Below are positions 1 through 42,566 of a DNA stretch of 42,566 nt, piece by piece. How positions within the stretch are numbered: the first letter of the stretch is position 1; every line of letters starts with the position of its first letter. The translations under genes were made by a program, and so were the position numbers. The stretch comes from a virus. The stretch is from IMG/VR virus record IMGVR_UViG_3300036766_000811, positions 1-42,566 of that record; one strand, given 5' to 3'. Under the pieces are notes generated by a model, which made no database searches, was not told where the DNA came from, and was given only the letters and a program-made list of their open reading frames with translations.

Positions 1-495
1 TTTCTTTTTAATTGCCAACTCTTGTAGAGCTAAATCATTAGCAAACTGTTGTTGTTTTGTTGCCACAGCATCAGTATATCTTTGCCGTAATCTCTCTGCG
101 TTGCTTTGAGCTGCCGTAACTCGTGCTCCAAATAAGTCTTTAGCATTAGATAAATAATCAGTTAGGCCACCGTATTGTCCGACAACCATTTGATTAGTAG
201 TAGCTAGTGGTGCTAGTGCTGCTGCTTGTCGAGAAGAAACCATAGCATTTAGTTCAGTAGGTGAGAAAGCATAGCCAGAATGTTGTGGTAAATATTCAGC
301 TCGTGCCCTATCTCCGGATGAAAGATAATCCTGTAGATATCCGGTTCGTTCTTTTATAAGTGGGTTATCTTTGTTGAAGATCTGATTAAGACTTCCCTTT
401 AACTCTGTTAATACAGTCGGCAAGGAACCTGCCATGTTAGTAGCTTGAGAACTTGCTTGGTCAGCATTATTTTGTAAGTTATTTATATCTTCCAT
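1..495 (-). CDS. Virion-associated hypothetical protein, 3' end cut by window
   Basis: An open frame of 165 codons reads from an ATG at 495 to the window edge without a stop, so the C-terminus is missing. The product begins MEDINNLQNNADQ and is rich in Gln, Asn and Ala, with long predicted helices and no transmembrane segment. The ATG overlaps the stop of the upstream gene (TAATG), which implies translational coupling. I do not recognise the family. Its place at the end of the tail operon, next to another helical Gln/Asn-rich protein, would suit an internal virion or ejection protein, but that is inference from position only. Confidence 0.75.
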   Translation of the reverse strand, partial: MEDINNLQNNADQASSQATNMAGSLPTVLTELKGSLNQIFNKDNPLIKERTGYLQDYLSSGDRARAEYLPQHSGYAFSPTELNAMVSSRQAAALAPLATTNQMVVGQYGGLTDYLSNAKDLFGARVTAAQSNAERLRQRYTDAVATKQQQFANDLALQELAIKKK

Positions 496-1319
496 TAAAC
501 TAATCCTTTCAAGATGTCATAGTTATTATTTCCTGCATAAGTAGGTCCAAGGTACTGTTGTAGGCCAAAGGCGTTCTTCTGTGCAGCTTCACGAGTTAAG
601 TTAGAACCAAGTATATCCTCTTGAACTGTCCTCTCTTGATTAATACCTCTAGTCTTTAGAGACTCTTCTGTCTGTAGATCTGCAAGGTTACGGTCAGTAG
701 TACGGTTAATATCTCCAGCTCTTTGATTTGCTTTAGCAGTGTAATCACTTAGTGATTGATTAGCCGTGTTTGAAAGCAATCCTTCTTGTCTTTGGAGTGC
801 TCCACTATTAAATAATCCAGCTTGGCTTGCACCCTCCTTGGCTTTGTCTAGTGCAAGAGATACATTTTGTTTACTACGATCTGTGTAATTCTGAGTGTCA
901 GTTTGTAGCTCTCCTAATAATCTATTCTGATCTTCCAGACTACGGCTTCGGGTGCGTGTAACGCCAGTCAGGTAGTCCGATAATGTTTGGTTGTAGTAGG
1001 GGTCTAGTTGTTCTTTAGCCTGAGAATGCTTGGCAGCAAGTACATCATCTAAAACAAAAGGGTTCTTAGTATTGTATTCTCCGGCCAGTCGCTTGAACTC
1101 TGCGTCTCTTTCCTTGTAGGCTTGTAAGATTTTATCTACTCCGAAGTCACCACTACCATTTCCACCACCATTACTCTGACCTTTTAATTGTGGTTCGACA
1201 ACATTTCCCCAGTAGTTATCATCTTGAACCCAACCCCTATTGGGGTTCTCTCCGTACTGGTGTCCTGTTGCTGGGTTGATATCAAACTTTCCTGGCATGA
1301 TTAGATTATAATGCTTCAC
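495..1319 (-). CDS. Hypothetical coiled-coil virion protein
   Basis: A 274-residue product. It has a short Gly/Asn-rich linker at about residues 48-60 and then a mostly helical region rich in Gln, Asn, Arg and Asp, which looks like a long coiled coil. There is no signal peptide or membrane helix. The start is a GTG at 1319 sharing one base with the upstream TAG; an ATG at residue 8 (MPGKF) is an alternative, and neither has a clear ribosome binding site. Context is the distal end of the tail operon after the beta-propeller gene, so an internal or ejected virion protein is possible. Function unknown. Confidence 0.7.
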   Translation of the reverse strand: MKHYNLIMPGKFDINPATGHQYGENPNRGWVQDDNYWGNVVEPQLKGQSNGGGNGSGDFGVDKILQAYKERDAEFKRLAGEYNTKNPFVLDDVLAAKHSQAKEQLDPYYNQTLSDYLTGVTRTRSRSLEDQNRLLGELQTDTQNYTDRSKQNVSLALDKAKEGASQAGLFNSGALQRQEGLLSNTANQSLSDYTAKANQRAGDINRTTDRNLADLQTEESLKTRGINQERTVQEDILGSNLTREAAQKNAFGLQQYLGPTYAGNNNYDILKGLV

Positions 1320-1642
1320 TAAGCACTAGTGTCAATCAGAACACTACCACTAGAATTGTATACTCTCATCCCAAACTTACCATCTAAGAACTTACCAATA
1401 ATAATTCTGGTAGTATTACTGTCTTTAACAGTAACAGTACCTTTATCAAAATCGACAGATAGCTTGGTACTCTTAGCAGCTCCTTGATTTATTAAAGAAG
1501 CATCAACACTATCAACAGATAAACTAAAATCCCCGGCACTTTGTTGTACATAACCCGTAGCAGGTTTGTTTAACGACTTGTCATATCCTAATGTGGTGTA
1601 GTCAACAGCTTGTTTGTTCTCTTCTTTTTTTACATCAGCCAT
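1319..1642 (-). CDS. Small hypothetical virion protein
   Basis: A 107-residue protein. The N-terminus is charged (MADVKKEENK), and from about residue 55 the sequence alternates like beta-strands (LSVDFDKGTVTVKD, then TTRIIIGKFLDGKFGMRVYN). Such a pattern is common in short carbohydrate-facing or fibre-associated virion domains, but I do not recognise a family. It is coupled by one-base overlaps to the genes on both sides, so it belongs to the tail operon. Confidence 0.65.
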   Translation of the reverse strand: MADVKKEENKQAVDYTTLGYDKSLNKPATGYVQQSAGDFSLSVDSVDASLINQGAAKSTKLSVDFDKGTVTVKDSNTTRIIIGKFLDGKFGMRVYNSSGSVLIDTSA

Positions 1643-3180
1643 TATAAATTCCTTTGAGTAACATCTTTGTAATAGATATCTACCCTTTCTATAACTGGAG
1701 ATTGACTAATTGATGACTCTGTAAATTGAATTGCTATACCCCTACCTATATTTGATATCTCAGTTTTACTCTTGAGTTTTATCTCAGTTACATCATCCTC
1801 TACATCATTCAAACCTCGCCACTGTTTATCCTTTTTATCTGGTGTACCATAGAGTTTGTACCTAACTTGCATACCTCTACCTTTTCTTGCATAGATTAAA
1901 AACTTTTCAAACTCTATTTCTCTACCCGGACCAGCAGGAAAATGGAAGCCAGTGTCTACCATCCAAGGGATAGGATCTCCATTGTCGCTGGTTCCTTTAT
2001 TATCTTGATATACTTTGCCATCATCTGTACCTAAAAATACACTCTTAACATTAGATTCACGAAACTCTGTGGCACAAGTTACTTTAAAAGGAAGATTACC
2101 TGGACTCCAAGTTTGTGTAGTAGTATCGTAATCTAAAATACAATTAGTAACAGAGATATCATTGTTCACATCACTTATCGTGCCTACAGAAACTCTCAAG
2201 GTTTCCTGTGACGATCCTGTTACCCAAGATACAATCTTTATATATTCATCGACAGCAATACCGTCAATATAGTCCTGAATTGGTCGAGAAATTAGTCGAG
2301 AAGTTTGACCATCACATTCCCAGATACCTGTAGGGTGGAAGTAATAAGTTTTGTCTTTGATATTAACTACAGATTCTTGACTGGTTGTACCAGGAACACC
2401 TTTGATTTTTCTAAGGCTTGTACGATCATACCTATAAACAGAGTCTCTCTTAAAAATGAGTACGTTGTCACTGTTATCACCAAACCCTGTGATAGCATCT
2501 CCATCGTTTTGTGATACTTGCAACCAGTTACTACCAGCCCAGAAACTTGAGCCGGTAACATTTGCCGTTAGATTCTCAGTTAGAAACAAACTCTTCTCTG
2601 TCTCAATGCTGGAAATGTATAGTGTTTTATTTAAACTGGTTATATAAATTGGATCTCCAACCTTGATATTCCTAGTCTTAAAATAGATTGCCGGATCTGT
2701 TGTGGAGAGGCGATTAGTTCCCACTGTTCCACTGATTGAAGTACCTTCTTCAAATCCATAAGTTATATTTTTATTATCAGCAAGATCACTGAACCAAACC
2801 ATCGAAGAATAGTTTGTGGCCAGTTGTTTAAAGTAAAGATTACCATAGTAGATCCTATCGCCTACCTGTTTAGCATAAAGACTTAAAGGTATACGACCAG
2901 TAGCATATTCATTTGTCCATTTTGTTCCATCGTAACTCTTAGTGTCATCGTTGGCTGAAACTACACCAGCAGAAACTATTGTGTATCCATTAGCAAAGAT
3001 AGCTCTATCTAAAAAGACTGTGCTTCTCCATTTATTTGTATCAGAAGAAACAGATACACTCTGTCCAATCCAATCATCAAATGATGGTCGCCAAATATGA
3101 AAGTCGTTTGCATATACAACTATGAGTTTTTCAACTCCTGTTGATGATTTGTAACCTTGTATTCCTATTACGCCTGCCAT
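1642..3180 (-). CDS. Beta-propeller tail protein (P22 gp10 / T7 gp12-like)
   Basis: A 512-residue protein almost entirely of short beta-strand repeats, such as DNVLIFKRDSVYRYD at about 240-255 and KTYYFHPTGIWECDG further on. This 'can the value be read, is the gate closed' type of propeller repeat is typical of podovirus tail-nozzle proteins of the P22 gp10 and T7 gp12 classes. These sit below the head-tail adaptor, close the portal channel and form part of the short tail. The adaptor-like gene at 3712 and the P22-type portal at 35870 fit this reading. The assignment rests on pattern, not on a database match. The start ATG overlaps the upstream stop (TAATG). Confidence 0.6.
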   Translation of the reverse strand: MAGVIGIQGYKSSTGVEKLIVVYANDFHIWRPSFDDWIGQSVSVSSDTNKWRSTVFLDRAIFANGYTIVSAGVVSANDDTKSYDGTKWTNEYATGRIPLSLYAKQVGDRIYYGNLYFKQLATNYSSMVWFSDLADNKNITYGFEEGTSISGTVGTNRLSTTDPAIYFKTRNIKVGDPIYITSLNKTLYISSIETEKSLFLTENLTANVTGSSFWAGSNWLQVSQNDGDAITGFGDNSDNVLIFKRDSVYRYDRTSLRKIKGVPGTTSQESVVNIKDKTYYFHPTGIWECDGQTSRLISRPIQDYIDGIAVDEYIKIVSWVTGSSQETLRVSVGTISDVNNDISVTNCILDYDTTTQTWSPGNLPFKVTCATEFRESNVKSVFLGTDDGKVYQDNKGTSDNGDPIPWMVDTGFHFPAGPGREIEFEKFLIYARKGRGMQVRYKLYGTPDKKDKQWRGLNDVEDDVTEIKLKSKTEISNIGRGIAIQFTESSISQSPVIERVDIYYKDVTQRNL

Positions 3181-3701
3181 TAGATCGTTGTTGTTGTACT
3201 AGTACTCGATGACGTTGAGCTTGATGTACTACTTGTTGTCCTAGTCGTTGATGTACTTCTAGTCGTAGAAGTTGTAGAGGTAGACGATGATGTTGTAGTA
3301 CTGGTTGTGGTACTAGAACTTGTTGATGACGAAGTTGTAGTTGTGGAAGAAGATGTTGTTGTGGTTGAAGTGGTTGTGTCGGTAGTTGAACTTGATGTAC
3401 TAGTGGTTGAGCTTGAAGTTGAGGTGGTTGATGTGCTGACTGTGGTACTAGAACTAGTTGAGCTACTAGTAGATGTGCTGGTAGTTGTAGTAGATGTGCT
3501 GGTTGTAGTACTAGTCGTAGACGTTAAATCTGATCCTCGTTTTTCACTACCACCACGTTTTGAAATTCCACCAACTACCTTAGAAAATACAGCATTTAAA
3601 GCATCAAAGATCTCACCATTTTTCCTGATGAAAGTAGCGGTTCGTCGTTGTACTCCTTCAAACCCTTGTATCGTGTATTTACCTTCTTGCTCTTCTGCCA
3701 T
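3180..3701 (-). CDS. Virion protein with mucin-like Thr/Ser tail
   Basis: Residues 1-58 form a basic, folded-looking head (VQRRTATFIRKNGEIFDALN). Residues 60-173 are almost only Thr and Ser, with a few Arg in a TTRSTSTT context. The protein ends in TTTTI directly at the stop. Such stretches are extended and are typical O-glycosylation substrates. Its position between the adaptor and the beta-propeller gene suggests that the head anchors it to the short tail while the Thr/Ser arm projects outward. The long Val/Glu/Asp-rich frame on the opposite strand is a composition shadow. Confidence 0.75.
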   Translation of the reverse strand: MAEEQEGKYTIQGFEGVQRRTATFIRKNGEIFDALNAVFSKVVGGISKRGGSEKRGSDLTSTTSTTTSTSTTTTSTSTSSSTSSSTTVSTSTTSTSSSTTSTSSSTTDTTTSTTTTSSSTTTTSSSTSSSTTTSTTTSSSTSTTSTTRSTSTTRTTSSTSSSTSSSTSTTTTI

Positions 3702-3711
3702 GTCATTCTAA

Positions 3712-4980
3712 TTAAAAAAAGTTCTCTTTATAGTAATCGTTACTATTATATGTGTAAGAATTTGTACGATAACGACGACCACCATGCCTACCTTTGTATC
3801 TAAATAAGCTCATTGGTTCACCGACTGGGGTAATGGTATCTTGTTTTAATAATAAATTAACGCCAGCATCTATATCAATAATTCTTCTTCCGGCTATTTC
3901 TTTACCAAAGAAAGCGTTGCTATATATCTGAGCAGTTGCTTCGTTGCCCTTGATCTGTTCAATCTTTGAGATAGCAAACGATTCTAGTAGAGATGGTAGT
4001 GGTACTAGGGTTGTGTCCTGAACGGTAGCTAGGTCAGGGATGTCTTTATAGTATCGGAGACTAAAAGTACCTAGGCCTGTTGTAAGTGGGGTGGGATACA
4101 CTCTGAGATAACCGGTAGTTGAACTACTATCAGCTTCTTGTAATGTATAGTGTGATACATAATTATCACTAGTTCGATTCTGGTCTACGTCTAATTGATC
4201 GAAGTCTTGCTCAGATAAATATTTGAGTGGGTAAGTAATGTTGTTCGAGCCACCATCATTATAATGGAAACGTACATCAGATAAATTATTTATGACACTT
4301 ACACCAGATGGTAGTGCATATAATTTCTGAGCTGCTACTGTAGTCAAAGTAACATCAGATACTTTCAACCAGCTCCAGTCAGTTTTAACACCTCTGATGA
4401 AATCTTGTGCCTCATTAAAGAAACGGATGATTGCTCTATCTCCTGCGATCCTACCATCCAAGTCGTTAGTAATCTGTCTTACGTTTCGTATCATAAAACC
4501 TACTTGACCCTTAGTGAATCCTGATCCTAGAACTGTTGGTGAGTACTCAGAATATTTAGCTGTTACATTATTGTAGAATCTAAATCTGTATTGATCGGTA
4601 TCTGCTCCTGCTGTGTGCCAGTAGGTAGTGTTTAATTTATCCCATTGAATAGGTGACTGGGTAATCAGGGCAAAAGTTCCGGATGATGATGTTCTCCACT
4701 CTATCTCAATAAAATTCCAAGGAGCTTTATATACTGGAGTGTCTTTCGGGTGTGCGAAATCAAGTGCTACTGCTGTAGTTAGAGTTGTCTTGCCAGTTAT
4801 GGCTGATAAAGTTTCAAGTTCAGTTAGTTCTTCTCCGGGTTCACCAAATACTAATAGGTCATTAGCTGTGAACGATACATTGGAAAGTACAGTTTGTGTT
4901 ACTCCACTAGAATAAGCCGTTGATAATAGAGTCCTAAAAGTATTCCTTAAATCTGGATTACCTACCGATACCTTTCTCGT
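3712..4980 (-). CDS. Head-tail adaptor-like protein; unusual start or frameshift
   Basis: The first ATG in this frame is at 4494 (260 aa, MIRNVRQITND), but the frame stays open to 4980 and the extra 162 codons are clearly protein-like (RKVSVGNPDLRNTF, later WNFIEIEWRTSSSGTF). The C-terminal part has features of short-tail head adaptors (RFFNEAQDFIRGVKTDW near its start, RYYKDIPDL later). No ATG, GTG or TTG occurs in the extension. Two starts are possible. One is the ACG at 4980, about seven bases after AGGGGGGTGA, which resembles a strong Shine-Dalgarno site. The other is a -1 shift on the G6 run at 4991-4996, which would join it to the HNH frame. A homopolymer error would look the same. Confidence 0.65.
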   Translation of the reverse strand, partial: TRKVSVGNPDLRNTFRTLLSTAYSSGVTQTVLSNVSFTANDLLVFGEPGEELTELETLSAITGKTTLTTAVALDFAHPKDTPVYKAPWNFIEIEWRTSSSGTFALITQSPIQWDKLNTTYWHTAGADTDQYRFRFYNNVTAKYSEYSPTVLGSGFTKGQVGFMIRNVRQITNDLDGRIAGDRAIIRFFNEAQDFIRGVKTDWSWLKVSDVTLTTVAAQKLYALPSGVSVINNLSDVRFHYNDGGSNNITYPLKYLSEQDFDQLDVDQNRTSDNYVSHYTLQEADSSSTTGYLRVYPTPLTTGLGTFSLRYYKDIPDLATVQDTTLVPLPSLLESFAISKIEQIKGNEATAQIYSNAFFGKEIAGRRIIDIDAGVNLLLKQDTITPVGEPMSLFRYKGRHGGRRYRTNSYTYNSNDYYKENFF

Positions 4981-4982
4981 GC

Positions 4983-5294
4983 CTAACTCACCCCCCTAAA
5001 ATGGGTAACATTTCTGCCACCCCATGTGTCTGTCATCATATGACAAGGTCTACACAAAGTTCTGCCATTATCGATTGCGAGTCTTAATTCTGGATATTGT
5101 GACCATGACTTAATATGGTCTACTTCTAAATACCCACCATGCTGATCGCACATCTGGCAAGTATAGTCATCTCTTTTAAAAACAGCTTCCCTCCACAATT
5201 TATATTCAAATGTTTTCATAGCTGCACATTTCCTACACCTTATGGATCGGTAATCCTTAAGTGAAGTCGCACAAGTTAAACAGTTAGGTAGCAT
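4983..5294 (-). CDS. HNH endonuclease with zinc-binding Cys pairs
   Basis: A 103-residue protein. Cys5/Cys8 with Cys20/Cys23 form an N-terminal zinc knuckle. Cys46/Cys49 and Cys81/Cys84 form the structural zinc site of an HNH fold, with Asp59-His60 (LEVDHI), Asn76 and His85 as probable active-site residues. Proteins of this kind are free-standing homing nucleases that nick DNA and spread into phage genomes. It sits between a Thr/Ser-tailed gene and the adaptor gene, and its last codons contain the only ribosome-binding-like sequence for the adaptor frame. An AT-rich stretch upstream (5295-5320) may hold its own promoter. Confidence 0.85.
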   Translation of the reverse strand: MLPNCLTCATSLKDYRSIRCRKCAAMKTFEYKLWREAVFKRDDYTCQMCDQHGGYLEVDHIKSWSQYPELRLAIDNGRTLCRPCHMMTDTWGGRNVTHFRGVS

Positions 5295-5320
5295 ACAAAT
5301 ATATTAACATACGAAGTTAG

Positions 5321-6130
5321 CTAATAGACAAGAGAGGCGTTTAAAAAGTAAGGCCATGTTTGTGTTGTGCTTGAAGAGGTTGATGTTAGAGATGTTGTAG
5401 TCGAGGTGCTAGTCGTTGTAGTAGAAGTTGAAGTTGTCGTGGTCGAAGTTGTAGTTGAAGTGGTGGAGGTTGAGCTTGTCGTTGATGTGGTACTCGTAGA
5501 TGAAGTAGTACTCGTTGTTGTGGATGTCGAACTTGAGGTTGAAGTAGTAGAGGTGGAACGAGTTGTCGAAGTTGTGCTCGTGGATCTAGTTGTCGAGGTA
5601 GTCGATGTTGAGCTTGTGGTGACAGTAGTCGACGTACTAGTTGTAGTGGTAGCTACGTTATTTGCTTCCGCACCTAAATCTATATCAGTAGCAGCATCAG
5701 CACCTAGCGTGGGGTTATTAGTCCAGCTTCCGGGGGTTCCCTCTGTCCAACTCTTTACATTTTGATTACTTACACTATTATTTGCGTTATTATCAATGTT
5801 GTAGGTACCATCTGCTACATATTGAACCGCTACCCAATAAGAAGTACCACTTGTTAGTGAAGAACCCGTAACTGTTAGATCTTTAATACCACTGAATAGG
5901 GATGCGTAAGTAGCAGATCCAGAAAATAACATTGTGCCTGGAACTCCAGCATTATCTGTGTAGACTGCTGCATAAACAGTTCCACTAACACCAAACTGTT
6001 CGCCAAAAGAAACCCTAATCTTATCAGGAGTAAAAGTACTACTGGGTGTATATGTACCAGCTCCAACTACACCATTTGCTCCGAAGTCAACGATAAATCC
6101 AGTTGCAGTTACATCTCCTAACTTAGCCAT
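5321..6130 (-). CDS. Surface protein: beta-sandwich head, Thr/Ser stalk, C-terminal cap
   Basis: Residues 1-160 look like a jelly-roll or carbohydrate-binding-type sandwich (SFGEQFGVSGTVYAAVYTD, then TSGTSYWVAVQYVADGTY). Residues 161-255 are nearly pure Thr/Ser with a few TTRST units. The last 14 residues form a short cap, TQTWPYFLNASLVY. The same TQT-aromatic-Pro-aromatic cap ends the next two upstream genes. The fold suggests a fibre or decoration protein at the virion surface, and the stalk is a plausible glycan carrier. There is no enzymatic motif. Confidence 0.75.
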   Translation of the reverse strand: MAKLGDVTATGFIVDFGANGVVGAGTYTPSSTFTPDKIRVSFGEQFGVSGTVYAAVYTDNAGVPGTMLFSGSATYASLFSGIKDLTVTGSSLTSGTSYWVAVQYVADGTYNIDNNANNSVSNQNVKSWTEGTPGSWTNNPTLGADAATDIDLGAEANNVATTTTSTSTTVTTSSTSTTSTTRSTSTTSTTRSTSTTSTSSSTSTTTSTTSSTSTTSTTSSTSTTSTTTSTTTTSTSTTTTSTSTTTSLTSTSSSTTQTWPYFLNASLVY

Positions 6131-7447
6131 TTAAAATCCTTCCTCCAAAGCCAAAGTAACATCCGCAGTAACAGTGGTATCTGAATCATCATTAATGACT
6201 CTTATTTTATATGGAAATGTTTGAGTGGTACTAGAGCTAGTACTGCTAGATGTTGAAGTGGTGGTGGTCGACGTACTGGTGGTAGTGGTGGATGAACTGG
6301 TTGTCGTCGAGGTAGTACTTGTGGATCTAGTTGTGGAAGTTGTTGTCGAGGTAGTCGATGTTGAGCTTGACGTACTTGTGGTCGTTGATGTGGTGGTCGA
6401 GGTTGTAGAGGTAGACGTTGTCGTCGTAGTGCTAGTGGTGGTTGAGGTCGTACTCGTACTCGATGAAGTTGTCGTTGAAGTACTTGTGGTAGTTGAGGTC
6501 GTCGACGTGGTAGTTGAGGTGGTACTTGTGGAGGTGGAGGTCGAGGTAGTCGTGCTAGTGGTACTTGTAGAACTGGTTGTCGAAGTTGTAGTTGAAGTGG
6601 TGGAGGTTGAGCTTGTTGTAGAGGTAGTGCTGGTGGATGACGATGTGGATGTCGTCGTACTTGTGGTACTCGTAGAGCTTGATGTGGTCGTTGATGTGGT
6701 ACTTGTGGATCTAGTTGTCGAAGTTGACGTTGTGGTGGTACTCGTTGATGTTGACGTGGTGGTGGTACTCGTTGAGGTTGACGTGGTTGTCGAAGTCGTG
6801 GAGGTCGAGGTGCTCGAAGTTGTACTCGTTGTAGTGGCAGCAGGAGCTTTAAATGAAGCAAGTATATGGCCATAAGTGTCAGAACCTCCGGCTGTCCATG
6901 TCATAGCCTTTGCTCCAGCACTAACTTGTAAAAAATACTGATTGCCTGTATTCCAAGTACCTTCATCTATTGCAAATAGACCAGTTTGACCAGCAGTTGA
7001 AGCATTGGTGTTTTCATGAGTTAGGCCAGAAACAATTAATTCTCCATCGGCTCCAGTTGTTACAGAGTCGCTGACATTTTGGATAGTCCCAGTTCCGCCA
7101 CCAATCTGATCTAAAGGACTTGATTGTGATACTCCTGTGAAAGAAGCTACATAAAAATGCCAAGCACCAGTACCAGTAATATCTACTGAAAGAGTGTTAG
7201 CACCGGTGGTTGGTGCAACAAGATACCAGATCTCAGCCCACATATTAACTGCATCATTAATAGCGTGAGCCTTTGTTAAATTAACAGAAGCATATGTAGG
7301 GGAAGCTACTACAGTTCTAAGATTTGTTCTTCCAAGAACATAAAGAACAAGAAGTAAATTCGTACCTGTACAAGTATGGGAAACAGTAAATGGTCCTGTA
7401 CCAGATTGAGCCAAACCATCTGTACTTGCATCTAATACTATAGCCAT
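6131..7447 (-). CDS. Surface protein: beta-sandwich head, long Thr/Ser stalk, cap
   Basis: A 438-residue protein. Residues 1-203 are an all-beta domain with features shared by the products at 8816 and 10220: a hydrophobic LLLVLYVLG strand, an aromatic WYLV strand, and FYVASFTGV aligning with IVREYSGV in the paralogues. Residues 205-407 are about 200 Thr/Ser positions with rare Arg. Residues 408-438 form an acidic cap starting TQTFPYKIRVIND. This is most likely a tail- or head-attached fibre that displays the stalk. It is one of eight Thr/Ser-rich proteins in the window. Confidence 0.75.
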   Translation of the reverse strand: MAIVLDASTDGLAQSGTGPFTVSHTCTGTNLLLVLYVLGRTNLRTVVASPTYASVNLTKAHAINDAVNMWAEIWYLVAPTTGANTLSVDITGTGAWHFYVASFTGVSQSSPLDQIGGGTGTIQNVSDSVTTGADGELIVSGLTHENTNASTAGQTGLFAIDEGTWNTGNQYFLQVSAGAKAMTWTAGGSDTYGHILASFKAPAATTTSTTSSTSTSTTSTTTSTSTSTTTTSTSTSTTTTSTSTTRSTSTTSTTTSSSTSTTSTTTSTSSSTSTTSTTSSTSTTSTTTSTTSSTSTTSTTTSTSTSTSTTSTTTSTTSTTTSTSTTTSSSTSTTSTTTSTTTTTSTSTTSTTTSTTTSTSSSTSTTSTTTSTTRSTSTTSTTTSSSTTTTSTSTTTTSTSSSTSSSTTQTFPYKIRVINDDSDTTVTADVTLALEEGF

Positions 7448-8779
7448 TTAATCGTTTTGTTCCTCCTCATATATTATTGTAGCTGTTTCATCGTCTTCAA
7501 CCGTAATCTCAGATGCTATATTAGTATTTTCAATATTGGTTTGTTCTTCCTCAACAACATTAATGTCTACACTATCTGTCTGGGGTACTAGAGTATTAAT
7601 ATCATCGGATTCAGCAGATAAGGTCATTGGCTCTACTTGACCAACAATTGTCCCAAGAGACTCATTATCAACAATTATTTCAAAAGGGAAAGTTTGTGTC
7701 GTGCTTGTGCTAGAGCTAGAAGATGTTGATGTAGAAGTGCTTGTTGATGAAGTGGTAGATGTCGTCGTAGAAGTAGTGCTGGTGGAACTTGACGTACTCG
7801 AAGTAGTAGAGGTTGTTGATGTTGATGAAGTCGTACTTGTGGTTGTGCTGGTCGTGCTAGTTGAGGTTGTGGTTGTAGTGCTGGTCGTTGTTGAGGTCGT
7901 GCTTGTAGAACTAGACGTGCTTGAAGTTGTACTTGTTGTTGACGTGCTTGTGGATGTGGATGTCGTTGTTGAGGTTGTACTGGTAGAACTAGTCGTAGAA
8001 GAGGTCGTTGAGGTGGTTGAAGTAGAAGAGGTCGTACTCGTTGATGTAGTTGTTGTGCTAGTAGAAGTCGTCGTTGAGGTGGAAGTCGTCGTAGAAGTTG
8101 TAGATGTGCTCGTGGTCGTTGATGTGGTACTCGTGCTGGTACTGGTAGTGGTAGACGTTGTAGACGTGCTCGTGGTTGTCGAAGTCGTGGAGGTGGATGT
8201 TGATGAAGTCGTCGAAGTGGTACTGGTACTTGTAGAAGTCGTCGTTGAGGTAGTGCTAGTACTTGTCGATGAAGTAGTTGAGGTGGTGCTGGTACTGGTG
8301 CTGGTTGAAGTTGTTGTCGAGGTAGTTGAGGTACTTGTTGAAGATGTAGTAGAAGTCGTTGAAGTAGATGTGGTTGTGGAAGTTGTGCTAGTGGAGGTCG
8401 AGGTCGTGGTGGTACTAGAACTGGTTGAAGTAGAGGTTGTTGTCGTACTCGTAGACGAAGAGGTGCTTGTTGTGGTGCTCGTTGTGGAGGTAGACGATGT
8501 AGTACTTGTGGTTGTCGATGTGGTAGAGGTACTCGTCGTGGTAGAAGTTGTTGAAGTCGAGCTTGTGGTGGAGGTGGTAGAGGTACTCGTAGAAGTACTT
8601 GTCGTGGTTGTAGACGTGGATGTACTAGAACTTGTAGTGGTCGAAGTTGTGGATGTGGAAGTGGAAGTCGATGTGCTAGTCGTGGTTGTACTAGTCGAAG
8701 TTGAACTCGTTGTCGAAGTTGTAGTTAAAACAACAAACTTATCCCATGGAGGATCGGAGCGTAGTGGTCTAAAGGACAT
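7448..8779 (-). CDS. Giant mucin-like Thr/Ser protein with acidic C-terminal domain
   Basis: The most extreme of the set. Only 18 residues (MSFRPLRSDPPWDKFVVL) precede about 340 residues of Thr and Ser. An 83-residue cap follows, beginning TQTFPFEIIVDNE and ending in Glu/Asp-rich sequence (EEEQND). With no folded N-terminal domain, attachment to the virion must come from the short N-terminus or the cap. All four Thr codons and all six Ser codons appear mixed in the stalk, so the DNA repeat is far less regular than the protein. The ribosome binding site is weak and follows a 36-base gap. Confidence 0.75.
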   Translation of the reverse strand: MSFRPLRSDPPWDKFVVLTTTSTTSSTSTSTTTTSTSTSTSTSTTSTTTSSSTSTSTTTTSTSTSTSTTSTTSSTSTTSTTTSTSTTSTTTSTTSSTSTTSTTTSTSSSTSTTTTSTSTSSSTTTTSTSTSTTSTTTSTSTTSTTSSTSTSTTSTTTSTSTSTSTTSTTSSTSTSTTSTTTSTSTSTTSTTSSTSTSTTSTTTSTSTTSTTTSTSTSTTSTTTSTSTTSTTTSTSTTTSTSTTTTSTSTTSSTSTTSTTSSTTSSTSTTSTTTSTSTSTSTTSTTSSTSSSTSTTSTTTSTTTTTSTSTTSTTTSTTSSTSTTSTTSSTSSSTSTTSTTTSTTSSTSTSTSTSSSSSTSTTQTFPFEIIVDNESLGTIVGQVEPMTLSAESDDINTLVPQTDSVDINVVEEEQTNIENTNIASEITVEDDETATIIYEEEQND

Positions 8780-8815
8780 TTGTCTTTATTGTACTATCTG
8801 AGGTTAGAGGAACGT

Positions 8816-9523
8816 CTATCTAGCGTTACCTGGGGCAAATATTCTAGGCCGAAGTCTATTTAAGTTTATCCCACCAGTAGAAGCTGCCCTAAAAGTATCC
8901 ACAGCACACACCCAGCCTGCACTTGTCCCTAAAGTAAAAGTCGCTGTTTGTGCTCCTGTTGCAGAAATGATTTTATCTTCGGTACCCTCATCAGTAAAAG
9001 TAACCACGTCTGTCTTAGAAACAAGATTCGAATAGCCAGCTCCAAGAGTATATGTCTGATCAGTTCCGTTATCTGACGCATTTGAACCAATTACCACCTC
9101 ATTTTCCGTAGTAGTAGCAGCACTTGCTCCCGAACTTGGTGTAGTACTACTACCAGTTGCAACTGCACTTTTATCCAAAGGGTTATTTATATCAACCCCT
9201 GAATATTCCCTTACGATTATATTCCAGTCTGGTGTAGCTGGAGATGTGGCAGTAGCAGTAATGGTAATTGCTTTACCCCCTCGGATATTCTTGGTGTACC
9301 ACCTATCTAGGGTACTAGCAGCACTTGCTGTGGAGGCAATCTTTGTATAAACATTCCCTAAATTATCTCTAATAGAAGCAACTGGATTAGCTGTGGTCAC
9401 ATCAACAGCAATAGCTATAAAAATAAAATTACCCTTTTGTACTTTATTCGTAAAAGTAACTGCGATAGAAGTAGGATTACCATTATTAGCAGCTACAGCA
9501 CTTTGTATAAAAACAGCAGCCAT
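8816..9523 (-). CDS. Beta-sandwich fibre/decoration protein
   Basis: A 235-residue all-beta protein without a Thr/Ser stalk. It shares its layout with the products at 10220 and 6131: a hydrophobic strand (FIFIAIAVDV), an NVYTK turn, an aromatic DRWYTKN strand and the IIVREYSGV strand near residue 112, followed by a Ser/Thr/Gly loop and ENEVVIGSNAS. It is probably a surface or receptor-binding domain; similar domains are common in uncharacterised phage fibres. It lies one base downstream of the next gene and belongs to the fibre operon. Confidence 0.65.
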   Translation of the reverse strand: MAAVFIQSAVAANNGNPTSIAVTFTNKVQKGNFIFIAIAVDVTTANPVASIRDNLGNVYTKIASTASAASTLDRWYTKNIRGGKAITITATATSPATPDWNIIVREYSGVDINNPLDKSAVATGSSTTPSSGASAATTTENEVVIGSNASDNGTDQTYTLGAGYSNLVSKTDVVTFTDEGTEDKIISATGAQTATFTLGTSAGWVCAVDTFRAASTGGINLNRLRPRIFAPGNAR

Positions 9524-9524
9524 A

Positions 9525-10220
9525 TTATCTTATCATCTCCGTTACGGACATTATCCCTGTACTTACTGATTTTGCAAATTGGTAATTATTAAGTGGAGAT
9601 GCGAATAAATCAGACGAGAACTCACACCAAGGATTAAGATCAGTAGTTAAAGCAGTAGTAAGTGCGAAGTCAGTTGCAGCACTATTACCTTGTCGCATAG
9701 TATAAGTTTGTGCAGAAGCCGGACCAGCAGCATGAGCACCAATTTCAACAACTAATCTATCACCGGGTTGGGTTGTTACAGCCGTTACTGCCGACTGTGC
9801 TTGGATTCTTGTTGCAGCAGTAGTAGGAAATTCAGTGTCTACAGTAAAGGTTGAGAATAATGTGCCTCTTGATGTTCCTCCATCTTGGGAAACTACACCC
9901 ACCACTACAGCTAAAGTTACATTTGCATCGATTGAACTTTCCACAACTCTAATAACTAAAGAGAATTTCACACTGGTATCAAATTTTTGTGGCGGAATAG
10001 AGGCAGAAATAAATTGGTTACACAGAATATCCTGAGTAGTTGTGATTGGAACTGTTCTAGTTCCATCATCGGCAATAGTAGAAAGAGCTGTAAGTTGTTG
10101 TTTATTAAGAAGTTTTAAACGTGTAGCTTGGCCTGTTTGTTCCCAACCTCCATTAAAAGCTGGGGAGATGTTTGGGGCTCCTGACCCTTCTACTGGAAAA
10201 TAAAATCGGGTTGCAGCCAT
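9525..10220 (-). CDS. Putative tail-fibre/virion surface protein
   Basis: A 231-residue, strongly beta protein (VKFSLVIRVVESS, NVTLAVVVGVVSQDG, DRLVVEIGAHAAG). It does not contain the REYSG strand of its neighbours, but its size, low charge and Thr/Ala/Val composition match them. The absence of catalytic motifs and its place among fibre genes point to a structural role. It overlaps the upstream stop by one base. Family unknown. Confidence 0.6.
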   Translation of the reverse strand: MAATRFYFPVEGSGAPNISPAFNGGWEQTGQATRLKLLNKQQLTALSTIADDGTRTVPITTTQDILCNQFISASIPPQKFDTSVKFSLVIRVVESSIDANVTLAVVVGVVSQDGGTSRGTLFSTFTVDTEFPTTAATRIQAQSAVTAVTTQPGDRLVVEIGAHAAGPASAQTYTMRQGNSAATDFALTTALTTDLNPWCEFSSDLFASPLNNYQFAKSVSTGIMSVTEMIR

Positions 10221-10933
10221 TAACTTGCCACCTCGCTTCTGCTCATTCCATTACCAACTTTTACATAACTATTAAATATAATTCCTCTTCCCCTACCTAT
10301 AACAAATGTAGCTGCACCCACATCCCATACCGGTGAAGTTCCTCCTGCGGTCATAAGACCTGTCTGAGCAGCAAGGGTAGACGCTGTAAGATCTTCTATG
10401 GAATGAAGAGATGCTCCTGCCACTATAGTTTGGCTTGTATAATTTCCGAAACCTGCACCTACTGAATTGGTTGGATTAGTTCCAAGGCATGAACAATTAC
10501 AAACAACAAGCTCATTAGCATCTCTGGTTACACTTGAAGCTCCTGTAGAAACTGCTGTGCCACTTCCACTAGCGGTAATTGTTCTATCTATACAAGTCGT
10601 TGCTGGACTCATACCACTATATTCTCTAACAAAAATTGACTTTGTTGATGCCGAAGCACTAAAGGTTATTACTATTGAGGTGGTAGGCTTGGCGTTTATT
10701 GAATACCAGCACTCTGTATTTCCACCTGTTCCTGTTGCAATACTGTAGGCTTTTGTGTATGTATTGGCTCCATTATCCGTTACTGTAGATACAGTATCAG
10801 TAAGAGCCGAGGAACCCATAAACACAATTATAAGACTACCGGTTAGCGTGATAGCTGGGGTGGCAGTAATTGTTCCTGTGCTTGTTGCAGGGTTTACTGT
10901 TTGGACAAGAGTAAAATTTGATGGGTTAGCCAT
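10220..10933 (-). CDS. Beta-sandwich fibre/decoration protein, paralogue of 8816
   Basis: A 237-residue all-beta protein. It aligns by eye with the 8816 product: SLIIVFMGSS matches FIFIAIAVD, NTYTKAYSIA matches NVYTKIAST, ECWYSINA matches DRWYTKN, and IFVREYSGM matches IIVREYSGV. This suggests gene duplication and divergence within the operon. It has several Cys (CNCSC near residue 150) that the paralogue lacks. It is probably a surface-exposed fibre or decoration module. The start ATG overlaps the end of the acetyltransferase gene by eight bases. Confidence 0.65.
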   Translation of the reverse strand: MANPSNFTLVQTVNPATSTGTITATPAITLTGSLIIVFMGSSALTDTVSTVTDNGANTYTKAYSIATGTGGNTECWYSINAKPTTSIVITFSASASTKSIFVREYSGMSPATTCIDRTITASGSGTAVSTGASSVTRDANELVVCNCSCLGTNPTNSVGAGFGNYTSQTIVAGASLHSIEDLTASTLAAQTGLMTAGGTSPVWDVGAATFVIGRGRGIIFNSYVKVGNGMSRSEVAS

Positions 10934-11411
10934 ATTTTTTTATAAATGTTTTTATATTTTTAAAATCTTCTATGTGTTCTTTAATATAATCAGTATCCCA
11001 TGTCCACCATTTAATTCTAAGTAATGATTTAATTTGGCTTGGAGTGAAACGATAGCCTTTTATTACCGCAGGGTTGCCGACTACAATAGCGTATGGAGGA
11101 ACATCTTTAGCAACTACAGCATGAGCCCCTATAATTGCTCCATCACCTATTGTTACTCCTATTAATACTGCTGATCCTTCCCCGAACCACACGTCATTTC
11201 CTATAACAGTTCTTTTAACTCCTCCCGGTTTAGGATAGTTATCATCCCATTTGTGGAAGTTGAAACTTGCAACGAGGTTCTTATCGTATACACAGGCGTG
11301 ATTGTTATCAGGATGAAGAGTTACACCCCCACCAAATTCACAGAACTCTCCTATATCGCAGTAGTCTAAAACGGAATCTGTGGGTATGTTTTTTCTAACA
11401 ATCAGTTCCAC
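10926..11411 (-). CDS. Left-handed beta-helix acetyltransferase (sugar O-acetyltransferase-like)
   Basis: A 161-residue hexapeptide-repeat protein. Repeats run through GNDVWFGEGSAVLIGVTIGD and GAIIGAHAVVAKDVPPYAIV, then VGNPAVIKGYRF. This is the typical ending of the xenobiotic/CatB-like and WbbJ-like acetyl-CoA transferases that O-acetylate sugars or small molecules. The likely catalytic His lies in the FHKWDDN segment upstream of the coil. It sits among fibre genes, not in the main glycosyl block, which supports a role in decorating the virion glycan. The substrate is inferred. Confidence 0.8.
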   Translation of the reverse strand: MELIVRKNIPTDSVLDYCDIGEFCEFGGGVTLHPDNNHACVYDKNLVASFNFHKWDDNYPKPGGVKRTVIGNDVWFGEGSAVLIGVTIGDGAIIGAHAVVAKDVPPYAIVVGNPAVIKGYRFTPSQIKSLLRIKWWTWDTDYIKEHIEDFKNIKTFIKKYG

Positions 11412-11965
11412 GACTCAATTGTATATTGAAGTCCTGTTGAAGTATCACTAGCACTAGTTGATCCGTGGGTTGTTGTAATTGAAAGTGCTGTATCAGCTGT
11501 TAAATCAAGAGTTGCTACTGCTGGAGTAATTTGTCCTCCTGCTGTCATAGAAGTTACTGCTGGGGCTCCTGTTGCCGAACCTACTGTTGGTGCAGTTGAA
11601 CTAAATACCATGCAAACCCCGTTACCCATTACCGTACCACTAGATCCGTTCGAACGAGTCGTTATCCATACTTCAAACATCTCAAGCCAAGCAGCAGCAG
11701 ATATAAGTGTGGTTATAGTTCCTGTTTTACAAATAACTGTTCCAGCAACTCCACCCCATCTCACCTGATGTATCATAGTTACTGTTCCCGATCCGAGTTC
11801 ACTATATTGTCCAATATAAACTAAATGAATGGTTCGACCATCCTGCATATAATTAGCAGGGATAGTAACATTGGGCATCATGATTGTCTCAGTAGTCGAG
11901 GAAGCAACCGGAGTGCCTGATGCTGTAGCCCAAGCAATCAACTCTTGCCAATATTGTCTACTCAT
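11402..11965 (-). CDS. Putative virion surface protein, beta-rich
   Basis: A 187-residue protein of low charge, rich in Thr, Ser, Ala, Gly and Val, with beta-strand patterns (TIHLVYIGQYSELGSGTVTM, LEMFEVWITTRSNGSSG). No catalytic motif and no membrane helix are visible. It looks like the short receptor-facing or trimeric-fibre proteins often found in metagenomic phages. The gene overlaps the acetyltransferase by ten bases and the next upstream gene by four, so they are co-translated. Confidence 0.6.
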   Translation of the reverse strand: MSRQYWQELIAWATASGTPVASSTTETIMMPNVTIPANYMQDGRTIHLVYIGQYSELGSGTVTMIHQVRWGGVAGTVICKTGTITTLISAAAWLEMFEVWITTRSNGSSGTVMGNGVCMVFSSTAPTVGSATGAPAVTSMTAGGQITPAVATLDLTADTALSITTTHGSTSASDTSTGLQYTIESWN

Positions 11966-12261
11966 TTTTTAATCTCCGTTATAGATTGTTCTACTTGTGA
12001 CTTCTCTAAAGAATCAACAAGACTTTTTGAAGAATCGGTTAATTTATTCTCCAACTCTGCCATTCTTTTTTCTATGTCATCTTTAAGTAAGTACCTATAA
12101 ACTTCAAGCGTTCTTGGTATTCCACTACTTCTTGGTAACTCAGGTAAAATAAAATCCTCATCTATTTCTTTGTTACCTACAGTCATTCTGGCTCTCAAAT
12201 AATTACCTTCAATAGTGTCAACATATTCATCATGAACACCCAGAACTACAAAACTAGACAT
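11962..12261 (-). CDS. Small hypothetical protein with C-terminal coiled coil
   Basis: A 99-residue protein. The first half is beta-like (SFVVLGVHDEYVDTIEGNY). The second half is a charged amphipathic helix from about residue 58 (DDIEKRMAELENKL). It overlaps both neighbours (four bases downstream, eight upstream). Its placement with the zinc-ribbon protein suggests a fibre-assembly or accessory role, but nothing in the sequence defines one. Confidence 0.6.
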   Translation of the reverse strand: MSSFVVLGVHDEYVDTIEGNYLRARMTVGNKEIDEDFILPELPRSSGIPRTLEVYRYLLKDDIEKRMAELENKLTDSSKSLVDSLEKSQVEQSITEIKK

Positions 12262-12571
12262 TTATGCTCCTCTTCACTTCTTTTGCATCTAAATCTCTTC
12301 CTTGGCCGACTAATGTTTTGAGTAAGGCTTCTTTTAGTTCACGAAGATCGCTATTAATACCACTAATTTGTTCTTGTATTTCTCTAGGAGTTGGTTCTTT
12401 TACTCCTGTGTGCTCACAATATTTACAATCTAATCTACCTCCACCTAACTTCATAGTAAAACCATAGCCTCCACAATTATTACATTTTGCACCTAATGTA
12501 CCAGTTGTATTTTTCTGGTGCTCCATATCTTCGGGTTTAAAATGCAATCTGATGTCCTTAGCTTTACTCAT
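12254..12571 (-). CDS. Small zinc-ribbon protein
   Basis: A 105-residue protein. Cys30/Cys33 (CNNCGGYG) and Cys49/Cys52 (CKYCEHTG) form a DnaJ-like CxxCxGxG zinc ribbon, followed by a charged helix (EIQEQISGINSDLRELKEAL) that may self-associate. It has no catalytic motif. The ribbon could bind nucleic acid or partner proteins. It is the second gene of a sub-operon that starts with the Thr/Ser-tailed protein at 12596. Confidence 0.65.
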   Translation of the reverse strand: MSKAKDIRLHFKPEDMEHQKNTTGTLGAKCNNCGGYGFTMKLGGGRLDCKYCEHTGVKEPTPREIQEQISGINSDLRELKEALLKTLVGQGRDLDAKEVKRSINV

Positions 12572-12595
12572 TTATAAAAGTATAACACGAATATT

Positions 12596-13804
12596 TTAAA
12601 CATTGTCAATCGATACTGAAAACGGCATAGTCGTAGATGAGGATGTCGAACTAGTACTTGAGCTAGTCGTAGTTGTGCTGGATGAAGTCGATGTTGTAGA
12701 AGAACTAGTCGAGGTCGTAGAGGATGAAGTTGAGGTGGTAGAAGTTGAGTTCGTAGTTCTTGTGGTACTCGTACTGGTCGTAGTTGTAGAAGTACTAGAA
12801 CTAGTTGAGGTAGTAGATGTAGAGCTAGACGTAGAGGTGGTAGTGTTTGAAGTGTAGTTTACTACCAGCTTCGGGTCATTAGATGTTCCGGCTGTTTCAG
12901 AAGAAGAAACACTGTGGCCACAAACAGGTCCACTGGTACAGGAATCACTGTAATCTACATTACCAATCGTGCCTAATTTGGTATAACCAACAAGACTAAT
13001 TTTACCTATACCTGTGCTGTTCATAGGCCAATCATTGTAAGCAGTATTGTTTAAATGTAAAAGTATTTGCGTATCACTCAGTAACACATTTCGGATAACA
13101 GTACCGTAATCATTAGCGGTTAAACTTGAAGTACTAACTTGTGCCTGCTCAACTAGACATACCGATTTACCATCAGTATCCGAATAGTTAGCAAATCCAA
13201 AAAGAGAGAAGGTTGCCGAATCAACGTGATTCAAGTTTGTTATAGAAGATGTATCAAACGGCCAGAAGCCTCTAGCCACAAGAGATGATCCTCCACCATT
13301 CTGAGTAATCATGGCATAATTATTTGAAGACGTATAATCTACAGTTGTGGTTCTTACTATCGGATCAGAGCTGGTTGTCGCATCCATCAAACTATTCCAG
13401 TCGGCACAACTAAGCAGACCTGTTCCCCAAAATATAATGCTACCGTCGCCAGCAGCCGTATACAGAGTAGCGGTTGAAGCCATAGGAAGATGAAAGTATG
13501 GACTCATACTCATACTCTTACGAGCAATATAAGACATGATATGTGGTAAATCTCCGGGAACATCTTTATTTTTCCAGCCACCATTAACGATACCTGCATA
13601 CAAATCATAACCTCGCATGACTGCACGATAGACTCCCTTTTCCATCTCCATGTGGTAAGAGTTAGGACTAATTTTAACTATCTTTTCTTTTTCGGGGATT
13701 TGGAAGAGAGCACGACCAGCATCACTATTGGCAATATCTAACAACGCAGGTTGAAACTTCTTAAAGAATGGAGTATACAAACTCTCTACATATGGTTCTT
13801 CCAT
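12596..13804 (-). CDS. Large surface protein with C-terminal Thr/Ser stalk
   Basis: I start it at the ATG at 13804 (MEEPYVESLYTPFFKKF, 402 aa). A GTG at 13864 would add 20 residues but lies inside a predicted hairpin. The N-terminal part (to about residue 80) is helical and charged. The middle is beta-rich with FWPFDTSSI and DPKLVVNYT, resembling the DNRLR-type jelly-roll 'DUF/choice of anchor' domains found in surface proteins. About 100 residues of Thr/Ser follow, and the end is TTMPFSVSIDNV, a relative of the TQTFPY caps. Fibre or surface protein; family uncertain. Confidence 0.7.
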   Translation of the reverse strand: MEEPYVESLYTPFFKKFQPALLDIANSDAGRALFQIPEKEKIVKISPNSYHMEMEKGVYRAVMRGYDLYAGIVNGGWKNKDVPGDLPHIMSYIARKSMSMSPYFHLPMASTATLYTAAGDGSIIFWGTGLLSCADWNSLMDATTSSDPIVRTTTVDYTSSNNYAMITQNGGGSSLVARGFWPFDTSSITNLNHVDSATFSLFGFANYSDTDGKSVCLVEQAQVSTSSLTANDYGTVIRNVLLSDTQILLHLNNTAYNDWPMNSTGIGKISLVGYTKLGTIGNVDYSDSCTSGPVCGHSVSSSETAGTSNDPKLVVNYTSNTTTSTSSSTSTTSTSSSTSTTTTSTSTTRTTNSTSTTSTSSSTTSTSSSTTSTSSSTTTTSSSTSSTSSSTTMPFSVSIDNV

Positions 13805-13811
13805 ATTAATG

Positions 13812-13887
13812 ATTATAGCCCTTTGGGTTATATATAAGGCAAGAGGCCAGCGGAAGAGATACACTTCTTGGCCCCCTGCCAGTTGCC
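13812..13887 (-). other. Structured intergenic region with hairpin and TATAAT
   Basis: On the minus strand, GGCAA (13887-13883) pairs with TTGCC (13842-13838), GGGGCC (13875-13870) with GGCCTC (13848-13843) and GAAG (13867-13864) with CTTC (13856-13853), giving a stacked hairpin. No U tract follows, so a rho-independent terminator is unlikely. A perfect TATAAT (13817-13812) lies eight bases before the ATG at 13804, but no good -35 box stands at 17 bases; TTGCCT at 19 bases is the closest. If used, the transcript would be nearly leaderless. Confidence 0.35.
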
Positions 13888-13904
13888 TAGAAAGGAGGTG
13901 ATCC
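13888..13904 (-). other. 17-nt match to the 16S rRNA 3' end (anti-Shine-Dalgarno)
   Basis: The minus strand reads GGATCACCTCCTTTCTA, beginning at the last base of the stop codon of the glycosyltransferase gene. From memory this equals the conserved 3' terminus of 16S rRNA in Bacillus-type bacteria, including the CCTCC anti-Shine-Dalgarno core. The reverse complement on the plus strand is a maximal Shine-Dalgarno sequence, but no start codon of a credible gene follows it. The identity is seen directly; any role is unknown. Confidence 0.6.
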
Positions 13905-14956
13905 TACAAAGGCTCGATATACACTTCTTTTATTCTTCTCAAAGGTATGCGTGGTGCTTCTGGATTACCAGGGTCAGGTGGATGTCCCCAAGGATCCATA
14001 TGTCTTCCTTGATTCATATCTGGTGGCCACAAATAATCAGCATCATTCCAAGGTTGTTTGTGGGCAAACAGCTCTGGATCTAACTCTGCCTTGATGTCTT
14101 TGCTTTTCCCCCACCAGTGCCATACCCAGCTTTTCATTGTGCTTACCATTCTCCTGTGGTAGTCCGGGTCACACACCTCTCGATCAACTGGCCAGGCACA
14201 AGTGTAGGCTCGTGTGTTCAAGTCGTAATCTTCTCCTCCACCCCACACATATTTCTCTTCAAATAATCCTAATTCAATTAATGCCTCTCTCTTAAATATA
14301 GGACACCACATAGCGATAGCGTCAATAACCCCACGTTTATGTAGAGGGAATGTCATCTGTCCATAGTTGGGTTGTTCCTTCCTCTGTTCAACCGGGATAT
14401 AAATCTTACCCTTCCAGTCAGCTCTACCATCTGGTAGTTTGTCTGGAATATCCATAGGTTCCGGTGGGAAGCGATCTACTAGTCCCTCGTAGTCTCCACT
14501 TTTAAGGAAAGCTATATCTTCGGGTGTGTACTGCTCTTTGTATTCAACCAAGTCAATATACTCCTCGTGTGGTCTTCCATAGCCCCACAGGGGTATTCGT
14601 GGGCTCTCAGGACAAACTGCTACGATCTTCGGGTCAGTAGCAAATTCTTCTATTGCATCATCAAACCAGCCATCATACATAAATCTCACGTCGTCATTAA
14701 CAACCGCTATATATGGCACTTGATCTCTCAAACTGTGAATTATTCCTTTATTTGCAGCATTAGCGAAACCCTTGTTTTTTTGTCTGATATACAAATGCAC
14801 ATACTTATCTATCCAAGCCGTGTCAAGCCCGTCAATACTTTGGTCTACCACAATCACACGGAACTCTTCATTGTTAGTGAACTGATACAGCGTCTCTATC
14901 GCAGGCTTGATGAAGTCCAGCCTAATAATTGGAAAAATGAAATGTACTTTTACCAT
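13904..14956 (-). CDS. Family 2 glycosyltransferase
   Basis: A 350-residue GT-A enzyme. The Rossmann-like N-terminus (VHFIFPIIRLDFIKPAIETL) leads to the metal- and nucleotide-binding NDD at 87-89 (AVVNDDVRF). A KNKGFANAANKG segment is typical of rhamnosyltransferase-like GT2 enzymes, and a C-terminal acceptor motif reads GGGEDYDLNTRA. It would move a sugar from an NDP- or UDP-donor to an acceptor in the cytoplasm. The last 50 residues are Pro/Trp/His-rich and unlike the core. It is the last gene of the glycosyl operon and overlaps the HNH gene by seven bases. Confidence 0.85.
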   Translation of the reverse strand: MVKVHFIFPIIRLDFIKPAIETLYQFTNNEEFRVIVVDQSIDGLDTAWIDKYVHLYIRQKNKGFANAANKGIIHSLRDQVPYIAVVNDDVRFMYDGWFDDAIEEFATDPKIVAVCPESPRIPLWGYGRPHEEYIDLVEYKEQYTPEDIAFLKSGDYEGLVDRFPPEPMDIPDKLPDGRADWKGKIYIPVEQRKEQPNYGQMTFPLHKRGVIDAIAMWCPIFKREALIELGLFEEKYVWGGGEDYDLNTRAYTCAWPVDREVCDPDYHRRMVSTMKSWVWHWWGKSKDIKAELDPELFAHKQPWNDADYLWPPDMNQGRHMDPWGHPPDPGNPEAPRIPLRRIKEVYIEPL

Positions 14957-15414
14957 CTGGCAAACTCCCCATGGTATTTTTCTCTTGCTTCTTGTGCAGC
15001 CTTAATAGCGTCTTCCTTATTAACAAATCCTCCGATATATTTTTGTCTCTTATCTACTCGCACATATACCCCCCACTTTTTAAACTTATAATGTGGCTGG
15101 TAGTAAACCCCTTTAGGTATATCTCGTTGTTTTCTCCTGTTAAAACCATTTTGTTGTGTTGTACATATTCTTAAATTCTCTCTTCGGTTATCAAGCTTAT
15201 CTCCATTCACATGGTCAGTAAAGTAACCTTGCGGTGGGTTAAGTATCTGCCTGTGCATAAATACTCTTATCTGTTTTCCCTCTGGATGTAACTTTCTTGA
15301 AAGTACTCTCGTTACATATCCGTTAGATGCCAGATACCACTGCCACTGATCTAACCATAAATCTTTATCATCAACCTGTGTCTTCTGTCCTTTGGATAAT
15401 GTGATCTCAGCCAT
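14950..15414 (-). CDS. HNH homing endonuclease with AP2-type DNA-binding domain
   Basis: A 154-residue protein. The HNH_3-type nuclease core is around residues 50-90 (HRQILNPPQGYFTDHVNGD, then DNRRENLRICT). A C-terminal AP2/ERF-like domain follows (GVYYQPHYKFKKWGVYVRVD, YIGGFVNKEDAIKAA). This pairing is standard for free-standing phage homing nucleases. It lies inside the glycosyl operon, overlapping the following glycosyltransferase start by seven bases, so it probably inserted here as a selfish element and is co-transcribed. Confidence 0.9.
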   Translation of the reverse strand: MAEITLSKGQKTQVDDKDLWLDQWQWYLASNGYVTRVLSRKLHPEGKQIRVFMHRQILNPPQGYFTDHVNGDKLDNRRENLRICTTQQNGFNRRKQRDIPKGVYYQPHYKFKKWGVYVRVDKRQKYIGGFVNKEDAIKAAQEAREKYHGEFARW

Positions 15415-15436
15415 ACATAACAGTATATCATCAATT

Positions 15437-15751
15437 TCATACTTTTACCACCTCACACTCAGGACAAAAGTTAACAATAATATTGTATTGGGTTGGATCG
15501 TCCTCATAAAATTTAGTCAGTCCTAACTTTTTTATCATCTCAGCCTTCCACATACCTGAAACTACCATGTTATTTGCACCGTAGTCTCTGGGTTGAAAGT
15601 AAACTGCACAGTTAATCCCGTGCTCTTTCAACCAATTAAGCACTCCTGGAACCATAGGTATTGTATTACCCGTAATAATAACTTCATCTTCGAGTGGTAC
15701 AAAACGTCCTGTATCCACCACTCCGTTGAAATCGAATCCTACTCCACGCAT
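15437..15751 (-). CDS. HAD-like hydrolase, small and degenerate
   Basis: I use the ATG at 15751 (MRGVGFDFNGVVDTG), preceded by AGGA at a suitable distance; a longer frame to 15799 would overlap the upstream gene by 61 bases. The start has the form of HAD motif I, but the second Asp of DxD is Asn (FDFNG). ITGN suits motif II and YEDDP suits motif IV. At about 104 residues it has no cap domain. HAD enzymes in such loci remove phosphate from sugar phosphates. The missing Asp makes activity uncertain; it may act as a nucleotidase-like pseudo-enzyme. Confidence 0.6.
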   Translation of the reverse strand: MRGVGFDFNGVVDTGRFVPLEDEVIITGNTIPMVPGVLNWLKEHGINCAVYFQPRDYGANNMVVSGMWKAEMIKKLGLTKFYEDDPTQYNIIVNFCPECEVVKV

Positions 15752-16395
15752 ATGTAGTCCTGGTGTAACATAAATCTGAATACAGTATGATTGTCCCATG
15801 GGACTCCATGTTCTTCCTCTACTTGTCGAAAACCATTTCTACTCGCTTTATCCCCAGTTTCCATGTCCCATGTATGCATATGGATTATTTGTTCATTACA
15901 GTCGACACAAATTATCTTGGAATGGGGGAGCCTGGCAGGTTTATTGTAATGCCTATCTACGATGGTATAACCTCTCTCTTCTAGCACACGATATACTACT
16001 TGTGGATCTTTACCTATAGGAGTTTCAGGGTCAGCAATGTATCCGCTATGCTTATCTGTTATCTGCCAACCTGGGGCTTTGAATAACTTAACATAAGCTC
16101 CAGTCTTCTCTATCCTATCTAAGTAAGCATTGGTCTTGATCTCGTCCCAACCCCAACATTCAAAGTTACTTTCGTGATTCCAACCATGTACTGCCAACTC
16201 AATCCAGTCATTATTACGCTGCATCTGTTTTAATAGTTCGGGGGAAGTTCTATCAGGGATTGTGAAAAGAGTGATCTTGAAATCAGGGAACTTAGTCTTC
16301 CAATGAAAGAGGAAGTTCAAACCGTTCCTGTCATAACGATCCTGAAAATCATCCGCCTCTACTATTGCTAAATCTCGTACTTCCCAGTTATTCAT
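15739..16395 (-). CDS. Polysaccharide deacetylase-like (NodB-fold) protein
   Basis: A 218-residue protein. Asp15-Asp16 (AIVEADDFQD) match the metal/base motif, and His70 and His74 (AVHGWNHES) form the HxxxH zinc motif of the carbohydrate esterase 4/DUF2334-like group. Later segments (KLFKAPGW, IIHMHTWDM) correspond to the substrate groove and the catalytic His. Such enzymes remove N- or O-acetyl groups from sugars. In this operon it would modify a glycan or a sugar intermediate. It overlaps the downstream HAD-like start and the upstream glycosyltransferase stop by eight bases. Confidence 0.75.
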   Translation of the reverse strand: MNNWEVRDLAIVEADDFQDRYDRNGLNFLFHWKTKFPDFKITLFTIPDRTSPELLKQMQRNNDWIELAVHGWNHESNFECWGWDEIKTNAYLDRIEKTGAYVKLFKAPGWQITDKHSGYIADPETPIGKDPQVVYRVLEERGYTIVDRHYNKPARLPHSKIICVDCNEQIIHMHTWDMETGDKASRNGFRQVEEEHGVPWDNHTVFRFMLHQDYICVE

Positions 16396-17071
16396 ATTTA
16401 TCCATTAATACTTTACACACTATATTTCTATTTGCATAGTGATCTCCACTATACGATTGTCCCACTCCACCATTAGGTAATTCTGTGATGTCGGTATCTT
16501 CACCTACAGGAATAACATAATTCTTTTCCTTATTTAAGTACTGGTTCCCAAGCGATAAGAATACATCATCCAGAGATGTCTTAGGAAGTTGGGGATTCAT
16601 AAGTCGTAATATGAAACCAGCAGCAATTGACTTAGTTGGAATGAAGTATGTCCTAATAATAATATCAACCGGGATCAACTGAGTTCCTCTATTTATAGAA
16701 TGATCATCTGTGTATGGTGTATCTGTATTACTTAGAATACTTCCCTCTAATCCCAATAGAGTATCTGGGCGATTGACTGCATACAGAGTGAAGTTAGATA
16801 GAGTTCCTTTGCGTACAGTCATATCATCATCTATGAAAAAACAGTAATCTGTATCACACGTCATTCCCAAAGCAAAGCGTATGTTAGGCAAGAATGGTTT
16901 GGAAGAACGGATTACAGTCACCCTATCATCATCGAATACAATCTCCGGATTGTCTACAAATATGATGGTCTTGTCAGGAGCAACCGTACCTGCCATTAGA
17001 TCATCTACAATCCGTTTAAGATTATCTTCTCGCTCTTTATAATGTGCTAATATTATTGCTGTTACTGTCAA
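16388..17071 (-). CDS. GT-A fold glycosyltransferase
   Basis: A 227-residue protein. The GT2-like N-terminus is MTVTAIILAHYKERE, and the DDD motif is at 81-83 (CFFIDDDMTV), where the donor nucleotide and metal bind. A later VGEDTDITEL could form part of the active site. It is shorter than most GT2 enzymes (about 300 aa) and has no membrane anchor, so it is soluble. The start overlaps the small gene at 17037 by 35 bases; a later start is possible but would remove the first strand of the fold. Confidence 0.75.
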   Translation of the reverse strand: MTVTAIILAHYKEREDNLKRIVDDLMAGTVAPDKTIIFVDNPEIVFDDDRVTVIRSSKPFLPNIRFALGMTCDTDYCFFIDDDMTVRKGTLSNFTLYAVNRPDTLLGLEGSILSNTDTPYTDDHSINRGTQLIPVDIIIRTYFIPTKSIAAGFILRLMNPQLPKTSLDDVFLSLGNQYLNKEKNYVIPVGEDTDITELPNGGVGQSYSGDHYANRNIVCKVLMDKYE

Positions 17072-17264
17072 GGAATTTACGCTCCTTTCGTTTAAGTGAT
17101 CTTACATTAAATATCTCTGGTTGGAAATCAAAGTGGGGGTAATCTACCCGTGGTCTGGATAAAACTCTATCTAACTCTTCTTGAAGAATACGCAGGTCTT
17201 GCGATTTTACAACCTCAACTCTACCGTGGATATTAACAATACCTAAATAGCTACGTTCTGGCAT
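17037..17264 (-). CDS. Small hypothetical protein in glycosyl operon
   Basis: A 75-residue protein (MPERSYLGIVNIHGRVEVVK), basic at the C-terminus (SLKRKERKFLDSNS). It overlaps its neighbours by 14 and 35 bases. The overlaps and the reading frame suggest it is translated, but no motif is visible and it may be an accessory or a gene remnant. No function is assigned. Confidence 0.5.
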   Translation of the reverse strand: MPERSYLGIVNIHGRVEVVKSQDLRILQEELDRVLSRPRVDYPHFDFQPEIFNVRSLKRKERKFLDSNSNNISTL

Positions 17265-18330
17265 AAAACTCCTTAACTTTCGAGATGATAAACTCTGTAT
17301 CTTTCCAAGTTAATCCATGATGTACTGGTAGTGTGAGTAGTTCTTTCCAAACAGAATCGGTTACTGGAAGTGGGCGTTTAACTGCCCGTTTCCAATAGGT
17401 CATCTCAGAAAGGGGTTTAAAGTGGACAGAAGTAGCAATCCCATTATCAGCCAGATAATCAGATAAATCATCCCGTCTTTCACACTTCATTGTATAATAC
17501 TGCACTGTGTGTGAGTAAAGCGGTATTTTAATTTCTTTTATATTAGAAAAAGCCTCATTGTAAACTGCTTGTGTAGCTCTACGTTTAGCATTAGTTTCCT
17601 CTAATCTTTCAAGTTGTCCCAGACAAATCACGGAGGTCAGATCATTCATATAAGCCTTAACTCCCTCAGCTTGAGTGATATCGTAATCCCATGAATATCG
17701 CTTACTATCAGCCCGTTCGTAGGTACTCTTCTCTACTCCCAGCCAAGTTAGAGTTCTAAGTCTTTGGTAGATCTTCTCGTCATTGGTTGTTACCATTCCA
17801 CCATCTCCTGCCGGTAGACTCTTTACCGCTTGGAAACTCCAGATTGCTACGTCACCCTGTTTGCCAGCACCAGGTGTATACATCGCATGAGCACAGTCTT
17901 CAATGATAAGTCCACCAAAGCCCCTTCTCAGTCCATCAATATCAGCCAATCTACCATGACTATTTACAGATATAATTGCTTTTGTTTCGGGGGTTATGAC
18001 AACACTTTTTGGATCAAGACATAATGTATCAGGATCGATATCTGCGAAAGTAACATCCATCTCATTCCAGAGTCCTACAATCGCATCAGAAACAAATGTC
18101 ATTGGGGTAGTGATAAGTTCTCCACCTTTAATACTGTGAGCTTTTAAACAAAGATCTAATGCTGCCGTGCCACTGTTGGTAGCGATAGCGTATTTGGCTC
18201 CTACATACTCAGCAAACTTTCTTTCAAACTCAACAGTCTTTGGTCCAAATCCCCACCAGCCAGAGCGTAGTACTTTCACTACCTCTTCAATCGTCTTCTC
18301 GTCTGCTGTAGGTGCTAATACGGGTATCAC
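17251..18330 (-). CDS. DegT/DnrJ/EryC1/StrS sugar aminotransferase
   Basis: A 359-residue PLP enzyme of full family length. The N-terminal GFGPKTVEFERKFAEYVGAK, the TNSGTAAL phosphate-binding turn (51-58), the IIEDCAHAM segment with the PLP-stacking Asp, and the catalytic Lys170 in WSFQAVKSLPAGDGGM are all present. Such enzymes transfer an amino group to a keto-sugar nucleotide to make amino sugars. It is active by motif, unlike the His-containing relative at 22231. Neighbouring genes overlap, and the next gene ends at 18327. Confidence 0.9.
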   Translation of the reverse strand: MIPVLAPTADEKTIEEVVKVLRSGWWGFGPKTVEFERKFAEYVGAKYAIATNSGTAALDLCLKAHSIKGGELITTPMTFVSDAIVGLWNEMDVTFADIDPDTLCLDPKSVVITPETKAIISVNSHGRLADIDGLRRGFGGLIIEDCAHAMYTPGAGKQGDVAIWSFQAVKSLPAGDGGMVTTNDEKIYQRLRTLTWLGVEKSTYERADSKRYSWDYDITQAEGVKAYMNDLTSVICLGQLERLEETNAKRRATQAVYNEAFSNIKEIKIPLYSHTVQYYTMKCERRDDLSDYLADNGIATSVHFKPLSEMTYWKRAVKRPLPVTDSVWKELLTLPVHHGLTWKDTEFIISKVKEFYART

Positions 18331-19295
18331 GCTCGTGCCAATCCTTCTCTAAAGAATTCTCTCCATGCTGGAACGTGTTTTTCCCAAGTCCAGTTCTTTA
18401 AAACTTCTTCTCTACCTCGTATACCCATCTCTTTACGTTTGTTCTTGTTATCTCGTAAGTCGATAATAGCCTCTCGTACTTTTTTAGCCACTTCATCAGT
18501 ATTATTCATATAATACGTTCTATCTCCAGGTATCATTACTCCTGCACCAGCATCGGTAAACAAATGGTCTATTCCACTATCTGTAGCTATTACCGGCACA
18601 CCACAGGCTGCTGCTTCCTGAGTAGGAAAAGAGTAAGCTGGGTCTTGATCCATTCTTAAAAGTATATCCATACGGTTATAAATATTCGGTATACCAGTCC
18701 ATCTCTTATCTCCAGTAACAACATGCTTTCTCATTACATCAGCATTATAATCAGTCGGTGTGCCACCATCATTTACCCAACTGTGGGGAAATAACATAAT
18801 CCTGACACCAGGTATATCTACTAATTGAGAAATCACGGGTCCCACCATATGTCTCACATTGGCGTGGTTTCCTATGTACCCTACATGCAAGAGATCATCT
18901 TCTCTGGCAAGTGGATAAGGTGCAAACAAATTAGTGTCTACTCCAAACCTTAGACTATGATACGGAATCCCTATCTGCTTACAACTATCTTCTGTAATTG
19001 GTGTTGTCGCCCCAACTACTGCAACATCTTTATACCTACCTTCGGCTGGACAATAGAAAACAGTAGCTACTTTGTGAGCATATTTGTCCGGATCACAATG
19101 CCATGCTTGTGCCCACAGAGGCCAAAGTAAATCATAGTCATCTACATTACGATTAAATGGACTTGTGCCATCTCCTGTAGGCATAGCAATCTCCATAAAA
19201 AAGTCTTCTCCTAGATAACGCATCAAGTACTCACAATGAGCCTCTACATACCACCCAGCTTGGGGTGGGATCATCAAGATTTTCTTTTTAGACAT
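18327..19295 (-). CDS. GT-B fold (family 4-like) glycosyltransferase
   Basis: A 322-residue protein. The N-terminal domain begins KKKILMIPPQAGWYVEAHCE. The C-terminal domain has the donor-binding features DPAYSFPTQEAAACGVPVIA and TDSG, matching the E-x7-E region of GT4 enzymes. It would use a nucleotide sugar and retain its anomeric configuration. It is soluble, with no signal peptide. It overlaps the methyltransferase upstream by 22 bases. Confidence 0.8.
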   Translation of the reverse strand: MSKKKILMIPPQAGWYVEAHCEYLMRYLGEDFFMEIAMPTGDGTSPFNRNVDDYDLLWPLWAQAWHCDPDKYAHKVATVFYCPAEGRYKDVAVVGATTPITEDSCKQIGIPYHSLRFGVDTNLFAPYPLAREDDLLHVGYIGNHANVRHMVGPVISQLVDIPGVRIMLFPHSWVNDGGTPTDYNADVMRKHVVTGDKRWTGIPNIYNRMDILLRMDQDPAYSFPTQEAAACGVPVIATDSGIDHLFTDAGAGVMIPGDRTYYMNNTDEVAKKVREAIIDLRDNKNKRKEMGIRGREEVLKNWTWEKHVPAWREFFREGLARA

Positions 19296-19933
19296 ATAAC
19301 TGTATCTCCTCCCGTTGGACTTTCAGTACCAAGATGTTCTGTAAATTCTATTACTTCCCATCCTTCTTTATTCTCCAAATACTTCTTCACTTTTTTCCTT
19401 GAATACGAGTTAAGAAATTCGGTTGGATACAACTTTCCATTTGGTTCATGTCTGTAATCAATGTTTTTAATAATATCTTCTTCACCTTCATTTAATGAGT
19501 ACCAGAGAATTATAATTACTAATTCTTTAGCTACTCGACAATGTTCATCTACAGCACAATCAAAACATTCCATATGATCTACAACATGCCTAGAGAAAAC
19601 TACATCAAATGATTTATCCGGTTGAGTTATTTTATTAACTTTTGTGTTCAGTACAAACTTGAAATCAGGCCACTGCTTTTTATCCCACTCTATATTCTTA
19701 GGAATTACATCTGTACCAGTATAATCCAGTGAAAAATCATTCTTGTCTTTAGAGTAGTTTATGATTGCTTCAAGTGTTGTTCCAGATCCACATCCATAAT
19801 CTAAAAAACTCATGCCAGTATCTACATACTTCTCAATCGCATAAATTTGAGTTGGATGTGCCGGACCATTAGTCCCTCCTCTACATAAAGTGTCAGTTTC
19901 AGGTGTGTTAAACCACAGCTTCGTTGGGTCCAT
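19274..19933 (-). CDS. Class I SAM-dependent methyltransferase
   Basis: A 219-residue protein. The SAM-binding motif I is LDYGCGSGTTLE (44-55), an acidic end of strand 2 follows (YTGTDV), and FDVVFSRHVVDHME is the post-motif region. It is one of three methyltransferases in the operon; these commonly O-methylate sugars of surface glycans. The acceptor here is unknown. It overlaps the upstream gene by 26 bases; the start ATG is MDPTKLWFNT. Confidence 0.85.
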   Translation of the reverse strand: MDPTKLWFNTPETDTLCRGGTNGPAHPTQIYAIEKYVDTGMSFLDYGCGSGTTLEAIINYSKDKNDFSLDYTGTDVIPKNIEWDKKQWPDFKFVLNTKVNKITQPDKSFDVVFSRHVVDHMECFDCAVDEHCRVAKELVIIILWYSLNEGEEDIIKNIDYRHEPNGKLYPTEFLNSYSRKKVKKYLENKEGWEVIEFTEHLGTESPTGGDTVICLKRKS

Positions 19934-20897
19934 TAAAACCTCCTTTCAAGAATCTTTCTATTAAGATAGATAACTCTTTCACTCTAGCTTTACTAGTAAA
20001 CTTATCTCTACCTATTTCATATCCACGATCTGCTATCTTTTGTCGTAGGTTATTATGCTCAAGATAAAAAGTAATCTTCCGGTTGGCTTCCTCTATACTT
20101 GAAAAGTACTCAGCACCATCTCGTAAGAAAAGCTCCATCCCCGGTACATATCTTTGTAATAAGAAACCACCAGTAGTTAATACTTTGCCTACTCTGTTGC
20201 TCCAGTATCCCCAACAATAGTCATTAACATTGAAACCTAATATTATCTTGCTTTCAGCTACTTTCTGTGCAAACTCTTTACCCCATACAGCAGGGTAAGC
20301 CTCAAACCCTCTACTCTTCCATTCTTCGTGATTCCATGAGAATACTGTTATGTCATGGGTCTTGTTAATTTCAGTCAGCCAAGCAATCCTGTCTCCTTGT
20401 CCTAACCAAGTACCAAAGAAAGCCACTCTAATCTTCTTCTCTGCTTCTACCTTGTCTATGGCTTGGTCACTTACATCAAATGGAAAGTAATGTGCCTTGG
20501 TGTCTTTGTAGTATTTATCAAATATCCCAGCCTCGTTTGAAAGATACAGATCAGCAGCCTTAACCATATTCATGTGCCATTCTGGAATACCTTGATCCCA
20601 CATATAATCCCATACCCAGTAAAATACAGGAGCTTCACTTCGGTGTCTTAGGATGTTTATATAATCTTCACTATTGAAGTGTGGCCATTTAGCCACGATG
20701 TTAATGTCTGCTTTTAAGTGGTCAGTAACTCCTGGCCAATGATCTGCTCCATCTGCAAATGCCTTCCAGATATCTCTAGGGATACGATTCACTTCGTGTC
20801 CTAGTTGTTCTAGTTCATTAGCCAAATGAGTTTCATCGGCTGTCTCTCCCACATAACCGGTAGTGAATGATCCTACAAAGTTAATTTTCATAAACAC
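19908..20897 (-). CDS. GT-B fold glycosyltransferase (CgeB/Glyco_trans_1_2-like)
   Basis: A 329-residue protein. It begins MFMKINFVGSFTTGYVGETA, a Rossmann start with a Gly-rich loop. The C-terminal part has SNRVGKVLTTGGFLLQRYVP and a later EEANRKITFYLEHN, which resemble the second domain of CgeB-type GT-B enzymes. It probably transfers a sugar to the growing glycan. It overlaps the next gene by ten bases and contains no membrane segment. Confidence 0.75.
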   Translation of the reverse strand: MFMKINFVGSFTTGYVGETADETHLANELEQLGHEVNRIPRDIWKAFADGADHWPGVTDHLKADINIVAKWPHFNSEDYINILRHRSEAPVFYWVWDYMWDQGIPEWHMNMVKAADLYLSNEAGIFDKYYKDTKAHYFPFDVSDQAIDKVEAEKKIRVAFFGTWLGQGDRIAWLTEINKTHDITVFSWNHEEWKSRGFEAYPAVWGKEFAQKVAESKIILGFNVNDYCWGYWSNRVGKVLTTGGFLLQRYVPGMELFLRDGAEYFSSIEEANRKITFYLEHNNLRQKIADRGYEIGRDKFTSKARVKELSILIERFLKGGFNGPNEAVV

Positions 20898-21409
20898 AAC
20901 CTTGCCATACTCGTGTTCTTATCTGTTTTCTTAAACAAGTCAAAACTCTGCAAGTGACTCTTGTAGTAATACTCTGCTACAGCCCAAACTACTCCAGGGC
21001 TACTCTCGTCACAGTCATGGAAAAGCATCACTCCGTTATCTTTCAACTTTGGCATCCACGCTATGATGTCTCGCTTACAACCTTCGTAAGTGTGGTCTCC
21101 ATCTATGAAGATCAAGTCGATTGATTTATCTGCCCAAGTCTTTGAGACCTCGACACTATCACCCTGTGTGAATTCTGTACCTAAGATCATCGGATCTACT
21201 CTCACATCAACTCCACAAATCCTTACATCTTTTCTTACTTGCGTGGCTACCCATAGACTCCTACCCTTGTCTACTCCAACTTCTAAGTAAGTTCCACCTG
21301 CTGGTATCTTCTCTAGTTCACCAACCTGTATCTCAATATCGTACTGACTAAAAGCACCGTCTGGTGCATTAGTCTCAAGTTCAAAAAATCTACTCTCCAT
21401 AAGTTTCAC
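20888..21409 (-). CDS. SAM-dependent methyltransferase (Methyltransf_24-like)
   Basis: A 173-residue protein. Motif I is TYLEVGVDKGRSLWVA (40-55). FIDGDHTYEG at 101-110 is the metal- and acceptor-binding signature of Methyltransf_24 and TylF-like enzymes, with HDCDE at 131-135 as the second acidic site. Members O-methylate sugars or antibiotics. It is shorter than most family members, but the core is complete. It overlaps the upstream GT2 gene by 20 bases. Confidence 0.85.
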   Translation of the reverse strand: MKLMESRFFELETNAPDGAFSQYDIEIQVGELEKIPAGGTYLEVGVDKGRSLWVATQVRKDVRICGVDVRVDPMILGTEFTQGDSVEVSKTWADKSIDLIFIDGDHTYEGCKRDIIAWMPKLKDNGVMLFHDCDESSPGVVWAVAEYYYKSHLQSFDLFKKTDKNTSMARLCL

Positions 21410-22238
21410 CTACTCTCATGCCTCTAAACAGTGGTCGTTTGTTATAAAAATCTTCCCACCAAGGTTCATAAAGTCGCACTGGTGCTGGGGGAATCTCAAA
21501 TGTGGCCTGCCATATCCCCTCATCTGTTCTATCAAAACCCCACTTCTTTTTAAAATAAGCATAGTTATTGAACCTAGCAACATCATTGTCGGGATGAAAC
21601 GTACCGCTAGTCTGACTAAAGTGGTACACAATTGATTCAGTCATTTGATAGGGTTGTACTCCTGCTAGTTTAATCTTGTATTCCAAATCTGAATCTCCAT
21701 TAGAACCCCAGGGGTCGTAATTAATATCATATCCACCGATCAAATCAAACAATTCCTTTTTAATTAAGAAAGGTAAATTAAAACCTTTTCTAGGACCACT
21801 ACCTGTGTAACTCTCGGCAAACTTTAACCAAGCTTCTTTATCAAAATCTCCCCCAGCACCTCCAAATGGTTGTACTTCAAACGTAGGTGCTCCTGGTCTT
21901 GGCTCAATCAACTTAGGAGAAATACAATCCGACAGTATGGGTGCTCGTGTTAGCTTCTCCCACCACCCTGGGGCATAGATCATGTCATCGTTAGTTACAA
22001 ATATCCAAGGGGTATTAACTGTAGCTGCTGCTGCATTAACAGCTTTACATTGGCCTTGTTCGAAGATAAAAAGATCCATCTGGTGTCTTGTGCACTCCCC
22101 ACTATTTACAGCTTGAATGATTCTCATATCAGGCACAGTTTCCCTTAGAGATTGTGTGCATTGATCCATCGCATACTCTTCTTCTGGAGTTGAACCTAGA
22201 TGAGGGATGAGGATGGTACAGTCCTTTTGGTCAAGCAT
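21390..22238 (-). CDS. Family 2 glycosyltransferase
   Basis: A 282-residue GT-A protein. The N-terminus is CTILIPHLGSTPEEEYAMDQ. NDD at 83-85 (FVTNDDMIY) forms the donor site. The acceptor-side motif is GGYDINYDPWGSNGDSDLEY, typical of the GGxD...ED region of galactosyl- and polypeptide-transferase-like GT2 enzymes. It is soluble. Eight-base overlap with the DegT gene upstream. Confidence 0.85.
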   Translation of the reverse strand: MLDQKDCTILIPHLGSTPEEEYAMDQCTQSLRETVPDMRIIQAVNSGECTRHQMDLFIFEQGQCKAVNAAAATVNTPWIFVTNDDMIYAPGWWEKLTRAPILSDCISPKLIEPRPGAPTFEVQPFGGAGGDFDKEAWLKFAESYTGSGPRKGFNLPFLIKKELFDLIGGYDINYDPWGSNGDSDLEYKIKLAGVQPYQMTESIVYHFSQTSGTFHPDNDVARFNNYAYFKKKWGFDRTDEGIWQATFEIPPAPVRLYEPWWEDFYNKRPLFRGMRVGETYGE

Positions 22239-23346
22239 AAAACTCCTTTATAGTTTTAATCACATACCTTATGTCTTCTTTGGTGAGGTGTTGGTGGCAA
22301 CCTATGAGAATACCGTGTTCCAAGATGTCTTCGCTCATAGGGAACTTCTCATCAACCTTAATGTAAGGCTGGTTAAGTAGTGGCATTAGTGTTCTGGTGG
22401 TAATGTTGTGCTTCTCCAAATACATTATTAGTTCGTCTCTTTCAAATACAAGCATTGGGAACATCATAAATGAGTGGTTATTTGTGTAGTAATCAAATGG
22501 TATTGCATTGTGATTAACAAGTCCCATAGCCAGCATCAAAGCATTTCGTCGTCTTTTGAAAAGCATATCGCCATAATTTTTGAGTTCCACAAGACCAAGA
22601 GCTGCCTCAACCTCTGTGGCTCTTGAACTATAACCAGGATGATTAAATCTAAATCTAGCAGCTATTATCTCCTCAGTCGCTACATCATCATCATCTATTT
22701 GTAAGTACTGGTTGTCTCTACCATGAAAGATAAGACTACGAATCATATCTGCTAACTTCTTATCTTTAGTTATAGCCATACCTCCCACTCCGGTTACAAG
22801 TAAATGAGCTACATAGAAACTAAAGCAAGCCACATCTCCTGTTCCTATTCCTTTCATAAACATACTCTCACAACTATCTTCAATTACTTTTAATTTATGT
22901 TGCTTTGCAATCAAATTAATGAAACGCATATTTGCAGGTTTACCTAGTAAATGCACAGGCATAATAGCCCGTGTCTTTTTGGTTATCTTTTTCTCTATTA
23001 ACAGTGGATCTATGTTCAAATTAGAATCTACGTCTACAAGTACCGGAGTTAAGTTGTTGTGTAATATCACGTTATATGTAGCAACGAAAGTGGTAGCAGG
23101 CATGATAATCTCATCGCCATCTTTCCATTTGTAAAGGATCTTCATAGCATGAATCGTTGCCTGTAAAGCAGAGGTCCCTGAATTTGTAAAGATCCCATAC
23201 TGATTGCCATGAATATTGGCGAATTTATTTTCAAATTCCTCGGTCATTGGACCATAAGAAAGTCTGTTACTCTTGAGAGCTTTAACAGCCATGTCTATGT
23301 GCCTCTTTGTGAGGTTTAATGTGCCTACATCTATTGTTTTTTGCAT
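22231..23346 (-). CDS. DegT-family PLP enzyme with His replacing catalytic Lys
   Basis: The start is taken at 23346 (MQKTIDVGTLNLTKRHIDMA); an earlier ATG at 23364 lengthens the overlap with the upstream gene. The fold signatures are intact: TNSGTSAL, IIMPATTFVAT, VIEDSCES and SFYVAHLLVTGVGG. In the last, the Schiff-base Lys is His (residue 181 in this numbering). His at this place is the hallmark of the 3-dehydratases ColD and RfbH/E1, which remove the C3 hydroxyl of 4-keto-6-deoxyhexoses. A role in deoxysugar synthesis is therefore more likely than transamination, though a pseudo-enzyme is possible. Confidence 0.8.
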   Translation of the reverse strand: MQKTIDVGTLNLTKRHIDMAVKALKSNRLSYGPMTEEFENKFANIHGNQYGIFTNSGTSALQATIHAMKILYKWKDGDEIIMPATTFVATYNVILHNNLTPVLVDVDSNLNIDPLLIEKKITKKTRAIMPVHLLGKPANMRFINLIAKQHKLKVIEDSCESMFMKGIGTGDVACFSFYVAHLLVTGVGGMAITKDKKLADMIRSLIFHGRDNQYLQIDDDDVATEEIIAARFRFNHPGYSSRATEVEAALGLVELKNYGDMLFKRRRNALMLAMGLVNHNAIPFDYYTNNHSFMMFPMLVFERDELIMYLEKHNITTRTLMPLLNQPYIKVDEKFPMSEDILEHGILIGCHQHLTKEDIRYVIKTIKEFYA

Positions 23347-23966
23347 AGAAACATAAAGTTCCACCTACTGTGGTCAGAGTCTAATTTCGATCCCTCAACT
23401 GTTTTTACGATTTCAAGTTTATTCTTCTTAAATTCTTTCTCTAATGATTCTCTGTCAAACTGCATCAGATAGGTATCCGGCCATTTACCTTCTTCTTCTG
23501 TTCTTTCCATCATGTTTACATCATTCATATGGACTTGATGGTCATCTGCAAATGTTCTCCAAAGAACAATACAAACATACTCATTCGAAACTCGTGTTGC
23601 TTCTTTAATTGCTGCCTTATAATCATTAATGTGGTCAAGAGAATGTAGAAGTAGTACACAGTCCCAACTATCGTCAGCCTCAGTCAGATGTCTGGCATCC
23701 TCTACCTCAAAGTCACCCTTTGGAAATTGCTCTTTACAGGATTCAATCATCCCCTCTGAATAATCAGTCCCTTTGTACTTGAATCCAAACTTTTTGTTTA
23801 ATACGAAGATTGGTCCGGTACCACAACCAACATCAAGCAAACTCTTAACGCCTATCTTCTTTAATAGATTCAATATATATAGACGGTGTTTTTGCGGTCC
23901 CATTTGATAAGGTTTAGGCACAGTGATGTTACTATCCCAAAAATTGTTAATCATAGCTTCATACAT
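23331..23966 (-). CDS. Class I SAM-dependent methyltransferase
   Basis: The start is placed at 23966 (MYEAMINNFWDSN), which overlaps the upstream stop by eight bases; an earlier ATG at 24020 would overlap by 62. SAM motif I is SLLDVGCGTGP, the strand-2 acidic motif is GTDYSEGM, and LLLHSLDHINDY fits the post-I region. It is the third methyltransferase of the operon, probably acting on a sugar or another part of the glycan. No transmembrane segment. Confidence 0.8.
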   Translation of the reverse strand: MYEAMINNFWDSNITVPKPYQMGPQKHRLYILNLLKKIGVKSLLDVGCGTGPIFVLNKKFGFKYKGTDYSEGMIESCKEQFPKGDFEVEDARHLTEADDSWDCVLLLHSLDHINDYKAAIKEATRVSNEYVCIVLWRTFADDHQVHMNDVNMMERTEEEGKWPDTYLMQFDRESLEKEFKKNKLEIVKTVEGSKLDSDHSRWNFMFLCKKQ

Positions 23967-24642
23967 TATTAAGTTTATTTGCGTCGAAGTCCATTCGTCT
24001 GTTATATTCATCAGGGTCATCAGCCAGTAATTTCCAGTTAGAAGCTCCCATAATGTGAGTAATCTGTACCTTATTAGTATCTGTCCATTTGCATTTTATA
24101 AACCCTAACCTCTCATACATATCTCTCTCAGCAAGAATCGAAAGCTCTGGATCCCAACCACCTACTCTTTCAAACATCTCTTTCGTTATCATCATCAACC
24201 CTGCATCACGACCACCCATCATAGCCAAAGGATCAAATGGTTCTCTCTCATAACTATCTAGGATGTATTGTCTAGTTCGTGGCACTTGATCTGGGAAGAC
24301 TACGTCAAACCCATTCTCTACATATTGTCTCAGTCCAGATAACCACCCTTCGTGTACAAATACATCATTCTGTAAAAAGACTAGAATCTCACCCTTAGCT
24401 TCTTTTGCACCCAAATTCATACAAGCTGCATAACCTGGATCCGGTGAAGGTTGTAGGTGGTTATACTTTGGTAGAAAACCATAGTCATCTCTTATTGCTT
24501 CACTAGGTTCAGGATCAACAACAATCAGTTCAAACTCGTCAGGGTTCGTGTATTTACTAACACAGTCCATTGAAGTCATAGTCATATGGCACTCGGCCTT
24601 ATTCCTGATCTTGCAGGTTAAAATGATACTAGTGAGTTTCAT
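23959..24642 (-). CDS. Family 2 glycosyltransferase
   Basis: A 227-residue GT-A protein. Its N-terminus is LTSIILTCKIRNK. The donor motif is QND at 91-93 (LVFLQNDVFVHEGWLSG), a common variant of DxD, and GGWDPEL near residue 167 is the acceptor-side motif with AERDMYERL following. The PDPGYAACMNLGAKEAKGEI segment is a typical GT2 linker. It is among the smaller GT2 enzymes but appears complete. It overlaps the epimerase stop by 14 bases. Confidence 0.85.
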   Translation of the reverse strand: MKLTSIILTCKIRNKAECHMTMTSMDCVSKYTNPDEFELIVVDPEPSEAIRDDYGFLPKYNHLQPSPDPGYAACMNLGAKEAKGEILVFLQNDVFVHEGWLSGLRQYVENGFDVVFPDQVPRTRQYILDSYEREPFDPLAMMGGRDAGLMMITKEMFERVGGWDPELSILAERDMYERLGFIKCKWTDTNKVQITHIMGASNWKLLADDPDEYNRRMDFDANKLNNV

Positions 24643-25453
24643 AGTATTTAACTATCTCCTTTATGTCCTTCTCTACATTCGTGACTAACTTCTTCTTGTA
24701 CAGAGTTTTTAACATATTCAAATCAGCGTCACTCCACTTGATCTCCCTTTTAGGCGGATCTGTGTAGATAATGCTTCCATTACCAAAGTGGGCAAAGAGT
24801 TCAGCTATGTAGTTAATTGTGTAGGTTTGCCCAGTACCCACATCAACAGTCTTACCATCCCACTTTTTACCTATAGCAGCTTTTAGAACCGCTGCAATAT
24901 CTTTAACATTAATGAAGTCTCTGGTTTGTTCACCAGAACCATAGACTACTATCTCTCCCTTTTTCTGTCCCTGTAAGAAGTTCCAGATAATAGACCCTGT
25001 GTTCTCGTTCATATTCGTACCAAAGATGTTGAAAAACCGTAGGATGGTGATAGGGTAATATGGTTGCAAACTTGTACAAAGATCATCAGCCAACGCCTTA
25101 GATTCAGCATACGGAGAGAGTTTACGATTGTATACAGCTCCACTAGAAGCGAAAATTACCTTCACTTTATATTTAACAGCTAGCTGTAGAACTCTAGCTG
25201 TACCCAGAACATTAGTGAATATGAAATCTTGGACTCTATTAAAGGATTGATTAACGGATGTCTCTGCTGCCAAATGATAGACAACATCAGCCCACTTCAT
25301 CTCTTTCTCGAAACTCTCATCGAAGATGTCCTGGCCGTCTTTAAGATCCCAACCACGCACCGTGTACTCTTTGAGTAACGGTCTCAGATGGGAGGATATA
25401 AACCCACCAGAACCAGTTATTAATACCTTATTTCGGTAGCCAAGTTTTTTCAT
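24629..25453 (-). CDS. NDP-sugar epimerase/dehydratase (extended SDR)
   Basis: The start is chosen at 25453 (MKKLGYRNKVLITGSGGFIS); an upstream ATG at 25492 is possible. The NAD-binding loop is TGSGGFISSHL (the usual GxxGxxG ends in Ser). The catalytic pair is Tyr/Lys in YAESKAL (residues 128/132 in the longer numbering) with Ser in ASSGAVY. NIFGTNMNEN and SGEQTRDFINVKD are typical of the NDP-sugar 4-epimerase/4,6-dehydratase group. It would supply a modified NDP-sugar for the glycosyltransferases. Exact substrate unknown. Confidence 0.85.
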   Translation of the reverse strand: MKKLGYRNKVLITGSGGFISSHLRPLLKEYTVRGWDLKDGQDIFDESFEKEMKWADVVYHLAAETSVNQSFNRVQDFIFTNVLGTARVLQLAVKYKVKVIFASSGAVYNRKLSPYAESKALADDLCTSLQPYYPITILRFFNIFGTNMNENTGSIIWNFLQGQKKGEIVVYGSGEQTRDFINVKDIAAVLKAAIGKKWDGKTVDVGTGQTYTINYIAELFAHFGNGSIIYTDPPKREIKWSDADLNMLKTLYKKKLVTNVEKDIKEIVKYYETH

Positions 25454-26171
25454 CATAGGACTCCATGTTGTCGAACTGCTGTACATACTCATCTAATTCT
25501 GGGTTGTGTCCCTGCATCTCTGGAGTGATCTCAGAAGGATAGCCCCAATTGCCCCCTGTAGCCTTCCCAAATGGATGATAGGCTCTAATCTTAGTAGTAC
25601 GACCTGTTTTAAATCCTGCTGACTGTAACCTACTACAAACCACTCTCTCTTCTTTGCCTCGGTCTCCTCTAATCAGAGGCACATCTCCTTCGTCTTTCCA
25701 GCCACCAACAGACCAAACAGCCTGTCTATTCATAATCCTCATTACAGCTCCACACATATTTACCTCTTTAACATCCTCTGGGTCGTTTACTTCAAATCCT
25801 ACTGCTCCGATTAGAACGTGGGGGTGAAGAGAAATTGCAGCATATTCTTCTTTGTCCATCAACGCTACCATCTGGGTCAACCAATCTGGTTCAAGGTCAG
25901 GTACATAGATATCGTTGTCGCTGGTAATGAAGTAGTCACTCTCAGCTAAGCTCAAAGCCATCTGCCAAGCTGCTGTAACCCCAGCGTTCTGGCTCATATT
26001 AATGGTCATAAAGATCTCCTTCTCATAAACCTTGGCAATGTCATCATTACCACCATTGTTAATCAGGAAAAGTCTGTATGGATATTTAGTACGTTCTCTG
26101 AGGTAGATCAATGTCTGTTCTGTAAACATTGGTCGATGATAGGCACAGATAAATATATCTATTGGGGTCAC
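25428..26171 (-). CDS. Family 2 glycosyltransferase
   Basis: A 247-residue GT-A protein. It begins MTPIDIFICAYHRPMFTEQT. SQNAGVTAAWQMAL is the linker before the donor site, SDND at 84-87 (FITSDNDIYV). The C-terminal part has GGWKDEGDVPLIRGD, matching the acceptor region. It is soluble and follows the next GT2 gene with a four-base overlap, in line with tight co-translation. Confidence 0.85.
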   Translation of the reverse strand: MTPIDIFICAYHRPMFTEQTLIYLRERTKYPYRLFLINNGGNDDIAKVYEKEIFMTINMSQNAGVTAAWQMALSLAESDYFITSDNDIYVPDLEPDWLTQMVALMDKEEYAAISLHPHVLIGAVGFEVNDPEDVKEVNMCGAVMRIMNRQAVWSVGGWKDEGDVPLIRGDRGKEERVVCSRLQSAGFKTGRTTKIRAYHPFGKATGGNWGYPSEITPEMQGHNPELDEYVQQFDNMESYDEKTWLPK

Positions 26172-26977
26172 ATAACACCAACCTTTGAATGAACTATATA
26201 ATTGTGGTCATCAATCCATTTGCTGTGGTATTTACGAGTGTACTTATAGAAGAGATAGTAGTCATTACCCCAAGGGTTGCCTAATTCTTTAATCACTTTT
26301 TTTGGTTCATCTACATGATTTACGAAAAAGTACTTCTGTATCTCTGGAAACTCTAGTTGTGCCATCGCACTGAAATCAAATGGTGTTCCCATAAAGAGAT
26401 CTCTAATTGGTGGAGCTCCATAAGAAGTTCCATAATTGAGTGATGAACAATCTATACTGTAGATGTTTGTTGGGGGGAAAGCTCCTAAGTCCTCATATAC
26501 ATCTCTATGAAAAACAAATGTGCCATTCACTATTTTTCCTCCTCCAAAGGGGACATGGCCAACTCGTTTTTTCCTGAGACGAAACGCATTACGAACTGCC
26601 TCTGATCCATCAGGGTTGATATATCTGGCTCCAAAGTTAAAAATCTTATAACTTGGCCATCTTCGGAAGTAGCTATCCACTTTCTCCAAGTAATCCGGTT
26701 CGTATTCATCATCCGAGTCGAGGAAGCAAATGATCTCGCCTTTGGCTTTTTTGAGTCCTGCGTTATAGGCAACGACTCTCTCAGCGTGTTCTTTGTTGAT
26801 GACCCTAGCCCATTTCGGGACTGTGAATTCGACAGTCGAACCGTCGTTGACAACAAGCCATTCAAAATCTTTGAATGTTTGTTTCTCAAGGCTTTCTCCT
26901 GCTGCTTTAAGTCCATCTATCCTGTATTGGTTCCAAACGTGAACAGGCGTTAAGACTGTGAATCTTGGCCTTCCCAT
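26168..26977 (-). CDS. Family 2 glycosyltransferase
   Basis: A 269-residue classical GT2. FTVLTPVHVWNQYRIDGLKA opens the fold. NDGS at 44-47 binds the base, and DSDD at 87-90 (CFLDSDDEYEP) is the DxD metal site. GTFVFHRDVYEDLGAF belongs to the acceptor domain. The strong match to the family pattern makes the fold certain; the sugar moved cannot be read from sequence. It overlaps the upstream gene by 28 bases. Confidence 0.9.
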   Translation of the reverse strand: MGRPRFTVLTPVHVWNQYRIDGLKAAGESLEKQTFKDFEWLVVNDGSTVEFTVPKWARVINKEHAERVVAYNAGLKKAKGEIICFLDSDDEYEPDYLEKVDSYFRRWPSYKIFNFGARYINPDGSEAVRNAFRLRKKRVGHVPFGGGKIVNGTFVFHRDVYEDLGAFPPTNIYSIDCSSLNYGTSYGAPPIRDLFMGTPFDFSAMAQLEFPEIQKYFFVNHVDEPKKVIKELGNPWGNDYYLFYKYTRKYHSKWIDDHNYIVHSKVGVM

Positions 26978-27831
26978 TTGTCGGCATACTCCTTTTTGTC
27001 TACATTCATCTGTTCAGCATCACCTGGTACCAGAAATCCCGTGGCATGAGATATATGGAAAGTTCTTAATCTCTCACTACCTGCTACCTTCATACCTGCT
27101 TCTGTCATCCTACGGGTTAAGTCAACATCAGCAGCGTAGTTCATAAATCTTTCATCAAATAATCCACCCAACTTATCAAACATCGCCTTAGTCGTAAAAA
27201 GAGCAGAACCATCTCTAGTCTCGTTATTCAAACTTTCGTCTACTGTTTTGTCCAACCACTTTTTTCTGTGTTCTCTAGCTTCGATTGCTCTACCAAACAC
27301 TTCACCATACATAGGCTTGCCGTAAACCATATCAACAAGTTTTAAAGCATCTTTCATATCATCTGCCCAATGTTCATAAACTTCTACATCAGTACAAATA
27401 ATGGCTAGATACTCACCAAATGCAGCACGAATACCTTGATTAACAGCTTTAACGTAACCTAGATTTTCTTTATTAAGGATAAGTTTATCTGCATGCCAGT
27501 CTTTCGCATCTACCCCAACCGGACTAGCGTTATCCACAATAATAATCTCAATGGGGTTGTCTCCTGCGAAGTATCTAATCGTTCCAAGTGCATGACCCGT
27601 GTAGTGCATTAATGGATAATCTACGTTAAATACAGGCACAATTACAGATATAAGTCCAGGAATTGTTTTATGAGGTATACCATCTCCCAACAAATCGCTA
27701 GGTGGTTGAGCTTCTACTACTTTCTCTTCTGGAGTTTTAGCCTCGAATTGATGCTTTGAACATAGAGCCCACGTTAATCCATCTCCATAGGTTGCCGGTT
27801 CTCCGCATGCTTGACATAATTTAAGATCCAT
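26950..27831 (-). CDS. Family 2 glycosyltransferase with N-terminal zinc knuckle
   Basis: A 293-residue protein. Residues 1-30 carry Cys6, Cys9, Cys24 and His27 (CQACGE and CSKH), a likely zinc knuckle not usual in GT2. The core follows: VIVPVFNVDYPL, VDNAS at 99-103, NLGYVKAVNQGI and TDVE at 147-150 as the donor motif, then FDKLGGLFDERFMNYAADVD as the acceptor motif. The knuckle may bind a partner, for example a virion or scaffold component. It starts 60 bases after the GroES-like gene. Confidence 0.85.
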   Translation of the reverse strand: MDLKLCQACGEPATYGDGLTWALCSKHQFEAKTPEEKVVEAQPPSDLLGDGIPHKTIPGLISVIVPVFNVDYPLMHYTGHALGTIRYFAGDNPIEIIIVDNASPVGVDAKDWHADKLILNKENLGYVKAVNQGIRAAFGEYLAIICTDVEVYEHWADDMKDALKLVDMVYGKPMYGEVFGRAIEAREHRKKWLDKTVDESLNNETRDGSALFTTKAMFDKLGGLFDERFMNYAADVDLTRRMTEAGMKVAGSERLRTFHISHATGFLVPGDAEQMNVDKKEYADKWEGQDSQS

Positions 27832-27865
27832 TTAGTTTGTTTATTATCTCTGATACTTCACCTGC

Positions 27866-27894
27866 TGTATATAATTTTAAATACTTAGTTCTAA
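27866..27894 (-). promoter_or_regulatory. Weak minus-strand promoter candidate with palindrome
   Basis: TTAGAA (27894-27889), a 17-base spacer and TATACA (27871-27866) lie upstream of the GT2 gene at 27831. The palindrome ACTTAGTTCTAAGT (27884-27897) overlaps the -35 box. The boxes match the consensus only partly, so this is a candidate internal promoter. Nothing else occupies the 59-base gap. Confidence 0.25.
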
Positions 27895-28163
27895 GTCTCG
27901 CTGTTAGACCCTTCGATAATAGCAAAGCATCTTTCTTCTTTGATGAAACCTTTTTGTGTTCCAATTTCCATTGGTTCCCAAATACCGTGATGTACATAGA
28001 TCAAATCCCCTTTCTTAAAATCTTTTACTGTATTGCCTACTTCAATTACCTTGGCTATATCAAAGTTGGTCATATCGGCTCTAGGTAAGATTATCCCAGC
28101 TCGCATAGGACTATCCTCTTTCATAACCTCTATTAATAATACGTCTCTAACTGGTCGAATCAT
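27891..28163 (-). CDS. groES: GroES-like co-chaperonin
   Basis: A 90-residue protein of normal Cpn10 length. It follows the family outline: IRPVRDVLLIEV at the start, AGIILPRAD in the mobile-loop-to-core region, AKVIEVGN, FKKGDLIYVHHG and a closing strand CFAIIEG. GroES caps GroEL during protein folding; some phages (T4 gp31-like) bring their own to fold capsid proteins. The mobile loop is shorter than in bacterial GroES. It overlaps the dehydrogenase gene by 17 bases. Confidence 0.85.
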   Translation of the reverse strand: MIRPVRDVLLIEVMKEDSPMRAGIILPRADMTNFDIAKVIEVGNTVKDFKKGDLIYVHHGIWEPMEIGTQKGFIKEERCFAIIEGSNSET

Positions 28164-28902
28164 TTATTGCCTTTACTACTCCCAACAATGGAGAACCTGT
28201 GATTGCTGCAAATGCCTCTAAGTCCTTAGGTAAGCAGTGTCCTCGTACTCCACGTTGTTCCTTGTAGAATATCTCTGTGTGGTTCTTCATACCGTATGGA
28301 TGCTTTTCAAGGATTTCCCGGACTCTTTGATAATTTGCTCCACTTTTTTGACAATAGTCATATACTTGGTTGGCGAATATAACTTTAGTCGAGAAGAAGG
28401 CGTTAAGTGCAAGTTTGGCTGTTTCTGCGGTGGCGTTATCTGTAAATATGATCGGTGAGTGCTTTGTGACATTCCTGTAGAGTGATGCAACCTCTTCTCT
28501 ATGGACTCCATCATATCCACCGATGAGAACGAACGGTGGGCTTTTAATGTCTTTTTCCCAAGTATCTTCTGAGAGAAATTCAGGGTTACTAATGACTGCT
28601 TCTGGGCGAATCTGGCTAGCAAGATGATCGGCAAAGCCAGGCCATACCGTACTTCTAATGATGAAGATTGGCCCTTGTCGAATTGAATTGATTTGCCGAA
28701 CCATCTCCATGATAGGCTGTACAACATAGTCGCCATCCTTAACAGGAGTCGGGAGACAAATAAAAACATACCGGCAGTGAGCAACGTCATTGAGTGAACA
28801 TGTAGTTTTTGTTTCATCTAAATCAAATCTTTTCTCAATCCCGAATAATGTTCCTGTAGCGTTGCCAATCATCCCATTACCGACAATGGCAGCCTGTTCC
28901 AT
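28147..28902 (-). CDS. UDP-glucose/GDP-mannose dehydrogenase-like, C-terminally short
   Basis: A 251-residue protein. The NAD-binding loop is VGNGMIGNATG. FICLPTPVKDGDY, FIIRSTVWPGF, SNPEFLSEDTWEKDI and the catalytic Cys in GVRGHCLPKDLEAF are all typical of UDP-glucose dehydrogenases. The usual enzyme has about 430 residues. The C-terminal NDP-binding domain is missing: the frame ends 29 residues after the Cys helix. It could be an active mini-version that needs a partner, or a truncated relative. It would give a uronic acid donor if active. Confidence 0.8.
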   Translation of the reverse strand: MEQAAIVGNGMIGNATGTLFGIEKRFDLDETKTTCSLNDVAHCRYVFICLPTPVKDGDYVVQPIMEMVRQINSIRQGPIFIIRSTVWPGFADHLASQIRPEAVISNPEFLSEDTWEKDIKSPPFVLIGGYDGVHREEVASLYRNVTKHSPIIFTDNATAETAKLALNAFFSTKVIFANQVYDYCQKSGANYQRVREILEKHPYGMKNHTEIFYKEQRGVRGHCLPKDLEAFAAITGSPLLGVVKAINDSTS

Positions 28903-30245
28903 TACTCTTCAAAGAACAGTGGTTCTAACTCCTTTTTAAATACTGTATCTAGATTACGGTTCTTCCTAAGAAAGTTAGCTAAAGCTAGATCCTTGTATGA
29001 ATTGAGTTTAGATACAATCATACCTGCGGTTTCTTGATGGTAGATCTTCTCGTGGTGTTTCCTCTCATCCTCAGAAACCTTATCAGGTCCATACTGTGTA
29101 TTTGTATTTCCGGCTAATCCTGAGAGTACATCTATATTACTGGAGTACTTTCTAAATATAGCGTTCTGTCCAAAGATGTCTCTGAAAGGTGGAAAGTCTT
29201 GATTTAAGACCATTACACACTTATTTATTCCTGCTTCTTGTGTAACCAAACTATAACTCTCACTCATAGAAGGCATAATCATCACATTAGCGAGTCGTTG
29301 GATTCCAAGTGCATCATCATAGGGAACTTCGACAGACCACTCTGGTCTGTGTTCAGAAGTAAAGATTAACTCTTCACTATTCAAACCCCAATCTATCCCT
29401 ATATTTTTAAGATCATCTCTGTAAGTAATCTTATCTCCACCAGTAGAATGAAAGTCGGTTACAATCATTCTAACTTTAAGGCCGAAGTCTTTAATCATAG
29501 CCATAGTCTTTATAGCCATCTCTACATTTTTTCCTCGGTCTAATCTGCATCCATACACACATACAGCATCAGCATCTAAGATCTTCTTTTCTCGCATAAA
29601 CTGAGCCACATCTTTAGATAATCCTAGAACCTGTCCGACATCAGATGGGTGGTGAACGATTCTGACCACTTCTTCATCTACACCAAAATCGTTAGCTATT
29701 CTAGGAATTGAATAATGGTTAAAGAAAACGTAAAGAGAATTAGGAAAAGGTTTTTTAACGAGTTCTAAATACTCATCTGCGAAGATAGGTCTAAGAGCGT
29801 TTAAAGTGATCGGACTAGTGGCTGAGTGTATCCAATGTAACCATTTGATATTAGGGTGCTTAGAAGCCACTCTACGGGCTGCAAAGTTATGTTTTAAGGC
29901 TGCGTTCTGGTAGATAACATCGTGGCTGATGACTACATCTATATTTTTTAAGATTTTCTCTAATGCTTGTTCTGTAGTGGTAACATCTTCATCGAATGTT
30001 TCATCCTTCTTAACTTCATTGTGACAAGCTACGGTTGGAATACGAGCAATAGTCACTTCCGGTAAACCAAAAGCTCCGGCTCCCTCTGTTTTAAAACTTT
30101 CTTGAACTATAACTGTGGGGTGATAACCATTACTGACCAACATTTTAATTTGGTCGTTGGCAATTCTACATAAAGAGTAAGCTGGTGAAAAGTCTGCGAA
30201 TGTTGTGAAAATCGCTATGCGTTTAGGATCTTGTATCTCTTCCAT
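28902..30245 (-). CDS. GT-B fold (family 4) glycosyltransferase
   Basis: A 447-residue protein. The N-terminal domain begins RIAIFTTFADFSPAYSLCRI. The C-terminal domain has VCVYGCRLDRGKNVEMAIKT (about 228-247) and MPSMSESYSLVTQEAGINK with Glu329 and Glu337 as the GT4 E-x7-E donor motif. It is the first gene of the large glycosyl operon, preceded by a TTGACA element. It probably starts or extends the glycan with a nucleotide sugar. No membrane segment. Confidence 0.85.
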   Translation of the reverse strand: MEEIQDPKRIAIFTTFADFSPAYSLCRIANDQIKMLVSNGYHPTVIVQESFKTEGAGAFGLPEVTIARIPTVACHNEVKKDETFDEDVTTTEQALEKILKNIDVVISHDVIYQNAALKHNFAARRVASKHPNIKWLHWIHSATSPITLNALRPIFADEYLELVKKPFPNSLYVFFNHYSIPRIANDFGVDEEVVRIVHHPSDVGQVLGLSKDVAQFMREKKILDADAVCVYGCRLDRGKNVEMAIKTMAMIKDFGLKVRMIVTDFHSTGGDKITYRDDLKNIGIDWGLNSEELIFTSEHRPEWSVEVPYDDALGIQRLANVMIMPSMSESYSLVTQEAGINKCVMVLNQDFPPFRDIFGQNAIFRKYSSNIDVLSGLAGNTNTQYGPDKVSEDERKHHEKIYHQETAGMIVSKLNSYKDLALANFLRKNRNLDTVFKKELEPLFFEE

Positions 30246-30252
30246 CCCATAA

Positions 30253-30282
30253 AGCGTACTATTATTTTTCGGTGTTTGTCAA
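30253..30282 (-). promoter_or_regulatory. TTGACA element before glycosyl operon
   Basis: On the minus strand TTGACA (30282-30277) is followed by AACACC, and 18 bases later TACGCT (30258-30253) is a poor -10. The TTGACA-MMM-CC arrangement resembles the elements at 31655, 33349 and 34646. It is the only gap (40 bases) before a run of overlapping genes, so it is the likely promoter of the glycosyl block. Confidence 0.4.
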
Positions 30283-30285
30283 ATC

Positions 30286-30612
30286 CTAGGTATAAAGTGG
30301 TATGCCTGCTAAACAAATCTCAGAGTTTGTATTACCACCTTGATCTATTACAGCATAAACACCATTTTTGAAAAAGAGAGGGTTGGGAAATACCTGACAA
30401 TCATCATAAGCTGTTGAAGAATCCAATACCCATCTGAGATTTTGTTTCGTTCCATTACCATTATCATAGAAGGAAACGTGAGCTGCTCCACCACCTGATG
30501 TCAGTTTTAAAGCTGTAATCTCAATCGAATGATTAGTGAACTGAAAAGCCTGTCCATCTGCTGTTGGTTGCCAGACTGCTTGTGGTAGTGCGTATGTTTG
30601 TTTAACTGACAT
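30286..30612 (-). CDS. Small virion surface protein
   Basis: A 108-residue all-beta protein (SIEITALKLTSGGGAAHVSF, FFKNGVYAVIDQGGN). It has no stalk and no enzymatic motif. Proteins of this size and make-up often decorate heads or fibres. It is translationally coupled to the preceding Thr/Ser gene (TAATG). Family not recognised. Confidence 0.6.
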   Translation of the reverse strand: MSVKQTYALPQAVWQPTADGQAFQFTNHSIEITALKLTSGGGAAHVSFYDNGNGTKQNLRWVLDSSTAYDDCQVFPNPLFFKNGVYAVIDQGGNTNSEICLAGIPLYT

Positions 30613-30950
30613 TATAGTGTTGTTGTTGTTGATGTCGACGTACTGCTAGTCGTGCTGGTTGATGATGACGTAGTCGTGCTGGTAGTAGTCGTGGTTGTGC
30701 TGGTCGTGGTTGTAGTGGTTGAAGTACTAGTCGTGGTTGTCGTAAGTAATGTTGCATAGTACCAAGCTCCTGAAATCGGATTAGTTGCAGAAGGAGACGG
30801 ATCATCAAAAACGTAAAGTCTATTATTGGTTGAATCAATCCACCATTCACCATCTCTAGGTGCTGTTGGGAACACACCAGTAGTAATAACCCTCTTACTG
30901 CCAATAAGGTTACTAAATTTTGTTCCGATGAAAGGTCCTTTAGTTGCCAT
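30612..30950 (-). CDS. Short virion protein with Thr/Ser tail (paralogue 1)
   Basis: A 112-residue protein. A short domain of about 68 residues (FIGTKFSNLIGSKRVITTG, DGEWWIDSTNNRLYVF) precedes about 44 residues of Thr/Ser ending in TTTTL. The core pattern, DGE/GDE then DSTN then Tyr/Trp strands, recurs in the next two genes. All three are joined by one-base overlaps. They lie directly downstream of the capsid gene, so they are candidates for head decoration or head fibres. Confidence 0.7.
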   Translation of the reverse strand: MATKGPFIGTKFSNLIGSKRVITTGVFPTAPRDGEWWIDSTNNRLYVFDDPSPSATNPISGAWYYATLLTTTTTSTSTTTTTTSTTTTTTSTTTSSSTSTTSSTSTSTTTTL

Positions 30951-31237
30951 TATATTGTTGTTGTTGTACTCGTACTTGACGATGTACTGGTTGAACTCGA
31001 TGTCGATGTGCTCGTTGATGTCGTGCTGGTACTCGTACTACTACTAGTTGATGTACTGGTACTCGTAGAAGTACTAGTAAATACAGCACCTAACCAATAA
31101 GTTCCAGTCCAAACATACCATCCTTTATTGGTTGAATCCCAAAATTCGTCTCCAACTAAAGGATCTACAGGTTGAAGTGTAACCGTTCTTATAGCTCCTA
31201 CTATGTTCGTTATATGTGTTCCTGTTTCTCTAGCCAT
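30950..31237 (-). CDS. Short virion protein with Thr/Ser tail (paralogue 2)
   Basis: A 95-residue protein. Head domain of about 53 residues (HITNIVGAIRTVTLQ, DPLVGDEFWDSTNKGWYVWT), then about 42 residues of Thr/Ser ending TTTTI. It resembles its two neighbours in the GDE-x-W-DSTN-x-Y/W pattern. The tail is a possible carrier for glycan, as in the longer stalks. Confidence 0.7.
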   Translation of the reverse strand: MARETGTHITNIVGAIRTVTLQPVDPLVGDEFWDSTNKGWYVWTGTYWLGAVFTSTSTSTSTSTSSSTSTSTTSTSTSTSSSTSTSSSTSTTTTI

Positions 31238-31617
31238 TATACTGTTGTACTTGTTGTTGTGCTCGTTGTTGACGTTGACGATGTAGTACTGGTGCTCGTG
31301 GTCGTAGTACTGGTTGTAGTCGTTGTTGTAGATGTCGTAGTCGTAGTTGTAGATGTCGTAGTGCTAGTCGTACTGGTAGTGGTACTAGTCGTAGATGTTG
31401 ACGATGAAGTTGACGTTGACGAACTGGTCGTTGTACTTGTTGAACTTCTTTGTGAAATCTGAAATCCTCTCCAATTAAGACCATCAAAACGTAGATATCC
31501 TTGAATGGTCGTACTGTTAATAACTGTTGTATTAAGATATTCATCGCCAGCTACCGGATTAGTTGGATCCGTTGATCTGCGTTCAAGACCTCCTATCAAT
31601 GCTGAAAAGTTACTCAC
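31237..31617 (-). CDS. Short virion protein with Thr/Ser tail (paralogue 3)
   Basis: A 126-residue protein. Head domain of about 56 residues (MSNFSALIGGLERRST, DPTNPVAGDEYLNTT, YLRFDGLNWRGF), then about 70 residues of Thr/Ser ending STTV. It is the first of three coupled paralogues after the shared promoter-like repeat at 31635-31655. The increasing tail lengths (42, 44, 70) suggest repeat expansion. Confidence 0.7.
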   Translation of the reverse strand: MSNFSALIGGLERRSTDPTNPVAGDEYLNTTVINSTTIQGYLRFDGLNWRGFQISQRSSTSTTTSSSTSTSSSTSTTSTTTSTTSTTTSTTTTTTSTTTTTTSTTTTSTSTTSSTSTTSTTTSTTV

Positions 31618-31634
31618 ACTCTTAATTTACTTGA

Positions 31635-31655
31635 TGGAGTTATGGTGGTGTCAAG
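31635..31655. repeat. 21-nt exact repeat, copy 1 (promoter-like)
   Basis: The plus strand reads TGGAGTTATGGTGGTGTCAAG; the minus strand contains TTGACACCACCAT. An exact second copy lies at 33329-33349. Each copy is just upstream of a minus-strand gene start. At 19 bases after TTGACA a weak TAAATT serves as a possible -10. It may be a shared promoter or an operator. Confidence 0.6.
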
Positions 31656-31679
31656 TGTTAAGATGAGTTTGCCGTCATC

Positions 31680-31859
31680 ATGGCAAGACCTTTATTAGAT
31701 TGTTTATATTGTGGAAAGCCTTTTTACCCTGTTGATGGGCGACTTCAATCACAGAAGTACTGCAAACCCAGTCATAGGAAAAATGCGTTTAGGAAGCGTA
31801 AGCTGCCCCGTCACCTTTTGAAGCCCAGAAGCCTCTCCAGTCACCGAAGCCGTTTGTGA
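31680..31859 (+). CDS. Small plus-strand zinc-finger protein
   Basis: A 59-residue frame, opposite in direction to all neighbours. Cys8, Cys11, Cys28 and His32 form CxxC...CxxxH (CLYCGKPF, then QKYCKPSH) followed by a basic NAFRKRK helix. That is a common small DNA-binding pattern and unlikely by chance. The last 71 bases overlap the end of the capsid gene. No clear ribosome binding site is seen, which lowers confidence. Function unknown; a small regulator is possible. Confidence 0.45.
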   Translation: MARPLLDCLYCGKPFYPVDGRLQSQKYCKPSHRKNAFRKRKLPRHLLKPRSLSSHRSRL

Positions 31860-32706
31860 ATCGTTCTCGTGCTTTGTATAGGTAAGCGTCTGTTTCAAAT
31901 GATGTGTCATTCTTAAATTCTGCTTTGTCTCTCCAGAACCACATGAAGTTGGCTTGGTCTGTGTCGCAAAGGTACCATGCTGTGGTTGAAATGTTGTCTA
32001 GGTAGATCCAAGGTACTATCTGTAATGTACCTTTGTAGAAATTCAAGTCATTGTCGGCTGTGCCGGCTCGTAGATTGGATTCAAACAAGATCCTAGCTGT
32101 TTTCTCAAGAGCGATAGGTACATAAAGTTTGTTAGGCATTACGTCAACTTTCATACCTTTGTCGTCAAGTTGGTTCCTCATAGCTAGTCGAGCTGTCTCG
32201 TAGTTAGCCTCAGTTAGAGTCAATCCAGTTGCAGATGCGTTTGACTGTGAAGATCCGCCATCTGATCGAGGGTGAACTGTTGATGCAAGTGATTTAGCAT
32301 CTCCTCCAAGATAAGATTGGTTGAAAGCTCTTGCGACTACAAGTGATCCGGAGTTTTCTTCCCATCGTCTCATTGATTTACCAAGAAGTGCTGGCATTCT
32401 TGAGATGATGTTGTATTGGTCATCATCAAGTGATTCTCTTGATACTTTGAATCCCTTAGCGTATGTGATGTGGGTGAAGACTGTGTCGTACATCTGTACT
32501 GGGTCTTCGTAAGAAATTGGTGCGTTTTCTGATTTAGGTACTGGATATCCAAAACCTGTGAAGGCTGAGATCCTCTCATCCTGTTTCATGGATGACTTTA
32601 CATTGAACAAAGATGTGTAAATTCTCTCTGTTTCCTTGTAGTTGTCAAGAAAGATCTCCAGAAACCCTGGTTCTAAAGTATCGCCTATGTTTGCTTTTAA
32701 TATCAT
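31789..32706 (-). CDS. Major capsid protein (Mu gpT / HK97-fold type)
   Basis: A 305-residue protein, matching the length of Mu gpT-type capsid proteins. The segments SAFTGFGYPVPKSENAPISY and YAKGFKVSRESLDDDQYN are typical of this family, with a long helix (GKSMRRWEENSGSLVVARAF) after. FYKGTLQIVPWIYLDN is the P-domain/A-domain border. No N-terminal delta domain or protease is seen, so scaffolding is by the separate protein at 33834. Upstream genes are decoration and scaffold. It is probably the most abundant virion protein. Confidence 0.9.
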   Translation of the reverse strand: MILKANIGDTLEPGFLEIFLDNYKETERIYTSLFNVKSSMKQDERISAFTGFGYPVPKSENAPISYEDPVQMYDTVFTHITYAKGFKVSRESLDDDQYNIISRMPALLGKSMRRWEENSGSLVVARAFNQSYLGGDAKSLASTVHPRSDGGSSQSNASATGLTLTEANYETARLAMRNQLDDKGMKVDVMPNKLYVPIALEKTARILFESNLRAGTADNDLNFYKGTLQIVPWIYLDNISTTAWYLCDTDQANFMWFWRDKAEFKNDTSFETDAYLYKARERFTNGFGDWRGFWASKGDGAAYAS

Positions 32707-32723
32707 GTTATTTTTATATTATA

Positions 32724-33305
32724 CTACGCTGCGTTCTTAGTTGTTGCTTCATCGGGTCCTAAACCGAATTGGCTCATTGTAATTCTAAATAATCCTTTTG
32801 AAAGGTCTCCGTCATTATCTGGGTCAATAGAAACTAGTTGCACCTGTTTAGATGTAGTATCTGATGCTCCAGAGAAAGTTACTTGATTTGAGCTGGCAAT
32901 ATTGAATGTTTGTAAAAGGTTGGTTGATGCCAAATCATTGTCTGCGTCATTGTAGTAAAGGAATTGTCCGGCAGGATCAAATATTATCTGAACATTCTGG
33001 TAATTTGCTCGTGTCTGATTAGAAGAAGATGTAGCGATTGTGTCATCTCCTGTTATGGTTGAACCTGATTTATCAATGTAGAAAGCTGTAAAAGGAGGTA
33101 CTCCGCTTTCGTCTACTATACCCTGAACAACTCCTGCGAATATTTCTCCTGTTAATGCTCTTACTGCAAATCCACCTGTGTTAATTCTGACAATGTCGCC
33201 AATTCTTACTGTTGAAGAATTAGCAATTCGGAAATTTAACAGGACTTGATTGTCCATGTCTTGTCCTTTATATAGTCTGAAACCTGTACTTGCTGTAAGT
33301 GCCAT
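32724..33305 (-). CDS. Probable capsid decoration/head protein
   Basis: A 193-residue beta-rich protein (TVRIGDIVRINTGGFAVRAL, EIFAGVVQGIVDE). The repeated beta pattern and its position directly before the capsid gene are typical of phage head-decoration or stabilisation proteins. It starts at an ATG with a purine-rich leader after the 21-nt promoter-like repeat. No catalytic motif. Confidence 0.65.
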   Translation of the reverse strand: MALTASTGFRLYKGQDMDNQVLLNFRIANSSTVRIGDIVRINTGGFAVRALTGEIFAGVVQGIVDESGVPPFTAFYIDKSGSTITGDDTIATSSSNQTRANYQNVQIIFDPAGQFLYYNDADNDLASTNLLQTFNIASSNQVTFSGASDTTSKQVQLVSIDPDNDGDLSKGLFRITMSQFGLGPDEATTKNAA

Positions 33306-33328
33306 ATCTGTAAATTAATAATAAAGGG

Positions 33329-33349
33329 TGGAGTTATGGTGGTGTCAAG
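33329..33349. repeat. 21-nt exact repeat, copy 2 (promoter-like)
   Basis: An exact copy of the element at 31635-31655. On the minus strand TTGACACCACCAT is followed 19 bases later by TATTAT (33323-33318), a five-of-six match to the -10 consensus. It precedes the decoration-capsid gene pair. The unusual 19-base spacing, the same as in copy 1, suggests either a phage-specific factor or a weak sigma-70 promoter. Confidence 0.6.
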
Positions 33350-33363
33350 GGGGAAGATTGAAG

Positions 33364-33837
33364 CTAAATTCCTTTTTTTTCAAAAGATCCCATATCAGTC
33401 AACTTGCTATCCAAACTATCATCAGTTAAACCACCATCATATTCAGGATTTGCTTTGTGTTGCATTTGTGGTACTACAGGAGAATTGAAAACATTAACCG
33501 GTTGTGATTTAGCTGATGGAACAAGTGCAGGATCTATTGGATCTTCTTTATCTTTTATCTCATCTAAATGAGTACGCAAATGCCCGGTTAAAGCTATTTG
33601 AGCTTGAAACGTCTTTTTGCAATATTCACATTTAAACGGTTTTTTCAATAACTCTAGCGTTTGTTCGACTTCACTTCTCGAAAGATCTTGTAAGAAAGGA
33701 TAATTCACGAGGATTGCTTCTGCTACGTCATCTTCATAATGGAGTACTATGCCAACGGGGTGTTCGTATGTATTTTTTGCGAAGATCCAATCTGATACTG
33801 GAGCTCCAGATTCAATCGGATTATAGATGTATTTCAT
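33364..33837 (-). CDS. Head-operon protein with classical C2H2 zinc finger
   Basis: A 157-residue protein. Residues 70-90 form a perfect C-x2-C-x12-H-x3-H finger (Cys70, Cys73, His86, His90; CEYCKKTF and HLRTH). The N-terminal 60 residues are an alpha/beta region (DWIFAKNTYEHPVGIVLHYE), and the C-terminal region is polar. Classical C2H2 fingers are rare in phages and usually bind DNA. It lies between the scaffold and decoration genes, so a role in head assembly or DNA packaging is possible. It overlaps the scaffold by four bases. Confidence 0.75.
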   Translation of the reverse strand: MKYIYNPIESGAPVSDWIFAKNTYEHPVGIVLHYEDDVAEAILVNYPFLQDLSRSEVEQTLELLKKPFKCEYCKKTFQAQIALTGHLRTHLDEIKDKEDPIDPALVPSAKSQPVNVFNSPVVPQMQHKANPEYDGGLTDDSLDSKLTDMGSFEKKGI

Positions 33838-34610
33838 TTTAATCTATTGGAAATCATTTTCTTATTCTCTAACCATTTAGCCTCTGAAACACCCATTCTT
33901 TCTGCAAGTACTCTCTCTTGTGGAGTTAAACCAACATCAGAAGCATTAGGTGATGAAGATGGAATTGAAGACATAATTCCGTTTGCTCCGGATGAAATCT
34001 CTGCTATTGCTTCTTCTTTGGCTTTGGTAGCTACATCATTTATAGTAGCTAGTTTGTAAGCTTTATCTAGGTATCTAGGAAGTTTCTCTAGGGAAACTCC
34101 GGAAAGAACTTCATTAAGATTCTTTGTACCGCTAGGATCTAAAATGTCCATTAACTCCTGGCCAATCTTAACATTCATTTCTTTTTTAGTATCGCCATCA
34201 AGTTTATCTAAACCACGTTGTGATTCAAACTGACTGATAATTCCATTTTCAAGAGCTCTCCTAGTATCATCTACTTTATTGATTTCACCACTTGGTGTTT
34301 CAGTTTTTGCTGGTTCTGGATTGTATTTCTTTTGGTATGCAGCCTCTACTTGTTTAGTGAGTTCCGGATCTGAGGAGATTACATCTATATAAGGTTTGGC
34401 AGTATTAACATATGATTTGTAGTCTTCGAGTTCCTTTTTGGTAGATCCCAGAGCTTCTGACCTCTCCGAAACAAACTTAACAATCTCGTCTGGAGTTTTT
34501 CCTTCAATGTCTTTTTGTGTGATAGTTGGAGTTCCTTGTGCTGCTGGAACATCCGGGGTTGTTGTGTCCGCTGGGGTAGGTGTCTGCGGAGAAATTACTT
34601 CATCTGCCAT
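33834..34610 (-). CDS. Capsid scaffold protein (predicted)
   Basis: A 258-residue protein, acidic and helical. It has a Pro/Thr-rich N-terminus (PQTPTPADTT), then charged helices (SEALGSTKKELEDYKSYVN and further), a Ser/Asn-rich linker and a C-terminal helix (AERMGVSEAKWLENKK). The composition and the place just before the head genes match phage scaffolding proteins, which shape the procapsid and are lost on maturation. It has no protease motif. A TTGACA promoter candidate stands upstream. Confidence 0.7.
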   Translation of the reverse strand: MADEVISPQTPTPADTTTPDVPAAQGTPTITQKDIEGKTPDEIVKFVSERSEALGSTKKELEDYKSYVNTAKPYIDVISSDPELTKQVEAAYQKKYNPEPAKTETPSGEINKVDDTRRALENGIISQFESQRGLDKLDGDTKKEMNVKIGQELMDILDPSGTKNLNEVLSGVSLEKLPRYLDKAYKLATINDVATKAKEEAIAEISSGANGIMSSIPSSSPNASDVGLTPQERVLAERMGVSEAKWLENKKMISNRLK

Positions 34611-34618
34611 TTCCTATA

Positions 34619-34646
34619 TTAATACACTAACCTATGGGTTTGTCAA
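34619..34646 (-). promoter_or_regulatory. Promoter candidate for scaffold/head sub-operon
   Basis: On the minus strand TTGACA (34646-34641), a 16-base spacer and TATTAA (34624-34619) precede the scaffold gene. A 17-base spacer would give ATTAAT. The element follows the polylysine micro-gene at once and is one of four TTGACA-type sites at breaks between gene blocks. Confidence 0.45.
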
Positions 34647-34647
34647 G

Positions 34648-34689
34648 TTATTTCTTACCTTTTTTCTTCTTCTTCTTTTTCTTTCCCAT
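34648..34689 (-). CDS. 13-residue polylysine peptide
   Basis: ATG at 34689 follows AGGAGGAGGTGA with a five-base gap, an almost perfect ribosome binding site, and overlaps the stop of the previous gene (TAATG). The product is MGKKKKKKKKGKK. With such a site it is almost surely translated if the RNA is made. A pure lysine peptide could bind and neutralise DNA in the head. It is missed by any length cut-off. A ribosome-pausing role on poly-Lys codons is an alternative. Confidence 0.6.
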   Translation of the reverse strand: MGKKKKKKKKGKK

Positions 34690-35465
34690 TATTCACCTCC
34701 TCCTAATACACCTATTAATGGATCTATATATGCTCCTGGAGGATCGTAACTCGTATATAGTCTACGAACATCATCAATGGTCAATGGTTGATGAGATCCC
34801 AATATATTCATATTAGGGTTGCCACCGCCACCCAACATACTAGGACCCATTTGATAATGTAGGGCATCACTTGGAGTAGCGAAGTTTGCGGTTTGTCCTT
34901 GAGGTTTTGCACCAAAAGTTCCATGCCCTCCACGACCGCCTGTGCTTTCAAAAAAAGATTGAAGCATGAGTAGATTCGATAGTCCTTGTCTTTTTTGATC
35001 TGCTGCTCGAAGTTCGTTCATAAACTGTTGATCTCCGTATGCTGGATAGTATTGTTCAAGACTCTGTCCTGCTGGTGTCATACGTTGAATATATTTACTA
35101 GCAAGATCTATTCCACCTGGAATCTGTCCATAGGGTGTTGGATAGGGATGTGGAGTTGGAGTTGGAGTAGGAGTAGGCATTGGTGTTGCTTGTGGTTGTT
35201 GACCAGTCGGCAATCCTGCTCTCCATCTTCTAGCAACTTCATCAAGATCTGCTTGAGTTCTTGGTGTAGGTTGTGGTTGCTGTGGTTGCTGTGGTTGCTG
35301 CTGAACTTGTTGTTGTGGTTGTGGTGGAGCAACAGGGGCATACCCGTTTACTCGACGTAGATTATCCTCAATATTCCCTTTAGGGAAAAAAAGCTCATGA
35401 AAAAATTTACCTATACCATTGGTAGTGTCATGAACACCTTGACCTAATAATTCCATTAATGTCAT
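34689..35465 (-). CDS. Pro/Gln-rich head-operon protein
   Basis: A 258-residue protein. Its N-terminal helix MTLMELLGQGVHDTTNGIGK is followed by a Pro/Gln tract (about 45-70), a Thr-Pro repeat (MPTPTPTPTPHPYPTPYG, about 94-111) and a C-terminal domain with YYPAYGDQQFMNELRAADQ and a Gly-rich stretch. It is largely disordered. It lies between portal and scaffold genes; it could be an internal or head-closure protein. Family not recognised. It overlaps the 31-residue peptide gene by four bases (ATGA). Confidence 0.6.
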   Translation of the reverse strand: MTLMELLGQGVHDTTNGIGKFFHELFFPKGNIEDNLRRVNGYAPVAPPQPQQQVQQQPQQPQQPQPTPRTQADLDEVARRWRAGLPTGQQPQATPMPTPTPTPTPHPYPTPYGQIPGGIDLASKYIQRMTPAGQSLEQYYPAYGDQQFMNELRAADQKRQGLSNLLMLQSFFESTGGRGGHGTFGAKPQGQTANFATPSDALHYQMGPSMLGGGGNPNMNILGSHQPLTIDDVRRLYTSYDPPGAYIDPLIGVLGGGE

Positions 35466-35557
35466 TTAGTTTTCTTTCCTTTCAACATCGCCATAAATTT
35501 ACTTTTAGGCGACTTTGCCTTTTTCAATTTAGGGGCTGATTTTTTCCCGTATCCCAT
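35462..35557 (-). CDS. 31-residue Lys-rich peptide
   Basis: ATG at 35557 follows AAAGGAGTGA, shares a base with the previous stop (TAATG), and its TGA overlaps the next start (ATGA). The product begins MGYGKKSAPKLKKAKSPKSK and ends LKGKKTK, with 13 Lys in 31 residues. It resembles basic DNA-binding tails. Together with the 13-residue peptide at 34648 it forms a pair of tiny basic peptides in the head operon, with coupled translation. Confidence 0.65.
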   Translation of the reverse strand: MGYGKKSAPKLKKAKSPKSKFMAMLKGKKTK

Positions 35558-35877
35558 TACTTCACTCCTTTCTCTCGTCTGTCTTTTTCTGCTTCTGCAC
35601 CTTTCATAGCATGAGCAAGTAGAGTTAATGCCCCAACCTGGCCTCTGGCATTAGCTTTAAAAACTGTTAATTTTTGAGGATCAGCCTCAGAATAGGTGAA
35701 TACTGCTGCCATATTCCTATCTATCATATTTCTAATAACTCCTAAAAAGGCCTCAAAGTTCTTGTTACTGGAAATGTCTGAAAGGAAAGCTAATTGATCG
35801 GCTGTACAGTCTCGAAGTAAAGCTTGAGCTTCTATACTTATATGTTTCTTGTCTATTGGTTTTTTAACTTTAGCCAC
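35557..35877 (-). CDS. Hypothetical head-operon protein
   Basis: A 106-residue, mainly helical protein with a basic N-terminus (AKVKKPIDKKHISIEAQALL) and a charged end (EAEKDRREKGVK). No motif is recognised. It overlaps the end of the portal gene by eight bases. A small head-assembly accessory or portal partner is possible. Confidence 0.6.
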   Translation of the reverse strand: MAKVKKPIDKKHISIEAQALLRDCTADQLAFLSDISSNKNFEAFLGVIRNMIDRNMAAVFTYSEADPQKLTVFKANARGQVGALTLLAHAMKGAEAEKDRREKGVK

Positions 35878-38071
35878 GAGCTACCTGCCCTCCCCCTTGG
35901 TTTTGTGCTGGGTTAGCTGCTTGAAGTCCTCTATTCACTCCACCTGGAGCTGCTGCTTGTGGTGCAGGCTGACCGATTCCACCCATCGCTGCTGGAGTTC
36001 CGCCCGGTGCAGTTGGACCACCTAATTGAGCACTAGTATCGCCTGATGCCATTCCGCCACCACCTGATCGCTGTTGTTGTGCCATAACCTCTCCTGTAAT
36101 GTGATTGGTGAAAATATCAATAATTGGATTATTTGGTTTGAGTTGTTGGAACGCTTCTGACTTAGTGAACTCAACGTGAACTTGAGTATGTGCCGGGGAT
36201 GAGTATGGGGTAGCCGGAACTGGCTTACCTTGCATCATTTGTTGGTTTTCTTGTGCTGCCATGTCAAGCAAGATGCCCAATCTCTGGTTATCGTCTTCTT
36301 TCTGTTGAGTCTTGAAATCAGCCGGGTTTAGATCATTTGCTCTTAAAAGAGCATCACCTAGCTTAATAATGTCATAAGAGTTAGGTACAGCCATCGCTAC
36401 CTGTGAAAGACGGTCATACATCTCAGAAAGTTCGCTTTTTAGGAGTGCTTTGGAAACAGCAAGGGTAGATCCAGCCTCGAATTTGATGTCATATCCACCA
36501 CGAGCAACAGGCATAAAATATTCGGGTTTTAGGTCAAAAAACGATACTCCTTGATAGGCTTGCTGCGTTGGAACCCCTTTTGCATCAAAAGTGATTTCTT
36601 TATCAGGTATTCGGATCTGTCTAAAAGTTTTTTTGAATTTCTCGCCACCTTGATTGACAATCTCACCTTTTTTCTCCATTTCACCCATTTGTTGCTTAAA
36701 TTCCTCTGTTTCCTTTTCACCAACGATTTTTTCCAGTTTTGGCTGAGAATAGTACTGTAAAATGTTAGAAACCCTCAATCTACCGACTGTAGTAAGAAAT
36801 TCCTTCTCAATTAGTCTCATCTTTAGTCTAATCCTCTTTAAAGTAGACTCTTTGATGATCGCTGCCTCTGTTGCCGTACCGGATGAAGGTAGAGCTTGTG
36901 CTCTTGGGTTGATACCTGTGGCGATAACAGAGTCATCTTCTAAATGTTTCAGTGAAAGCTCGATTGAACGAGGAATATCACCATATTCGATCGGTTTTGC
37001 AGAGTTTACATCATCTGAGGGGATCGCTCCGTGTGGTCTGGCTATTAAATCCTCGTCTGAGAGGTTCATGTTTGGTGAAACAAAGAACATTTTGTCGATA
37101 TCAAGGTGATTTCGGTCAATAATCATCTGCCTTAGGGTATTTGCCTCATCTACTATCGACTCTAGGAGTTCTGGTTCACCTTTACCGTAGAAATCGTGAG
37201 GTCGTTTGACATCTACTGCTCTGGCGAAAGGCAATTGCTTGTGTTTGAAAGGATTTGGTCCTTTAACAATCAGAACATTGTTGGCTACTATATATAATGC
37301 GTCTAGGGGTTTTCTACTCCAGTACCAGAGAACTTCTACATCTTTACCCTTATCAAATCCATCTGGAGGTTTTTGATCTTCATGGTATTCAGTATCTCCA
37401 CCCGGAACTACATAATGAGCATTTTTAAGTGGATCCCAGACTTCTCCTTGGAAAAAGAGTTTAAAATCATCGTAATTCATAATGTAACGACGAATACAGT
37501 CTCTCAGTTGATATGGGCCGGTGAAAGCTCTACCTTTTTCGTCTGGGAAGAAATCTTCAAATTTTACAGCTTCAAGGTAAACATCGTCAAAATCGGTTAT
37601 TAACTCTTCCTTACCTTTATTGTTCATTATTCGCCTTGGTTCTTTCCAGTAGTATTCCTGACCTATACCCGTTCCTAAAATGAAAGCATCCTTTAAAACG
37701 TCGTAGAGAGCCATATCGCCATCGGCTACCTCCCAAGTAAAGTTAAAAACATGCTCCATAATGGTCGCTTTGGGGGCATCTTCGGATGATCTGGGTAGAA
37801 TTAGAGGTTTTGGTGAATGGTCGATTACCTCAGAGAGAATAGTCTCAACTATAGCTAGAGTGGTAGGGACTATATGGTTACTCTGCCAGTCGTCTTTATT
37901 CTTTACTTCCCTTTGCATCTCCCACATTCTTCGCCATTTCTGAACCATTTTCATAGCTCGTTGGCGATTCTCGTTATCTTCCATCTGGCGTTTTCTCTCG
38001 TAAACGAGATCACGGGCTTCTTTTTCTGACCCTGCCGGATTGTAAATAGATGTTTTTCCTGTGTCAGCCAT
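35870..38071 (-). CDS. Portal protein (P22 gp1-type)
   Basis: A 733-residue protein, in the length range of P22-type portals (about 725 aa). The N-terminal helix region is MQREVKNKDDWQSNHIVPTT, then TILSEVIDHSPKPLILPR. The middle has FARAVDVKRPHDFYGKGEPE and LLESIVDEANTLRQMIIDRN, typical of the portal wing and stem. The last 80 residues are Gly/Pro/Gln-rich and likely disordered. It forms the dodecameric channel through which DNA enters and leaves. It overlaps the large terminase stop by eight bases. Confidence 0.9.
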   Translation of the reverse strand: MADTGKTSIYNPAGSEKEARDLVYERKRQMEDNENRQRAMKMVQKWRRMWEMQREVKNKDDWQSNHIVPTTLAIVETILSEVIDHSPKPLILPRSSEDAPKATIMEHVFNFTWEVADGDMALYDVLKDAFILGTGIGQEYYWKEPRRIMNNKGKEELITDFDDVYLEAVKFEDFFPDEKGRAFTGPYQLRDCIRRYIMNYDDFKLFFQGEVWDPLKNAHYVVPGGDTEYHEDQKPPDGFDKGKDVEVLWYWSRKPLDALYIVANNVLIVKGPNPFKHKQLPFARAVDVKRPHDFYGKGEPELLESIVDEANTLRQMIIDRNHLDIDKMFFVSPNMNLSDEDLIARPHGAIPSDDVNSAKPIEYGDIPRSIELSLKHLEDDSVIATGINPRAQALPSSGTATEAAIIKESTLKRIRLKMRLIEKEFLTTVGRLRVSNILQYYSQPKLEKIVGEKETEEFKQQMGEMEKKGEIVNQGGEKFKKTFRQIRIPDKEITFDAKGVPTQQAYQGVSFFDLKPEYFMPVARGGYDIKFEAGSTLAVSKALLKSELSEMYDRLSQVAMAVPNSYDIIKLGDALLRANDLNPADFKTQQKEDDNQRLGILLDMAAQENQQMMQGKPVPATPYSSPAHTQVHVEFTKSEAFQQLKPNNPIIDIFTNHITGEVMAQQQRSGGGGMASGDTSAQLGGPTAPGGTPAAMGGIGQPAPQAAAPGGVNRGLQAANPAQNQGGGQVARG

Positions 38072-39548
38072 ATAAGTATCGTCTTCTACCAGGTGTTGTT
38101 ACTTTTTGCCTAGCTGGATAGATTATATCTAACATATAACTGAGTGCGTCAATACAGTCATCGTGTTTTGCATAGGGATATCTGGTTAATTCATCCTCTA
38201 AGAAATAGTTATTTGTTAAATATTTGTTATGTACAATTTTACCATTCTCATAAAGTGGCTGTAATCCTTTGATCCTTTCATCCTTACTTCTGTTCTGGGG
38301 GTTGAGCTCTGTTATATGGAAGTATTTTTTTCTGACTCGCATCTGTTCTCTTAGAGTGTAGGCTAGAGTTTTTTGATAGGCGATAGTCTCAAGAGCAATA
38401 TCGGAGAGATTCCATTTCTCTTTCATTTCAAAGATCCTGGAGATAATCTCAGAGGGTAGAATCTTCTCTCTTAAGATATCAAGGATCCAGATATAGTTTT
38501 GTTCATCGACCCCAACGACTACCATAGAAGTAAAGTCGGCATGTCTTTGTTGTGAGATAGCCGGATCAATCGTCATAAAACGAGTTAAGAGTTTGCCTCT
38601 CAAGTCTTCCGGTTCATAATATTGGAATTGATCTCTTTTGAAAATAGCATCTGCTTCCGGTACAGGATCGTTAAGATATTGAGCGGAGAAGTGACTCCAG
38701 CCCTCCGATGCCAGTCTATCTTGAAATTCCTTTAAAGAAAACTTGCCAGGCCAGAGTGGTACAAAATCTTCACCTGTTTCAATGTTGCCGGTGAAAGCTC
38801 TCATAACCATATTGTCATAAGTAGTGCCTACAGCGTTTGAGGGGTCGAGTATCCACCCATACAAATCAGCATCGTGCCAACGAGTTCCAATTACAATGAT
38901 CTGCCCACCGGGCTCTAGCAGGTCTAAAGAGTCATTGTAGCGTTGTCTAACTTTGTTAATTTGCTCTGCTGTGCCTACATTGTCTCTATTTTGTACATCA
39001 TCAAAAATTATGAGGTCATAATGTCCCCCTACAAGGTTGTTATCAATCCCTGCTGCCGTAACTGTCGGTTCTCTTTTATCATTGACAGATAAACGTAATC
39101 GTGCTGCTGACCATTCTTTTGAATCTTCCTGTAAGTTACCAAAGAGAGATACCAGTCTTTCGTTCCTAACCATCTGTCCCTGGATCTGAGAAACGATATC
39201 AACCGCCATCTGCCAAGTAGCAGAGTAAACAAGTATCCTAATCTTGGGGTCATTATAGATTCTGAAAAGAGAATAGCCAACGGAGATAAGTTTTGTCTTT
39301 AAATGATTCCTGGGAATAAGTAAGAGTTTTTTTTTGTTTCTATCATCCGATACGAAGTTACACATCTTCTTATGAATATCTCCCAAAGGAACAAAGGCAT
39401 CATCACCCTTATCTGCTTCCAAAATATATTTATTGAATAAAAAGAGGTCGGTAGTACATTTATCTCGTAGAAGAGCCATCCGTGCATCATCAGCCTGAGC
39501 AACAGCATCTATTAACTTTACCTTATTCGGGTTTGACGGTTCTTCCAT
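38064..39548 (-). CDS. terL: Terminase large subunit
   Basis: A 494-residue packaging motor. The N-terminal ATPase has LLLIPRNHLKTKLIS as the deviant Walker A (about 75-89) and YDLIIFDDVQNRD as Walker B with catalytic acid. VIGTRWHDADLYG is the C-motif region. The C-terminal RNase H-like nuclease has MTIDPAIS (first Asp), ALETIAYQ (Glu) and HDDCIDALSYM (last Asp). It cuts concatemers and pumps DNA into the procapsid through the portal. The start overlaps the upstream gene by 26 bases. Confidence 0.95.
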   Translation of the reverse strand: MEEPSNPNKVKLIDAVAQADDARMALLRDKCTTDLFLFNKYILEADKGDDAFVPLGDIHKKMCNFVSDDRNKKKLLLIPRNHLKTKLISVGYSLFRIYNDPKIRILVYSATWQMAVDIVSQIQGQMVRNERLVSLFGNLQEDSKEWSAARLRLSVNDKREPTVTAAGIDNNLVGGHYDLIIFDDVQNRDNVGTAEQINKVRQRYNDSLDLLEPGGQIIVIGTRWHDADLYGWILDPSNAVGTTYDNMVMRAFTGNIETGEDFVPLWPGKFSLKEFQDRLASEGWSHFSAQYLNDPVPEADAIFKRDQFQYYEPEDLRGKLLTRFMTIDPAISQQRHADFTSMVVVGVDEQNYIWILDILREKILPSEIISRIFEMKEKWNLSDIALETIAYQKTLAYTLREQMRVRKKYFHITELNPQNRSKDERIKGLQPLYENGKIVHNKYLTNNYFLEDELTRYPYAKHDDCIDALSYMLDIIYPARQKVTTPGRRRYLYG

Positions 39549-39960
39549 TTTTTTGATTCAAGAGGCCAACAATAGACATAGCAAATACCATACAAGCGTT
39601 TAAATCATAAAGAGGATCCCGAACACTCTTGAAAGCTCTTTGAAAAACTCTCTTACCAACATTAACAAACAGCAGAACTCCTTGAGTGTCGTACTGTACC
39701 TTGTAATTAACACTCTTAGGGAACTTCTGATCTTCAATATAATAGGCGGTTATCTTGGCACAGAGCTGGTTATAATCGTTAAACTTCTTCCTATCATCCA
39801 ACTTCTCTAAAAAAAATGCTCTCTGTCCGGCTACCTTTACCTGTTCCTCTTTTTGAAGTTGATTAACAACCTTAATCGAATCTTTCTCATTCTCTCCTCC
39901 AGTAGCCTCTAAAAACTCTTTATCTTCATAAACCTTTTTAAGAGACGGATCTAACCTCAT
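39523..39960 (-). CDS. Hypothetical protein between terminase subunits
   Basis: A 145-residue protein, charged and helical at the N-terminus (LKKVYEDKEFLEATGGENEK) with a beta region later (KVQYDTQGVLLFVNVGKRVF). No motif is recognised. It precedes large terminase with an overlap and follows a 263-base non-coding stretch, so it may be a packaging accessory. A promoter for this sub-operon should lie in 39961-40223. Confidence 0.6.
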   Translation of the reverse strand: MRLDPSLKKVYEDKEFLEATGGENEKDSIKVVNQLQKEEQVKVAGQRAFFLEKLDDRKKFNDYNQLCAKITAYYIEDQKFPKSVNYKVQYDTQGVLLFVNVGKRVFQRAFKSVRDPLYDLNACMVFAMSIVGLLNQKNGRTVKPE

Positions 39961-40106
39961 AGTCTAGTTATACCATAATGGAGATTTTTTAACGCCAGAC
40001 GGTGAGACATCCTAGCTTTTAGCCTCAGAAAATTCTTTTAAGAATTAAAAAATTACTACAAAAAATTATTCTGTGTGGGAAAAAATATACTGTATATAGA
40101 TTTAGG

Positions 40107-40131
40107 TTGACTTAACTTTAGTCCAAGTCAA
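40107..40131. repeat. Inverted repeat TTGACTT...AAGTCAA
   Basis: Seven-base perfect arms (40107-40113 and 40125-40131) with an 11-base centre. It lies in the non-coding stretch between the two terminase genes, which is also rich in A/T runs (AATTCTTTTAAGAATT at 40037-40052). It could be an operator; no strong promoter is paired with it. Confidence 0.4.
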
Positions 40132-40164
40132 AAGGGGTGTACTAGGGGTACGCTTTTCACCTCT

Positions 40165-40202
40165 ACGTCGCACAATATACAATTTACGACGTTGTTTTGT
40201 GC
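40165..40202. other. Interleaved inverted repeats between terminase genes
   Basis: ACGTCG (40165-40170) pairs with CGACGT (40187-40192), and GCACAA (40170-40175) pairs with TTGTGC (40197-40202). The order is A-B-A'-B', giving either two alternative hairpins or a pseudoknot. In phages this region, next to the small terminase gene, often contains cos or pac signals or terminators, but nothing here proves it. Confidence 0.35.
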
Positions 40203-40223
40203 CTATTAAGTACTTATACACTA

Positions 40224-40670
40224 CTATAAGTTACTTAGTATGTCTTCTATCTCACTACTAGTTGTCTTATGCATATCAATGAGTTCTTGATATGTTTTAC
40301 TATTTAATATAACTCTTATACTCTTAGATTCTACCTTCTTTGTTGTTGTTGGATATCCCTTTAATAGCTTGATAAGTTCTATATTAGCTTTTAATACAGT
40401 GTCACTTGAGATTTTGTCCGGTTGCCATTCATTCGCTATCTCTTTTAACCTATCTGTTTGCCCTTCTAAGGTGATGTTATTCTTTTTAAGTGCTTGGTCT
40501 ATTGCTTCAACAATCATCGGGTTTCGCATATTGCGGTTTGCTACAGTTTTAGCAGTACCAATCGAAGTGGTGTTGTAAGCGTGAAGTGCGGACTGTGTTT
40601 GGTTACTAGTTTGTAAATAGTTATTAACAAACTTTTTTTGTTTAATAGATAATCTTTTTAACTTAGGCAT
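40224..40670 (-). CDS. terS: Terminase small subunit
   Basis: A 148-residue protein. The N-terminal segment MPKLKRLSIKQKKFVNNYLQ and TSNQTQSALHAYNTTS is the helix-turn-helix of Terminase_2-type small subunits (KQ-x-F-V-x-Y-L...N-x-T-x-A-A-x-x-A-G pattern). RNPMIVEAIDQALKKNNIT follows, then an oligomerisation helix. It recognises the packaging site and brings DNA to large terminase. It has no good ribosome binding site of its own; a three-codon leader frame with GAGGA ends six bases upstream. Confidence 0.85.
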   Translation of the reverse strand: MPKLKRLSIKQKKFVNNYLQTSNQTQSALHAYNTTSIGTAKTVANRNMRNPMIVEAIDQALKKNNITLEGQTDRLKEIANEWQPDKISSDTVLKANIELIKLLKGYPTTTKKVESKSIRVILNSKTYQELIDMHKTTSSEIEDILSNL

Positions 40671-40870
40671 ACATCTATATTACCATTTCCTCAGGCATTC
40701 TGGAAGATTAGCTTAAATACCCCCCTCTCGCACTCGTGAGTTGTCCGCACTGTGCATTTTGCCACTATCTAACAGCTATCGGCCCACTGTGTCTCAAGTG
40801 CTATAATCCAAATCTATTTAATTGTTAAAGACCATTTCCTCAGTATAATCTGTCGATTGAGCTTAAATCT
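40671..40870 (-). promoter_or_regulatory. Leader region with two related repeats and micro-frames
   Basis: Two related stretches, 40682-40718 and 40831-40868, share ACCATTTCCTCAG at one end and AGCTTAAAT at the other (plus strand). On the minus strand both read TGAGGAAATGGT, a ribosome-binding site next to an ATG. The first codes M-V-I-stop and ends close to the small-terminase start, so it could help reinitiation; the second codes M-V-F-N-N-stop. No protein-length gene is seen. Confidence 0.35.
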
Positions 40871-41059
40871 TCAAAATGACAATTGTATTTGTTTCTTTTG
40901 AAGTCTTTTTGATGGTTCTTCTGGAATATCTAAGTTTGGAGTGAATGGTAAATATCTAGTACCACAATTAATACAATTACCAATTAAATGTTTTGTGTGA
41001 TTAAACTGTATTTGATATCTCAAGTTATTTACTTCCTTTTTGCAAACATTACATTCCAT
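40871..41059 (-). CDS. Small zinc-ribbon protein behind a structured leader
   Basis: A 62-residue protein. Cys3/Cys6 (MECNVCKKE) and Cys29/Cys32 (GNCINCGTRY) form a two-pair zinc site, with a Lys/Gln-rich tail. It is a common shape for small phage regulators. It starts immediately after a hairpin and a U6 tract (41061-41118), so its expression is probably controlled at the RNA level. The next genes downstream are the terminase block. Function not known. Confidence 0.6.
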   Translation of the reverse strand: MECNVCKKEVNNLRYQIQFNHTKHLIGNCINCGTRYLPFTPNLDIPEEPSKRLQKKQIQLSF

Positions 41060-41128
41060 TAAAAAACCCTACTTTGAGCGTTGACATTGTGAACCGATTT
41101 ACAACGCCCAAAATAGGGCTGTTCACAA
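41060..41128 (-). promoter_or_regulatory. Candidate leader RNA with terminator/antiterminator or pseudoknot
   Basis: In RNA order: TTGTGAAC (41128-41121, A), CCCTA (41118-41114) and GCGTTG (41107-41102, together B), GTTCACAA (41094-41087, A'), CAACGC (41083-41078) and TAGGG (41071-41067, together B'), then TTTTTT (41066-41061). The B/B' hairpin with the U6 tract looks like an intrinsic terminator; A/A' would break it. The whole fits exactly between a promoter (41136-41164) and the ATG at 41059. Regulation by an antiterminator, protein or small molecule is inference. Confidence 0.5.
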
Positions 41129-41134
41129 CAACTA

Positions 41135-41163
41135 TTTATACCATAAATGTCAAGTTTTTACAA
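41135..41163 (-). promoter_or_regulatory. Minus-strand promoter with extended -10
   Basis: On the minus strand TTGTAA, a 17-base spacer and TATAAA (41140-41135) form a sigma-70-type promoter; TGG directly before TATAAA makes an extended -10. The start of the RNA would be near 41128, the first base of the leader structure. TTGACA at 41154-41149 is too close to serve as -35. Confidence 0.5.
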
Positions 41164-41278
41164 GATAGGCACAAAATACCAAGTCACCAAGTCGATTGTA
41201 ACGGCTTAAAAAAAACCGGCTGTACATTGTATCAAGTATCCCAAAGTATACTATTAGCTATAATACTTATATACTAAT

Positions 41279-41304
41279 GTATACTTGCCTGTTGACAAGT
41301 ATAC
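41279..41304. repeat. Inverted repeat GTATACTTG/CAAGTATAC (operator candidate)
   Basis: Nine-base perfect arms (41279-41287 and 41296-41304) around an eight-base centre. The right arm overlaps the -35 box of the plus-strand promoter at 41292, which is a typical place for a repressor to bind. No repressor gene is visible in the window. Confidence 0.6.
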
Positions 41305-41320
41305 TAAAGTATGATACTAT
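41292..41320 (+). promoter_or_regulatory. Strong plus-strand promoter (early)
   Basis: TTGACA (41292-41297), a 17-base spacer and TACTAT (41315-41320). AAGTATGATA covers 41307-41316. The start would be near 41327, about 80 bases before the first small gene. The -35 is perfect. It closely resembles the second promoter at 42227. Confidence 0.75.
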
Positions 41321-41406
41321 ATAGTTATAAGTAAATAGGGTTATTGCTTAGCACACCATAAATAACCGCTTATTAGTCAATAGCCCTTGATACTTATAAA
41401 TATAAT

Positions 41407-41529
41407 ATGAGTAACACAATTTTATACAAAAATATAGTTTGTCCGTTTAGATGGGTTAGTAATGACTTACAAGTATTTTATAAGAAAACTTGGATAACTG
41501 TAGATATAAAAGATATTAAACCTATATAA
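41407..41529 (+). CDS. 40-residue hypothetical protein
   Basis: A small frame (MSNTILYKNIVCPFRWVSND, then KTWITVDIKDIKPI) just downstream of the strong promoter. It has no clear ribosome binding site. Its stop meets the next start (TAAATG). The composition is protein-like, with beta strands. Function unknown. Confidence 0.5.
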   Translation: MSNTILYKNIVCPFRWVSNDLQVFYKKTWITVDIKDIKPI

Positions 41530-41682
41530 ATGAATATGTATTTACCAACATTTACAGTAAAAACAAATGGTCGAACATTTACAGTTCAAACTAATGACAA
41601 ACAACGTGCCAAAGCAATGGTTTTGGGTCTATATCCAGAATTGATAATTAAATCAATAGTAATGGAGGTGAAAAATAAATGA
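41530..41682 (+). CDS. 50-residue hypothetical protein
   Basis: A frame of 50 codons (MNMYLPTFTVKTNGRTFTVQ, then DKQRAKAMVLGLYPELIIKS). Its TGA overlaps the next ATG (ATGA). The N-terminal half is beta-like, the second half helical. It is probably an early-region protein of unknown function. The ATG at 41530 directly follows the preceding stop. Confidence 0.6.
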   Translation: MNMYLPTFTVKTNGRTFTVQTNDKQRAKAMVLGLYPELIIKSIVMEVKNK

Positions 41683-41957
41683 CAATAGATGAACAGTCAG
41701 CAACTATAAATGTTTACAATCTTTTGAAGCCAATAGCTAAAAAGTTAGAGCGTTTCGACGTTAAATCGTGCAATGGTCAGATATCAGACGAAGCGTATGA
41801 CCGATTTACTGATAGCTTGATGGTTTATGCGAATGATTATGCCAGTCAAATTGGTTTAATTGCGTATCACCAAAGCGACCCGAGGGGTTGTAGTCTATAT
41901 TTAATAGATAAATCTATGGACGATTCTACCTATAACAGGGGGATAGCCATAATTTAA
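41679..41957 (+). CDS. Hypothetical early protein
   Basis: A 92-residue protein with a strong ribosome binding site (GGAGGTGA) eight bases before the ATG. It is helical (ATINVYNLLKPIAKKLERFD) with a polar, alpha/beta C-terminus (GCSLYLIDKSMDDSTYNRG). No motif is recognised. It is coupled by ATGA to the gene before it. It ends just before a hairpin (41970-41987). Confidence 0.7.
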   Translation: MTIDEQSATINVYNLLKPIAKKLERFDVKSCNGQISDEAYDRFTDSLMVYANDYASQIGLIAYHQSDPRGCSLYLIDKSMDDSTYNRGIAII

Positions 41958-41969
41958 GCCATTATACAG

Positions 41970-41987
41970 CCTCTAACAGTTTAGGGG
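41970..41987. other. Hairpin after early gene
   Basis: CCTCTAA (41970-41976) pairs with TTAGGGG (41981-41987) with one G-U pair and a four-base loop. No run of T follows, so it is not a clear terminator; it may stabilise or process the RNA. A second small hairpin (TTGCT-TAAC-AGCAA) lies shortly after, before the next ribosome binding site. Confidence 0.4.
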
Positions 41988-42029
41988 TTGTAATAGTTGC
42001 TTAACAGCAAAGTTAGGGGGTGACACAAT

Positions 42030-42158
42030 ATGACGGATAAAATAATACAAACTAAAGAATGTAAAGAACATAAGGATTGCCGAATTATGATTGATATAGA
42101 TGATAATGACGGCAAAATATACGAAACGCATAGTAATGAGAATGGGAAACTACTTTGA
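42030..42158 (+). CDS. 42-residue hypothetical protein
   Basis: A frame of 42 codons with a strong ribosome binding site (AGGGGGTGA) shortly before the ATG. The product is charged (MTDKIIQTKECKEHKDCRIM, then DIDDNDGKIYETHSNE), with two Cys. It may be a small early protein. No family recognised. Confidence 0.6.
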   Translation: MTDKIIQTKECKEHKDCRIMIDIDDNDGKIYETHSNENGKLL

Positions 42159-42166
42159 GCCATTAT

Positions 42167-42200
42167 GCTGTACGTTTACCAATGGCTGTAAGCGTACGGC
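42167..42200. other. 13-bp stem-loop between early genes
   Basis: GCTGTACGTTTAC (42167-42179) pairs along its full length with GTAAGCGTACGGC (42188-42200), with two G-U pairs on the plus strand, and an eight-base loop. It is the strongest hairpin in the region. No U tract follows, so it may be an RNA-processing site or a protein-binding site, or it may stop RNA with help of a factor. Confidence 0.55.
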
Positions 42201-42214
42201 AATACTAGCTTAAA

Positions 42215-42242
42215 TAGGTTTAAGTATTGACAAATAAACCTA
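42215..42242. repeat. Inverted repeat TAGGTTTA/TAAACCTA (operator candidate)
   Basis: Eight-base arms (42215-42222 and 42235-42242) around a 12-base centre that contains the -35 box of the promoter at 42227. It has the same geometry as the site at 41279 but another sequence, so it could bind a different repressor. Confidence 0.5.
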
Positions 42243-42255
42243 AGTATGATAGAGT
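42227..42255 (+). promoter_or_regulatory. Second plus-strand promoter
   Basis: TTGACA (42227-42232), a 17-base spacer and TAGAGT (42250-42255). AAGTATGATA (42242-42251) stands at exactly the same distance from TTGACA as in the promoter at 41292. The -10 is weaker. It should drive the gene at 42298. Confidence 0.6.
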
Positions 42256-42297
42256 ATACGGGTAGCCACAAAACAAAGTTACAAAACAATTGACAAA

Positions 42298-42492
42298 ATG
42301 AGCAACAAAACAAACGACCAATATTTTGAAATGATTAACGAATTGATAGAAGAGGACAAGCAAAATGCCGAAGCGGATAATATCGAAACTGCTATATTAT
42401 GCAGAAATGCCGGTTATGAAGTAGCCTGTACGGTATGCGGAGATCCGAAGTGTGAGGGTGACTACTGGCATTGGAGTCACTTTGGTAACTAA
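42298..42492 (+). CDS. Small hypothetical protein with Cys/His-rich end
   Basis: A 64-residue protein. Residues 1-40 are helical and acidic (NDQYFEMINELIEEDKQNAE); the end has CTVCGDPKCEGDYWHWSH, a possible metal site. The start at 42298 lacks a ribosome binding site but lies about 36 bases after the promoter's expected start. Function not known. Confidence 0.55.
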   Translation: MSNKTNDQYFEMINELIEEDKQNAEADNIETAILCRNAGYEVACTVCGDPKCEGDYWHWSHFGN

Positions 42493-42493
42493 T

Positions 42494-42566
42494 ATGACAA
42501 AACCTACAAGAGTTCAACCTAGTGAAGTTAACAAAACAACCATATATAATTTTGATCCTTTTAATG
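42494..42566 (+). CDS. Start of a further plus-strand gene, cut by window end
   Basis: An ATG one base after the previous stop opens a frame of 24 codons (MTKPTRVQPSEVNKTTIYNF) to the window edge. Too short to judge, but the tight spacing supports an operon. Confidence 0.4.
   Translation, partial: MTKPTRVQPSEVNKTTIYNFDPFN

Follow-up and report, generated by a model that had tools for sequence, protein, structure and literature searches.

A candidate bistable leader attenuator that recurs with unrelated sequences in uncultivated phages

Results

Layout of the leader and its genomic context

The window, that is, the whole stretch of 42,566 nucleotides analysed here (IMG/VR virus record IMGVR_UViG_3300036766_000811), carries on its minus strand a promoter-like site, a 69-nt leader that ends at position 41060, and a gene for a zinc-ribbon-like protein that opens with the ATG at 41059, followed by the gene for the terminase small subunit (Table 1). 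The leader unit as a whole occupies positions 41163-41057. Two interleaved helices, with their arms in the order A-B-A'-B', and a U6 tract lie between the promoter and the ATG, and direct reading of the sequence, together with an RNA fold of -35.5 kcal/mol for 41164-41040 (z = -4.16; matched by 0 of 200 shuffles), confirms this description and its coordinates as given in the original prediction. The promoter scored 10.5 against a background mean of 7.7 (sd 1.0), and the transcript would likely start at G41129 or T41128. Helix A:A' consists of nine pairs (eight Watson-Crick and one G.U) and helix B:B' of 18 pairs, three of them G.U, which enclose a loop of 18 nt; TTGTGAAC is present in exactly two copies in the window, both of them in the leader. 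Hairpin B had escaped a simple terminator scan because that scan permits loops of 8 nt at most.

Table 1. Features of the leader unit and the genes that follow it in the window
Feature	Position	Strand	Remarks
-35 hexamer TTGTAA	41158..41163	(-)	sequence; spacer to -10 of 17 nt
Extended -10 TGG-TATAAA	41135..41143	(-)	sequence
Arm A, GTTGTGAAC	41121..41129	(-)	5' strand of antiterminator-like helix; partner 41094-41086
Local hairpin GCCC/GGGC	41106..41119	(-)	in B 5' arm, 41119-41116 with 41109-41106; computed fold of RNA cut after A'
Arm B, GCCCTATTTTGGGCGTTG	41102..41119	(-)	5' strand of terminator-like hairpin; partner 41083-41066
Arm A', GTTCACAAT	41086..41094	(-)	inside loop of terminator-like hairpin
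Arm B', CAACGCTCAAAGTAGGGT	41066..41083	(-)	3' strand of terminator-like hairpin
U6 tract	41061..41066	(-)	sequence; would double as spacer from Shine-Dalgarno-like sequence to AUG
62-aa zinc-ribbon-like protein	40871..41059	(-)	two CxxC pairs; ATG one base past U tract
Terminase small subunit	40224..40670	(-)	next gene downstream; PF03592, E 8e-11

Only 1 nt separates A from B, and A' lies within the loop of B; therefore, A:A' and complete B:B' should be mutually exclusive. It had been proposed that the second helix would either disrupt the hairpin or form a pseudoknot with it; the first part agrees with this mutual disruption, and a static full pseudoknot can be set aside on geometric grounds since a 1-nt linker cannot bridge a complete B helix of 18 bp. 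The geometry thus points to a leader that would act as a switch, without a standing pseudoknot.

The zinc-ribbon-like protein has no match in PHROGs or Pfam and shares 38% identity with the protein behind one of two similar leaders in another phage contig (L081, below). Between its gene and the terminase small subunit gene, a segment of the form TTTAAGCT...TGAGGAAATGGT occurs twice (40820-40868 and 40680-40722, minus strand) and is possibly a packaging or processing signal. Elsewhere in the window, positions 7448-8779 (minus strand) encode a 443-aa protein in which more than 300 residues are almost all Thr and Ser, similar coding repeats are found in neighbouring genes (repeat families at 3186-8687 and 30601-31400), and a glycosyltransferase and a DegT-type aminotransferase are encoded as well, which suggests heavily glycosylated virion proteins.

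Compensatory changes in close relatives

A terminase-based search for relatives returned loci L002 to L010. The element is found at the same position as in the window, upstream of the terminase small subunit, in L002 and L005, which are the nearest relatives to include this region; L003 begins too close to the terminase small subunit gene to include the region, and L004 has a different gene in the short stretch covered there. In an alignment of the window, L002 and L005 that was built by hand on the structure, and is to that extent biased towards it, helix A shows two-sided changes in seven of 11 pairs (broken cells, 2/33) and helix B four two-sided plus four one-sided changes (broken cells, 1/54). 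The original prediction, which named a lack of covariation in relatives as one half of its refuting condition, thus gains from compensatory changes in both helices. In another pair of phages (L070 and L118), both B arms match at all 19 bases, while A and A' differ yet still pair (five two-sided pairs). Covariation and the recurrence described below indicate selection for the alternative helix A:A', which is incompatible with the terminator.

A sequence-pattern search for the leader returned only L002 and L005 among viral contigs, and 36 loci among genome contigs, which were used as controls. Named relatives in the phage collection gave neither a DNA match to the window nor a portal match, and no prophage was found by terminase in genome contigs.

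Recurrence of the layout in other phages

Overall, the A-B-A'-B'-U layout was found at 18 sites in 17 related uncultivated phage contigs, with A and B sequences that are unrelated between sites, a linker of 0-5 nt between A and B, and a B helix of 16-26 bp. The search relied on a descriptor that fixed no sequence and asked for A, a short linker, a B helix with 12 pairs or more, A' inside its loop, and a U tract. Applied to the 69 initial loci, it scored highest at the three known sites and, unexpectedly, at four sites in more distant phages (L006, L028, L029 and L031). A stricter descriptor, run after about 80 relatives had been added through the portal protein, recovered 15 distinct family sites in phage contigs at scores of 26-33, adding L127, L070, L105, L118, two sites in L081, L093, L110 and L124, vs. 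one match at a score of 23 in shuffled sequence and one at 23 in unrelated genome loci; it is important to note that the descriptors were tuned after the window had been seen, which makes these enrichment figures descriptive rather than a formal test. A match in L119 (score 24) looks like chance. The site in L107 has a lower descriptor score, and that in L101 was detected by a fold-based scan.

The latter scan sought hairpins followed by at least U5 and a start codon within 3 nt. Within the phage group, the flank 5' of the hairpin is complementary to the loop at the 13 most stable hairpins and at the window site. These 14 sites all have 13 or more outer pairs, a U tract of U5 or longer and a start codon next to it, and their match of flank to loop beats at least 97% of shuffled loops (p at most 0.03). 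Run on controls totalling 0.46 Mb (36 bacterial loci, lambda, PA11, CRP-4, MEP402 and P4), the same scan found no hairpin of at least 13 outer pairs with a loop-complementary 5' flank. Two leaders are present in a single contig, L081, at (+)19185-19249 and (-)5907-5980, and their arm A sequences are unrelated.

Promoters, start codons and downstream genes

A promoter score of at least 9.5 within 45 nt upstream of arm A was found at 10/18 sites vs. 6.7% of random positions; by eye, L006 and L029 have a promoter-like match further upstream, and L127 is without a clear promoter. In five leaders (window, L002, L005, L070 and L118), transcription is predicted to start no more than 2 nt from where arm A begins. 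A TTGACA or TTGACT hexamer is also present within the spacer, 7-8 nt upstream of the -10, in the window (41153-41148), L002, L070, L118, L107 and L029. Further, L006 (1544-1592) and L029 (3376-3465) have a short hairpin between promoter and arm A, followed by CACTCCTACG(A/G)(C/T)AAG ... GGAGTAA; this core is common to these two distant phages, absent from every other fetched phage, and possibly a second RNA element or sensor. L070 has another hairpin with a U tract, at 7893-7965, closely behind the first element and ahead of the gene that lies upstream of terminase; L118 is similar.

At 14 of the 18 sites, the U tract is followed at a distance of 0-3 nt by a start codon (ATG or GTG), the exceptions being L070, L118, L110 and L028. 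The G-rich end of B' in the window, AGTAGGG, is a weak Shine-Dalgarno-like sequence; good ones are found at the end of B' in L127 (TAAGGAGGTC-TTTTT-ATATG), L081 (AGAGGAGC-TTTTTTA-ATG) and L002 (CTAAGGGGC-TTTTTT-ATG), and around half of the sites have a weak match. In this arrangement, B:B' would mask the ribosome site besides terminating transcription.

What follows the U tract varies, even among the window, L002 and L005 (the zinc-ribbon-like gene, a 48-aa basic protein, and an 18-codon frame that is maybe nothing, respectively). An HNH endonuclease (PF01844) is behind the leader in L029, a primase-polymerase (PF09250) in L127, zinc-ribbon-like proteins in the window, L081 and L107 (and as the second gene in L031), and small orphan genes at other sites; L005, L070 and L118 are without a clear gene immediately after the element. 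Terminase genes lie downstream of the element in the window, L002 and L005, and the element points away from the terminase operon in L028 and L031. These varied downstream genes, together with the copies facing away from terminase, indicate that the leader is portable and without late-gene specificity. Consequently, the earlier proposal that it decides whether late genes are read does not hold in general. We also rejected autoregulation by the zinc-ribbon protein acting on its own leader: the leaders precede unrelated genes, and in L163 (2966-3277) the window gene has a homologue with no leader, which means that gene and leader are independent modules.

Computed folding and selection on the RNA strand

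A DNA palindrome would yield about equal numbers of G.U and A.C combinations. In a search that treated both alike, a hand tally gave 43 G.U vs. two A.C in the B helices, a count restricted to the 13 recognisable sites; the symmetric scan is noisy below the real sites. Therefore, selection on this RNA strand is favoured over a DNA palindrome. The counts for helix A are small and run in the same direction.

Minimum-energy folding, which leaves out pseudoknots and real kinetics, gave the A:A' fold at 17/17 sites tested when the RNA was cut after A', and the B:B' fold at 17/17 at full length; that is, A:A' is predicted to form first and B:B' to win once the leader is complete. The local GCCC/GGGC hairpin arises, in these computations, within the A:A' form of the window leader. 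With 12 nt taken as hidden in the polymerase, A:A' stays the best fold in the window until the polymerase is at the end of the U tract. Holding A unpaired made B:B' win earlier at 16 of the 17 sites, by a median of 4 nt (at least 5 nt at eight sites and 0-3 nt at eight others). The kinetic argument suggested by these models is good for leaders like that of the window and weak at some other sites.

Discussion

We consider it probable that the element is a bistable leader attenuator, an undescribed form of on/off RNA control whose structure is well supported and whose function we propose here. The promoter-like site, both helices with their covariation, the recurrence of the layout and the fusion of U tract to start codon can all be read from the sequences. 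The leader also has several of the features by which intrinsic-terminator attenuators are recognised, i.e., an upstream promoter-like site and an untranslated leader, a stable hairpin with a U tract, and an incompatible helix that has been kept. Hence, the attenuator-like layout recognised at the outset stands on firm ground, with compensatory pairing in both helices and the same topology built from unrelated sequence in many phages. No description of the A-B-A'-B'-U layout was found in the literature searched, which comprised open papers only.

Under the attenuator model, the transcript would begin at arm A, and A would pair first with A' as the RNA emerges (with the small local hairpin inside), preventing full pairing of the B 5' arm with B'. 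The much stronger B:B' hairpin could displace A:A' once B' has emerged, which would place a terminator-like hairpin right on the U tract and bury the G-rich strand by the start codon. If B:B' formed in time, transcription would stop at the U tract; if it formed late, the message would be read through with its ribosome site hidden; and if A:A' were maintained, the polymerase would pass and the ribosome site would be open. We infer that termination and readthrough do take place and that something biases the choice between them. An RNA-only trigger (e.g., how fast the RNA folds, or base pairing between A or A' and a further copy of the leader) appears likelier than a small ligand because complementarity, not sequence, is conserved.

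A small-molecule riboswitch was rejected, and with it the riboswitch-like character initially suggested for the leader: no Rfam family reached the gathering score, whether in the window or in the six related loci searched (where matches at E up to 10 were at chance level only), and no aptamer or aptamer-like sequence is common to sites whose A and B sequences are unrelated. Ribosome-mediated (leader-peptide) attenuation was likewise rejected, as no shared or conserved short ORF over the switching arms was seen in leaders read by eye; only L006, the one site with a clear Shine-Dalgarno sequence and ATG-AAT-TAG at arm A, would fit.

It is also conceivable, if rather unlikely, that the switch works in a special way, by autoregulation in trans. 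That is, the A' loop of a terminated leader of ~65 nt would pair with arm A as the next transcript emerges, block A:A' in cis and promote termination, each leader being a private feedback sensor. The conservation of complementarity alone and the unrelated arm A sequences of the two L081 leaders favour this possibility, as does the fact that a terminated RNA would expose both A, as an unpaired tail, and A', within the loop, and precedents exist in the P4 CI RNA and Gifsy-1 IsrK (PMC4825925). However, a purely cis-acting switch predicts the same sequence pattern, and the short RNA is itself hypothetical. Improbable, in our view, is that the element is a small-RNA gene whose transcript usually stops at the U tract, with the short structured RNA as its product and the ATG incidental. 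The promoter-like site, the complete terminator-like hairpin, and the three sites lacking a clear gene right after the element would fit such a gene, but a start codon 0-3 nt past the U tract at most sites, several of which open convincing genes (HNH, primase-polymerase, zinc ribbon), would then be coincidental, and the putative RNA has no conserved sequence.

We give little credence to polymerase-modifying antitermination of the lambda Q or HK022 put kind, in which the terminator would keep the operon silent until the polymerase is modified, by a factor or by the 5' RNA itself. While the element does open the late operon in the window, L002 and L005, several copies are off late operons, this mechanism requires a conserved recruitment sequence whereas no sequence is shared by all sites, and the A:A' complementarity would be left unexplained. 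Finally, a DNA-level element, with the overlapping inverted repeats as an operator or a replication/packaging site, is very improbable: the repeats do adjoin terminase genes, but the G.U excess in B, the strand-specific U tract, and a promoter and start codon in register all speak against it.

If the attenuator works as we propose, terminator, antiterminator, ribosome site and start codon are merged into 70-100 nt, and the element would give little-known phages from the environment a means of gating accessory and boundary genes. An element conserved only in its pairing segments would be missed by RNA-family searches that rely on shared sequence, and the leader offers a compact natural example for those who build RNA switches. 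A bolder reading, which we regard as unlikely, is that the leaders form a widespread, undescribed class of phage riboregulators defined by topology alone (A-B-A'-B'-U-AUG), each terminated leader acting in trans, through tail-loop pairing, to repress the locus that made it; such pairing, if true, would amount to a private feedback switch for each phage gene.

Among known systems, H-type pseudoknots have the same A-B-A'-B' order of arms, whereas here a linker of a few nucleotides next to a B helix of the observed length makes simultaneous full pairing sterically implausible. In riboswitch platforms that sequester the Shine-Dalgarno sequence, as here, the 3' strand of a hairpin covers the ribosome-binding region; unlike them, the present leaders have no aptamer or conserved sensor sequence, and the covering hairpin is also terminator-like. 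In phage P4 (CI RNA and SeqA) and Gifsy-1 (IsrK), leader transcripts end early, and the short products base-pair with leader sequences complementary to them (PMC4825925). Each of these is a system of its own, with an RNA that is processed or acts separately, in contrast to the many sequence-unrelated copies of one topology described here, for which a role in trans is hypothetical; no Rfam family, including P4 CI / C4 antisense RNA, reached threshold. Closest in design are the pT181-type antisense attenuators and Bacillus leaders, which share the promoter just upstream, the terminator hairpin with its U tract, and the alternative upstream helix that prevents it. The present leaders differ from them in that no antisense RNA or protein is known, the U tract runs directly into the start codon, and the antiterminator partner A' sits within the terminator's own loop.
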